From Irineochytrium annulatum (taxonomy: Eukaryota > Chytridiomycota > Chytridiomycetes > Chytridiales > Chytridiaceae), in contig JADGJL010000087.1 of NCBI GenBank assembly GCA_027600665.1, positions 1-45,900 of the forward strand: a stretch of DNA of 45,900 nt, read 5' to 3'. A program made the position numbers and the translations under genes. Positions 1 through 45,900 of the stretch are shown here, piece by piece. The notes beneath the pieces were generated by a model. It was given only the letters and a program-made list of their open reading frames with translations. It was not told where the DNA came from and searched no databases. Position 1 is the first letter of the stretch. The number at the start of each line of letters is the position of its first letter.

Positions 1-75
1 GCGTGGCGGAATGGCAGACGCGCTCGACTCAAAATCGAGTGGGAAACCGTGGAGGTTCGAGTCCTCTCGCCGGTA
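1..75 (+). tRNA. tRNA-Leu (anticodon CAA), 5' end cut by window edge
   Basis: The anticodon arm is a CTCGA/TCGAG stem around the loop CTCAAAA, which gives anticodon CAA. A D-arm, a long class II variable region and a T-arm (GGAGG-TTCGAGT-CCTCT) follow. The 3' acceptor strand CGCCGGT (68-74) and discriminator A (75) imply a 5' strand ACCGGCG. The window opens at the last GCG of that strand, so about four 5' bases are missing. No CCA is encoded directly after the discriminator. Confidence 0.95.
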
Positions 76-82
76 TATATAA

Positions 83-156
83 CGGGATGTAGCTCAGCTT
101 GGTAGAGCACCTGGTTTGGGACCAGGGGGTCGCATGTTCAAATCGTGTCATCCCGA
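83..156 (+). tRNA. tRNA-Pro (anticodon TGG)
   Basis: This is a complete cloverleaf. The acceptor stem CGGGATG pairs with CATCCCG and the discriminator is A. The anticodon stem CCTGG/CCAGG encloses TTTGGGA, giving anticodon TGG. It lies 7 bp after the tRNA-Leu and is followed by a terminator, so the two are probably one transcript. Confidence 0.96.
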
Positions 157-161
157 TCTCG

Positions 162-197
162 AAAAAGTACTATCTAACTTATAGATAGTACTTTTTT
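162..197 (+). terminator. Terminator of the tRNA cluster
   Basis: A long AT-rich hairpin, left arm AAAAAGTACTATCTA and right arm ending in AGATAGTACTTTTTTT, directly follows tRNA-Pro. The right arm runs into a T-run, and the A-rich foot means it could work in both directions. Confidence 0.9.
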
Positions 198-339
198 TGT
201 GTTTATCTTTATTACGTTGCGATATTAAAGGGATTACGATTACGATGTGTGCTTAACATAACTTTCAATATGCCATCAGCTATTGGCCCATGGTCCCTTG
301 CTTCATGAATATACGGGTTACTCTTCAGACGACAAGTTT

Positions 340-370
340 TGCATAAAGCCTCGTTCTTTAGGTCACAATA
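340..370 (+). promoter_or_regulatory. Putative forespore (sigma-G/F type) promoter of bofC
   Basis: TGCATA (340-345) is followed by an 18-bp spacer and CACAATA (364-370). This is close to the Bacillus sigma-G pattern TGMATA-N17/18-CATAHTA, with one mismatch in the -10. B. subtilis bofC is a forespore gene, so the match is biologically sensible. It would start transcription near 377, which disfavours the upstream GTG at 381 as the translation start. Confidence 0.5.
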
Positions 371-398
371 GGTTTAAAAAGTGATAGAAGGGGTTCAT

Positions 399-1091
399 GT
401 GAACACGTTTAACTTCAGGAAACAATTCAAGAGACGCTGGCGACGGTGGAAACGAACAGTATGGATGACGGTTGCTTTGCTTGCAGTTACGATATTGGCT
501 TACAGCGGATTGTCTATCTCATCGGCGATTGAACGTTTGCTGACCACTAATTTTAGTGAGGCAACCAGTGTGATGGGACCTGTTACGCCGGAGACTAGAT
601 CTGATCAGGAGATTCAGGCGTTAGTAGAGCAACTTGATACTGATCCGGATCATTTAACGAGTGTGGTTTTGGAAACACAGTACATTTGCGGAGTGGAGAC
701 AGAACAGTTGGGCAAGATGGCTAGACCACAGTTGAAGATGCTGCTGGTTCAACATCCGGAATGGGATGCTACCGTTAGAACATCAGATGAGTTGCATTTG
801 AAGCAACGTGTAGATGACCTTTCACCGCTTTGCAAACAGCAGGCGTATATTAGCATAGATGCTGTGGGGAACCTTAATTTGTATGAGGGTAAGCCTGCAG
901 AAGAGAAGGTTATTCGTACGTTTTTTCAGTTGGATGTGGGGACGTTGGAGAGTTCTTTGCCTGAAGGGGTGCTGGAGCAATTGCAGCAGGGTATCCGGAT
1001 TCAGGACAAGGATGAGTATGATAGCGTAATCTCAACGTTTAGTGACTATGCGGTGGATGAAGATCATCATTTAATCCGCAATGGCGGGTAA
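399..1091 (+). CDS. bofC: BofC-like forespore protein (SpoIVB/sigma-K checkpoint)
   Basis: BofC restrains the SpoIVB signalling protease in the space between forespore and mother cell, and so times sigma-K activation. The predicted 230-residue product has a basic N-terminus and one hydrophobic segment (about residues 20-40), consistent with export or membrane anchoring. Its C-terminal part carries the pattern I recall for BofC: DLSPLCKQQAY, then GNLNLYEGKP, then FFQLDVGTLES and GIRI with D/E-rich residues. GTG at 399 is preferred because GAAGGGG (387-393) sits 5 nt upstream; an in-frame GTG at 381 would add six residues. In Bacillus, bofC is also just upstream of ruvAB, which supports the call. 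The product is longer than the roughly 170-residue B. subtilis protein. A rho-independent terminator follows at 1213. Confidence 0.82.
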   Translation: MNTFNFRKQFKRRWRRWKRTVWMTVALLAVTILAYSGLSISSAIERLLTTNFSEATSVMGPVTPETRSDQEIQALVEQLDTDPDHLTSVVLETQYICGVETEQLGKMARPQLKMLLVQHPEWDATVRTSDELHLKQRVDDLSPLCKQQAYISIDAVGNLNLYEGKPAEEKVIRTFFQLDVGTLESSLPEGVLEQLQQGIRIQDKDEYDSVISTFSDYAVDEDHHLIRNGG

Positions 1092-1212
1092 TCTTTTGTG
1101 CTAACTTACAACGTTAAGATGCTGAAGTACTAATTAGATGGTTGGAGACCAGTGGCATTGGTATTTCGCGAAACTAAGTGATAGAAATCCAATATACGTG
1201 GAATGTGGTGAT

Positions 1213-1236
1213 GGACATCGAAGAGATGTCCTTTTT
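1213..1236 (+). terminator. Terminator downstream of bofC
   Basis: GGACATC (1213-1219), loop GAAGA and GATGTCC (1225-1231) are followed by TTTTT. The stem is short but clean. It separates bofC from the ruvC promoter in the 300-bp gap; apart from these I see no gene in that gap. Confidence 0.75.
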
Positions 1237-1343
1237 GTCGTTTTTGCCGAAATACATGAAAATACGAATAAACATGAAAAAAATCACGAATAAAGACGAG
1301 TAATGGGTTAGACAAAGTTTTTCCTGCCGCAGGGTCTATCTTT

Positions 1344-1352
1344 TGTTATAAT
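1344..1352 (+). promoter_or_regulatory. Extended -10 promoter before ruvC
   Basis: TGTTATAAT is a TGn-extended -10 box (TATAAT at 1347-1352), about 45 bp before the ruvC start. No convincing -35 is seen at 17 bp, which is acceptable for an extended -10 promoter. Confidence 0.5.
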
Positions 1353-1397
1353 GAAATGAACGATACATATGTTCGCTTTTGTGAGGGAGAGATGGTT

Positions 1398-1901
1398 TTG
1401 CGTTTTTTGGGAATTGACCCGGGGATTGCGATTGTTGGTTTTGGTTTTGTGGATAAAATCGGCAGTAAAGTGGTACCCGTACAATATGGATGTATTCAGA
1501 CGGAAGCTCATACCCCTGAAGAGGAACGGTTGCTTCATGTATATGAAGGTATGGTGCAATTAATTGATAAGTACAAACCGGACGCAGTAGCGTTAGAGAA
1601 ACTTTTTTTCAACCGGAACGTTACAACAGCGATGTCTGTCAGTCAGGCTAGGGGCGTCATGGTACTTGCTGCTGCACAGAAGGGTTTGCCTATTGCAGAG
1701 TATACACCAATGCAGATCAAGCAGGCTGTTGTTGGGTATGGTAAGGCTGAGAAGAAGCAAGTGCAGGAGATGGTCAAAATGTTCTTGCGTCTTCAAGTCA
1801 TTCCTAAACCGGATGACGTAGCGGATGCGTTGGCTGTAGCCGTGTGCCATGCGCACTCTTATACATTAAATTCCAAGTTGAATGAGGTATTGCGAAAATG
1901 A
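1398..1901 (+). CDS. ruvC: Holliday junction resolvase RuvC
   Basis: RuvC cuts four-way DNA junctions held by RuvAB. The 167-residue reading shows the RuvC/RNase H-like acidic residues: Asp in FLGIDPG at the N-terminus, Glu in ALEKLFFNRNVTTA and the Asp pair in PDDVADALAVAVCHAH near the C-terminus. The usual family start is M-R-x-L-G-I-D-P-G. That favours TTG at 1398, 10 nt after GAGGG (1383-1387). ATG at 1392 adds two residues (M-V-L-R) but sits only 4 nt from that site. The stop overlaps the ruvA start by 4 bp (ATGA), so translation is probably coupled. B. subtilis lacks RuvC and uses RecU, so its presence here marks a lineage difference. Confidence 0.95.
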   Translation: MRFLGIDPGIAIVGFGFVDKIGSKVVPVQYGCIQTEAHTPEEERLLHVYEGMVQLIDKYKPDAVALEKLFFNRNVTTAMSVSQARGVMVLAAAQKGLPIAEYTPMQIKQAVVGYGKAEKKQVQEMVKMFLRLQVIPKPDDVADALAVAVCHAHSYTLNSKLNEVLRK

Positions 1902-2512
1902 TTGATTTTCTAAGAGGACAGTTCATTCATGTAGAGAATGATTATATTGTGTTGGACGTTCATGGTGTGGGGTATCGCGTATTTTGTCCGAATCCATTTG
2001 CGTTCGCTAAGCAAGAAGGCGAAATTACCGTGTACACTCACCATCATGTGCGTGAGGATGCGATGCTGCTGTTTGGATTTGTGACACGGGATGAACAGCG
2101 TTTGTTCCGCAAACTGATTGAAGTATCCGGTATTGGTCCCAAAGTGGCGCTGGGCATACTCGCTGGAGGTACACCAGAACATGTGGTTACAGCGATTTAC
2201 CAAGAGAATTTAACGTTCTTGACCAAATTGCCAGGCATCGGCAAGAAGACTGCACAACGCATGATTCTGGATCTCAAGGATAAGCTGGATAGTTTCGGCG
2301 CGGCAGCGTATGCAACAGGTTTGTTCGCTCCTCCATCGGAAGAGTCGGGAAGTGGTTCAGCCTGGGATGAGGCACGTGAAGGTCTCAAGGCACTTGGGTA
2401 TACTGACAGTGAACTTGATAAAGTATGGCTCAAATTGAAGAAGGATGTTACTACAGCGGATTCCGTTGATGTGTTGATGAAAAAAGCGCTGCAAATGCTG
2501 TTTACGGGATAA
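1898..2512 (+). CDS. ruvA: Holliday junction branch migration protein RuvA
   Basis: RuvA is the tetrameric junction-binding platform that loads the RuvB motor. The protein has 204 residues, the normal size. It starts MIDFLRGQ and has an N-terminal OB fold followed by paired helix-hairpin-helix motifs (VSGIGPKVALGIL and LPGIGKKTAQRMI). A flexible acidic/Ser linker (around residues 140-155) leads to the C-terminal RuvB-binding domain ending near DVLMKKALQMLF. It is translationally coupled to ruvC and precedes ruvB by about 55 bp. Confidence 0.97.
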   Translation: MIDFLRGQFIHVENDYIVLDVHGVGYRVFCPNPFAFAKQEGEITVYTHHHVREDAMLLFGFVTRDEQRLFRKLIEVSGIGPKVALGILAGGTPEHVVTAIYQENLTFLTKLPGIGKKTAQRMILDLKDKLDSFGAAAYATGLFAPPSEESGSGSAWDEAREGLKALGYTDSELDKVWLKLKKDVTTADSVDVLMKKALQMLFTG

Positions 2513-2567
2513 TACAAATTGCATATTATAATATAGCTGTAGCCTGCAAAAAAAGGTAGGGATGAAC

Positions 2568-3578
2568 ATGGATGATCGGATTATTTCCGCGAACCTGATG
2601 ATGGAGGACCAAAATGTTGAGTTGAGTCTTCGTCCCCGGTATTTGAATGAATATATCGGACAGAATCAGGTGAAGGAAAATTTAAAGATATATATTGAAG
2701 CTGCCAAATTTCGTAATGAGGCATTGGATCACGTTTTGTTATATGGACCACCTGGACTGGGTAAGACAACACTTGCCAATATTATTGCCAATGAACTGGG
2801 CGTTAATTTACGAACTACGTCAGGCCCGGCTATTGAACGCCCGGGTGATCTTGCAGCATTGTTAACCAATCTGCAGGAAGGCGATGTGCTGTTCATCGAT
2901 GAGATTCATCGATTGCATCGTACGGTTGAAGAAGTCATGTACCCCGCCATGGAAGATTCGGCATTGGATATTATGATTGGTAAAGGTCCAAGTGCTCGGT
3001 CCGTTCGGCTGGATCTGCCGCCATTCACTCTGATTGGGGCTACAACACGTGCTGGCTTGCTGTCTGCGCCACTTCGAGATCGGTTTGGTGTTATCAGCCG
3101 CTTGGAATTCTATACGGTTGATGAGCTGGCTTATATCGTCTCGCGTTCTACCGAGATTTTGGGTGTGGAGATTGTGGGAGATGCTGCGCAAGAGATTGCA
3201 TTGCGCTCACGTGGAACACCGAGGATTGCCAACCGTTTGCTTAAACGAGTACGTGACTTTGCACAGGTGCGTGGTGATGGGATTATAACGCAGACACTGG
3301 CGGAAGAAGCTTTGCAACGACTTCAGATTGATCCGCGTGGCCTGGATGAGATTGATCATAAGATGCTCAAATCGATGATCAACAGCTTCCGGGGAGGTCC
3401 CGTAGGGTTGGATACCATTGCGGCTACGATTGGTGAAGAAAGTCAGACGATTGAGGATGTTTATGAACCGTATCTGCTTCAGATTGGCATGATTCAGCGT
3501 ACACCAAGGGGGAGGATCGTAACAGATCTTGCCTATCACCATTTAGGTCTGCCTGTTCCACCAAGAGACGGGAAATAA
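2568..3578 (+). CDS. ruvB: Holliday junction ATPase motor RuvB
   Basis: RuvB is the hexameric AAA+ motor that drives branch migration. The 336-residue protein has Walker [10 protein letters not shown] (about 60-68), Walker [12 protein letters not shown] (about 107-117), the sensor segment [10 protein letters not shown] and the arginine-finger region APLRDRFG. A winged-helix C-terminal domain ends near [12 protein letters not shown]. The start at 2568 gives MDDRIIS, like the B. subtilis MDERLVS, with AAGGTAGG about 7 nt upstream. The in-frame ATG at 2562 nearly touches that ribosome site and is less likely. Confidence 0.97.
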
Positions 3579-3700
3579 TCGAACCTTGTGAAAGTTCACG
3601 ATTTGAACATTTACCAATTGAAGGTTCACCATAAACATTGAAATATTACGTGTGTTAATCCGATATAAAGTGAAGGCATTGCATGGAGAGGAGTCTGAAT

Positions 3701-5785
3701 GTGGGAAAAGCAATACGAACGAAGAAGTGGAGTCGTCGATTGAAGGTACTGGCGGCAGCTCTTTTGACAGTAGGTTGTCTTCAAGTGCCTGCGTATGCAG
3801 CAGGTAATGATGGACAGACAATCCGTGTAGCCATGTTTGCGAATCTGGGCAGTACGTATAAATCAACTACACCACTTATTACACTTGAATCAACGGGACA
3901 ATGGAGTATCCAATCGGAAAGTGGCGCAAATGTAGGTCTTCCGGCTGGACAGGTCCGTTTCAGTGCAGATGGATTCAGAGTGAAAGTGTTGGAAACAGGG
4001 GATTTCAAGGCAGCATCTGCAGCAGCCAAATTGTTGCAGGCAACCGCGGATAAGCCGTTGCTGTTTACAACGTCTGTGAATGGAAATGCCATCTATCAAC
4101 TCTACACAGGTAACTATGCAACAGAGGCACTGGCTGGACAAGCTGTTACACGGGTACAAAAGGTAGCAGCAGCTCAATTGGCTGGTCAAAAGCCAACTGT
4201 GACCGGAAGTAAGCGCCTGTCTGCTGGAACGTATGGTTCGCTTCAGGAAGCAGAGGCAACGCAAGCGAACCTTTTATCAGCAGGAGTTAGTAGTGCTTAT
4301 CCGGTCCTCCTACTGAGTGGAGGAAGCCAAGCATATGCGGTATGGGTAGGTGAAGCTGTAACAGATGCGGAATTATCCTCAGTGAAGAAAAGTGTGGAGG
4401 CCATTCCAGGGATAAGTCTCTCAACTGTTAACAATAGTGCAGGTCTCATCATCCGTCAGGATGCGGGATTAAGTGCGGATGCGCTTAAAACAGCTCCGCA
4501 TTACACGATTGCAGGTACTGAATCCAAAGCATTGGTACAAGGGAATAGCACTGGCATCAAAGTAGTGGAACGTTCCCAGCGAACGTATCGTGGAGATATG
4601 GAAATCAGCATCGTCAGCGGTGATCTAGCATTGGTCAATGTCGTTCCACTGGAACAATACCTTTACTCTGTCGTAGGGGCAGAGGTATATTCCTCCTGGC
4701 CTGCTGAGGCTCTGAAAGTTCAAGCAGTAGCTGCTCGATCCTATGCGCTTCAACAAGGAGATCGTTTCAAAATTGCCAATGTCGTGGATACGACACTCAG
4801 CCAAGCCTATAACGGGATTGGTTCGGAGAACGATAAAGTAACCAGTGCAGTGGATGCAACGGCCGGAGAAGTGGTTAAGAGCGGTGGCAAAATCATCGAA
4901 GCTGTATTCTCCTCCAATGCGGGTGGTCAGACGGCTCATCCTTCTGAGGTATGGAACGGCGGAGCAGATGTGTTCACCAATGTAATTAGCTCGGGGGATA
5001 CATCAGCGCAGGCAGGATTACATACGTGGTACCATGTGCTGCTCAGTTCAGGCATTAGCGGGTACATTCGTGAGGATAACATCAAAGAATTAACAACCAA
5101 GACCAACGCGGGTCTGGCAAAAGTGACGGTAACGGCTCAGAACACCAATGTACGTCCTGTTCCGTTGATTCAGTCCACCGTGGAACCTGTAGCCAAAATG
5201 AATCCAGGCAATGAAGCTGTAGTACTGGCAAAAGTGGCTCAATCCAATGACTATGCTTGGGTGAGAGGACCATTCACGTCTGCCCAGTTGGTTAAATCCC
5301 TTCAGGGTAAAACGACAGCGTCTGTTCCTGCTTCAATCTCAACCTTGGAAGTAACCAAGCGTGGACCTTCTGGAAGAGCACTTGAAGTCACTGCCAACGG
5401 CCAGGCTATGACGGTGAAATATGCTGATACATACCGTTCTGCGCTTGGTGGATTACCGAGTACTCTATTTGATATTGCAGGAACCGGAAGTTATACTGTA
5501 TTAGGCGCTGACGGCAAAACAGCCAGTAAAACCGGTTCAAATGGTGCCGCTGTAATGTCTGCCTCTGGTACAGGTTCATCATCCGGTAATGCTCTTGTGG
5601 TGATGAGTGGTGATGGTCAAGCAAGAGCGGTAACGCAGGGTCAAAACTTCATGTTCATCGGCCAGGGCAATGGCCACGGGTTGGGCTTGTCCCAATGGGG
5701 AGCCAAAGGTATGGCAGATGAAGGGTATGATTACCAGGCAATATTGAAACACTATTATCAAAATGCGACTATTGTTAAGGAATGA
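3701..5785 (+). CDS. Large exported SpoIID/LytB-domain protein with SPOR-like repeats
   Basis: SpoIID-family proteins are lytic transglycosylases that cut denuded glycan strands during engulfment, or stimulate amidases (LytB). The 694-residue product has a signal peptide (basic start, hydrophobic core to about residue 33, AYA-A site). Two SPOR-like segments lie around residues 90-160 and 170-240. The SpoIID core begins near residue 308 with [16 protein letters not shown] and [12 protein letters not shown]. Its C-terminal piece, [18 protein letters not shown], lies near residues 653-670. Between them is a long insert containing an SH3-like stretch (about 475-525). GTG at 3701 is chosen because GGAGAGGAG lies 7 nt upstream; ATG at 3683 precedes that site. 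Classical SpoIID is about half this size, so a specific name is not justified. The queA start follows 7 bp after its stop. Confidence 0.85.
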
Positions 5786-5792
5786 AACTAAA

Positions 5793-6821
5793 ATGAATGT
5801 GAACTTATATGATTTTGAATTACCAGAGCAATTGATAGCACAGACGCCGTTGCTTGATCGCACGGCTTCCCGTTTGCTTACCTTGAACAAAGATAGTGGT
5901 GAGATTAATCATCAAACGTTTCCTGATATTACCGATTTTCTGGATTCTGGGGATACATTGATTCTGAATGATACGCGTGTTCTTCCAGCCCGTCTGTTCG
6001 GTACAAAGGAAGACACCGGAGCAAAAGCGGAAGTCTTATTGCTTAAAAATGTGGAGGGCGACAAGTGGGAAGCACTGGTTAAGCCGGGTAAAAAGCTGAA
6101 AGCCGGTTCGGTTATCGTATTTGGAGACGAACTGAAGGCAATCATTGAAGAAGAAGGCGAGATGGGGGCACGTACACTTACGTTTACGTATGATGGAATC
6201 TTTCAGGAAATTCTGGACCGTCTGGGTGAGATGCCGTTGCCACCGTATATCAAAGAGACTTTGGATGACCGCGAACGGTATCAGACCGTGTATGCCAAGC
6301 ATGAAGGATCAGCGGCTGCACCCACAGCGGGATTGCATTTTACGGATGAATTGTTGGATCAGATTCGTGCCAAGGGCGTTAATGTCGCTTTCATTACGCT
6401 TCATGTAGGACTGGGGACGTTTAGACCAATGTCGGTAGACAACGTAGAAGATCATGTCATGCATGAGGAGTATTACTCCTTGTCACAAGAAACGGCAGAT
6501 CTGATTAACCAGACCAAAGAGAATGGACACCGTGTTTTCGCGGTTGGGACAACCAGTTGCCGGACTCTGGAAACAGTGGGCAGCAAGTTTGAAGATGGAA
6601 TACTGCAAGCAAGCAGCGGATGGACAAGTATTTTTATCTATCCGGGCTACTCCTTCAAAGTGATCGATGGGATGCTTACGAATTTTCATCTCCCCAAATC
6701 CACGTTGGTTATGCTGGTTAGTGCACTTGCAGGCAGGGAACATATTATGCAGGCATATCAGGAAGCCATTCAAGAACAATACCGGTTCTTCAGCTTCGGC
6801 GATGCCATGTTGATATATTAA
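5793..6821 (+). CDS. queA: S-adenosylmethionine:tRNA ribosyltransferase-isomerase QueA
   Basis: QueA transfers and isomerises the ribosyl group of S-adenosylmethionine onto preQ1 in tRNA, giving epoxyqueuosine. The length is 342 residues, as usual. Family landmarks include [15 protein letters not shown] at the start, [40 protein letters not shown] and [18 protein letters not shown] at 5793 gives [11 protein letters not shown]. The longer reading from 5763 would run back into the end of the preceding gene and is rejected. tgt follows after 43 bp, the standard queA-tgt pairing. Confidence 0.97.
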
Positions 6822-6855
6822 TATAACGGAATAACGATTAACTTTTAGAGGATGA

Positions 6856-8001
<1,146 letters not shown>

Positions 8002-8068
8002 TTGAGTTTTTAGGGAAACCGGCGTAACAAGCAATATCTGTACGTATAGTCGATAAGGGGGAGTTTGA

Positions 8069-8383
8069 ATGTTTCAGGGAATGACTCTAGCAGGAACACA
8101 AGCGGGCGGAGGCATTGTATCTTTGATCGTACCTTTGGTACTCATGGTTGCAATTTTCTACTTCTTGATGATTCGTCCACAGAACAAAAAGCAAAAGCAA
8201 CGGAATTCCATGCTGAGCCAATTGAAAAAGGGCGATAAAATTGTAACGATTGGCGGCCTTCACGGTACGATCGCTGAGATTACAGATGATGTAGTTGTAT
8301 TGCGTGTAAACGATGTAACTAAACTGACGTTTGATCGTAATGCAATCAGCAGTGCTGTAACTCGTGATACGGCTGTTGAATAG
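8069..8383 (+). CDS. yajC: Sec translocase accessory subunit YajC
   Basis: YajC associates with SecDF at the SecYEG channel. The 104-residue protein has one transmembrane helix near the N-terminus (IVSLIVPLVLMVAIFYFLMI). It is followed by the family signature RPQNKKQKQR, then a small soluble domain with GDKIVTIGGLHGTI. The start has a strong GGGGGAG site. A strong terminator follows at 8435, ending the bofC-side gene block. Confidence 0.96.
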   Translation: MFQGMTLAGTQAGGGIVSLIVPLVLMVAIFYFLMIRPQNKKQKQRNSMLSQLKKGDKIVTIGGLHGTIAEITDDVVVLRVNDVTKLTFDRNAISSAVTRDTAVE

Positions 8384-8434
8384 TTGCTGTAACATAGAAT
8401 AACGAGGGTGCGTTTATATGGCGTATTCCCTGGC

Positions 8435-8475
8435 AGAGAACCGGATCTCCTGGAGACCCGGTTCTCTTTTTTTGT
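8435..8475 (+). terminator. Terminator after yajC
   Basis: AGAGAACCGGATCTCC (8435-8450) pairs with GGAGACCCGGTTCTCT (8452-8467) with one mismatch, followed by a T-run. It separates the convergent yajC and yrzE-like genes. Confidence 0.92.
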
Positions 8476-8510
8476 TTTATGAGGGAAAGTCGATGTTCTT
8501 CACCAGTCTG

Positions 8511-8903
8511 CTAGGAGCGATGTGTATTAACGCCGAACATGCCACCGAGAGCTGAAATGAAGAAAGCGCTGAGCAGTTGCAAACTATCTTTCCAATTAAA
8601 TGAAGCATCCAACGCGAGAAATCCAATTAACAGTACGAGCAGTCCGTATACGATTCCGGTAATTCCTCCGTAGTACCATCCTTTTTCACCAGAACGTTTG
8701 CCTGCCACAAAACCACCAACCAATAACGATAAGCCATGCACAACATAAGTATACAACGAGAGGTCCTGTTCCCGCATTCCGCTCACCCAGAGAAAAAAGG
8801 AGAGGATTAATGCTCCGATAAACATCCATACAAAAGCCTGACAGAGGCCTGACAGAATCGGATTGGACACTCGAAACGAAACCAAGCGGCGGATCAATTG
8901 CAT
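8511..8903 (-). CDS. TIGR04086/YrzE-type small membrane protein
   Basis: A 130-residue integral membrane protein of unknown function. Four hydrophobic segments are visible, with a glycine-rich GLSLLVGGFVAGKRSGEKGW motif between the second and third. This matches my recollection of the TIGR04086 family (B. subtilis YrzE), which is also found next to yajC. The start at 8903 (MQLIRRLVSF) is chosen because AAGGGGG lies 7 nt upstream; an upstream reading from 8951 has no such site. Transcription is convergent with yajC. Confidence 0.8.
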   Translation of the reverse strand: MQLIRRLVSFRVSNPILSGLCQAFVWMFIGALILSFFLWVSGMREQDLSLYTYVVHGLSLLVGGFVAGKRSGEKGWYYGGITGIVYGLLVLLIGFLALDASFNWKDSLQLLSAFFISALGGMFGVNTHRS

Positions 8904-9085
8904 GAAGCAACCCCCTTGTACAAGTTTGAAGTTAATACAGTGTATGGTCAAGCCCTCTGACTTATGAACTGATTTCCATTAAATGAACGGATTATTTCTG
9001 CATGAGCCTGTAAGGTTCAGGTCAAAATATGGATTGCACTACTCAGCTACTGTTAATAACTCAGTTTCGAAGGAGGACCCCTGTT

Positions 9086-9844
9086 GTGAACTTCCCAGAT
9101 GTTGGATCACATATCTTTCGAACCATTCTCATGTACTTTCTGGTGTATTGTGCAATGAGGGTTATGGGTAAACGTGGGATTGGTAAGCTATCCATGTTTG
9201 ATCTTGTCGTGTCCATTATGCTTGCCGAGATGGCTGCTTTTGTCATTGAAGATATCGATAAACCGCTCTCTCATGGGATTGCCCCCATGCTTACCTTGAT
9301 CATCGTACAGATCGGAATGGCCTTTATAGGTCTTAAAAGTCGGCGTCTTCGCCTGATGATTGATGGCAAACCTACGGTTTTGATCTCCAAAGGCGTTCTT
9401 CACCGAGATGAGATGCGGAAGCAACGATATAATCTGGATGATCTATTGCAGCAACTCCGCGAACAGAATGTTGACAGTATCGGTGAGGTGGATTATGCCA
9501 TTTTGGAGACTACGGGTAAGTTGACCGTCTTTCCCAAGGATCAGAATGCTTCCAACGACAGCAATTCTTCAGGCTCTGATTCGGGAGGGACTTCTTCCAG
9601 TAAATCCAAAGCAGAGAAAAATCAGATTGATGGGCTGACAAATATCAAATACGAAGGTCTGCCGCTGCCCCTCATTATGGACGGTAAAGTTCAGGATCAG
9701 AATCTGGAAATCATCCAGAAAACAAGATTTTGGCTGAAAAATCAAATTCAACATAACGGAATTCTGGATTTCAAAGATGTATTTATATGCTCCATCGACC
9801 ATAATGGTAAGATTTATGTAAGTCCAAAAGATGATAAAAAATGA
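9086..9844 (+). CDS. DUF421 membrane protein (YetF/YrbG-like)
   Basis: A 252-residue protein with about three N-terminal membrane helices and the DUF421 signature MRVMGKRGIGKLSMFDLVVSI. A soluble domain contains DGKPTVLISKGVLHRDEM and ETTGKLTVFPK. The function of the family is not firmly known. GTG at 9086 is preferred, with AAGGAGG at 9070-9076. A Ser/Asn/Gly-rich stretch (about residues 155-176) interrupts the soluble domain before YEGLPLPLIMDG and looks like a flexible insert. The gene ends 3 bp from the convergent spoVB stop. Confidence 0.88.
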   Translation: MNFPDVGSHIFRTILMYFLVYCAMRVMGKRGIGKLSMFDLVVSIMLAEMAAFVIEDIDKPLSHGIAPMLTLIIVQIGMAFIGLKSRRLRLMIDGKPTVLISKGVLHRDEMRKQRYNLDDLLQQLREQNVDSIGEVDYAILETTGKLTVFPKDQNASNDSNSSGSDSGGTSSSKSKAEKNQIDGLTNIKYEGLPLPLIMDGKVQDQNLEIIQKTRFWLKNQIQHNGILDFKDVFICSIDHNGKIYVSPKDDKK

Positions 9845-9847
9845 AAT

Positions 9848-11482
9848 TTATTTGCCTGACCGACGCTTGAACCATGCACCTATCAAAGGAGCACGGGACA
9901 GATCATGGAAGTCAATCATTTTGGTCCAGCCCATGACGATGAAATACACAATAAGCCCGACAAAAGGAGCGAGAATCATGCGGAGCCAGAAAGGCAAGAT
10001 CATGGCAGTCTCTTCGTATACGAGTAGGGTCGCTGCTCCCATAATAAACATTCCGGCCCCCGTTTTGACCCAATCCATAATTTTGAAGCGGAACTGTAGC
10101 AGACTACGAACGCTTTGGGCGTGTAACAAGGTAACGACAGTAGAATTCACACAGATGGCGATGACTGCACCGAAAATCCCATATTCAGGACGGGAAGCGA
10201 GCGTCAAAATTAACGTGATTTTGATAACAGCACCGATGAATGTATTTAGCAGTGCTTTACCTGGACGATCAAGGGCTTGCAACGCAGCTTGAAGAGGAGC
10301 TTGAATATATATGAATAAAGCAAAAGGAGCCATTAGCTTCAGCATGCTTCCGATCGATGCATCATTATACAGAACAAGACACATCGGTTCGGCAAGCACA
10401 TACATAAACACAGAAAACGGAGCACCAGTCACGAGCGCCAAACGTAATGCCTGATGCATTCTTTTGTGAATCAGCGCGCGATCTCCCTGAGCAGAAGCTT
10501 CTGACAGTGAAGGCACAAGTGATGTCGCAAGCGATGAAGTCAGTGCCCCCGGCAACAGCAGCAAAGGAATAATCATACCTTGTAGTGCACCATATTGTGC
10601 TGTAGCGATTCCTTTGGATATGCCTGCCAGAGCCAGACTCTGGGCAGTAACGATAGTTTCGGCCAGATAGGATAGAGAACCAACCAATCGGCCTGCTGTA
10701 ACGGGAATCGAGATTGCAAGCAATCGCCGGATTAAACCGGGCTGTGGAGTAGTGGTTTCTTTCATAACTGAAGGAATTGGGTTTAAAGCTTTGGCTGAAG
10801 GTTTGGTTGTTAGATTGGACATGTTCTGTTGCATAACGAGCGGTAACTCTTTCTTCTGCCTGTTATACTTCCACAAGAGTACAAGCATACCGCTAAATTC
10901 TCCAACAAGGGCTCCGAGCATGGCACCAGCAGCAGCTTGTGCAATACCGTGGGGGAGGAGAAGCCAGGCAAACCAAATGACACAGACGATGCGAATAATC
11001 GTTTCAACAATGGATGAAATGGCAGTAGGCATCATGTTTTGCTTGCCTTGGAAGTACCCTCTGTAGACGGCTGATACGGCGATAATGGCAATCATGGGGC
11101 TCATACTGACGAACGTATGATACACCCGCTCATCCGTGAGCACATACTTGGTAACCCAGGGTGCAAATAGGATGCACAAAAACATGAATACCACACCCAG
11201 GGTCAACGTAAAGCTTAAGCTTACTTGCAGGATTCGTTGGGGGGAATAACGATTGGCGCCAGTGTCAGCTTCGGCTACGAGCTTGGCTACGGCCAGCGGA
11301 ATACCACCCGTAATTAATGTCACCAGTACGATAAAAAAGGGATAGCTCAATTGGTAGATGCCAACACCTTCTGCACCGATGACTCGTGGCAGCGCAATAC
11401 GCGGGATGAAACCAAGTATTCGATTAATTATGCCTGCCGCGAGCAGGATCATGGCCCCCTGGATAAATGTCTGTTTCTTCAA
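9848..11482 (-). CDS. spoVB: Stage V sporulation protein B (polysaccharide/lipid flippase family)
   Basis: SpoVB is a MATE-like/MVF-family membrane protein needed for spore cortex formation, probably flipping lipid-linked precursors in the mother cell. The 544-residue product has about 14 hydrophobic segments. Typical stretches are RILGFIPRIALPRVIGAEG, GIYQLSYPFF and YRGYFQGKQNMMPTA. A TTG start at 11482 follows GAGGGGT by about 5 nt and gives LKKQTFIQGAMIL, a typical family start. The longer reading to 11551 adds a polar tail without a ribosome site. Position between yrzE-like genes and comN agrees with the Bacillus order. Confidence 0.9.
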   Translation of the reverse strand: MKKQTFIQGAMILLAAGIINRILGFIPRIALPRVIGAEGVGIYQLSYPFFIVLVTLITGGIPLAVAKLVAEADTGANRYSPQRILQVSLSFTLTLGVVFMFLCILFAPWVTKYVLTDERVYHTFVSMSPMIAIIAVSAVYRGYFQGKQNMMPTAISSIVETIIRIVCVIWFAWLLLPHGIAQAAAGAMLGALVGEFSGMLVLLWKYNRQKKELPLVMQQNMSNLTTKPSAKALNPIPSVMKETTTPQPGLIRRLLAISIPVTAGRLVGSLSYLAETIVTAQSLALAGISKGIATAQYGALQGMIIPLLLLPGALTSSLATSLVPSLSEASAQGDRALIHKRMHQALRLALVTGAPFSVFMYVLAEPMCLVLYNDASIGSMLKLMAPFALFIYIQAPLQAALQALDRPGKALLNTFIGAVIKITLILTLASRPEYGIFGAVIAICVNSTVVTLLHAQSVRSLLQFRFKIMDWVKTGAGMFIMGAATLLVYEETAMILPFWLRMILAPFVGLIVYFIVMGWTKMIDFHDLSRAPLIGAWFKRRSGK

Positions 11483-11700
11483 GACTACCCCTCTTTCCCG
11501 GTTGAAAGTACAGGTTATCATCATAAACGGGACAAAGCCGTTGTTCTTCATCCTATGCCAGTCCTTTATCTTCTCATGACAACTTGGACACGATTAACAA
11601 AAAGAACCATAACCAGCAAGAAGGAATATGATCAGGCGAAGTCGAATGATGTAATATTGATGCCGCATAAAGGCTTGGATGTACGAAGGGAGGCTCCCCG

Positions 11701-11949
11701 TTGGAAGAAATGAATGATGTGGAGTTGGAACAGTCAATAGAGATGCTCTGCCGAAGCAAGGCGGAGGAATTAAGGCTTGTCGGTTACGAATATGTCACCA
11801 GCAAAGATGTCTGGAATTGCGTCAGTCATAAATATGAAAAACAGGGCATTCCACCGCTTCACCAGCTGGTGAACGACATTTTGTCACTGAAAGCAACAAG
11901 CTTTATGAACTTTATGACCGTGTCTGCATACCGGGGGTCCTCTTTCTAG
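11701..11949 (+). CDS. comN: Post-transcriptional regulator ComN (YrzD-like)
   Basis: An 82-residue soluble helical protein matching the ComN/YrzD family, which in B. subtilis affects comE mRNA and interacts with DivIVA. Visible features are the acidic start MEEMNDVELEQSIEMLC, the family-like TSKDVWNCVSHKYEKQG and an LHQLVNDILSLKATSFMNFMT tail. The TTG start at 11701 lies 7 nt after AAGGGAGG; the in-frame ATG at 11710 is too far away. It sits between spoVB and secD as in Bacillus. A hairpin overlaps its stop codon. Confidence 0.8.
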   Translation: MEEMNDVELEQSIEMLCRSKAEELRLVGYEYVTSKDVWNCVSHKYEKQGIPPLHQLVNDILSLKATSFMNFMTVSAYRGSSF

Positions 11950-11967
11950 ACGAAAGGGATCTTTTTT
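11936..11967 (+). terminator. Hairpin-terminator overlapping the comN stop, upstream of secD
   Basis: GGTCC-T-CTTTC pairs with GAAAG-GGATC (one bulged T, one wobble) around TAGAC, followed by TTTTTT. The loop includes the comN stop codon. It may end comN transcripts or weaken read-through into secD. Confidence 0.6.
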
Positions 11968-12040
11968 GTTGAAAATTGACTGCTTTTTACGGCATCGCTA
12001 TAATAGGAATATTGAGAACGAAAGGGGATCTAGGAACGGC

Positions 12041-13291
12041 ATGAAAAGAATTATCAGTTTCATTCTGGTCGTGCTTGTCACCACAGGGGTAATGGTGGGA
12101 ACAAGCCCGGAACTGCTCAAAAATATACGCTTGGGCCTTGATTTAAAGGGAGGCTACGAGATCTTATATGAAGCAGAGCCGCTCGAAGCAGGACAACAAG
12201 TCACCAAAGCATCTTTGGTGCAAACGGCCAAAAGTCTTGAAAGCCGCGCCAATGCGCTCGGAACAAGCGAACCGGAGGTAACCACTGAAGGAAGCAACCG
12301 GATTCGATTGAAGTTGGCAGGGGTTACGGATGAGGCTGAAGTTAGAGCCAAAATGAAAGAACCGGCTGTTCTGACCTTCCGTAGTAAAGCTGAGAATGAC
12401 AAGGAAGGCGAATACACCAAAATTGAACTTCGCGGAAATGAATTTGTTGAGAATGCAGCCAAAGTTGTTTTTACAAGTTTGAATCAGCCGATGATTGACA
12501 TCCAAGTGAAAGACAAAGCCAAGTTTTCCGAGATAACCAAACGTTTGATCGGACAACCTCTTGCTATCTATCTGGATGATCAGCTACTTTCTGCACCAAC
12601 AGTTCAACAACAGTTGACAGATGGATCTGCCCAAATCTCAGGTGCCTATTCACGTGATGAAGCAAACCAGCTTCGTGACACCATTAACCTGGGTGCATTG
12701 CCACTGAAACTTACAGAGAAGTATTCACAAAGTGTTGGTGCAACACTTGGTAAGCTCTCTCTGGATCAGACAATTAAAGCGGGATTGATTGGTTCCGTTA
12801 TTATTCTAGTGTTCATGATCGGGCTTTATCGTATTCCTGGCATTATCGCGAGTTTTGCCTTGATTACACATACGTGGCTGGTACTTGCAATCTTCTATTT
12901 AGGAGAATTCGTGCTCACCCTTCCAGGTATTGCGGCGTTTATCCTGGGTATAGGGATGGCGGTGGATGCCAATATCATTACGTACGAACGGATTAAAGAG
13001 GAAATGCGCAGTGGTAAGTCGATCTTGTCTTCGGTTAAAGCGGGTGGTAAACATTCCTTCCGAACAATCATCGACTCCAATGTCACAACCATTATTGCGG
13101 CCGCTGTTATGTTCTTCTTGGGTACAGGTGCGGTTAAAGGGTTTGCCCTCGTGCTGATTTTTGATATTGTGACCAGTATTATCACGAATATTTTCTTCTC
13201 CCGCTTCCTGCTGACCCTGCTCGTACGGGCTAACGTGTTGAAGAAGCCTAAGTACTTCGGAGTGAAGGAGAGTGAAATTCGTGCGCTTTAA
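12041..13291 (+). CDS. secD: Protein translocase subunit SecD
   Basis: SecD with SecF uses the proton gradient to help pull proteins through SecYEG. The 416-residue product has an N-terminal membrane helix and the LGLDLKGGYEILYE motif. The periplasmic-type P1 region includes the ANALGTSEPEV segment. Five C-terminal helices follow, with the conserved GMAVDANIITYERIKEE motif. ATG at 12041 gives MKRIISFILV. The ribosome site AAAGGGGAT is about 12 nt away, rather far. Unlike B. subtilis, where SecDF is one chain, the stop overlaps a separate secF. Confidence 0.96.
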   Translation: MKRIISFILVVLVTTGVMVGTSPELLKNIRLGLDLKGGYEILYEAEPLEAGQQVTKASLVQTAKSLESRANALGTSEPEVTTEGSNRIRLKLAGVTDEAEVRAKMKEPAVLTFRSKAENDKEGEYTKIELRGNEFVENAAKVVFTSLNQPMIDIQVKDKAKFSEITKRLIGQPLAIYLDDQLLSAPTVQQQLTDGSAQISGAYSRDEANQLRDTINLGALPLKLTEKYSQSVGATLGKLSLDQTIKAGLIGSVIILVFMIGLYRIPGIIASFALITHTWLVLAIFYLGEFVLTLPGIAAFILGIGMAVDANIITYERIKEEMRSGKSILSSVKAGGKHSFRTIIDSNVTTIIAAAVMFFLGTGAVKGFALVLIFDIVTSIITNIFFSRFLLTLLVRANVLKKPKYFGVKESEIRAL

Positions 13292-14192
13292 TTGGAATTT
13301 CGATTATATTAAAGGGAGTAAAATTGCCTATACATTCTCGATTATTTTGACTGTAGTAGGGATTATCAGTTTGCTCTCACTTGGATTAAACTACGCCGTT
13401 GACTTCCGTTCAGGATCAAATGTGGATATTACCGTATCCAAAGCCATTACAGCGGAGCAAATTAATCCAATCGTGAATGAACTGGGTGTTGACACAAAGG
13501 AAGTCCAGATTACAACTGGATCTGATCGGGTTAATATTCGATTCTCGAACGTACTGGATGAAAACCAAGAAAGCAAATTCAAGCAAGAATTTAGCAAACT
13601 GGATGAGACTGCTTCTTATGAAGTGAATACCGTTGATCCAGAAATGGCCAAAGAGCTTGAGCGTAATGCAATCTATGCGGTGCTGATTGCCAGTATCGGA
13701 ATCATGATCTATGTTGCGATTCGATTCGAATGGCGATTCGCTTTGGCAGCAGTTGTTTCCATATTCCATGATGCCTTCGTAGTTATAAGTGTATTTTCTA
13801 TATTCCGTCTTGAAGTGAATCTGACCTTTATTACGGCAGTGCTAACCATTGTCGGATTCTCTATCAACGATACCATCGTTATCTTTGACCGGATTAGGGA
13901 AAATCTGCGTTTTGCCAAAAAATCAACAAAAGCTGATCTGCGTGAAGTGGTAAACCGGAGTTTATCTCAAACGATGACGCGCTCGCTTAACACAACATTT
14001 ACTGTATTTATAGCGTCACTCTGTTTGTTTATTTTTGGCGGAGAGTCTATTCGCATGTTCTCTCTGGCGATGGTGATCGGGACATTCTTTGGTGCCTATT
14101 CTTCGATCTTTATTGCAGCTCCATTATGGTTTACGCTTAAAGGTAAACAACAAACGAACAAGCCAAAAACAGTGGCTAAAGAATCTAACTAA
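13281..14192 (+). CDS. secF: Protein translocase subunit SecF
   Basis: SecF is the partner of SecD. The protein of about 303 residues has an N-terminal helix, the motif LNYAVDFRSGSNVDI, an external domain and a C-terminal five-helix bundle with VGFSINDTIVIFDRIREN. GTG at 13281 is preferred because GAAGGAG (13264-13270) is 10 nt upstream; GTG at 13272 almost touches it. The start lies inside the secD 3' end, so the two are translationally coupled and likely made in equal amounts. Confidence 0.95.
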   Translation: MRFNWNFDYIKGSKIAYTFSIILTVVGIISLLSLGLNYAVDFRSGSNVDITVSKAITAEQINPIVNELGVDTKEVQITTGSDRVNIRFSNVLDENQESKFKQEFSKLDETASYEVNTVDPEMAKELERNAIYAVLIASIGIMIYVAIRFEWRFALAAVVSIFHDAFVVISVFSIFRLEVNLTFITAVLTIVGFSINDTIVIFDRIRENLRFAKKSTKADLREVVNRSLSQTMTRSLNTTFTVFIASLCLFIFGGESIRMFSLAMVIGTFFGAYSSIFIAAPLWFTLKGKQQTNKPKTVAKESN

Positions 14193-14205
14193 ACATCTTA
14201 TTGTG

Positions 14206-14230
14206 AAGCCGCGTCTGCCAGGCGCGGTTT
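14206..14230 (+). terminator. Hairpin downstream of secF
   Basis: AAGCCGCGTC pairs with GGCGCGGTTT (two wobble pairs) around TGCCA. Only a short T-run follows, so it may be a weak terminator or a processing site before the next gene. Confidence 0.5.
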
Positions 14231-14265
14231 TGCAACTTTATGTACAGAAATAAGGGGGAATATTC

Positions 14266-15225
14266 ATGACCAGAGAACATATCCCATCTGCTCAGGCTGC
14301 CACATGGAGTGGTATTGCTGGTAATATGGGACTTGCGGTAATCAAAGCGGGAGTCGGTTATATGGCAAACAGCAAATCATTGCTCGCTGACGGCTTGTAT
14401 TCTGCTTCTGAAGCTGGTTCTGCCCTGGCAGGTCTCTTTCCCTCCAAGTCTGTACGTGATAAGAATAAGGCTCGCAGGGAGCGGTTTAAAGAACACTCAC
14501 GGGTTGCCAGACCGGGAATCTCCGTATTGTTATCTGTGCTGATCCTCATGGGTGGATTACAGCTTGCCATCTCCGCATTGGGTAGTCTCTCCGGAAGTGA
14601 ACCGGAAGCACCCGGCAAGTCGGTACTTTTGGTGGCTGTTGCAGCTCTGGCTGTAAAAGAAGCGATTTTTCAATTTCAGTACAGATATTTTCGCAAACGA
14701 AACCAGTCTCAGGCTTTAGCCTATGCACAGCAACATCGTCGTGCGCTCTATTGTTCTCTCACCGTGTTGATCGGCATTATAGGATCTATGGCTGGTGAAG
14801 AGACAGGTTTGAGCATGCTGCTCTACCTGGACCCTACGGCTGCATTGATTGCTTCCTGTTTTGTACTTCATAAGGGTTACCGAATGATTGTGGACACAGT
14901 ATATGGTTCACTTGTTCAGGAACTGGAGCAGGAGGATGCGTCCGATTTCAAAGAGACTGTACAGCGCGTATACGGCATTATTACCATTGAGCACTTGGTT
15001 GCTCGGGAACAGGAACATGACGTTACGATTGAGTTGGTCGTTAGTGTGAATCCGAGAATCTCCATACTGGAAGCACAGGAAATTGCAAATCGGGCCAAGA
15101 CACTATTGCTTACCCGGTTCAGTCATGTAAAAGAGGTACAGATTCAAGCGGTGCCTTATGATCCAGGCTATCCCTATAAATCCAATCATGAACTGCCCGA
15201 TCACGAAGCGACATTAATTCAGTAG
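14266..15225 (+). CDS. CDF-family cation transporter-like protein with altered metal site
   Basis: The 319-residue protein has the layout of cation diffusion facilitators: about six hydrophobic segments, then a cytosolic C-terminal domain (VQRVYGIITIEHLVAREQEHDVTIELVVSV pattern, split here by my reading). The usual transmembrane zinc site uses DxxxD in helix 2 and HxxxD in helix 5. Here helix 2 reads LADGLYSASE, with Ser at the second position. The helix 5 counterpart reads QQHRRALYCSL, with Leu instead of Asp. Two of four ligands therefore appear replaced, so zinc export is uncertain. GGGGGAA precedes the ATG. It lies between secF and recJ. Confidence 0.82.
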   Translation: MTREHIPSAQAATWSGIAGNMGLAVIKAGVGYMANSKSLLADGLYSASEAGSALAGLFPSKSVRDKNKARRERFKEHSRVARPGISVLLSVLILMGGLQLAISALGSLSGSEPEAPGKSVLLVAVAALAVKEAIFQFQYRYFRKRNQSQALAYAQQHRRALYCSLTVLIGIIGSMAGEETGLSMLLYLDPTAALIASCFVLHKGYRMIVDTVYGSLVQELEQEDASDFKETVQRVYGIITIEHLVAREQEHDVTIELVVSVNPRISILEAQEIANRAKTLLLTRFSHVKEVQIQAVPYDPGYPYKSNHELPDHEATLIQ

Positions 15226-15265
15226 TGAAGCGCGGGTCCAGTAGATCAGGAAAGGAGCGTTATCT

Positions 15266-17674
15266 TTGCTTTATTCGCAATACCGGTGGAATACACCGAA
15301 TATCAATTTGGAGGCGGCTGCGGGACTCTCGCAGGCGCTTTCCGTTTCCCCACTTGTTGGACGTTTGCTTGTGAGTCGAGGCGTGCACAATGAGAAGGAG
15401 GCCGAACGTTTTCTGCATCCTGATCTGAATCAAATGCATGATCCCTATCTGCTACTCGGCATGAATGAAGCTGTGCCTCGCATCAAATTGGCTTTGCAGC
15501 GCGAAGAACATATTTTGATCTACGGTGATTATGACGCCGATGGCGTATCCAGCACATCGCTCATGATCCATTTGATGCGTCATCTTGGTGCCTCGTACGA
15601 TATCTATATCCCTCATCGCTCGAATGAAGGGTATGGATTGCACAACCATGCATTGGATTGGGCCCATCAACAAGGTGTTTCATTGATTATTACCGTGGAT
15701 ACCGGAATCAGCGCTGTTGAACAGATTGCCTATGCGGCAACACTGGGTATCGAAGTTATTGTGACAGACCATCACGAGCCGCCTGAAATTTTGCCAGAAG
15801 CCTTTACCCTTATTAATCCCAAACTTCCGGGATGTCCGTATCCCTTTAAAGGTTTGGCCGGAGCGGGAGTAGCCCTGAAACTTGCCCAGGCACTGATCGG
15901 GGAAGTGCCCGGTGAATGGATGGAGATTGCTGCCATCGGTACCGTGGCCGATCTGATGCCTTTGGAAGGGGAGAACCGGGTTATCGTCAGTTATGGAATA
16001 GAGTCGATGCGTGGTTCACGTCTTCCAGGTGTGGGGGCATTACTGGAAATCAGTGGAGTGGATCAAAGTCAGGTGACTTCAATTAATATTGCCTTTGCCA
16101 TGGCTCCTCGTATTAATGCCAGTGGACGTTTGGATCATGCCGGGAGAGCGGTATCACTTCTCACCACGGAGAACCTGGATGAAGCTCATACGCTTGCGGG
16201 TCAACTTGATCTACTGAACAGAGAGCGGCAGCAAGTCGTAGAGGGAATACTACAAGAAGCAACTGCGCAGCTGGAACAAAAGATACAGCTACGTTCAGGA
16301 GCTGTTCCGGATGTTATCGTATTGGCTGGTGAAGGCTGGAATGTTGGAGTGGTGGGTATTGTGGCTTCCAAGTTGCTGGAACGTTATTACCGACCTACTC
16401 TTATTCTTGGAATTGATCCAGAGAGCGGTGTTTGTAAGGGCTCTGCGCGCTCCATTGAGGGCTTGGATATCTATGAGGCGCTCACAGTTAATAAACACAG
16501 TCTGGACCATTACGGGGGCCATCCTGCTGCAGCAGGTATGACCTTGCATCGGGATCAGCTGAAAGAACTTGAGGATGGCTTGAATGAGTTTGCTGCATCT
16601 GTATTGACTGAAGAGGACTTTGTACCTCAGCGTCTTGCAGATGATGAATGCAGAATCAGTGATGTTCCGCTGAAAGTGATCCAGGAGATCGACAGATTGC
16701 AGCCTTTCGGGATGAGCAATCCTTCGCCAAGATTCGTACTGAGAAGCGTGACTGTGAAGGAAACCAGAACGATGGGACGAGAGAAACGCCATTTGAAACT
16801 GATTCTGGAACAGGATGGTCAGCAACTGGAAACTGTCGCTTTTGGCAAGGGGGCGTTAGCGGAGTTCCTTCTCCCAGGTTCCGTTATTGATGTGATGGGA
16901 GAACTGTCCATTAATGAATGGAATGGGATGAGAAAACCGCAACTGATGCTTCAGGACATTCATGTTCCTCAGGTTCAAGTGTTTGATATGCGCGGTAATG
17001 CCGAGCCATTGAATGCGATGAAGCAATTCTTGAGCTCACTTGAGGTGCATCTGCGATACAAATCAGGTTCTGTTGGTGCTATTGTTCGGAAAGAAACAGA
17101 CGTTTCCGAGGGAAATTCATTGTATGAACCTTGCCTTTGGGTATATGATAGAAAGGTCGGGTTATTTCCGTGTAATGCTGCTGCACAGCATTATGGACAG
17201 GAAGAAGTCCGGACGTTATTTGTGTTTGATACGCCGGAAACCCCGGAACAACTTGATGCCATGCTGGCTTTGTTCAGTGGAGCCGAGAATATCATCCTTC
17301 TGCACGGATCAGGCAACCGCCGAGATCGCCTTCAGATGCCTTCCAGAGATCTCTTTAAGCGTATTTATATGCAGGTGTTGAAATGGAAAGCTGAACCCGT
17401 GGAGGAACAAGAGATTACTCCTGTGCTCAGTCGTCAGTGTGGTTGTTCGCCGCGCATGATTACGATGATGTTGGATGTATTCGAAGAGCTTTCCTTCATT
17501 ACCCGTGATAACGGCAAAATTGCGTTTGTGGATAACCCGCCTAAGCGTGAACTAACCGCTTCTCGTCACTATCAGGCGCTCGAAAACATGGCCGAGATAG
17601 AACAGGTGATGCTGGATGCAGCCACACCGCAACTGACACAATGGATGATATCCCGGATGAAGGGCGTATCTTAG
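15266..17674 (+). CDS. recJ: Single-stranded-DNA exonuclease RecJ
   Basis: RecJ is a 5'-3' single-strand DNA exonuclease of the DHH family, active in recombination and mismatch repair. The 802-residue product includes the metal motifs IYGDYDADGVSST and VTDHHEPP, the DHHA1-type GGHPAAAGMTL motif and an OB fold. A C-terminal extension of roughly 230 residues is typical of Firmicute RecJ. TTG at 15266 lies 8 nt after AAAGGAG. apt follows closely, an association also found in Bacillus. Confidence 0.96.
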   Translation: MLYSQYRWNTPNINLEAAAGLSQALSVSPLVGRLLVSRGVHNEKEAERFLHPDLNQMHDPYLLLGMNEAVPRIKLALQREEHILIYGDYDADGVSSTSLMIHLMRHLGASYDIYIPHRSNEGYGLHNHALDWAHQQGVSLIITVDTGISAVEQIAYAATLGIEVIVTDHHEPPEILPEAFTLINPKLPGCPYPFKGLAGAGVALKLAQALIGEVPGEWMEIAAIGTVADLMPLEGENRVIVSYGIESMRGSRLPGVGALLEISGVDQSQVTSINIAFAMAPRINASGRLDHAGRAVSLLTTENLDEAHTLAGQLDLLNRERQQVVEGILQEATAQLEQKIQLRSGAVPDVIVLAGEGWNVGVVGIVASKLLERYYRPTLILGIDPESGVCKGSARSIEGLDIYEALTVNKHSLDHYGGHPAAAGMTLHRDQLKELEDGLNEFAASVLTEEDFVPQRLADDECRISDVPLKVIQEIDRLQPFGMSNPSPRFVLRSVTVKETRTMGREKRHLKLILEQDGQQLETVAFGKGALAEFLLPGSVIDVMGELSINEWNGMRKPQLMLQDIHVPQVQVFDMRGNAEPLNAMKQFLSSLEVHLRYKSGSVGAIVRKETDVSEGNSLYEPCLWVYDRKVGLFPCNAAAQHYGQEEVRTLFVFDTPETPEQLDAMLALFSGAENIILLHGSGNRRDRLQMPSRDLFKRIYMQVLKWKAEPVEEQEITPVLSRQCGCSPRMITMMLDVFEELSFITRDNGKIAFVDNPPKRELTASRHYQALENMAEIEQVMLDAATPQLTQWMISRMKGVS

Positions 17675-17711
17675 ATGGAAGTTTGTGTATTTATTTTAGG
17701 AGGAGATTATT

Positions 17712-18227
17712 TTGGATTTTAAAGATTATATTCGTGTCATTCCTGACTTTCCACAACCGGGAATCAGCTTTAAGGACATTACGACATTGTTGAAAGATGG
17801 AGAAATGTACCGCAATGCGATCAATGAATTGAAAGTGATGGTTTCTGATCTCAAAATTGATGTCATTGCTGGACCTGAAGCACGTGGTTTCGTTGTGGGC
17901 GCCCCTCTGGCGTACGCTCTTGGTGTCGGTTTTGCTCCGATTCGCAAAAGTGGAAAACTGCCTGGAGAGACGATTGAAGTCGGTTATGATCTCGAGTATG
18001 GCAAGGATACACTCGCTATGCACACAGATGCGATTGAGAAAGGTCAAAATGTCCTTATCGCAGATGATCTGCTCGCAACGGGGGGAACGATTGCAACTTC
18101 CATCAACTTGATTGAACAATTGGGTGGGAACGTTGTCGGTGCTGCATTCCTGATCGAGCTGACTGATTTGAATGGTCGTGCTAAATTGCCTGAAAAAATC
18201 GATGTATTCACATTGATGAACTACTAA
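17712..18227 (+). CDS. apt: Adenine phosphoribosyltransferase
   Basis: Apt joins adenine to PRPP to make AMP in purine salvage. The length is 171 residues, as usual. Visible landmarks are [15 protein letters not shown] at the N-terminus, GPEARGF and the PRPP-binding signature [16 protein letters not shown] at 17712 is preceded by TAGGAGGAGAT. It ends the secD-secF-CDF-recJ-apt block, followed by a strong terminator. Confidence 0.97.
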
Positions 18228-18314
18228 GTTTAAATCTCCACTTGGAGTGTTGTGATTAAAACCTGAATTGCTTTTCCCTTTTCCCGGGAAATAATATACA
18301 GCATTAATGATTAT

Positions 18315-18365
18315 AAAAAAGCCTGTTCTATCCAACCATTGAGGTTGGATAGAACAGGCTTTTTT
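18315..18365. terminator. Bidirectional terminator between apt and uracil permease gene
   Basis: A perfect 23-bp stem (AAAAAAGCCTGTTCTATCCA at the left foot, continuing AACC) encloses the loop ATTGA. Both feet end in A/T runs. It serves the convergent genes apt and the permease. Confidence 0.96.
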
Positions 18366-18388
18366 GATTTATATACGATACGGTGAAA

Positions 18389-19705
18389 TTAATCAGGTGT
18401 TTTTTCAGTGATAGGCTGTTTCTGCGAATCGTCATTCAACCAACCCATTACTTCAAACAGTTTGAACAATAAGCTAATCAGGATTCCGACGATGGTTGCC
18501 AGTGCCATCCCTTTTAGATGAACGCCGTAGAAGACAACCTCAGTACCACTCAGTCCAATGACCAGTACAAGTGTGGTAAGCAGCAGATTGGTTGGCTTGG
18601 CAAAGTCGACTTTCTGTTCAACCAAAATACGCAGACCCGATGCTGCAATAACCCCGAAGAGAAGTAGTGATACTCCACCCATTACAGGTACAGGAATGTT
18701 GGCTACAAGCGCCGAGAATGTTCCTGAGAAGGAGAGCACGATGGCAATAACCGCTGCCCCACCAATGACATATGTGGAGTAGACGCGAGTCAGTGCCATA
18801 ACACCGATGTTCTCACCATAAGTTGTATTGGGAGTAGATCCTACAAACCCGGAAAGGATGGTGGAGACCCCGTTACCAAGAAGGGAACGATGAAGACCCG
18901 GGTCTTTCGAAAGATCCTTGCCCACAATGCTGCTCGTTACAAGCAAATGTCCGATATGCTCTACGATAACGACAAGCGCTACAGGTAAAATGGTGAAAAT
19001 AACGGACCAGTCAAATGTAGGTGTGGTTACGGTTGGCAGTGAGATGAAATCTGCATTTCCAATAGCTTGTTTATCAACCAGACCCATAGAGTAACCAAGA
19101 ATATAACCAACTACAATACCGATTAGAATATGAATGATTTTGGGGAATCCACGGAACGTTACTGCACCAATGACCGTGATGCCAAGCGTAGCCAAGGATA
19201 AAATAATGGGTTTGGCTTGAGGCACCCAATTGGGGTTAGCCACGGGATCAGAATTAATCAATCCAGCCATACCAGCTGCAACAGGTACAAGCTCAAGACC
19301 GATCAGGGCAACGATGGCACCCATAACCGCTGGTGGGAATACAACATTGATCCATCCTGTTCCAGCATATTTGATAATAAGAGCTACGAGGCAGAACACA
19401 AGTCCTGTTATGATAAAAGCTCCAAGTGCCATGGAGTTGCCGTTCTCTGGATGTGTTTTCAATACTGAGGTGACAGGTGCGATAAAGGCAAAGCTTGATC
19501 CGAGATATGCTGGAATCTTACCTTTACACATGAGTATGTACAACAGTGTTCCAATTCCGTTCATCAGCAGGATCATACTTGGATCGACACCGAATAGGTT
19601 TGGTACAAGCACCGTACTGCCAAACATGGCGAACAAATGCTGAAGGCTAAGCAGTGAACCTGAGCCAAGTGGCATCTTTTGATTAACCTGAATTTCGCGT
19701 TGCAA
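18389..19705 (-). CDS. NCS2-family uracil permease-like symporter
   Basis: NCS2 proteins import nucleobases with protons; this subgroup resembles UraA/PyrP. The 438-residue membrane protein shows LSLQHLFAMFGSTVLVP at the N-terminus, the AYLGSSFAFIAP segment, VVIVEHIGHLLVTSS and the signature GSTPNTTYGENIGVMALTRVYS. The start is TTG at 19705, about 10 nt after AAAAGGAG. An out-of-frame ATG lies between and would give only a short peptide. It is transcribed alone and convergent with apt. I found no PyrR-type attenuator or purine riboswitch in its leader. Confidence 0.88.
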   Translation of the reverse strand: MQREIQVNQKMPLGSGSLLSLQHLFAMFGSTVLVPNLFGVDPSMILLMNGIGTLLYILMCKGKIPAYLGSSFAFIAPVTSVLKTHPENGNSMALGAFIITGLVFCLVALIIKYAGTGWINVVFPPAVMGAIVALIGLELVPVAAGMAGLINSDPVANPNWVPQAKPIILSLATLGITVIGAVTFRGFPKIIHILIGIVVGYILGYSMGLVDKQAIGNADFISLPTVTTPTFDWSVIFTILPVALVVIVEHIGHLLVTSSIVGKDLSKDPGLHRSLLGNGVSTILSGFVGSTPNTTYGENIGVMALTRVYSTYVIGGAAVIAIVLSFSGTFSALVANIPVPVMGGVSLLLFGVIAASGLRILVEQKVDFAKPTNLLLTTLVLVIGLSGTEVVFYGVHLKGMALATIVGILISLLFKLFEVMGWLNDDSQKQPITEKTPD

Positions 19706-19963
19706 TGAATTTCATCTCCTTTTCCGAAACACAAACTTTCAATAGATTACAGAGTTTCTCTTAATTAAGCAATAACATTTTTGACGCAGCAGAGCGGTGG
19801 AATTTATATTTTCATGAATTTTCCTTCTATTTCAGCAAATAACGGCAATAATACATAAGAAATAAAAAATGCATTCAATCCCTTGTGAGTCATAGGGAAA
19901 CCGGTTAAAAGTAATACAGAGCACCAATATAAAAAATGGATAAGCGCTCTTATTCGTCAGCAG

Positions 19964-19992
19964 TTGACGGGAAACGGGCGAAGCGTCATAAT
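19964..19992 (+). promoter_or_regulatory. Putative promoter of rel
   Basis: TTGACG (19964-19969) and CATAAT (19987-19992) are separated by 17 bp, about 85 bp before the Rel start. The 373-bp gap from 19706 holds this promoter, a leader hairpin and the permease leader on the other strand; no gene is seen there. Confidence 0.65.
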
Positions 19993-20013
19993 TATAGGAA
20001 ATTACTTTTACGG

Positions 20014-20045
20014 GGAACCTGTGTTGCAGCAATGTCACGGGTTCC
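20014..20045 (+). other. Leader hairpin upstream of rel
   Basis: GGAACCTGTG (20014-20023) pairs with CACGGGTTCC (20036-20045) with one wobble. The loop is 12 nt and no T-run follows, so it is not a terminator. It lies in the predicted 5' untranslated region and may affect stability or translation. Confidence 0.45.
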
Positions 20046-20078
20046 ATTTGGTATAGAAAGGACACGGAACAGATCAGA

Positions 20079-22256
20079 ATGGGCATAGAGCAATTACTCG
20101 AGAAGGCCGGGGCATATATCAAAGAACCCGATCTGGTGCGCATACGAGAAGCTTACGAATTTGCTGATCAGGCCCACCATGGACAGACGCGAAAATCGGG
20201 AGAACCGTATATTCTGCATCCGCTTGCGGTTGCCGACATTGTTGTGAACATGCAGATGGACACCATCTCCATAATAGCAGCGCTTCTTCATGATGTAGTA
20301 GAGGATACTACGGTCTCACTTGAAGAGATCCGCAATCATTTCGGCAATACGTGTGCCATGCTTGTTGACGGCTTGACGAAGCTGGAACGTATTAAGTTCC
20401 GCTCCAAGGAAGAACAGCAGAACGAGAACTACCGCAAAATGTTCATCGCCATGGCGCAGGACATCCGTGTCATCGTGATCAAATTGGCTGACCGTCTGCA
20501 TAATATGCGGACACTCAAGTTTCAATCGGAAGAAAGCCAGCGCCGGATTTCATATGAGACGCTGGAAATTTTCTGTCCGATTGCGAACCGTCTGGGGATC
20601 TCTGCGATCAAATGGGAAATGGAGGACATCGCCCTCCGTTATTTGAATCCGCAGCAATATTACCGTATTGCGAACCTGATGCACAAAAAGCGTGCCGAAC
20701 GTGAGCAATATATCGATACGGTTATGGACGGAATTACGAACAAGCTCGATGAGATGGGCATTCAGGCAGACCTTTCTGGCCGTCCGAAGCATATCTACAG
20801 CGTGTTCAAGAAAATGACGACCAAAAACAAGCAGTTTAATGAAATTTATGATCTGCTTGCCATTCGTATTATTGTGGATAATATCAAGGATTGTTATGCT
20901 ACCCTGGGAATTATACACACGTTATGGAAACCGATGCCTGGACGCTTTAAAGACTACATTGCAATGCCTAAGGCGAATATGTATCAATCGCTGCATACAA
21001 CAGTAGTCGGTCCCAATGGCGAACCAACCGAGGTACAGATTCGGACATGGGATATGCACCGGACTGCTGAATTTGGTATCGCTGCTCACTGGGCATATAA
21101 GGAAGGCGCAGCGGCAGGTCCGCAATTTGAAGATAAAATTACGTTCTTCCGCGAAATTCTTGAACTCCAAAATGAAGCACAGGACGCGTCAGAATTCGTA
21201 GAATCGCTCAAAATGGATTTCTTCTCGGATCTTGTATTTGTATTTACACCAAAAGGAGAAGTCATTGAATTGCCAATCGGGTCTGTTCCTTTGGATTTTG
21301 CTTATCGAATCCATACGGAGGTTGGTAATCGGACCATCGGTGCCAAAGTAAACGGTCGAATTGTTCCGCTGGACTATCATCTCAAGACAGGTGATATCAT
21401 CGAAATTTTGACGTCCAAACATTCTTACGGACCTAGTCAGGACTGGCTGAAAATTGCGAAATCTTCTCATGCACGAGCGAAGATCAAACAATGGTTTAAG
21501 AAGGAACGCCGTGAAGAAAACGTTGAAAAAGGTCGGGAGAGCTGTGAGCGTGAACTGAAACGCATGGGGCTTGATCCTTCTGCGTGGATGACGGATGACA
21601 AGTTGATGGAAGCTGCCAAAAAATATGCGTTTAATGATATTGAGGACATGCTTGCCGCTGTTGGCTTCGGTGGAATTACTGCTGCACAGATCGTAACCAA
21701 AGCAACTGAAAAGCTGCGTAAAGAGCAGGAAGAATCCAGTTTGCTGGAATTAAATTCCGAGATGCGCGAGCTGAAACCTGCACCTGAACGGAGAAATCGA
21801 CCAACCAACGGCATTCGTGTCAAGGGTATCGATAATCTGCTTGTTCGATTTGCACGATGCTGTAATCCTGTGCCTGGGGATGACATTATCGGATACGTTA
21901 CACGCGGACGCGGCGTTTCCGTGCACCGTAGTGACTGTCCGAATATTCCGACAAGTGCAGACGGAGAAGAAGCAGCACGTGTTATTGAGGTCGAGTGGGA
22001 AGAGAATATCGAAGCGAGTTACAGTGTGGATATTGAGATTACAGGCCATGATCGGAATGGCTTGCTTAACGAGGTACTTCAGGCTGTATCTGAAAGTAAA
22101 ACCAATATTTCTGCCGTTACTGGACGGACAGATAAAAATAAATTAGCATTGGTGCACGTCACAATTCTGATTCGTAATACGGATCATCTGCAATCCGTTG
22201 TAGATCGGATCAAACGGGTGAAAGATGTCTATTCGGTGCATCGGATTATGCAGTAA
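20079..22256 (+). CDS. relA: Bifunctional (p)ppGpp synthetase/hydrolase Rel
   Basis: This enzyme makes and degrades (p)ppGpp in the stringent response. The 725-residue protein has an intact HD hydrolase region (HHGQTRKSGEPYILHP, then LLHDVVEDT at about 70-78). The synthetase domain carries the RFKDYIAMPK motif (RxKD, as in bifunctional Rsh enzymes) and MYQSLHTTV. A TGS domain (VFVFTPKGEVIELP onwards) and a C-terminal ACT domain follow, with zinc-finger-like RCCNPVPGDDI between them. Both activities look intact. The Shine-Dalgarno match GAAAGGA is about 16 nt from ATG, weaker than its neighbours. dtd follows 12 bp later. Confidence 0.97.
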   Translation: MGIEQLLEKAGAYIKEPDLVRIREAYEFADQAHHGQTRKSGEPYILHPLAVADIVVNMQMDTISIIAALLHDVVEDTTVSLEEIRNHFGNTCAMLVDGLTKLERIKFRSKEEQQNENYRKMFIAMAQDIRVIVIKLADRLHNMRTLKFQSEESQRRISYETLEIFCPIANRLGISAIKWEMEDIALRYLNPQQYYRIANLMHKKRAEREQYIDTVMDGITNKLDEMGIQADLSGRPKHIYSVFKKMTTKNKQFNEIYDLLAIRIIVDNIKDCYATLGIIHTLWKPMPGRFKDYIAMPKANMYQSLHTTVVGPNGEPTEVQIRTWDMHRTAEFGIAAHWAYKEGAAAGPQFEDKITFFREILELQNEAQDASEFVESLKMDFFSDLVFVFTPKGEVIELPIGSVPLDFAYRIHTEVGNRTIGAKVNGRIVPLDYHLKTGDIIEILTSKHSYGPSQDWLKIAKSSHARAKIKQWFKKERREENVEKGRESCERELKRMGLDPSAWMTDDKLMEAAKKYAFNDIEDMLAAVGFGGITAAQIVTKATEKLRKEQEESSLLELNSEMRELKPAPERRNRPTNGIRVKGIDNLLVRFARCCNPVPGDDIIGYVTRGRGVSVHRSDCPNIPTSADGEEAARVIEVEWEENIEASYSVDIEITGHDRNGLLNEVLQAVSESKTNISAVTGRTDKNKLALVHVTILIRNTDHLQSVVDRIKRVKDVYSVHRIMQ

Positions 22257-22268
22257 GGAGCCTGTAAG

Positions 22269-22730
22269 ATGAGGGTGCTTGTTCAACGCTGTAAAGAGGC
22301 CCAGGTGACTGTGGGAGACGAACTGACGGGTAAGATCGAATCCGGATTAATGTTGCTCATAGGTATTACCCATGAGGACACGGAGAAGGATGCTCAGTAT
22401 CTGGCTGACAAAATTAGCGGGTTACGAATATTTGAGGATGATCAAGAGAAGATGAACCTCAGCCTGCTTGATGTAGGCGGTGCTGTACTGTCCGTTTCTC
22501 AGTTCACCCTGTACGGGGATTGTCGCAAAGGAAAGCGTCCTAGCTTTGCAGCTGCGGCCCGACCTGAAGCGGCAGAACGTTTATATGAGACGTTTAATCA
22601 ACTCTTGCGGGATAAAGGGATTCAGGTTGAAACCGGCCGTTTCGGAGCGATGATGGATGTAACATTTACCAACTGGGGACCCGTGACTTTGATGCTTGAG
22701 AGTCCGGTTCGACAGGAACCACGTGCATAA
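22269..22730 (+). CDS. dtd: D-aminoacyl-tRNA deacylase
   Basis: Dtd removes D-amino acids (and glycine from tRNA-Ala) mis-attached to tRNA. The 153-residue protein has the catalytic [10 protein letters not shown] motif and the GP chirality-check motif in [11 protein letters not shown]. It shares a transcript with rel; AAGGAG overlaps the rel stop. This rel-dtd pairing is common in Firmicutes. Confidence 0.96.
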
Positions 22731-22806
22731 TTTCTTCGGGTTCAGGCCATAATGAAGGATAATTCGTTGATGACTATTTTATGATCAAAGGAGTATCCAG
22801 CCAATT

Positions 22807-22974
22807 ATGCGCCAATCTTCGAAAGAAACACGTATCCGTACAGAACCTTTGTTACTCCCTGGCAACCTGTATGAATCATTGCATCTTGCCCGTGCTGCTG
22901 CTGAGTGTGTTGCAACGATCTGGGCACTTGAGGATTCCGACAAAGGGAAACAGAGTCATCTTCCGCGATCTTGA
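22807..22974 (+). CDS. Possible 55-residue small protein
   Basis: A short frame follows dtd: ATG at 22807, TGA at 22972-22974, with AAAGGAG 13 nt upstream. The product would be soluble and partly helical (LYESLHLARAAAECVATIWA). I do not recognise it. An overlapping 80-residue frame from 22781 is Cys- and Leu-rich and looks less protein-like. The rest of the 22731-23238 gap holds a terminator and a possible stress promoter. The small frame may be chance. Confidence 0.25.
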   Translation: MRQSSKETRIRTEPLLLPGNLYESLHLARAAAECVATIWALEDSDKGKQSHLPRS

Positions 22975-23022
22975 TTGTCCACACTTGTATAAACATCTGA
23001 AATTTGGATTATACAGATTTTG

Positions 23023-23058
23023 AAAAAGACCTGATTCCTCACCGAATCAGGTCTTTTT
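23023..23058. terminator. Terminator of the rel-dtd transcript
   Basis: AAAAAGACCTGATTC pairs perfectly with GAATCAGGTCTTTTT around a 6-nt loop. The A-rich left foot makes it potentially bidirectional. Confidence 0.94.
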
Positions 23059-23125
23059 GTCATGAGTTGATTTTTATAAAATACTCGTTAGTCGATTTTC
23101 CTAGAAAATGAAATTACATCGGATT

Positions 23126-23151
23126 GTTATAAATTGCTCTGGTGAGGGTAA
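23126..23151 (+). promoter_or_regulatory. Possible sigma-B-like promoter before the DJ-1/PfpI gene
   Basis: GTTATA (23126-23131), 14-bp spacer and GGGTAA (23146-23151) resemble the sigma-B pattern GTTTAA-N13/15-GGGTAT. The downstream gene resembles a general stress protein. Whether this organism has a sigma-B factor cannot be told from the window. Confidence 0.3.
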
Positions 23152-23238
23152 TAACAAAACGAGGCACAACGAAGTGCCATTGTACTGCAAGGCCCGATTC
23201 ATAAAGAAAGTTCGAACACGGAAAGGAGAACATACATT

Positions 23239-23745
23239 ATGAGTAAAGTTGCTTTTTTATTGGCGAATGACTTTGAAGATTCGGAGATGCAGGTGCCGTA
23301 TGACGAAGTAAAAAAAGCTGGACACGAAGTGGAGATTATCGGTTTAAAAGCTGGTGAGACCCTTAAAGGTAAAGGAGGAAAAGCCTCCTATACGACAGAT
23401 AAGGCGATTGCTGACGCATCCGCTTCAGAGTATGATGCAGTCGTGATTCCTGGTGGATCATCCCCTGAGAATTTGCGAAGTGATGCGCACATCTTGAAGT
23501 TTGTCACCGAGATCAACAGTGCGAAGAAACCAATCGCGGCGATATGCCATGGTCCGCAGATTTTGGCTAGTGCCGATCTGTTGAAAGGCCGTACGATTAC
23601 ATCCTATCCACCGCTCAAGGATGACATGGTAAACGCAGGAGCAGAGTTCAAGGATCATGAGGCTGTTGTGGATGGAAACTATATTACATCCCGAACGCCT
23701 GAAGATGAGCCAGCATTTGTGCGTGAACTGTTAAAAGTGATTTAA
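23239..23745 (+). CDS. DJ-1/PfpI-family protein (general stress protein 18/YfkM-like)
   Basis: A 168-residue class I glutamine amidotransferase-like protein. The nucleophile elbow is IAAICHGPQ with Cys103, and an acidic residue in NDFEDSE near the N-terminus matches the Glu of the family. DAVVIPGGSSPENLR and SRTPEDEPAFVRELL are further landmarks. Relatives act as deglycases, chaperones or proteases, and the exact activity is disputed. AAAGGAG precedes the ATG. It stands alone after a terminator, next to another stress-type gene. Confidence 0.9.
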   Translation: MSKVAFLLANDFEDSEMQVPYDEVKKAGHEVEIIGLKAGETLKGKGGKASYTTDKAIADASASEYDAVVIPGGSSPENLRSDAHILKFVTEINSAKKPIAAICHGPQILASADLLKGRTITSYPPLKDDMVNAGAEFKDHEAVVDGNYITSRTPEDEPAFVRELLKVI

Positions 23746-23850
23746 CTTCACCAGTTTTAACTGACATACATTGAAGTATTGTAACTACGTTACATCGTGA
23801 CTTATACAAACTTCACGTTTGCATTTCATTCCGAAAAAGGAGGGTTTGAC

Positions 23851-24297
23851 ATGACAAAACATATTCAGGCGTATTTTCGAACCGAAGACGAGGCGGAGGG
23901 AGCAAGAACTTCACTTCAGACGTTCCGTACAGAGCATTTGGAAGTAGGTCAACTCGATAGTGCGATAGGTAGAGACACGCGTGTTATGGTACCACTGGTA
24001 CCATATAATACTGCGGGTGGTGTAGGCACTAACGGAGCAATGGGTGTTGGTGCCGCTCCCGGTGTTCCAGCCAGCGAAAATGTGATCCCTGTGGTATCCA
24101 ATGTGGATCGTGATGCAGAACGGGACTCTCGTGACAGAGTGAATGAGGATGGAGACATGCTGGATGCTGCGGACGTGTCTTCGGCCGATTATGATGATCT
24201 GCACTATGTTCTGTCTGCCAAAGTAAGGGATGAGGATTATGACGAAATTGTTCATAAGCTTCGTTCCAACCATGCCTATGTGGAAGAACTGAATTAA
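23851..24297 (+). CDS. Small stress-type protein (general stress protein 17M/YflT-like)
   Basis: A 148-residue soluble protein starting MTKHIQAYFRTEDEAEGA, with a C-terminal repeat of the same fold type (YVLSAKVRDEDYDEIVHKLRS pattern). The middle is Gly/Ala/Pro-rich (GGVGTNGAMGVGAAPGVP), then highly acidic with Arg (DRDAERDSRDRVNEDGD). The first and last parts look like the two halves of a small alpha/beta domain joined by a flexible linker, as in YflT-like proteins. AAAAGGAGG lies 6-7 nt upstream of ATG 23851. The longer frame from 23797 has no such site. Function unknown. Confidence 0.7.
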   Translation: MTKHIQAYFRTEDEAEGARTSLQTFRTEHLEVGQLDSAIGRDTRVMVPLVPYNTAGGVGTNGAMGVGAAPGVPASENVIPVVSNVDRDAERDSRDRVNEDGDMLDAADVSSADYDDLHYVLSAKVRDEDYDEIVHKLRSNHAYVEELN

Positions 24298-24313
24298 CGT
24301 GTAGATTCCTTTT

Positions 24314-24362
24314 GCCCTTGCACTGCTTGACTACAGAGTCGAGTAATGTGCAAGGGCTTTTA
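24314..24362 (+). terminator. Terminator after the 17M-like gene
   Basis: GCCCTTGCAC (24314-24323) pairs with GTGCAAGGGC (24348-24357), followed by TTTTA. An inner GACT/AGTC stem sits in the loop. Confidence 0.88.
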
Positions 24363-24494
24363 ATTATGTCTATATTTTTTAAAGAAATAAAGCGCTATCA
24401 TTTTTGTAATATTACTGTAATATTAGTTACATAAGCCTTTAACATAGTGGGCTTATAATAACACACATGACCCCCTTTTTTTATATATCTTTTG

Positions 24495-24527
24495 AGCCTG
24501 CACACCGTGTGCAGGCTATTTTTTTGG
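24495..24527 (+). terminator. Orphan terminator with no assigned gene upstream
   Basis: AGCCTGCACAC pairs with GTGTGCAGGCT, followed by ATTTTTTT. The previous gene already has its own terminator at 24314-24362. This one therefore either backs that up or ends a short unannotated RNA. A TATAAT at 24454-24459 could start such an RNA, but no good -35 is visible. The stretch 24366-24490 is AT-rich and has no ORF. Confidence 0.8.
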
Positions 24528-24545
24528 AATGAAAATGTATATGTT

Positions 24546-24573
24546 TTGTGTAAAGCTTACCCCTTTATATAAT
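24546..24573 (+). promoter_or_regulatory. Promoter for the long SEC-C leader RNA
   Basis: TTGTGT (24546-24551) and a perfect TATAAT (24568-24573) are separated by 16 bp. Transcription would start near 24581, giving a leader of about 385 nt before the SEC-C protein. Confidence 0.65.
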
Positions 24574-24580
24574 TTTTGCT

Positions 24581-24965
24581 AGAATAGAGGAATGGATTCG
24601 AATATATTAAAGCCAGTTGTTTCATAGTTTAGCTTCATCGGATGGTATATCAAGCATCAAGCAAGCATTTAGCATTTGGGCTCAGGCGAATGCAATTCAA
24701 CGACAGTGTGTATGAGGAACACATCGACAGAGAGAACCGCCTTATTGCACATGAACAGTATAAAAGGAGTTTCGGGTTGTCTCTAATCCTTCTAATACTC
24801 GCAGAAACGCCCCCCGTCCTTATACAAGGGCGGGGTAGCCGTTCTGCTTGCTCGCTGGAAACTGCAAATCATATAGAATGCCTCGTACGAGAAACGGCAC
24901 CTAAATGTTAATGCAACTGTGTTCTCATACAACTGGCTAGTGACAGATTTAAGGGGGAATTAGTT
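24581..24965 (+). ncRNA. Candidate structured leader or small RNA upstream of the SEC-C gene
   Basis: AGCCAGTTGT (24611-24620) is an exact reverse complement of ACAACTGGCT (24929-24938), which would close a domain of about 330 nt. Inside is a strong hairpin: CCCCGTCCTT pairs with AAGGGCGGGG (about 24812-24836), extended by GCAGAA/TTCTGC (24801-24806 with 24842-24847) and a CG/CG pair. Smaller hairpins include TGTGT/ACACA near 24706-24723 and CTCG/CGAG near 24882-24891. An 89-residue frame (24642-24911) lacks a ribosome site and looks like chance. I do not recognise a known riboswitch class. Confidence 0.4.
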
Positions 24966-26234
24966 TTGAGTAAGGTTGGAAGAAATGAGTTATGCCCATG
25001 TGGAAGTGGGAAAAAATATAAGAAGTGCTGTTTGAATAAGGGGTCCTCACCCGCAGAATCTATACTGCGCCTGATATCAACGGAGCAGCCTGTCCAAGAA
25101 GCTACAGTTCAGCCTGAGAGCAAGCTGACTCCAACCAAACTGAAAAGGATGGTAACGCAAGAGCTGAAATGGGAACATCCTTCTCACGAACAGTTGGCCC
25201 TGGAGCTGATTGAGAACATGCGGAACCAATACGAGGGTGAGCTGATTTCGGAAGCTCTGATGTTATGGAACGGTTATTCCCGCCAGACGCGCCCCACTGT
25301 GAAGAAGACAGGTTCCTTCTGTGCTGCAATTGAATATTTGCTGTCCGAGGAATACGGCTTCAATGTCTCAAAACCTGATATGGCCACTAAATATGAGGTA
25401 ACGACAGGTACGATCTCCCGGAAGGTCAATGAGATGTTCAGTTACATTGAAGAATACGGAATGGGCGGCGAAACGGACGAGCTAATGGTGCTGAACGGTC
25501 CAGGTACACCAAAGGACAAAGCGGAGGCTCTGCTACATAAGGCGAGGGAAGCCAGTTCTGCCAAACGCAAAATACAACTGGCGAAAACGGTGCTGGAGGT
25601 ATATCCTGACAGCTCGGATGCATATCTTATACTGGCTGAGGAATCGGACAACGAGTCAGATGCACGGGCTTACCTCAAGGCCGGAATTGCTGCTGGAGAA
25701 CGCGAACTGGGTGACCTGTTTTTTGAGAAGAACAAAGGGCACTTCTGGGGGCTTCAAGAGACTCGTCCATATATCCGGGTATGCAAAAGCTACGCGGAAT
25801 CTTGCTGGTTTGGTGGGGATACCCAAGAAGCGGCACAAACCCTGGAGCGGTTGCTGGAACTTAATACGGAAGACAATACCGGAGCACGTTACCTGCTCGC
25901 TGCTGTGTATCTGTACAGCAACCAATTGAAGCAGGCAGAACAATTGATGGCGAAGTATGGAAAAGGTGGCGCCTCAACGGCCTTTGCCTATGACCAGATC
26001 ATTCTGGAGTATAAGAAAAATGGAATCACCTCGCAGCTCGAAAAGCTGTACCGTGTGGCTCGGGGGATGAACAAACATGTGCCGGATTACCTGCTGGGTT
26101 TGAAACGCCTGCCGCATAACCTCCCTGATTTTGTCGGGATGGGCGATTCCAATGAAGCGATTGAATATGTCATTATGCACTCCCGTCTATGGGCGAGCAT
26201 GCCTGATCTGCTGAAGTGGATGCTGAAACAATAG
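24966..26234 (+). CDS. SEC-C zinc-motif protein with TPR-like repeats
   Basis: A 422-residue protein. Residues about 5-23 form a SEC-C zinc motif ([18 protein letters not shown]), as at the end of SecA. The middle (about 50-170) is unassigned and includes a segment resembling helix-turn-helix, [19 protein letters not shown]. From about residue 185 on, helical repeats of TPR type are seen ([45 protein letters not shown]). TTG at 24966 is placed 8 nt after AAGGGGGAA. The role is unknown; a nucleic-acid or ribosome-linked binding role is only a guess from the domains. The leader is unusually long. Confidence 0.82.
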
Positions 26235-26364
26235 AGTTATGTAGGGATTGGAGTTGGAATTCGTTTGAGGAATCCAGCTTCTATCCGCCATAATTGGAGT
26301 GTACTCTCTATCCAGTACGGCGTGTGCTTAGAATTTTTTTAATGCTATCTTTTCATGTTAACCC

Positions 26365-26393
26365 TTGACTTTAGCACTGCGGTTCATTACAAT
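26365..26393 (+). promoter_or_regulatory. Promoter of the hisS-aspS T-box transcript
   Basis: TTGACT (26365-26370) and TACAAT (26388-26393) have a 17-bp spacer. The start would be near 26400, about 60 nt before the T-box stem I. Confidence 0.8.
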
Positions 26394-26458
26394 CAGAAAA
26401 TAATACGTTGACTATAGTCAATACAAGTCGATTTTTGAACTATATTACTGATTTGATG

Positions 26459-26799
26459 ACGGGACCAAGTACTCCGTGCCCACATGACCAGAGAGGAATC
26501 CCCAGGCTGTAAGGATTCTCTTGATGAGCGGACGAATGACTTCCCCGAGAACAGACGGCGAACATGGCAGACATGATCTGTTGACCAGTAGCCGGCCTGC
26601 GCAGGACGTGCGTTACACGTAGAGCGGAATATCTGCTTGATCAGGGTGCAATAGGCAATCCTGAATCATCAGAGATCACCTGAACGGCTAAAGTGTCAGG
26701 TTTCCGAAATGTGGGTGGTACCACGGGTGAATGTATATTACACAATCTCTCGTCCCTTTGTTTGCTGTATATACAGCGACAGGGCGAGGGATTTTTTTG
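26459..26799 (+). promoter_or_regulatory. T-box riboswitch of hisS-aspS, probable Asp (GAC) specifier
   Basis: T-box leaders read uncharged tRNA through a specifier codon and the acceptor end. Stem I can be traced: GGGA (26461-26464) pairs with TCCC (26542-26545), and TCCG (26472-26475) with CGGA (26529-26532). Between them lies a specifier loop with the AGTA/GAA loop-E motif (26467-26470 and 26534-26536). The codon after GAA-T is GAC (26538-26540), Asp. The apical AGAGAG...GGCTGTAAG elements are present. The T-box sequence GGGTGGTACCACGG (from about 26713) precedes a terminator: TCTCTCGTCCCT pairs with AGGGCGAGGGA, then T7 (26743-26799). No His codon (CAC/CAT) is in the loop. Confidence 0.93.
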
Positions 26800-26800
26800 T

Positions 26801-27024
26801 TATATAAGTTGATTTAAAAGAAATACACGAAAACGGAGAGGGCAGAAAAAACCTGTAAAAGCGAAGCGTTCGCCTGAAAGCTTTCTGAAAGAAAGCTGCA
26901 TCGGAAGCATATGCTATCACCGGATTTTCACATTTAGAATGAAAATTTAAAAAATCTGGGGATAACAGCGATTGTAAGGTTGATCTGCCAGCGCAGTGAT
27001 CACGTGTAGAATTTTTAACTGTAG
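26801..27024 (+). repeat. Intergenic structured repeat, copy A (hisS leader)
   Basis: This stretch aligns along most of its length with 31296-31526. Shared features in order are AGCGT (26865-26869), a hairpin AGCTTTC-TGAAA-GAAAGCT (26879-26897), CATCGGAAGCAT, ATGCT (26911-26915) and TATCACCGGATT. After a divergent loop comes TCTGGGGATAACAGCGAT. CCGGATT (26920-26926) pairs with AATCTGG (26953-26959), extended by TATC/GATA. The ends are imperfect but TACACG (26824-26829) can pair with CGTGTA (27003-27008). The element lies after the T-box terminator and ends about 18 bp before the hisS ribosome site, so it is in the read-through mRNA. Confidence 0.85.
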
Positions 27025-27053
27025 AGAAAAAAATCAATGCTGGAGGGATCAAG

Positions 27054-28307
27054 ATGGCTTTTCAAAAACCGACGGGGACGCAGGACTTACTTCCTGGAGT
27101 TGTCGAGAAATGGCAGTACGTAGAAGAAAAAGCACGAGATCTGTGTCGACGGTTTAATTACCGCGAGATTCGTACACCGATCTTCGAACAGACTTCTTTA
27201 TTTGTACGTGGTGTAGGAGAGACTACCGATATCGTTGAGAAAGAAATGTATACCTTTGATGACAAAGGCAATCGCAGCATGACTCTTCGTCCAGAGGGAA
27301 CAGCCGGTGTTGTCCGTGCGTATGTAGAGAATAAAATCTACGGCGAACCGGATGTGAGCAAGTTGTATTACATCGGTCCGATGTTCCGGTATGAGCGTCC
27401 GCAGGCAGGTCGTCAGCGTCAGTTCCACCAGTTTGGTGTAGAAGCCATCGGTGCACTGGACCCGGCGATTGATGCCGAAGTCATCGCACTGGGCTACCAG
27501 TTGTGTGTAGAGCTCGGCTTGAAGGATGTTAAAGTGGAGATCAACTCCGTTGGCAACTCGACTAGCCGTGCAGAATACCGCGAGACATTACTTGGGTTCC
27601 TCAGACCGATGAAAGACAGCCTGTGCAAGGACTGCCAGTCCCGCATGGAGCGCAATCCGCTGCGTGTACTCGACTGCAAAGTCGATCAGGACAAATTCGT
27701 AGGGGCGCCTTCCATACTGGATAGCCTGGATGAAGAGTCTTTGAATCACTTTGTCAAGCTGCAGGCATACCTGGATGATTTCGGAGTAGATTATGCTGTG
27801 AACAATCGTCTGGTACGGGGCTTGGATTATTACACGCTGACTGCGTTTGAATTAAAAGCCCAAGGGATTGGAGCAATTGATACGGTTGGTGGCGGTGGCC
27901 GGTACAATGGTCTCGTTGGAGATATCGGCGGACCTGATCAGCCGGGCATCGGCTTCGGTATTGGTCTGGAGCGTATTCAACTGATTCTGGAGCACCAAAA
28001 TATTGAGGTGACTACGCTCGCTCCACTGGATGTGTACTTTGTTGCTCTGGGAGAGGCCGCTGATCGTGAAGTGAACCGACTGTTGTTCAAAATTCGTCAG
28101 TCTGGACTGTCTGGGGAACGTGATTATCTGGGCCGCAAGATGAAAGCCCAGATGAAATCAGCTGATCGTTTCAAATCCCGCTATACCGCCATCCTTGGTG
28201 ATGACGAGCTGGAGCGTGGTGAGATCGCCCTCAAGTCGATGGATACGGGAGAGCAACAAACCGTGAAGCTTGATGATCTGGTAGCAGCCATTCGCGAAAG
28301 TAAATAA
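27054..28307 (+). CDS. hisS: Histidyl-tRNA synthetase
   Basis: HisRS is a class II synthetase that charges tRNA-His. The 417-residue protein has the motif 2 region [16 protein letters not shown] and [19 protein letters not shown]. HisRS-specific motifs are [12 protein letters not shown] and GGGGRYNGL, and motif 3 is [13 protein letters not shown]-terminal anticodon-binding domain includes [21 protein letters not shown] at 27054 follows GGAGGG by 6 nt. It is the first gene after the T-box; aspS follows after 212 bp with no terminator seen between. That gap has a small CTGG/CCAG hairpin but nothing else I recognise. Confidence 0.97.
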
Positions 28308-28519
28308 GCACGAACTGTAAAATGGAGATTAAAACGTTCCATTAACACATTGATCCGGCAAAATTACTGAGGTTCATCAACGTTTCCAACGAATGGGGAG
28401 CTGGTGAGCCAGAGGTAACAAGCCTTTTCGAATACATGATCTACACGTAACCGGACTGTTGAAGAGCAGGTAATAACTGTCCATACAGAACGGAAATTCA
28501 CATAATGAGGAGTTTGGTT

Positions 28520-30298
28520 ATGAAAAGAAGTCATCATTGCGGCGCATTAACACCCGCACACATCGGTGAAACAGTAACATTGAACGGTTGGGTTCAAACC
28601 CGTCGTGACTTGGGGGGCGTACTCTTCATCGATCTGCGTGACCGCAGCGGGATTGTACAAGTTGTCTTTAACCCGGCTTATTCCGGCGAAGCTCTGCAAA
28701 TTGCAGATCGTGTACGTAGCGAGTATGTTATCGCTGTAACGGGTAAAGTCGTTAAACGTGATGCAGAAACAGTGAACAAAAATCTGCCTACTGGCGAAAT
28801 TGAAGTTCAAATCACTGAAATTGAAGTGCTGAATGCAGCCAAAACACCTCCATTCTTCATCGAAGATGGTGTAGAAGTGGATGAATCCCTTCGTTTGAAA
28901 TATCGTTACCTGGACCTGCGTCGTCCGGAAATGTTCGAAACACTGAAACTGCGTTCCAAAGCATCCAAAGTGTTCCGTGACTATCTGGATGGAGAAGAGT
29001 TCGTTGAAGTGGAAACACCAATCCTGACGAAGAGCTCCCCGGAAGGTGCGCGTGATTATCTCGTACCGAGCCGTGTGCATGAAGGTGAATTCTTCGCTTT
29101 GCCACAATCCCCACAAATCTACAAACAATTGCTGATGGTGGGTGGACTTGAGCGTTATTATCAGATCGCTCGCTGTTTCCGGGATGAGGATCTTCGTGCA
29201 GACCGTCAACCCGAATTCACGCAAGTCGACATCGAGACTTCCTTCCTGCAACAGGATGACCTGCTGCCAATGATGGAAGAACTGATGGCCAAATTGTTGC
29301 GTGAAACCAAAGGCATTGAGCTGGAACTGCCTTTCCAACGGATTACGTATGCAGATGCAATGGGTAAATACGGTTCAGACAAACCAGATCTGCGTTTCGG
29401 TATGGAACTGGTTGAAATGAACGATATCGTAGCAAACAGTGGTGTGAAAGTATTTGCTTCCGTCATCGAAAAAGGTGGAGAAGTGAAAGTGCTCAACGCT
29501 AAAGGCTGTGGCACATGGAGTCGTAAAGAGATCGATGATCTCGGACCATTTGCTGCACGTTACGGTGCGAAAGGTCTGGCTTGGATTCAAGTAAAAGACG
29601 GCGAGTTCAAAGGGCCAATCGTGAAGTTCTTCACTCCTGAAGAGATCGAAGCTGTCAAAGAACGTACAGGTGCTGAGGATGGCGACTTGTTGCTCTTCTC
29701 CGCAGACACGAAAAAAGTGGTTGCTGACGTACTGGGCGCATTGCGTCTGAAAATCGGCCGTCAACTCGGCCTGATCGATGACAGCAAATTCAAATTTGCT
29801 TGGGTTGTGGACTTCCCACTCCTTGGATATGATGAAGACGCCAAACGTTATGTGGCAGAACACCATCCGTTCACACGTCCAAAAGACGAAGATGTACATC
29901 TGTTCGACACAGATCCGGGTGCTATTCGTGCTCAAGCCTATGACCTTGTTCTCAATGGTTATGAAGTAGGTGGCGGTTCGATGCGTATCTACAAACGTGA
30001 CGTTCAGGAGAAAATGTTTGCTGCCCTTGGACTCTCTCCAGAAGTAGCGAATGAGAAATTTGGCTACCTGCTCGAAGCATTCGAATATGGAACTCCACCG
30101 CATGGCGGAATTGCCTTTGGTCTTGACCGTTTGGTGATGTTGCTGGCGGGCCGCACGAATTTGCGTGAAACGATTGCCTTCCCGAAAACGGCAAGTGCAA
30201 CGGATCTGCTGATGAATGCACCTTCCGAAGTGGATGACTCGCAATTGGAACAACTTCATATTCGCGTAGCCCGTAAACCGGTAGCGGAAAAGAAATAA
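28520..30298 (+). CDS. aspS: Aspartyl-tRNA synthetase
   Basis: AspRS is a class IIb synthetase. The 592-residue bacterial-type protein has an N-terminal OB-fold anticodon domain ([23 protein letters not shown] region), motif 2 in [16 protein letters not shown], a central GAD insertion of bacterial type and motif 3 [14 protein letters not shown] at 28520 lies 7 nt after GAGGAG; the in-frame ATG at 28505 precedes that site. It is transcribed with hisS and tcdA. Whether it is discriminating or also charges tRNA-Asn cannot be judged by eye. Confidence 0.97.
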
Positions 30299-30316
30299 AG
30301 GAGGCATCGATTCTCA

Positions 30317-31075
30317 ATGCTCCATCAATTTTCAAGAACAGAGCTTGCGATCGGACCTGAAGGTCTGGACGCATTGAAAAATAGTACAGTCGCTGTGCTC
30401 GGTATTGGCGGCGTGGGTGGAATTGCTGTAGAAGCTCTTGCCCGTAGCGGCGTTGGACGCATCATTCTGATTGATAAAGATGTCGTGGACATTACTAACA
30501 TCAACCGCCAGATTCATGCGCTGACCACAACAGTGGGACAGAAAAAAGCGGACCTGATGGTGGAACGGGTGAAACTGATCAATCCGGAATGTGATGCCAT
30601 TGCATTGAATATGTTTTACACGGAAGAAACGTATGAGGAACTGTTCAAATATGAACTGGATTATGTGCTGGATGCATCCGACACGATTATCTACAAAATC
30701 CATCTCATTAAAGAGTGCCTGAAACGTAAAATTCCGATGATTTCCAGCATGGGTGCGGCGAATAAAATGGATCCAACGAAATTCCAGGTTGCGGATATTT
30801 CGAAAACGACCATGGACCCGATTGCCCGTGTTGTGCGTACCACACTTCGTAAAGACGGCATTAAAAAAGGTGTAAAAGTGGTCTTCTCGACTGAAAAGCC
30901 GATGAAACCGCGCGAGGACGTAACCCAAAAAATCGTTCCCGAGAATGCTCCGGAAATTCGCAAGGCCAAACAGCCACCTGCGAGTAACTCATTCGTGCCT
31001 CCGGTAGCCGGACTGATTATGGTCAGTGTTGCAATTAAGGATTTGTTAGAAATTGCAGAGAACAAGCAGCAATAA
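30317..31075 (+). CDS. tcdA: tRNA threonylcarbamoyladenosine dehydratase TcdA (YrvM)
   Basis: TcdA is an E1-like enzyme that cyclises t6A37 to ct6A in tRNAs reading ANN codons. The 252-residue protein has a ThiF/MoeB fold with AVLGIGGVGGIAVEALARSG as the nucleotide loop, then INRQIHAL and DYVLDASDTI. A Lys-rich stretch leads to the C-terminal PPVAGLIMVSVAIKDLL. AAAGGAGG overlaps the aspS stop, 12 nt before the ATG, so it is the third gene of the T-box operon. A clear terminator follows. Confidence 0.93.
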   Translation: MLHQFSRTELAIGPEGLDALKNSTVAVLGIGGVGGIAVEALARSGVGRIILIDKDVVDITNINRQIHALTTTVGQKKADLMVERVKLINPECDAIALNMFYTEETYEELFKYELDYVLDASDTIIYKIHLIKECLKRKIPMISSMGAANKMDPTKFQVADISKTTMDPIARVVRTTLRKDGIKKGVKVVFSTEKPMKPREDVTQKIVPENAPEIRKAKQPPASNSFVPPVAGLIMVSVAIKDLLEIAENKQQ

Positions 31076-31093
31076 CTTGCTGCCAACAGAAGA

Positions 31094-31127
31094 AGCGTAG
31101 ATGCCCTTAAGGCATCTGCGCTTTTTT
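31094..31127 (+). terminator. Terminator after tcdA
   Basis: AGCGTAGATGCC pairs with GGCATCTGCGCT (one G-T pair) around CTTAA, followed by a T-run. It closes the hisS-aspS-tcdA operon. The following 31128-31295 stretch shows no gene. Confidence 0.93.
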
Positions 31128-31295
31128 GTATGATTATACCCCGGAAGATGGAGCGGATGAGACATCAAACGTCTATGATAGACGAACCGCATTCCTGAAG
31201 AAATGTCAGAGTTACGTCATGTACTTCAACGTCAAAACCGTGTATGATATTCACTGCTGCGCGAAATGATGATACATACATAAAAGAATTTGCGG

Positions 31296-31526
31296 CTATA
31301 TAAGCTGAATAAGGTTTACACAAGAACGAAGAGGACAGAAGAAACCTGAAGAAGCAGAGCGTTCGCCTAAAAGCTTTCTTAAAGAAAGCTACATCGGAAG
31401 CATACGCTATCACCGGATTCGTACATTTAAAAATTCAAACAAAAAATCTGGGGATAACAGCGATCGGAAGGTTGTTCTGTTAACGTAGTGGTGGAGTGTA
31501 AATACTCAGTTATTCAGCTTATATAG
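31296..31526 (+). repeat. Intergenic structured repeat, copy B, with 17-bp inverted ends
   Basis: CTATATAAGCTGAATAA (31296-31312) is the exact reverse complement of TTATTCAGCTTATATAG (31510-31526). Further in, TTTACAC (31315-31321) pairs with GTGTAAA (31496-31502). The core matches copy A: AGCGT (31358-31362) with ACGCT (31404-31408), hairpin AGCTTTC-TTAAA-GAAAGCT (31372-31390), CCGGATT (31413-31419) with AATCTGG (31445-31451), TATC/GATA, then GGATAACAGCGAT. It ends about 20 bp before the permease start, in the same orientation relative to the gene as copy A. No transposase is present. It could be a MITE-like element or a mobile structured RNA. Confidence 0.88.
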
Positions 31527-31546
31527 AGAGAGGGGAATAGAACGAA

Positions 31547-32845
31547 ATGAAACACGGATGGATGGCCAGACGTCTTGGCATGGAGCCAGGAGACCAGTGG
31601 AAGAAGGAAGTTGTGGCGGGAGCCATTTCCTATTTTGCCGTGGTCTATATCGTTATGGTCAATGCTACAATTCTTTCCGATGCCGGAATGCCTTTGCAGG
31701 CAGCTATGGTTGGAACCCTGCTGACATCGATCGCAGGCTGTTTACTCATGGCATTTGGCGGAAAATCACCAATTATCGTTGTACCCGGAATGGGGATTAA
31801 TGCATTTTTCACGTATACACTCGTACATTCCATGAAATTAAGCTGGCAAGAAGCGCTGGCCGTTGTAACCGTTACAGGTATATTGTTTGCCATTGTTGCG
31901 TTTACTTCTCTATACAAAATGATCAGCGAAGCCATTCCCAAAAATCTGCAGCATGGTATTACGGTGGGGATTGGCTTGTTCCTCACGTTTATTGGTTTGC
32001 AAAAAAGTGGAATCGTTATCGCGCATCAGACGACATTTGTCGCGATTGGTCACTTTAATGATCCGAATGTCATTACAGCCTGCGTTACGCTGGTGCTGGC
32101 CTTGATTTTATTTATCCGTAATGTGCAAGGCGGACTTCTAATTAGTATTTTGGTCGGGACAGGTCTTGCCTATGTACTTGGAGCAGTGAACCCGGGTGAA
32201 TCCGTATCAGCGATGGATGCGCTACGTCAATATGGCGGTTTGTTTGGTGAATTGTCCTTGATGAAGCTGGCTGATGTAGCATTCTGGATCGCGGTATTTT
32301 TGCTGCTGCTGATTGTGGTGTTCGAAAATATCGGTTTAATTACAGCTCAGACACAGATGATTGGTCGTCCGAAGCGCTTCAAGGGAAGTCTGCGGGCACT
32401 ATCGATTAGTACCGTGCTGGCAGGCATATTTGGAAGCAGTCCTCCAGTGGCCGCCGCCGAGACGACAGCTGGTATTGCCGCAGGTGGACGCACAGGGTTA
32501 ACTCCACTCGTTACAGCCGTGTTGTTTGGGGCAACCTTTTTCTTCATCCCTCTGCTCGGTTACATTCCAGACAGTGCGATTGCACCCATTTTGATCATTA
32601 TTGGCGGTCTGATGGTGCAAGGTGTGAAAGATATGGACTTTGGTGACTTTACAGAGGCTTTTCCTGCTTTTCTGATCATGGTCATGATTCCATTTACATA
32701 TAGCATCGTGGACGGGATGGCGTTTGGATTTATTGCCTATCCACTTGCGAAGCTGGCAGCAGGTCAGGGTAAACAGGTGCCTGTGGTCATGTATGGCATA
32801 TCCATCCTCTTTTTGGCCAATTTTGTGCTGCACGGCATCTTGTAA
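31547..32845 (+). CDS. NCS2/AzgA-type purine (adenine/guanine/hypoxanthine) permease
   Basis: A 432-residue membrane protein with about 12-13 hydrophobic segments of the AzgA/PbuG/PbuO branch. Landmarks are GAISYFAVVYIVMVNATILSD-type N-terminal sequence, VVPGMGINAFFTYTLV, GITVGIGLFLTFIGLQ, and the signature GSSPPVAAAETTAGIAAGGRTGL. Substrate is inferred as a purine base but the exact base cannot be assigned. GAGAGGGGAA lies about 8 nt upstream of ATG. Repeat copy B occupies most of its leader. I looked for a guanine riboswitch and did not find one. Confidence 0.9.
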   Translation: MKHGWMARRLGMEPGDQWKKEVVAGAISYFAVVYIVMVNATILSDAGMPLQAAMVGTLLTSIAGCLLMAFGGKSPIIVVPGMGINAFFTYTLVHSMKLSWQEALAVVTVTGILFAIVAFTSLYKMISEAIPKNLQHGITVGIGLFLTFIGLQKSGIVIAHQTTFVAIGHFNDPNVITACVTLVLALILFIRNVQGGLLISILVGTGLAYVLGAVNPGESVSAMDALRQYGGLFGELSLMKLADVAFWIAVFLLLLIVVFENIGLITAQTQMIGRPKRFKGSLRALSISTVLAGIFGSSPPVAAAETTAGIAAGGRTGLTPLVTAVLFGATFFFIPLLGYIPDSAIAPILIIIGGLMVQGVKDMDFGDFTEAFPAFLIMVMIPFTYSIVDGMAFGFIAYPLAKLAAGQGKQVPVVMYGISILFLANFVLHGIL

Positions 32846-32930
32846 AGTTGTGTTATACAACAAAAGGCAACGTTATATAAGTTCATACGTATGATTTCTG
32901 GTGAGCAGATGTAGAACGGGAGGAACGGGA

Positions 32931-34730
32931 ATGGAAGAACAGCAGCAAGCAGGGCAGAAGGAACCGAAGGTAGGAAAAAAAGGATTTAAGGATTTCGTCA
33001 AGCTAATCGCTTCCACGAACCCGCCAAAACTGATTCTGATCCTGGCCCTCATCCTGACCTTGATTCAGACGACGGCCGGACTGATTGTGCCACTGATGAC
33101 CAAAGGTCTGATTGATGGACTAACCACTTCGGCACTGAACAAATCGGTTATTTTATTGTTGCTCGGTGCATTTGTGATTCAGGCGATTGCCTCGGGTATC
33201 AGCATTTATATGTTAAATTACGCAGGACAACGTGTGGTCGCCACACTTCGCACGAAGCTGTGGAACAAGGTATTGTCGCTGCGAATGCCATATTTCGATC
33301 GCAATCGGACAGGCGATACGATGAGCCGGATTACGAATGATACAAGCCAGATCATGACGTTGATTGCAGATTATCTGGTCTCCTTTGTGTCGAACATCGT
33401 TGCCGTTGTAGGTGGAGTGGCGTTACTTTTTTATTTGGATTGGGTGATGTCACTCATTATTCTGAGTCTGGTGCCACTTACGCTGTTGATCCTGTTGCCA
33501 GTGGGGAGGAAGATGTACAAAATCTCCAAGAAACAGCAGGATGAGATGGCAGGTCTTACATCCGTACTTAGTCAGGTTATTGGTGAGATTCGCTTGGTCA
33601 AAGCGTATGGAACGGAGAAACAGGAATCAGAAGCCGGGGATTCCCGGATTCGTAAAATGTTTGCTTTTGGCTTGCAGGAAGCACGCATCCTTGCGCTGAT
33701 CGGTCCTTTGTTTACATTTGTCATGACGGCAGTATTGGTCGTTATTCTTGGTGTAGGGGGAATGCGTGTAGCGTCTGGTATGCTGTCACCAGGTGAACTG
33801 GTCGCCTTTATATTGCTGTTGTTCCAGGTCATTATGCCAATGGGGCAGTTCACAACACTATACTCCCGTTTGCAAAAAGTTGTAGGTGCGACAGAGCGCA
33901 TACAAGCTATTCTTGCTGATGAGGAAGAGCCGCATCACAGCACCAAGGTAGCTCCAAAAGGAAATGAGACGATTGCGTTCCATGATGTACACTTTTCCTA
34001 TGTCACAGGTGAAGAAGTGTTGCACGGAATTAATCTGACGGTACCTACACGTAAAGTGACCGCGATTGTTGGTCCAAGCGGTAGCGGTAAATCAACACTG
34101 TTCTCTTTGATGGAGCAGTTTTATATGCCCGATTCAGGCCATATTTCGTATGGGGGACAAGCGATAACGGACTATTCTTTGTCATCCTGGCGCAGCAAGA
34201 TTGGGTATGTATCTCAGGAAAGTCCCCTTATGGCGGGTACGATCAAAGACAATATCACGTACGGATTGGACCGTGAGGTCACGATGGATGAGATCCGTCG
34301 AGCTGCCGAGATGGCTTATTCTGCCGATTTTATCGACAAGTTGCCACAGGGATATGAGACGGAAGTAGGCGAGAGGGGAATTAAGTTATCCGGGGGACAA
34401 CGTCAGCGGATTGCTATTGCACGGGCGCTGCTACGAAGTCCTGACATTCTCATGTTGGATGAAGCAACGTCCAGTCTGGACAGTACCTCGGAGTATGAAG
34501 TACAGCAGGCATTGTCCAATTTGATGGAGGGCAGAACTACAATCGTGATCGCACACCGATTGTCCACCGTGGTGGACTCCGATCAGATTGTTGTACTAGA
34601 GCATGGACATGTGACCGGAACAGGAACTCATGCTGAATTAATTGGCACTCATCCGGTATACCGTGAATTAGCACAGAAACAGTTTGTGGCACAGGAAGGA
34701 AACGCAGCTACAGTACAAAACGAAGAGTAA
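32931..34730 (+). CDS. ABC half-transporter, multidrug export type (BmrA/LmrA-like)
   Basis: A 599-residue type IV exporter half-molecule: six membrane helices (about residues 35-310), then an ATPase domain with Walker A GPSGSGKST, signature LSGGQRQRIAIARAL, Walker B ILMLDEATSSLD and the H-loop AHRLST. It should work as a homodimer. A Lys/Gln-rich cytosolic N-terminus precedes the first helix. ATG at 32931 follows CGGGAGGAACGGGA; the longer frame from 32901 starts upstream of that site. Substrate unknown. A TetR gene lies downstream after a terminator, so control by it is possible but not shown. Confidence 0.92.
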   Translation: MEEQQQAGQKEPKVGKKGFKDFVKLIASTNPPKLILILALILTLIQTTAGLIVPLMTKGLIDGLTTSALNKSVILLLLGAFVIQAIASGISIYMLNYAGQRVVATLRTKLWNKVLSLRMPYFDRNRTGDTMSRITNDTSQIMTLIADYLVSFVSNIVAVVGGVALLFYLDWVMSLIILSLVPLTLLILLPVGRKMYKISKKQQDEMAGLTSVLSQVIGEIRLVKAYGTEKQESEAGDSRIRKMFAFGLQEARILALIGPLFTFVMTAVLVVILGVGGMRVASGMLSPGELVAFILLLFQVIMPMGQFTTLYSRLQKVVGATERIQAILADEEEPHHSTKVAPKGNETIAFHDVHFSYVTGEEVLHGINLTVPTRKVTAIVGPSGSGKSTLFSLMEQFYMPDSGHISYGGQAITDYSLSSWRSKIGYVSQESPLMAGTIKDNITYGLDREVTMDEIRRAAEMAYSADFIDKLPQGYETEVGERGIKLSGGQRQRIAIARALLRSPDILMLDEATSSLDSTSEYEVQQALSNLMEGRTTIVIAHRLSTVVDSDQIVVLEHGHVTGTGTHAELIGTHPVYRELAQKQFVAQEGNAATVQNEE

Positions 34731-34743
34731 TTCCCATTATTGC

Positions 34744-34799
34744 AGGATCTCCGTTATACCTCTGAGGTATTTCAACGGAGATCCTTTTTCTTTTTTTTT
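34744..34799 (+). terminator. Terminator after the ABC transporter gene
   Basis: AGGATCTCCGTT (34744-34755) pairs with AACGGAGATCCT (34774-34785). An inner ATACC/GGTAT stem sits in the middle. A long T-rich run follows. Confidence 0.95.
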
Positions 34800-34812
34800 G
34801 AAATTCCTCATA

Positions 34813-34862
34813 TTTACAGTAGGACCAACATACTCTATATTATAGATACCGACCGTTGGTAT
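34813..34862 (+). promoter_or_regulatory. Promoter with overlapping TetR-type operator
   Basis: TTTACA (34813-34818) and TATATT (34836-34841) have a 17-bp spacer. Just downstream, ATACC-GACCGTT-GGTAT (34846-34862) is an inverted repeat over the probable start site. A TetR-family gene begins 17 bp later, so autorepression is likely. Confidence 0.65.
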
Positions 34863-34878
34863 GTATAAGGAGGGCATT

Positions 34879-35544
34879 ATGGCCAGAAATAAATACCCTG
34901 AGCAGACACTGGACCTGATTCTGGCAGTCTCAACTCAAATGTTTACCGAAAAGGGATATGAAAAGACCAGTATTCAAGACATTATAGATGAATTAGGTAT
35001 GTCCAAAGGTGCAATATATCATCATTTCAAGTCCAAGGAGGATATCCTTAGTGCAGTGATGGAGAAGGAGCTTGGGCGGGCAGAAGACATGTTTATGGAA
35101 CTCATCCAGAACACGCATGCTCCGAATGCCAGACAGAAGCTCATCAGTATTTTGGAAAATATTATTGTTGATCCTGGCATTCAGTCTAACTCCATTGATC
35201 AGGTTCTAAGCACTCAGATCAAGAATCCACAGTTTGTACTTGGTGGAATCAGGAAGGGTGTTCTAAAAGACGCACGAATTATTGCCAATATCATGGAGCA
35301 AGGCAAGAGTGATGGATCGATCTCTGTCGAATATCCGCTGGAATGCGCTGAAATCTTCATGCTACTCGTTAATATCTGGATCAACCCTCTTCTTTTTGGA
35401 CGGGATGAGGCACAGACATTGGAAAGACTCAAGTTTCTACAGCACATGATGAAGCTTTTGGGAGTGGATATCGTAAGTGAACAGCTTATTCAACGTATTA
35501 CCAATCGGCATGCCAGCACGGGAGGTTATGTGAATCCGGAGTAA
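34879..35544 (+). CDS. TetR/AcrR-family transcriptional regulator
   Basis: A 221-residue repressor-type protein. The N-terminal helix-turn-helix is clear: FTEKGYEKTSIQDIIDELGMSKGAIYHHFKSKEDIL. A helical ligand-binding domain follows (about 65-200). ATG at 34879 lies 5 nt after AAGGAGG (34867-34873); an earlier ATG at 34861 overlaps the operator and precedes that site. It is followed after about 38 bp by the DUF4097-like gene, probably co-transcribed. The ligand is unknown. Confidence 0.92.
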   Translation: MARNKYPEQTLDLILAVSTQMFTEKGYEKTSIQDIIDELGMSKGAIYHHFKSKEDILSAVMEKELGRAEDMFMELIQNTHAPNARQKLISILENIIVDPGIQSNSIDQVLSTQIKNPQFVLGGIRKGVLKDARIIANIMEQGKSDGSISVEYPLECAEIFMLLVNIWINPLLFGRDEAQTLERLKFLQHMMKLLGVDIVSEQLIQRITNRHASTGGYVNPE

Positions 35545-35582
35545 GCACACACACATGCTTGTTTGAAATGGAGATGGGAACG

Positions 35583-36374
35583 ATGTTCAAAAATAGTGAG
35601 CTTGCCCTATGCAAGAGCCTAGATATTGATCAATCCATTCATGATATACAGCTAAATTGGTTATCAGGAGATATCAGTATTCTTCCGAGTGTGGATGAAC
35701 TGATTCACGTCACGCAATATGCGGATGTGTGGTTCTCCAAGCGAAGACTGATGCAAGTTGACATACGTGGAGGAACCTTAAACATCGTAGACGGAAGAAA
35801 GATGAGAGGTCTCATCGGGTTAAATATAGGTCGAACAGCATTGAAAATTCATCTACCAGCTCGGGTTTATAAACGTATTTTGCTAAACTCCACAGGAGGA
35901 CAACTCCGGTTGAATCGACTTCTGGCCACTCGCTGTCAATGTAAGATCACCTCAGGTCGTGTAGAATTGTCAGGGAAGATGGGTGAGCTTGAATTGTACG
36001 CAGTGGCATCCACAGTGAGTGGACAACATCTTTGTGCAGATAAATTCAATCTTCAATCCACTTCAGCCAAAATGGACATTTCGGGAGAATTCCGCCACTT
36101 GCAATTTACCATTACAGGCAGAAGTTTAAATATGGAATGTCTTAATATGCCGGAGAGCTTGTATTCCGTATCCACGGGGGGACAGGCAGTAGTCTCCATT
36201 CCAGATAACGAAGGTTTCCAAATTATACTTAAAGAAAGATCAGGAGCACTTAAAAGTGAATTTGATTTGACTCCCCTTCACGGGGACAGCAATAATCTAA
36301 TACACAAAAGTGGAAAAAGTGAATTCCAAGTGGATATTCGAGGAGGAGCTTTTCATTTAAAACACAGGAAATAA
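35583..36374 (+). CDS. DUF4097-like beta-repeat protein, hypothetical
   Basis: About 263 residues, predicted soluble and rich in short beta strands, as in DUF4097 (putative adhesin) proteins. The motif QVDIRGG occurs twice: near the N-terminal third (MQVDIRGGTLNIVDG) and at the very end (FQVDIRGGAFHLKHRK). No signal peptide or anchor is visible, so the adhesin label should not be taken literally. Several starts are possible (TTG 35559, ATG 35568, 35574, 35583). ATG 35583 has GGAG 9 nt upstream. It lies between a TetR gene and a small membrane protein gene, probably in one operon. Confidence 0.65.
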   Translation: MFKNSELALCKSLDIDQSIHDIQLNWLSGDISILPSVDELIHVTQYADVWFSKRRLMQVDIRGGTLNIVDGRKMRGLIGLNIGRTALKIHLPARVYKRILLNSTGGQLRLNRLLATRCQCKITSGRVELSGKMGELELYAVASTVSGQHLCADKFNLQSTSAKMDISGEFRHLQFTITGRSLNMECLNMPESLYSVSTGGQAVVSIPDNEGFQIILKERSGALKSEFDLTPLHGDSNNLIHKSGKSEFQVDIRGGAFHLKHRK

Positions 36375-36415
36375 GAGACTAATCGTGTGTACTGAAAACA
36401 ATGGGGGCAGATATC

Positions 36416-36586
36416 ATGGCTGGTTGGATCGTAGGAATTAGTTTTTCCACCATCGTATTGCTAATTGGGATTTACGGCGTATTGAACAGCAGGCACAGGC
36501 AGACCAGAAACAAGTGGGCTTGGTGGTTTATTTTGTTTGGTTGTTGTGCGCTTGTCAGTGCCATCATTAATTATCAATTCAGATGA
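36416..36586 (+). CDS. Small membrane protein, two hydrophobic segments
   Basis: A 56-residue protein with two predicted membrane helices (WIVGISFSTIVLLIGIYGVL and WWFILFGCCALVSAIINY) joined by a basic turn (NSRHRQTRNK). I do not recognise a family. ATG at 36416 follows GGGGGC by about 7 nt; an upstream ATG at 36401 is in frame but precedes that site. The close position after the DUF4097-like gene suggests co-transcription. Confidence 0.6.
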   Translation: MAGWIVGISFSTIVLLIGIYGVLNSRHRQTRNKWAWWFILFGCCALVSAIINYQFR

Positions 36587-36722
36587 GCCTCATATATTAC
36601 AAAAGTAAGCCTACAAAACGGATGTGGCTTTCAATTGCCCTATGTGATATAGTAAGTATCCTTTTGTATTTCCAGATCTAGGCGATACAGAGCAAAACAT
36701 ATTCTTAGGAGGTAACTGAAAC

Positions 36723-38903
36723 ATGTCAGACAGCTTTCAAAGTGCCTATCAAGAAGAAGAGTACAGGTTAGAGCGAACGATGGAGGAAGTGGACAGTCAG
36801 TTGCAACGACTGCAAAATATTCCGGTGTATACCGGCCACGACTTCACAGAACAAGTGCTGGAAGCTGGACGCGAAGAGCGCCGCACCGCCTTGTCCAAGA
36901 GCGCGCAGCAACCCTATTTCGGACGCTTGGATTTCGAAGAACAGGGCAGTGGTGCACGGAAACCACTGTATATTGGCAAAGTCGGCGTAGACCGCGAAGA
37001 GGTGGGAGAGCATCCGCTCGTCATCGACTGGCGTGCTCCTGTCGCCAGCCTGTTTTACTCATTTACGGGAGGCGAAGCCTCCGCTACGTATGAAGCCCCG
37101 GAAGGGCTTATTGAAGGTTTGGTCTATCTGAAGCGAAACGTTGTTATTCGGCAGCGGATATTGGAACGTGTGGCGGATACATATAACCGTGACAGCGACC
37201 AGCCAGCGGTATCGGATGAATTCCTCGTTTATCGACTGGGAGAGAACAAGGATAACAAGCTCCGTGATATCGTATCTACGATTCAGGCGGAGCAGGATCT
37301 GATCATTCGTGCGGCGAGAAACACCGCATTGATCATTCAGGGTGTGGCTGGATCCGGGAAAACAACGGTTGCCCTGCATCGGCTGGCCTTTTTGCTGTAT
37401 CAGTACAAGGAGCAGGTATCTGCGGAGAAAATGGTTATTTTTGCACCCAACCACATGTTCCTGGATTACATCTCGGATGTGCTCCCGGAACTCGGAGTAG
37501 GGGACATCCAGCAGCGGACATTCCCGGATTGGGCGATGAACCTGCTGGGGCTGGAGATGCCTTTGGCGAATACGTCAGATACGCTCAACACCTGGTTCGA
37601 AACACCAGATGCACGGCCTGAATTGAATGATGATGTACCTGGACGGTATAAAGGATCGATCCGTTTCATGGAACTTATTCGAGAGTGGCTGTCGGGGATG
37701 GAAGCGGACTCCGTACCGGATATGGATTTCAGTCCATGGGATGGTAAGGTGCTTAGCAAGACGGAGATTGAGAACTGGTTCGGTGAGGAATACAAACATT
37801 ATCCGCTGGCCAAACGCAAAGAACGGGTCATGGCGCGGGTTCACCGCTGGATTGAGATGGAACTTAAGAAACCGATGCCAGAAGCTGTGCGTAAAGAACG
37901 CAAGAAAAAAGCATCTACTCGTGAGAAAGCTTATGCCAAAAAGTGGCCTCAATACGAGCCGCTTACGTTATACAAACAACTCTTCAAAGCTGCAAAGGGT
38001 GGCTCAGTGCCAGCCTCGCTCAGCGGGCTTATTCCAAAATTGGTCATGAAACAAACGGCAGCAGATCTGAAGCAGGATATCGTCCGTGAAGAGGATCTGC
38101 CTGCATTGGTATACATTCATACATTGGTTCATGATATTGAGGGTTCGGAGCGGTTCGATCATGTCGTAATCGATGAAGCGCAGGACTTTTCCCCTTTTCA
38201 TGTGGCGTTATTGGATCAGTTCGTCAAAGGGCATTCCTTCACCATACTGGGTGACTTGTCCCAAGGGATTCATGAGTACCGTGGTGTTCATGCGTGGGAT
38301 GAGATGAGTTCTCTGTTTCCTGAGGAGCAGAATGCATACTTTGCATTGACCCGAAGTTATCGTTCAACGATGGAAATTATCGACTATGCCAATACGATTC
38401 TGGAACGTGGTGTCAAGAGCGGAATTACGGCGATCCCTGTTTTCCGTAGTGGTGATCCGGTTCGGACATTGGCTTATGGAGGCGAAGGGCGGACGGCAAG
38501 TCTGGAGCAGGCTTTGAAGGTGTTAACGGTCAAAGACTACCGAACGGTCTCCATCCTGACCCGTACCCTGCATGAAGCAGAGGAACTTCATCGTGACCTT
38601 CAGGCCGCAGGCTGGGATCTGAACCTGATCGATGGTGGCAAAAAGCAGTACACGGGCGGACACTCTGTTTTACCTGTTTATCTGTCCAAAGGGTTGGAGT
38701 TTGATGCCGTTATCGTGGCAGACGTAGATCAGAAGCATTATCTGCCGAATGCCGGTGATGCAAAGCTGTTGTACGTGGGGTGTACACGGGCCTTGCACGA
38801 ATTGTGGCTCTTCCATGATGGTGATTTGCCAGAGTACGCGGCCGCAACACATAATCCGGGCGGGGAGCCCGTAACTATTCAGGGTTGGCCAGAACTTGGG
38901 TGA
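36723..38903 (+). CDS. helD: HelD-like helicase (RNA polymerase recycling factor)
   Basis: HelD is a UvrD-type superfamily 1 ATPase that frees stalled RNA polymerase from DNA and can help with drug tolerance in some bacteria. The 726-residue protein has an N-terminal coiled-coil arm (about residues 10-60, Glu/Arg-rich) expected to reach into the polymerase. The VIDWRAPVASLFY motif follows, then Walker A GVAGSGKTT (207-215), DEAQDF (Walker B/motif II), the GDLSQGIHEYRG motif, SKGLEFDAVIVAD and YVGCTRALHELW. GGAGGT lies about 8 nt upstream. The length is near that of B. subtilis HelD. Its own terminator follows. Confidence 0.9.
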   Translation: MSDSFQSAYQEEEYRLERTMEEVDSQLQRLQNIPVYTGHDFTEQVLEAGREERRTALSKSAQQPYFGRLDFEEQGSGARKPLYIGKVGVDREEVGEHPLVIDWRAPVASLFYSFTGGEASATYEAPEGLIEGLVYLKRNVVIRQRILERVADTYNRDSDQPAVSDEFLVYRLGENKDNKLRDIVSTIQAEQDLIIRAARNTALIIQGVAGSGKTTVALHRLAFLLYQYKEQVSAEKMVIFAPNHMFLDYISDVLPELGVGDIQQRTFPDWAMNLLGLEMPLANTSDTLNTWFETPDARPELNDDVPGRYKGSIRFMELIREWLSGMEADSVPDMDFSPWDGKVLSKTEIENWFGEEYKHYPLAKRKERVMARVHRWIEMELKKPMPEAVRKERKKKASTREKAYAKKWPQYEPLTLYKQLFKAAKGGSVPASLSGLIPKLVMKQTAADLKQDIVREEDLPALVYIHTLVHDIEGSERFDHVVIDEAQDFSPFHVALLDQFVKGHSFTILGDLSQGIHEYRGVHAWDEMSSLFPEEQNAYFALTRSYRSTMEIIDYANTILERGVKSGITAIPVFRSGDPVRTLAYGGEGRTASLEQALKVLTVKDYRTVSILTRTLHEAEELHRDLQAAGWDLNLIDGGKKQYTGGHSVLPVYLSKGLEFDAVIVADVDQKHYLPNAGDAKLLYVGCTRALHELWLFHDGDLPEYAAATHNPGGEPVTIQGWPELG

Positions 38904-38922
38904 ATAAAGTCTGTTAAACATT

Positions 38923-38970
38923 AAAAGGCATGACGTTCATGGGGAAATGTCCCATAAGCGCATGCCTTTT
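38923..38970. terminator. Bidirectional terminator between helD and the EamA gene
   Basis: AAAAGGCATG (38923-38932) pairs with CATGCCTTTT (38961-38970). An inner ATGGG/CCCAT stem strengthens it. The flanking genes are convergent. Confidence 0.88.
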
Positions 38971-39028
38971 CTGCATTTGTGCAAGAATGCTTAAACCTCT
39001 GAGAAAGAACGACAGTGGAAGTTTAGGG

Positions 39029-39931
39029 TTATGTTACCCTATTTCCCATTCTGGACGAGCGACGGTTCACCAGGAATATGCCGACAGCAATGAGTAAACC
39101 ACCTGCCAATGCAAACCACTGGACATGTTCTCCCAGCAAGATCCAACTCGACAATACACCAAAGAATGGTGCCAGGAACAGATAGGAACTGGTTTGAGCC
39201 GGATCACTATGTTGCAGCAAATAAAACCAAAGCGAGAATTGCATGATGGAGCAAACAAGCGTTAACCAGAGCAGTACGATAACCGAGGTGGTATTCACTA
39301 TAAAGTGAGGATGTTCAGTCCATACGCTCAGTAGAAGAAGCGCAGTACCTCCCGCGAGCATCTGATAGGCTGTTAAGACAAAAGTATCGTAGTCATCGCC
39401 CCAGCGTTTGATAAGCAATGTGGACACGGCAAAGGAGATCGCACCACCGAATCCAATCCAGGTGCCAGGACTAAAACTCATCTGCCATCCAAAGGTTAAC
39501 ATAATCCCCATGAAACCGAGCATAACACCGATCCACTGACTGAAGCGGAAGGTCAGTCTATATAAGAGAGCACTGAGGATAATGACCAGCAACGGATTGG
39601 TAAATGTAATAATGGCCGATTCGCCAGAGGTAATCCAGTTCATGCTGTAGTAGGCGCAGCCCATCACTCCTGCGGATTGGAACAGGCCAATGAGGATTAT
39701 TTTCAACCAAGACTGCCACTGGGCAGGTAATGGACGTTTACGTAGATACCAGGCCATCAAGCTGCCTGCCAGTACATAACGTAGACCCATGAGCAGGAAA
39801 GGTGGAGCATATAACATACCGATCTTGCCGACTGGAAACGAAGTACCCATGATTAGCGTTGTCAAAATGATCAAAATTGTATACTTCAAGGGTTGGATGG
39901 TGCGGATACTTTTTTCATGTCTGGAGTTCAT
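39029..39931 (-). CDS. EamA/DMT-family transporter
   Basis: A 300-residue protein with about ten membrane helices in two EamA repeats, characteristic of drug/metabolite transporters. Typical stretches are LIMGTSFPVGKIGM in helix 1, SGESAIITFTNPLLV, and SYLFLAPFFGVLSSWILLGEHVQW in the second repeat (split here). The start overlaps the SDR stop by 4 bp (ATGA), so it is translated with it. Substrate unknown; a small metabolite or amino acid is usual for the family. Confidence 0.9.
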   Translation of the reverse strand: MNSRHEKSIRTIQPLKYTILIILTTLIMGTSFPVGKIGMLYAPPFLLMGLRYVLAGSLMAWYLRKRPLPAQWQSWLKIILIGLFQSAGVMGCAYYSMNWITSGESAIITFTNPLLVIILSALLYRLTFRFSQWIGVMLGFMGIMLTFGWQMSFSPGTWIGFGGAISFAVSTLLIKRWGDDYDTFVLTAYQMLAGGTALLLLSVWTEHPHFIVNTTSVIVLLWLTLVCSIMQFSLWFYLLQHSDPAQTSSYLFLAPFFGVLSSWILLGEHVQWFALAGGLLIAVGIFLVNRRSSRMGNRVT

Positions 39932-40671
39932 AACGTTTGTCCACTATCTACAGTAATGAGCTGCCCGGTCATGGATTGCTGTTCAAGCGCAGCACAGATC
40001 ATGTGTGCGATATCCTCAGGCGAGGCGATTTTCTGCAATAATACTTCTCCACCGAGACGATGTATTCGCTCCTCGTTTCCAGCCCACCACCTTGTAGCAA
40101 CTGCGCCAGGGACGATAGCATTCACCCGAATGTGTGGTGAGAGTGCATGCGCAAGGGATAAGGTCAGGCCGTGAACTGCCGCTTTGGAGACGGCGTAAGG
40201 GAGGGATGAGCCAGAACCTGTGCTGCCTGCAATGCTGCCTAGATTCACGATGGAACCCCCACCAGTCTGTCTCATGCCTTCCGTCACTGCACGCACGCAA
40301 TGAAACATGCCTTTCACATTCACATCCACCAGCTCATTCCAGACGTCATCTGTAACAGACTCCAGGTCGTGCAGAGGGATGTGCTGCGTGATTCCGGCGT
40401 TATTTACAAGTGCAGTAATCGGGCCATAGGTTTCAGTTATTGTATTGACCATGCGCCGGACATCAAGATCATTGGCAACATTAGCTTGAACGGCGAATGC
40501 ATGGCCGCCCGTATGCAAAATGTGTTGAACAGTCTCGCTTGCTGCATCTTTGGAGCGCGAATAGTTGACAGCGACCAACGCTCCACGCTTAGCCAGCATT
40601 AGACTTACAGCACGGCCTATGCCTGTTCCGCCACCTGTGATCAAAGCAACTCTATTTTTCCAGTATGTCAT
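39928..40671 (-). CDS. Short-chain dehydrogenase/reductase (SDR)
   Basis: A 247-residue classical SDR. The cofactor loop is TGGGTGIG, NNAG is present, and the catalytic Ser-Tyr-Lys are seen in the NLGSIAGSTGSGSSLPYAVSK region. The C-terminal NAIVPGAVATRWW and TGQLITVDSGQ are family-typical. Arg/Ser after the second beta strand (NYSRSKD) suggests NADP(H). ATG at 40671 (MTYWKN) is 8 nt from AAGGAG; a GTG at 40680 overlaps that site. It forms an operon with the EamA transporter and is divergent from a LysR regulator, which may control it. Confidence 0.92.
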   Translation of the reverse strand: MTYWKNRVALITGGGTGIGRAVSLMLAKRGALVAVNYSRSKDAASETVQHILHTGGHAFAVQANVANDLDVRRMVNTITETYGPITALVNNAGITQHIPLHDLESVTDDVWNELVDVNVKGMFHCVRAVTEGMRQTGGGSIVNLGSIAGSTGSGSSLPYAVSKAAVHGLTLSLAHALSPHIRVNAIVPGAVATRWWAGNEERIHRLGGEVLLQKIASPEDIAHMICAALEQQSMTGQLITVDSGQTL

Positions 40672-40726
40672 GCCGAACACTCCTTATCATCATCCAGTCA
40701 GAGGACTGGTTAGGGATCTACATGAA

Positions 40727-40790
40727 TTGTAGTTCGGTTTGCACATGAAGTATAATGATTGGTAATGAAGTGGATATCATTTTGAATGAT
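40727..40790 (+). promoter_or_regulatory. LysR gene promoter and palindromic operator-like site
   Basis: TTGTAG (40727-40732) and a perfect TATAAT (40751-40756) with an 18-bp spacer precede the LysR gene. ATCATT-TTG-AATGAT (40776-40790) is a perfect inverted repeat containing T-N11-A, the LysR operator form. It lies downstream of the -10, fitting autorepression. Confidence 0.6.
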
Positions 40791-40807
40791 GTCAGAGTGG
40801 GGGGACC

Positions 40808-41695
40808 ATGGAGAGCGGGGATCTTAGAATATTTCAGTGTGTTGCACAGGAAGGGAATCTGACCAAAGCTGCTGCTAAGCTGGGGTATGTTCAATCCAAC
40901 GTAACGGCACGTATCAGGCATCTGGAAGCAGAAGTGGGTACAACGTTGTTCATTCGTCATAACCGGGGCATGACGTTATCTCCAGCCGGAGAGATGCTGC
41001 TGACGTATGCGGATAAAATTATTGGTTTGCTGAATGATGCTTCCAAGGCACTACGGGCGACAAGTACACCATCAGGTCCGTTGCGAATAGGGTCTACTCA
41101 GACGGCAGCAGCAGTTCGTTTACCTGAGCTTTTTGCAAAATATTATCAACAGTATCCCGAAGTGTCCTTGTCACTGGCTACGGGTAATTCGCAGATGCTT
41201 ATTGATCAAGTTATTGGGTATGAAATGGAAGGGGCTTTCATTGGTTGTTCCTGTGATCATCCCGATATCGAGTCCATCGATGTATTTGATGAAGAGTTAT
41301 TTGTGGTCTCGTCGGGTGTGGGGCCCGGAGAAGAGCTTACCCGTAAGCCGATCCTTGTCTACAGCATGGGATGCTCCTACCGACAGATTTTAGAGGAGTG
41401 GTTGAACTCAAGTGGGGTAAATCGTCCAGTGATTATGGAGTTTGGAACGCTGGAGGCGATTATTAGTGGAGTGACGTCCGGAATGGGGATTTCTCTGTTA
41501 CCAGAGATTGTGATTCGGCAGCAAATCGCAAATGGAAATCTTCGCAAACATTCGCTCCCTTCTGGCATAAGTAGAATGATGACTCGTTTTATTACACGCA
41601 AGGATGCGTTTGTCAGCAGTGCGCTTGGCGCATTTATAGCTATGTTACCACGGGAGTATGATATGATAGAGAGTGGTAATACATCAGAAGTGTAA
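40808..41695 (+). CDS. LysR-family transcriptional regulator
   Basis: A 295-residue regulator. The N-terminal winged helix-turn-helix covers about residues 1-60 (GNLTKAAAKLGYVQSNVTARIRHLE, split: GNLTKAAAKLGY then VQSNVTARIRHLE). An effector-binding domain begins near SGPLRIGSTQTAAAVRLP. GGGGGG lies 4 nt before the ATG. It is divergent from the SDR-EamA pair, so those genes are the natural candidates for its regulon. The inducer is unknown. Confidence 0.92.
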   Translation: MESGDLRIFQCVAQEGNLTKAAAKLGYVQSNVTARIRHLEAEVGTTLFIRHNRGMTLSPAGEMLLTYADKIIGLLNDASKALRATSTPSGPLRIGSTQTAAAVRLPELFAKYYQQYPEVSLSLATGNSQMLIDQVIGYEMEGAFIGCSCDHPDIESIDVFDEELFVVSSGVGPGEELTRKPILVYSMGCSYRQILEEWLNSSGVNRPVIMEFGTLEAIISGVTSGMGISLLPEIVIRQQIANGNLRKHSLPSGISRMMTRFITRKDAFVSSALGAFIAMLPREYDMIESGNTSEV

Positions 41696-41737
41696 ATGTA
41701 CACATGTTAAGGCAATCCGTTAAGGAAGTGATAAGCA

Positions 41738-43045
41738 ATGGATTTATTTTCGTTTCAGCAGGACTCCAAACCACAAGCCAGATTGCTCGCGGACCGCATG
41801 CGGCCAGAGCATCTGGATGAATATATTGGACAGGAACATATTATTGGACCGGGGAAATTACTACGGCGCGCCATCGAGGCGGATCAGATTTCGTCCATCT
41901 TGTTATATGGCCCTCCGGGATGTGGCAAGACAACCCTGGCACATATTATTTCTCAGCAAACGCAGGGACAGTTCGTTCGCCTGAATGCAGTGGAAGCTTC
42001 TGTCAAGGATGTGCGTGAAGTCATCGAACAGGCGCAAACGAACAAACAGCTGTATGGAACCAAAACCATTTTGTTCCTCGATGAGGTGCATCGGTTTAAC
42101 AGCTCACGTCAGGATGCGTTATTGCCAGCGGTAGAGAAGGGCACGATTATTTTTATCGGCGCGACGACAGAGAATCCCTTTCATTACGTCAATGGGGCCC
42201 TAATGAGCCGTTCAACTCTGTTCCAGCTAGAATCGCTGAACAAGGATCATTCCCTTATTGCGATGCGCAGAGCATTGAGTGATGCGGACAAAGGTCTGGG
42301 GTTCATGGAATTACAGGCAGACGATGAGGCGCTTGAGCATATTGCCACGATGGCCAATGGGGATATTCGGCGTGCGCTTAACGCACTTGAACTGGCTGCG
42401 TTGACGACGCCACCGGAGAAGGATGGCTCCATTCATATTACGCTTGGTGTAGCTGAAGAGTCTATTCGGCGCCCTATTGTGAAGGCCGATGAATCTACCC
42501 AGTATGATGTGCTGTCTGCTTTTCACAAGAGTATCCGGGGGTCTAGTGATGCGGCGCTGTTCTGGTTTCTATACGCGGTGGAGAAACTCGGTATGGACCC
42601 AATGACCTTCATCCGGCGCCTGATTGCAGCGAGCAGTGAAGACATTGGACTTGCGAACCCGCAAGCCATGACCCAGGCCATTGGAGCACTTGATGCATAC
42701 CGGAATAACGGCTGGCCCGAAGCCAAGCTGAACATCGCACAAGCGATTCTGTTTGCGGTCGAAAGTCCAAAATCCAATGCGGTATACACCGCCATCTCCA
42801 AAGCCATGAACGCCATTGATGAAGTGAAATCGGCAGAAGTTCCGCTGCACTTGCGAGATACGCATTATTCGGGTGCCGTGAAACTAGGGCATGAGGGCTA
42901 TCAATATCCGCATAATTACCCGGGGCATTATGTGAAGCAGGAATATTTACCAAAACAGCTTTCACGTAGAGTATTCTATGAGGCAACGGAACAAGGCAAC
43001 GAATCGAAGATCAGGCTGAACCAACAGCGGCGCAGGGAATTTTAA
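41738..43045 (+). CDS. rarA: Replication-associated recombination protein RarA/MgsA (YrvN)
   Basis: RarA is a AAA+ clamp-loader-like ATPase acting at stalled forks. The 435-residue protein begins with MDLFSFQ, then RPEHLDEYIGQEHI, Walker A GPPGCGKTT (about 58-66), Walker B ILFLDEVHRFNSSRQD and the sensor IGATTENPF. C-terminal landmarks are GHYVKQEYLP and LHLRD. It resembles RuvB in the N-terminal core but lacks its DNA-binding winged helix. In Bacillus it is also found near tcdA and cymR. Confidence 0.96.
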   Translation: MDLFSFQQDSKPQARLLADRMRPEHLDEYIGQEHIIGPGKLLRRAIEADQISSILLYGPPGCGKTTLAHIISQQTQGQFVRLNAVEASVKDVREVIEQAQTNKQLYGTKTILFLDEVHRFNSSRQDALLPAVEKGTIIFIGATTENPFHYVNGALMSRSTLFQLESLNKDHSLIAMRRALSDADKGLGFMELQADDEALEHIATMANGDIRRALNALELAALTTPPEKDGSIHITLGVAEESIRRPIVKADESTQYDVLSAFHKSIRGSSDAALFWFLYAVEKLGMDPMTFIRRLIAASSEDIGLANPQAMTQAIGALDAYRNNGWPEAKLNIAQAILFAVESPKSNAVYTAISKAMNAIDEVKSAEVPLHLRDTHYSGAVKLGHEGYQYPHNYPGHYVKQEYLPKQLSRRVFYEATEQGNESKIRLNQQRRREF

Positions 43046-43078
43046 GAACAGACAGATCAATCGGGAGATGCACACAAC

Positions 43079-43480
43079 ATGAAAGAGCTTATGTATATAG
43101 GAGCGGGTGGATTTCTTGGGACATTAACCCGATATGCCATACAGTTAGCGATACCAAGTGTCCATGGGGGGTTCCCTTGGGCAGTGCTACTAATTAATGC
43201 AATGGGAAGTCTTTTTTTAGGATGGTTCTTTACCATCGCTATTCCAGGCAAAATAACACCACAACTTCGACTGGCAATTGGCACAGGTTTTACCGGCGCA
43301 TTTACGACGTTCTCCACGTTTACATTGGATATTGTTCGTTTATCCGAAGGGGGCGAATGGGTGAATGCCTCCCTTTATATGATCGCAAGTGTGTTGGCAG
43401 GATTAATGCTTTGTGCGTTGGGAATGAGCATCGGACAGCGTATGATTGGAACACCAAGACAAGAGGGTGATGCCTCATGA
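43079..43480 (+). CDS. crcB: Fluoride channel subunit CrcB/Fluc, first copy
   Basis: Fluc channels export fluoride as dual-topology dimers. This 133-residue subunit has four membrane helices with GGFLGTLTRYAIQ, LLINAMGSLFLGWF and the phenylalanine-box motif GFTGAFTTFSTFTLD. Its stop overlaps the start of a second crcB gene by 4 bp, so the two products probably form a heterodimer. GGGAG is 11 nt before the ATG. No fluoride riboswitch is visible upstream. Confidence 0.93.
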   Translation: MKELMYIGAGGFLGTLTRYAIQLAIPSVHGGFPWAVLLINAMGSLFLGWFFTIAIPGKITPQLRLAIGTGFTGAFTTFSTFTLDIVRLSEGGEWVNASLYMIASVLAGLMLCALGMSIGQRMIGTPRQEGDAS

Positions 43481-43836
43481 TCTTATGGATTGGTTTGGCT
43501 GGTGTACTGGGTGCAGTACTGCGTTTCAGTCTAGGCAAATGGGTCTCGGGCTTGCTGGGAACGGCTTTTCCATGGGGGACATGGATCATTAACATCAGTG
43601 GTTCACTGTTGCTGGGGCTGTTATACGGGTGGCATCAATCGGTAATGATCTCAGATGTAATCTGGGTGATCTGGGGAACCGGATTCTGCGGTGCGTTCAC
43701 CACATTCTCCACTTTTGGCTATGAAACGTTAGGACTTATGGGTCGTCAACGATACGCTAGCGCCGCGCTCTATGTCGTCAGTTCGGTTGGAGTTGGGGTT
43801 TTGGCCTCCTTGGCAGGATTCTGGTTGACTGCATAA
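43477..43836 (+). CDS. crcB: Fluoride channel subunit CrcB/Fluc, second copy
   Basis: A 119-residue partner of the preceding gene. It has GVLGAVLRFSLGKW, WIINISGSLLLG and GFCGAFTTFSTFGYET, the same key motifs including the Thr/Phe fluoride track. ATG at 43477 overlaps the first gene's TGA, so translation is coupled. Paired crcB genes typically encode oppositely oriented subunits. Confidence 0.93.
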   Translation: MILWIGLAGVLGAVLRFSLGKWVSGLLGTAFPWGTWIINISGSLLLGLLYGWHQSVMISDVIWVIWGTGFCGAFTTFSTFGYETLGLMGRQRYASAALYVVSSVGVGVLASLAGFWLTA

Positions 43837-43872
43837 CGAACTATTTTTATTTTTTTTGCAAAGAAAAGCAGG

Positions 43873-43915
43873 AAAAAAGCCATCCTTCATGGTATACATG
43901 AAAGACGGCTTTTTT
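43873..43915. terminator. Bidirectional terminator between crcB and mnmA
   Basis: AAAAAAGCC pairs with GGCTTTTTT at the feet, and TTCATG with CATGAA near the tip. The stem is imperfect in between. The flanking genes are convergent. Confidence 0.9.
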
Positions 43916-43966
43916 AATAGGGATACACGGTATTGTGTATAATCCGCATTTTATGGACAAGCTCTA

Positions 43967-45295
<1,329 letters not shown>

Positions 45296-45412
45296 TTAAA
45301 AATGAGTTCTATGAATCTCTGCTGTGGACAGATCGTGAAACAAATGGTCATGGACTACAGGATACAATATAAAGTTTCCAATCGTTACTGAAAATTGAAA
45401 GAGGTGACTCCT

Positions 45413-45832
45413 TTGAAAATATCGACAAAAGGCCGTTACGGCCTCACAATCATGATGGAGCTTGCTGCCAGAACAGGCGAAGGCCCTACATCACTTAAGA
45501 GCATTGCCGAGCGCAACCAGCTTTCGGAGCATTACCTGGAGCAACTGATTGCTCCACTACGTAATGCAGGACTGGTGAAGAGCATTAGAGGTGCATACGG
45601 CGGTTATATCCTTGCAGGTGACCCTGCAACCGTAACTGCAGGCGATGTCATCCGTGTACTGGAAGGGCCAATCTCTCCCGTAGACTTCACAGAGGAAGAT
45701 GATCCGGCGAAGCGTGATCTATGGTTGCGTATCCGTGACGGTATTGCGGAAGTGTTGGATTCCACAACACTGAAAGACCTGATTACATTCCAGGATCAAG
45801 AGAAAAAAGATAGCTACATGTTCTATATTTAA
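45413..45832 (+). CDS. cymR: Rrf2-family cysteine metabolism repressor CymR
   Basis: CymR represses sulfur-assimilation genes, in Bacillus together with the cysteine synthase CysK. The 139-residue protein starts MKISTKGRYGLTIMMELA, very close to B. subtilis CymR, followed by the winged helix (TSLKSIAERNQLSEHYLEQL) and IRGAYGGYIL. It lacks the cluster of three Cys seen in Fe-S Rrf2 regulators such as IscR, which supports CymR. TTG at 45413 follows GAGGTGA by about 5 nt; an upstream TTG at 45395 precedes that site. The last 68 bp of the window after the gene hold only a GGCT-GAAA-AGCC hairpin (45849-45860). Confidence 0.92.
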   Translation: MKISTKGRYGLTIMMELAARTGEGPTSLKSIAERNQLSEHYLEQLIAPLRNAGLVKSIRGAYGGYILAGDPATVTAGDVIRVLEGPISPVDFTEEDDPAKRDLWLRIRDGIAEVLDSTTLKDLITFQDQEKKDSYMFYI

Positions 45833-45900
45833 TGCTGATTTGTATTATTGGCTGAAAAGCCTTATACAGCAAGGGTTTTCGAGGTTTAGTTTAAATGGGG

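Follow-up and report, generated by a model that had tools for sequence, protein, structure and literature searches.

A short interspersed repeat of Paenibacillaceae that combines a conserved multi-helix RNA fold with TA-flanked, apparently mobile copies

The window, the whole 45,900-nucleotide stretch of DNA that was analysed (contig JADGJL010000087.1), contains two copies of a repeat element, copy A in front of hisS and copy B in front of a purine/uracil permease gene (Table 1). The assembly from which it derives comprises 26.9 Mb in 1082 contigs, which is too large for one Paenibacillus, and is therefore probably a mixture. The permease of the window is 99% identical to permeases of P. amylolyticus-like strains.

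Table 1. Features of the two element copies and their surroundings. Positions are those of the window, except in the last row, which gives collected loci.
Feature	Position	Strand	Remarks
T-box leader	26447..26760	+	upstream of copy A; 68.9 bits, E 6.5e-14
Copy A, long form, degenerate right end	about 26801..27022	+	sense, between T-box leader and hisS
hisS, histidyl-tRNA synthetase, PF13393	27054..28307	+	downstream of copy A
Copy B of the repeat element, long form	31296..31526	+	231 nt
Left terminal inverted repeat (TIR), P1 5' strand	31296..31312	+	CTATATAAGCTGAATAA, read directly
Inferred TA target duplication, left	31297..31298		element proper starts at 31299 (TATAAGCTG...); based on empty site L184
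P2, TTTACAC / GTGTAAA	31315..31321 / 31496..31502	+	
P3, GACAGAA / TTCTGTT	31334..31340 / 31475..31481	+	helix 1 of alignment A3, strongly covarying
P4, AACC / GGTT	31343..31346 / 31470..31473	+	helix 2 of alignment A3
Purine-rich conserved internal loop	31347..31357	+	TGAAGAAGCAG in copy B, CTGGAGAAGCG-like in divergent copies
Pairing AGCGT / ACGCT	31358..31362 / 31404..31408		
Optional 39-nt module with AGCTTTC hairpin (P6a)	31369..31407	+	missing from the short form
Hairpin AGCTTTCT / AGAAAGCT	31372..31379 / 31383..31390		
P6 hairpin, TATCACCGGATT ... AATCTGGGGATA	31408..31456	+	helix 4 of alignment A3
Pairing CCGGATT / AATCTGG	31413..31419 / 31445..31451		
Highly conserved 3' stretch, ACAGCGATCGGAA	31457..31469	+	included in the pattern of the collection scan
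Right TIR, P1 3' strand	31510..31526	+	TTATTCAGCTTATATAG, read directly
Inferred TA target duplication, right	31524..31525		element proper stops at 31523; based on empty site L184
Ribosome-binding-like GAGAGGGG of the permease gene	31528..31535	+	directly 3' of copy B
Purine/uracil permease family gene, Xan_ur_permease PF00860	31547..32845	+	ATG at 31547; downstream of copy B
Purine-operon gaps with copies of other subfamilies	L144:4915-5594, L053:4753-5245, L098, L108, L086, L122, L136, L152, L040:129-485		

The ends of copy B, CTATATAAGCTGAATAA and TTATTCAGCTTATATAG, are exact reverse complements over 17 nt. Direct reading thus agrees with the first-pass annotation of this DNA, which had described perfect 17-bp inverted ends, and the four inner pairings that it named are all present at their places. 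It had also placed a purine permease gene directly 3' in the sense orientation and seen no protein-like open reading frame inside; the Pfam assignment of the downstream gene bears out the former, and copy B holds no frame of 90 or more amino acids. No terminator- or promoter-like site was found inside copy B. The minimum free energy of its predicted fold is -65.1 kcal/mol (z -5.57), and none of 200 dinucleotide shuffles folds as well. The reverse strand has a nearly equal fold energy (z -5.32), as is usual for palindrome-rich DNA. Where one closed multi-branched domain had been proposed, the modelled consensus fold is chiefly one long interrupted stem, and a second branch is added in the long form. 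The long-range helices P3 and P4, which were absent from the earlier list of pairings, matter most.

Copies A and B have aligned blocks of 85% and 82% mutual identity. P1 of copy A is less perfect than that of copy B, and its fold is weaker (z -2.71, with 1 of 200 shuffles as good). Model R1, a core model without P1 that comprises 151 positions and was built from 39 short copies, identifies two full copies in the window, with 96.0 and 93.4 bits; two further, weak matches at E≤1 lie on the reverse strand and echo the P6 hairpin. A 104-residue open reading frame on the minus strand overlaps copy A and is taken as a chance occurrence. An element that carries a promoter was rejected as an explanation, with no promoter match in copy B and two weak ones inside copy A. 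The T-box before hisS is clearly present, although its score lies below the 93-bit Rfam gathering score. It is a separate element upstream of copy A, and the interpretation of the repeat as a T-box variant was rejected.

The element occurs in a short form of ~190 nt and a long form of ~230 nt, which differ by the single 39-nt module. Among 188 distinct near-full copies in the collected loci, 120 are short and 68 long, as called from six-base strings only. Family-1 copies other than copy B are about 190–230 nt long, many with imperfect ends, and L175 has at the permease site a copy that resembles copy B except for the missing module. The mixed assembly itself contains at least 40 element loci, some of them partial (61 BLAST rows merged). 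An exact 23-nt pattern retrieved at least 120 stretches from GTDB genome contigs, and all 120 are titled Paenibacillus. Model R1 matches 241 of 295 genomes of the Paenibacillaceae, a family of soil bacteria. In the class Bacilli, scanned with stricter filters than the family, 27 of 299 genomes match (the non-family share of the 299 is not stated); all 27 were already in the Paenibacillaceae set, so that no newly drawn class genome matched. Copy numbers range from 1 to at least 102 in 30 of 30 divergent genomes, which were picked because they match R1, and reach at least 150 in P. amylolyticus Heshi-A3 (G002), where 150 of 150 scored candidates match. Thirteen IMG/VR stretches (L162-L174) also carry the repeat, all with model matches and several at one common site. 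Cargo of plasmids or known phages was nevertheless rejected, as the annotated plasmid and phage collections gave no match.

The earlier statement that no named Rfam family is recognizable is borne out. No family of Rfam 15 fits the window at its gathering score, and between 26235 and 31560 the sole row at E≤10 that overlaps an element is mir-3432 at the 3' end of copy B (E 1.8, far below the gathering score). Nine loci with subfamilies 2/3 and 12 divergent loci gave no match either; the other rows are tRNAs, T-boxes and purine riboswitches outside the elements, and chance matches with E≥0.6.

The evidence for a conserved fold comes from two levels of divergence. Within the window's own family (39 copies), a double change with pairing kept is seen in 13 of 33 pairs. 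Alignment A3 contains 37 divergent sequences, i.e., the family-1 reference with two relatives, two purine-operon subfamilies, two transposase-repeat copies and the best hits from 30 genomes, and was made by MAFFT without structure information; here 28 of the 33 pairs show double compensatory changes. Because most divergent rows are each genome's best model match, well-formed copies are favoured in this set. Paired cells amount to 95.1% in A3 versus 82.3% in shuffled alignments, the covariation score is 0.422 versus 0.177, and none of 500 shuffles reaches any of five measures. When the partners are slid, 31–55% of the cells pair. The unpaired stretches CGGAG, the GAGAAGCG loop and GGAAG are conserved while the helices change their letters, which, as judged from these alignments, is the mark of a structured RNA. 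In alignment A1 G-U pairs outnumber A-C mispairs by 64 to 8 (37 to 8 without the mostly-G-U pairs), and in A3 by 45 to 15 (28 to 15 without them, p 0.07). This asymmetry identifies the listed strand as the folding strand, although prediction of the structure on that strand somewhat favours such a result. The closing helix P1 lies outside the model. In the P1 flanks of 30 divergent loci the mean duplex energy is -25.2 kcal/mol for the own partner versus -16.6 for crossed partners, and the own partner is the best of 30 in 12 of 30 loci. The excess is slight within family 1, where 37 copies with diverged ends have an own-strand complementarity of 7.9 versus 6.3 crossed, and one third of the crosses reach the own median. 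These comparative data show an evidently RNA-type fold on the listed strand, kept by compensatory changes; the sequence drifts, the folded shape is preserved and the RNA shape seems to matter.

The ends themselves vary between subfamilies. The TIR of the window's subfamily is TATAARYTGAAC, and the divergent loci L237, L252 and L263 still have TATAAGYTGAAC-like ends. The P1 sequences of many subfamilies are unrelated, and P1 is therefore not one universal TIR. In the purine-operon gap, nine loci carry at least two copies of two other subfamilies, often in both orientations. These subfamilies differ in their P3 and P6 sequences and have the same loops. From their translations we take the neighbours of the gap in L144 to be purC and purS. 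Two P1 types occur upstream of the presumed purC, and in L122 and L136 one is apparently inserted into the 5' part of the other. Near-identical copies of the RNA are also found within a multicopy repeat (L265-L269 in G198, L270-L271 in G179), in which a transposase-like frame, presumably IS1182-like, adjoins the RNA copies and is divergent from them. In L272 (G122:C1:3214400-3215700) three elements follow one another in tandem, spaced 182 nt; the array adjoins simpler repeats, which have GGAAGCATACGCTT in common with the optional module. Shortened derivatives are present in G002, namely L273, of which only the inverted ends and TTTACG remain, and L274, which has lost most of its core; L275 in the same genome appears to be a palindrome of the 3' part of the element.

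Comparison of orthologous sites gives access to the history of individual copies. Permease orthologues were collected from 20 genomes, two of which, L193 and L194, allow no judgement because of distance or incomplete sequence. The permease site is filled in the window and in 8 of the 20 (L175, L176, L178, L179, L180, L187, L181, cut by a contig end, and L185, shortened) and empty in 9 (L177, L182-L184, L186, L188, L190-L192); L189 has no model match and was counted as neither. The empty site of L184 reads GC-TA-GAG and the filled site GC-TA-[TATAAGCTG...CAGCTTATA]-TA-GAG. A TA directly before GAGAG is found solely in L184 and L183 among the nine empty sites. Comparison of L014 with L073 reveals this TA duplication as well. 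At the hisS site, P. taichungensis DSM 19942 (L141) is filled and P. taichungensis NC1 (L116) empty, again with TA duplicated, and a longer TTATA fits equally well. Copy A of the window occupies the same place as the L141 copy and has a degraded right end. L141 and L116 constitute a natural strain pair for an expression comparison of the hisS copy. In total 25 elements have a spanning empty homologue, but many of these represent the permease site once more, and several of the rest are messy, including L115/L104. Presence and absence at orthologous sites, with TA duplicated at three of them, show that the element has evidently been mobile. In addition, copies appear to have been exchanged, nested or reinserted at the same sites, because in L178 and L180 the permease site is occupied by a distinctly different member of the family and the P1 types at the purC site nest (L122, L136).

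The element has several of the features by which bacterial MITEs are recognized, namely a length below ~600 bp, no open reading frame, TIRs and a target duplication in filled versus empty sites. A search for the IS630/Tc1-type domain DDE_3 (PF13358) was negative in 6 of 6 element-rich genomes, and one weak match lies elsewhere in the mixed assembly; the mobilising enzyme may have been lost or be of another type. A parental transposon with the same ends was seen neither in 1.56 Mb of collected loci, which contain no larger element with these ends, nor in four genomes. In the collected loci 97 of 110 TIR-like 12-mers are located at elements, and the sole orphan pairs are separated by 29 and 75 nt. 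Close convergent end pairs in the four genomes have spacings of about 175–253 bp; two further pairs, spaced 31 bp and 3.6 kb, both represent shortened copies. An autonomous 3.6-kb element in G002 was thus rejected, as its two ends belong to two separate shortened copies.

Placement relative to genes was tabulated for 151 full family-1 copies, collapsed to 110 distinct sites, with gene neighbours assigned by a crude ORF rule in this and the other orientation tables. Seventy sites lie in co-directional gaps, 19 in divergent and 12 in convergent gaps, and 9 have no neighbouring gene within reach. At the 70 co-directional sites, which represent the window's clade, 62 copies are in sense and 8 in antisense orientation (p 1.8e-11), and 38 of the 62 sense copies stop 13–44 nt before the start codon. 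The 30 best hits from close genomes, a partly overlapping set, show 19 sense and 4 antisense copies, whereas 30 divergent loci show 11 and 9. The bias is therefore a property of the window's clade and not of the whole family. In convergent or antisense settings the 3' end of the element lies at most 20 nt from the opposing stop codon at 14 of 20 sites. At 19 of 29 distinct sites in the own genome a sense gene begins no more than 120 nt away. A Pfam domain was found in 18 of the 20 proteins scanned (the 19 downstream proteins and a ThiF-like protein upstream of copy B), and the 19 downstream genes have no common functional theme. They include MgtC, ACP synthase III, Sir2, glycosidases, a binding protein, LacI, a response regulator, YycI, trypsin/PDZ, HisS, a permease and others.

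Changes after insertion point in two directions. In 56 comparisons at 28 orthologous sites (4 comparisons with more than 20% difference were dropped from this check), 28 single changes keep a pair and 41 break it in one copy, while 4 double changes break pairs and none is kept. These pair-breaking changes look like decay. By contrast, differences affect 71 of 2514 positions in paired columns, 259 of 3872 in unpaired element columns and 6.8% in the flanks, as counted in 51 comparisons with at most 20% difference and a direct flank link; 23 seed columns were excluded, since most loci had been fetched by the exact 23-nt pattern. The lower divergence of paired columns resembles the effect of constraint or of gene conversion, so that the two results disagree on what the fold is kept for.

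The first-pass annotation had left the choice between a MITE-like element and a mobile cis-acting RNA, with copies in other genomes and covariation speaking for a structured RNA, and copies confined to one genome without covariation, or random orientation and position together with empty-site target duplications, for a plain MITE. The distribution over four fifths of the sampled family and the compensatory changes in A3 answer clearly to the former; orientation in the window's clade is non-random, but empty sites with a target duplication do exist. Covariation, non-random orientation and duplication at empty sites together lead to the conclusion that the element is both mobile and structured. 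Mobility and a conserved RNA fold are thus each upheld, whereas a cis-acting role is weakened by the absence of an orientation bias in the divergent subfamilies (11 : 9) and of a theme among the downstream genes.

We therefore regard the element as probably a non-autonomous, TA-inserting mobile repeat (MITE-like) with a conserved RNA domain. A trans-acting transposase would recognize the paired ends, with P1 serving as TIR in the window's subfamily, and insertion would take place at TA within AT-rich intergenic DNA. Transcripts of neighbouring genes would then include the copies, each of which would fold on its own, with P1 closing the domain. In the window's clade, most antisense copies would disappear, whereas sense copies immediately 5' of a ribosome-binding site would persist. 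The presumed reason is that a sense domain, once folded, does not obstruct the ribosome-binding site and may shield the 5' end; alternatively, a factor that reads the internal loops may act on the domain. Candidate targets of selection on the fold are mobility, RNA stability and protein binding.

More tentatively, the copies could be mobile cis-regulatory RNAs, recruited into 5'-UTRs, where they would govern how the following gene is translated or how stable its mRNA is; a shared RNA-binding protein that recognizes the conserved internal loops might mediate this. We consider such a role possible rather than probable. It would account for the sense bias of 62 : 8, the 38 of 62 sense copies close to a start codon, the position of copy A between T-box and hisS, the low variation of paired columns relative to unpaired columns and flanks, and the identity of folding and sense strand. 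It is at odds with the lack of a common function among the 19 scanned genes, with the unbiased divergent subfamilies, with the gain, loss and exchange of copies at the same sites and with the lack of terminator- or promoter-like sites in copy B, and gene conversion between copies could also lower the divergence.

Rather unlikely in our judgement is a fold that, as single-stranded DNA or RNA substrate of a trans-acting enzyme, serves mobility and not host gene control. Conservation of the fold across subfamilies that differ in position and orientation is consistent with it, as are the identical copies in the multicopy repeat beside a transposase-like frame and the tandem arrays. TA duplication, typical of double-strand DDE transposition, fits that process better than insertion of single-stranded DNA; moreover, no enzyme is linked to the element and the paired columns appear constrained after insertion. 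Less probable still is a plain MITE, in which the fold would be a by-product of inverted repeats and the RNA not selected. The short, ORF-free, TIR-bounded and TA-flanked copies, their large number and the frequent breaking of pairs after insertion agree with it, but the sense bias in the window's clade and the excess of G-U over A-C do not, and it is already weakened by the 28 of 33 compensated pairs. The mobile repeat with a conserved RNA domain is preferred over it because covarying internal helices with conserved unpaired loops would otherwise be unexplained. A metabolite riboswitch class, to which the 5'-UTR placement near ribosome-binding sites and the conserved loops might have pointed, is highly improbable and was rejected in favour of the same preferred explanation because it explains neither up to at least 150 copies per genome, nor the mixed downstream genes, nor presence and absence at orthologous genes; 12 of the 110 sites even lie between convergent genes, and copy B has no terminator-like site.

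As a structured RNA that is missing from Rfam, occurs in roughly four out of five sampled Paenibacillaceae and reaches at least 150 copies per genome, the element would count as one of the more abundant RNA folds of Bacilli still lacking a description. Unannotated copies will mislead searches for 5'-UTRs, riboswitches and sRNAs in this family. The element also provides a test case for whether mobile repeats keep RNA folds for mobility or for host gene control. A more far-reaching proposal, which we regard as doubtful, is that a transposing 5'-UTR RNA domain acts as a Paenibacillaceae-specific builder of mobile post-transcriptional regulons; if so, landing beside ribosome-binding sites would place unrelated genes under common RNA-level control via a loop-reading factor.

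Elements of this kind are already known, including the bcr repeats, BOX, RUP and SPRITE, and mobile/repeat sequence candidates. Correia, ERIC and other TA-flanked bacterial MITEs duplicate TA, and bcr1 has a longer target duplication than TA. In the open-access papers searched on repeats of Paenibacillus and Paenibacillaceae and on bcr1, no description of the present repeat was found. The accessible portion of the P. vortex genome paper counts 184 'global repeats' and describes none, and that of PMC8632094 holds nothing on Paenibacillus. In general, bacterial MITEs are co-transcribed and foldable according to the available sections of PMC10969869 and PMC3049150. Correia and ERIC resemble the element in being short, TIR-bounded, TA-duplicating, co-transcribed and foldable, and differ, by the descriptions at hand, in that a multi-helix fold kept by covariation does not appear in them.

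The repeats bcr1–bcr18 of the Bacillus cereus group are interspersed and intergenic, several with MITE features; they lie in UTRs and operon gaps of mRNAs, and some have a conserved predicted RNA structure (accessible text of PMC3446304 and PMC2267715). They thus share with the present element its occurrence in Bacilli as interspersed, structured intergenic repeats. Yet bcr1 is reported to be specific to the B. cereus group, going by a reference title within PMC3446304 and PMC2267715, whereas all R1 matches in the class sample fall within the Paenibacillaceae set. A survey of noncoding RNAs in 50 genomes reports mobile/repeat sequence candidates such as MRSC-65-2, with dozens of copies and strong covariation, and judges them selfish (main text of PMC11109978). 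Copy number and covariation are similar to those of the Paenibacillaceae element, but as described there MRSC-65-2 is one long stem in diverse phyla, in contrast to several helices with conserved loops in one family. Paenibacillus does not occur in that main text, but one of the survey's 250 mobile/repeat candidates could be the present element.

BOX, RUP and SPRITE of Streptococcus pneumoniae have many copies, structured transcripts and TIRs. BOX elements differ in their internal modules, and one of them is located between T-boxes (available sections of PMC3049150). In these aspects of behaviour BOX parallels the optional 39-nt module and the T-box neighbourhood of copy A. The three repeats are over-represented between convergent genes in the same account (PMC3049150), whereas the Paenibacillaceae element mostly occupies sense 5'-UTR sites. 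What sets the element apart is its multi-helix fold with conserved internal loops, its restriction to one family in the class sample, its high copy number and, unlike the convergent-gap preference of BOX, RUP and SPRITE, its sense 5'-UTR placement in one clade.
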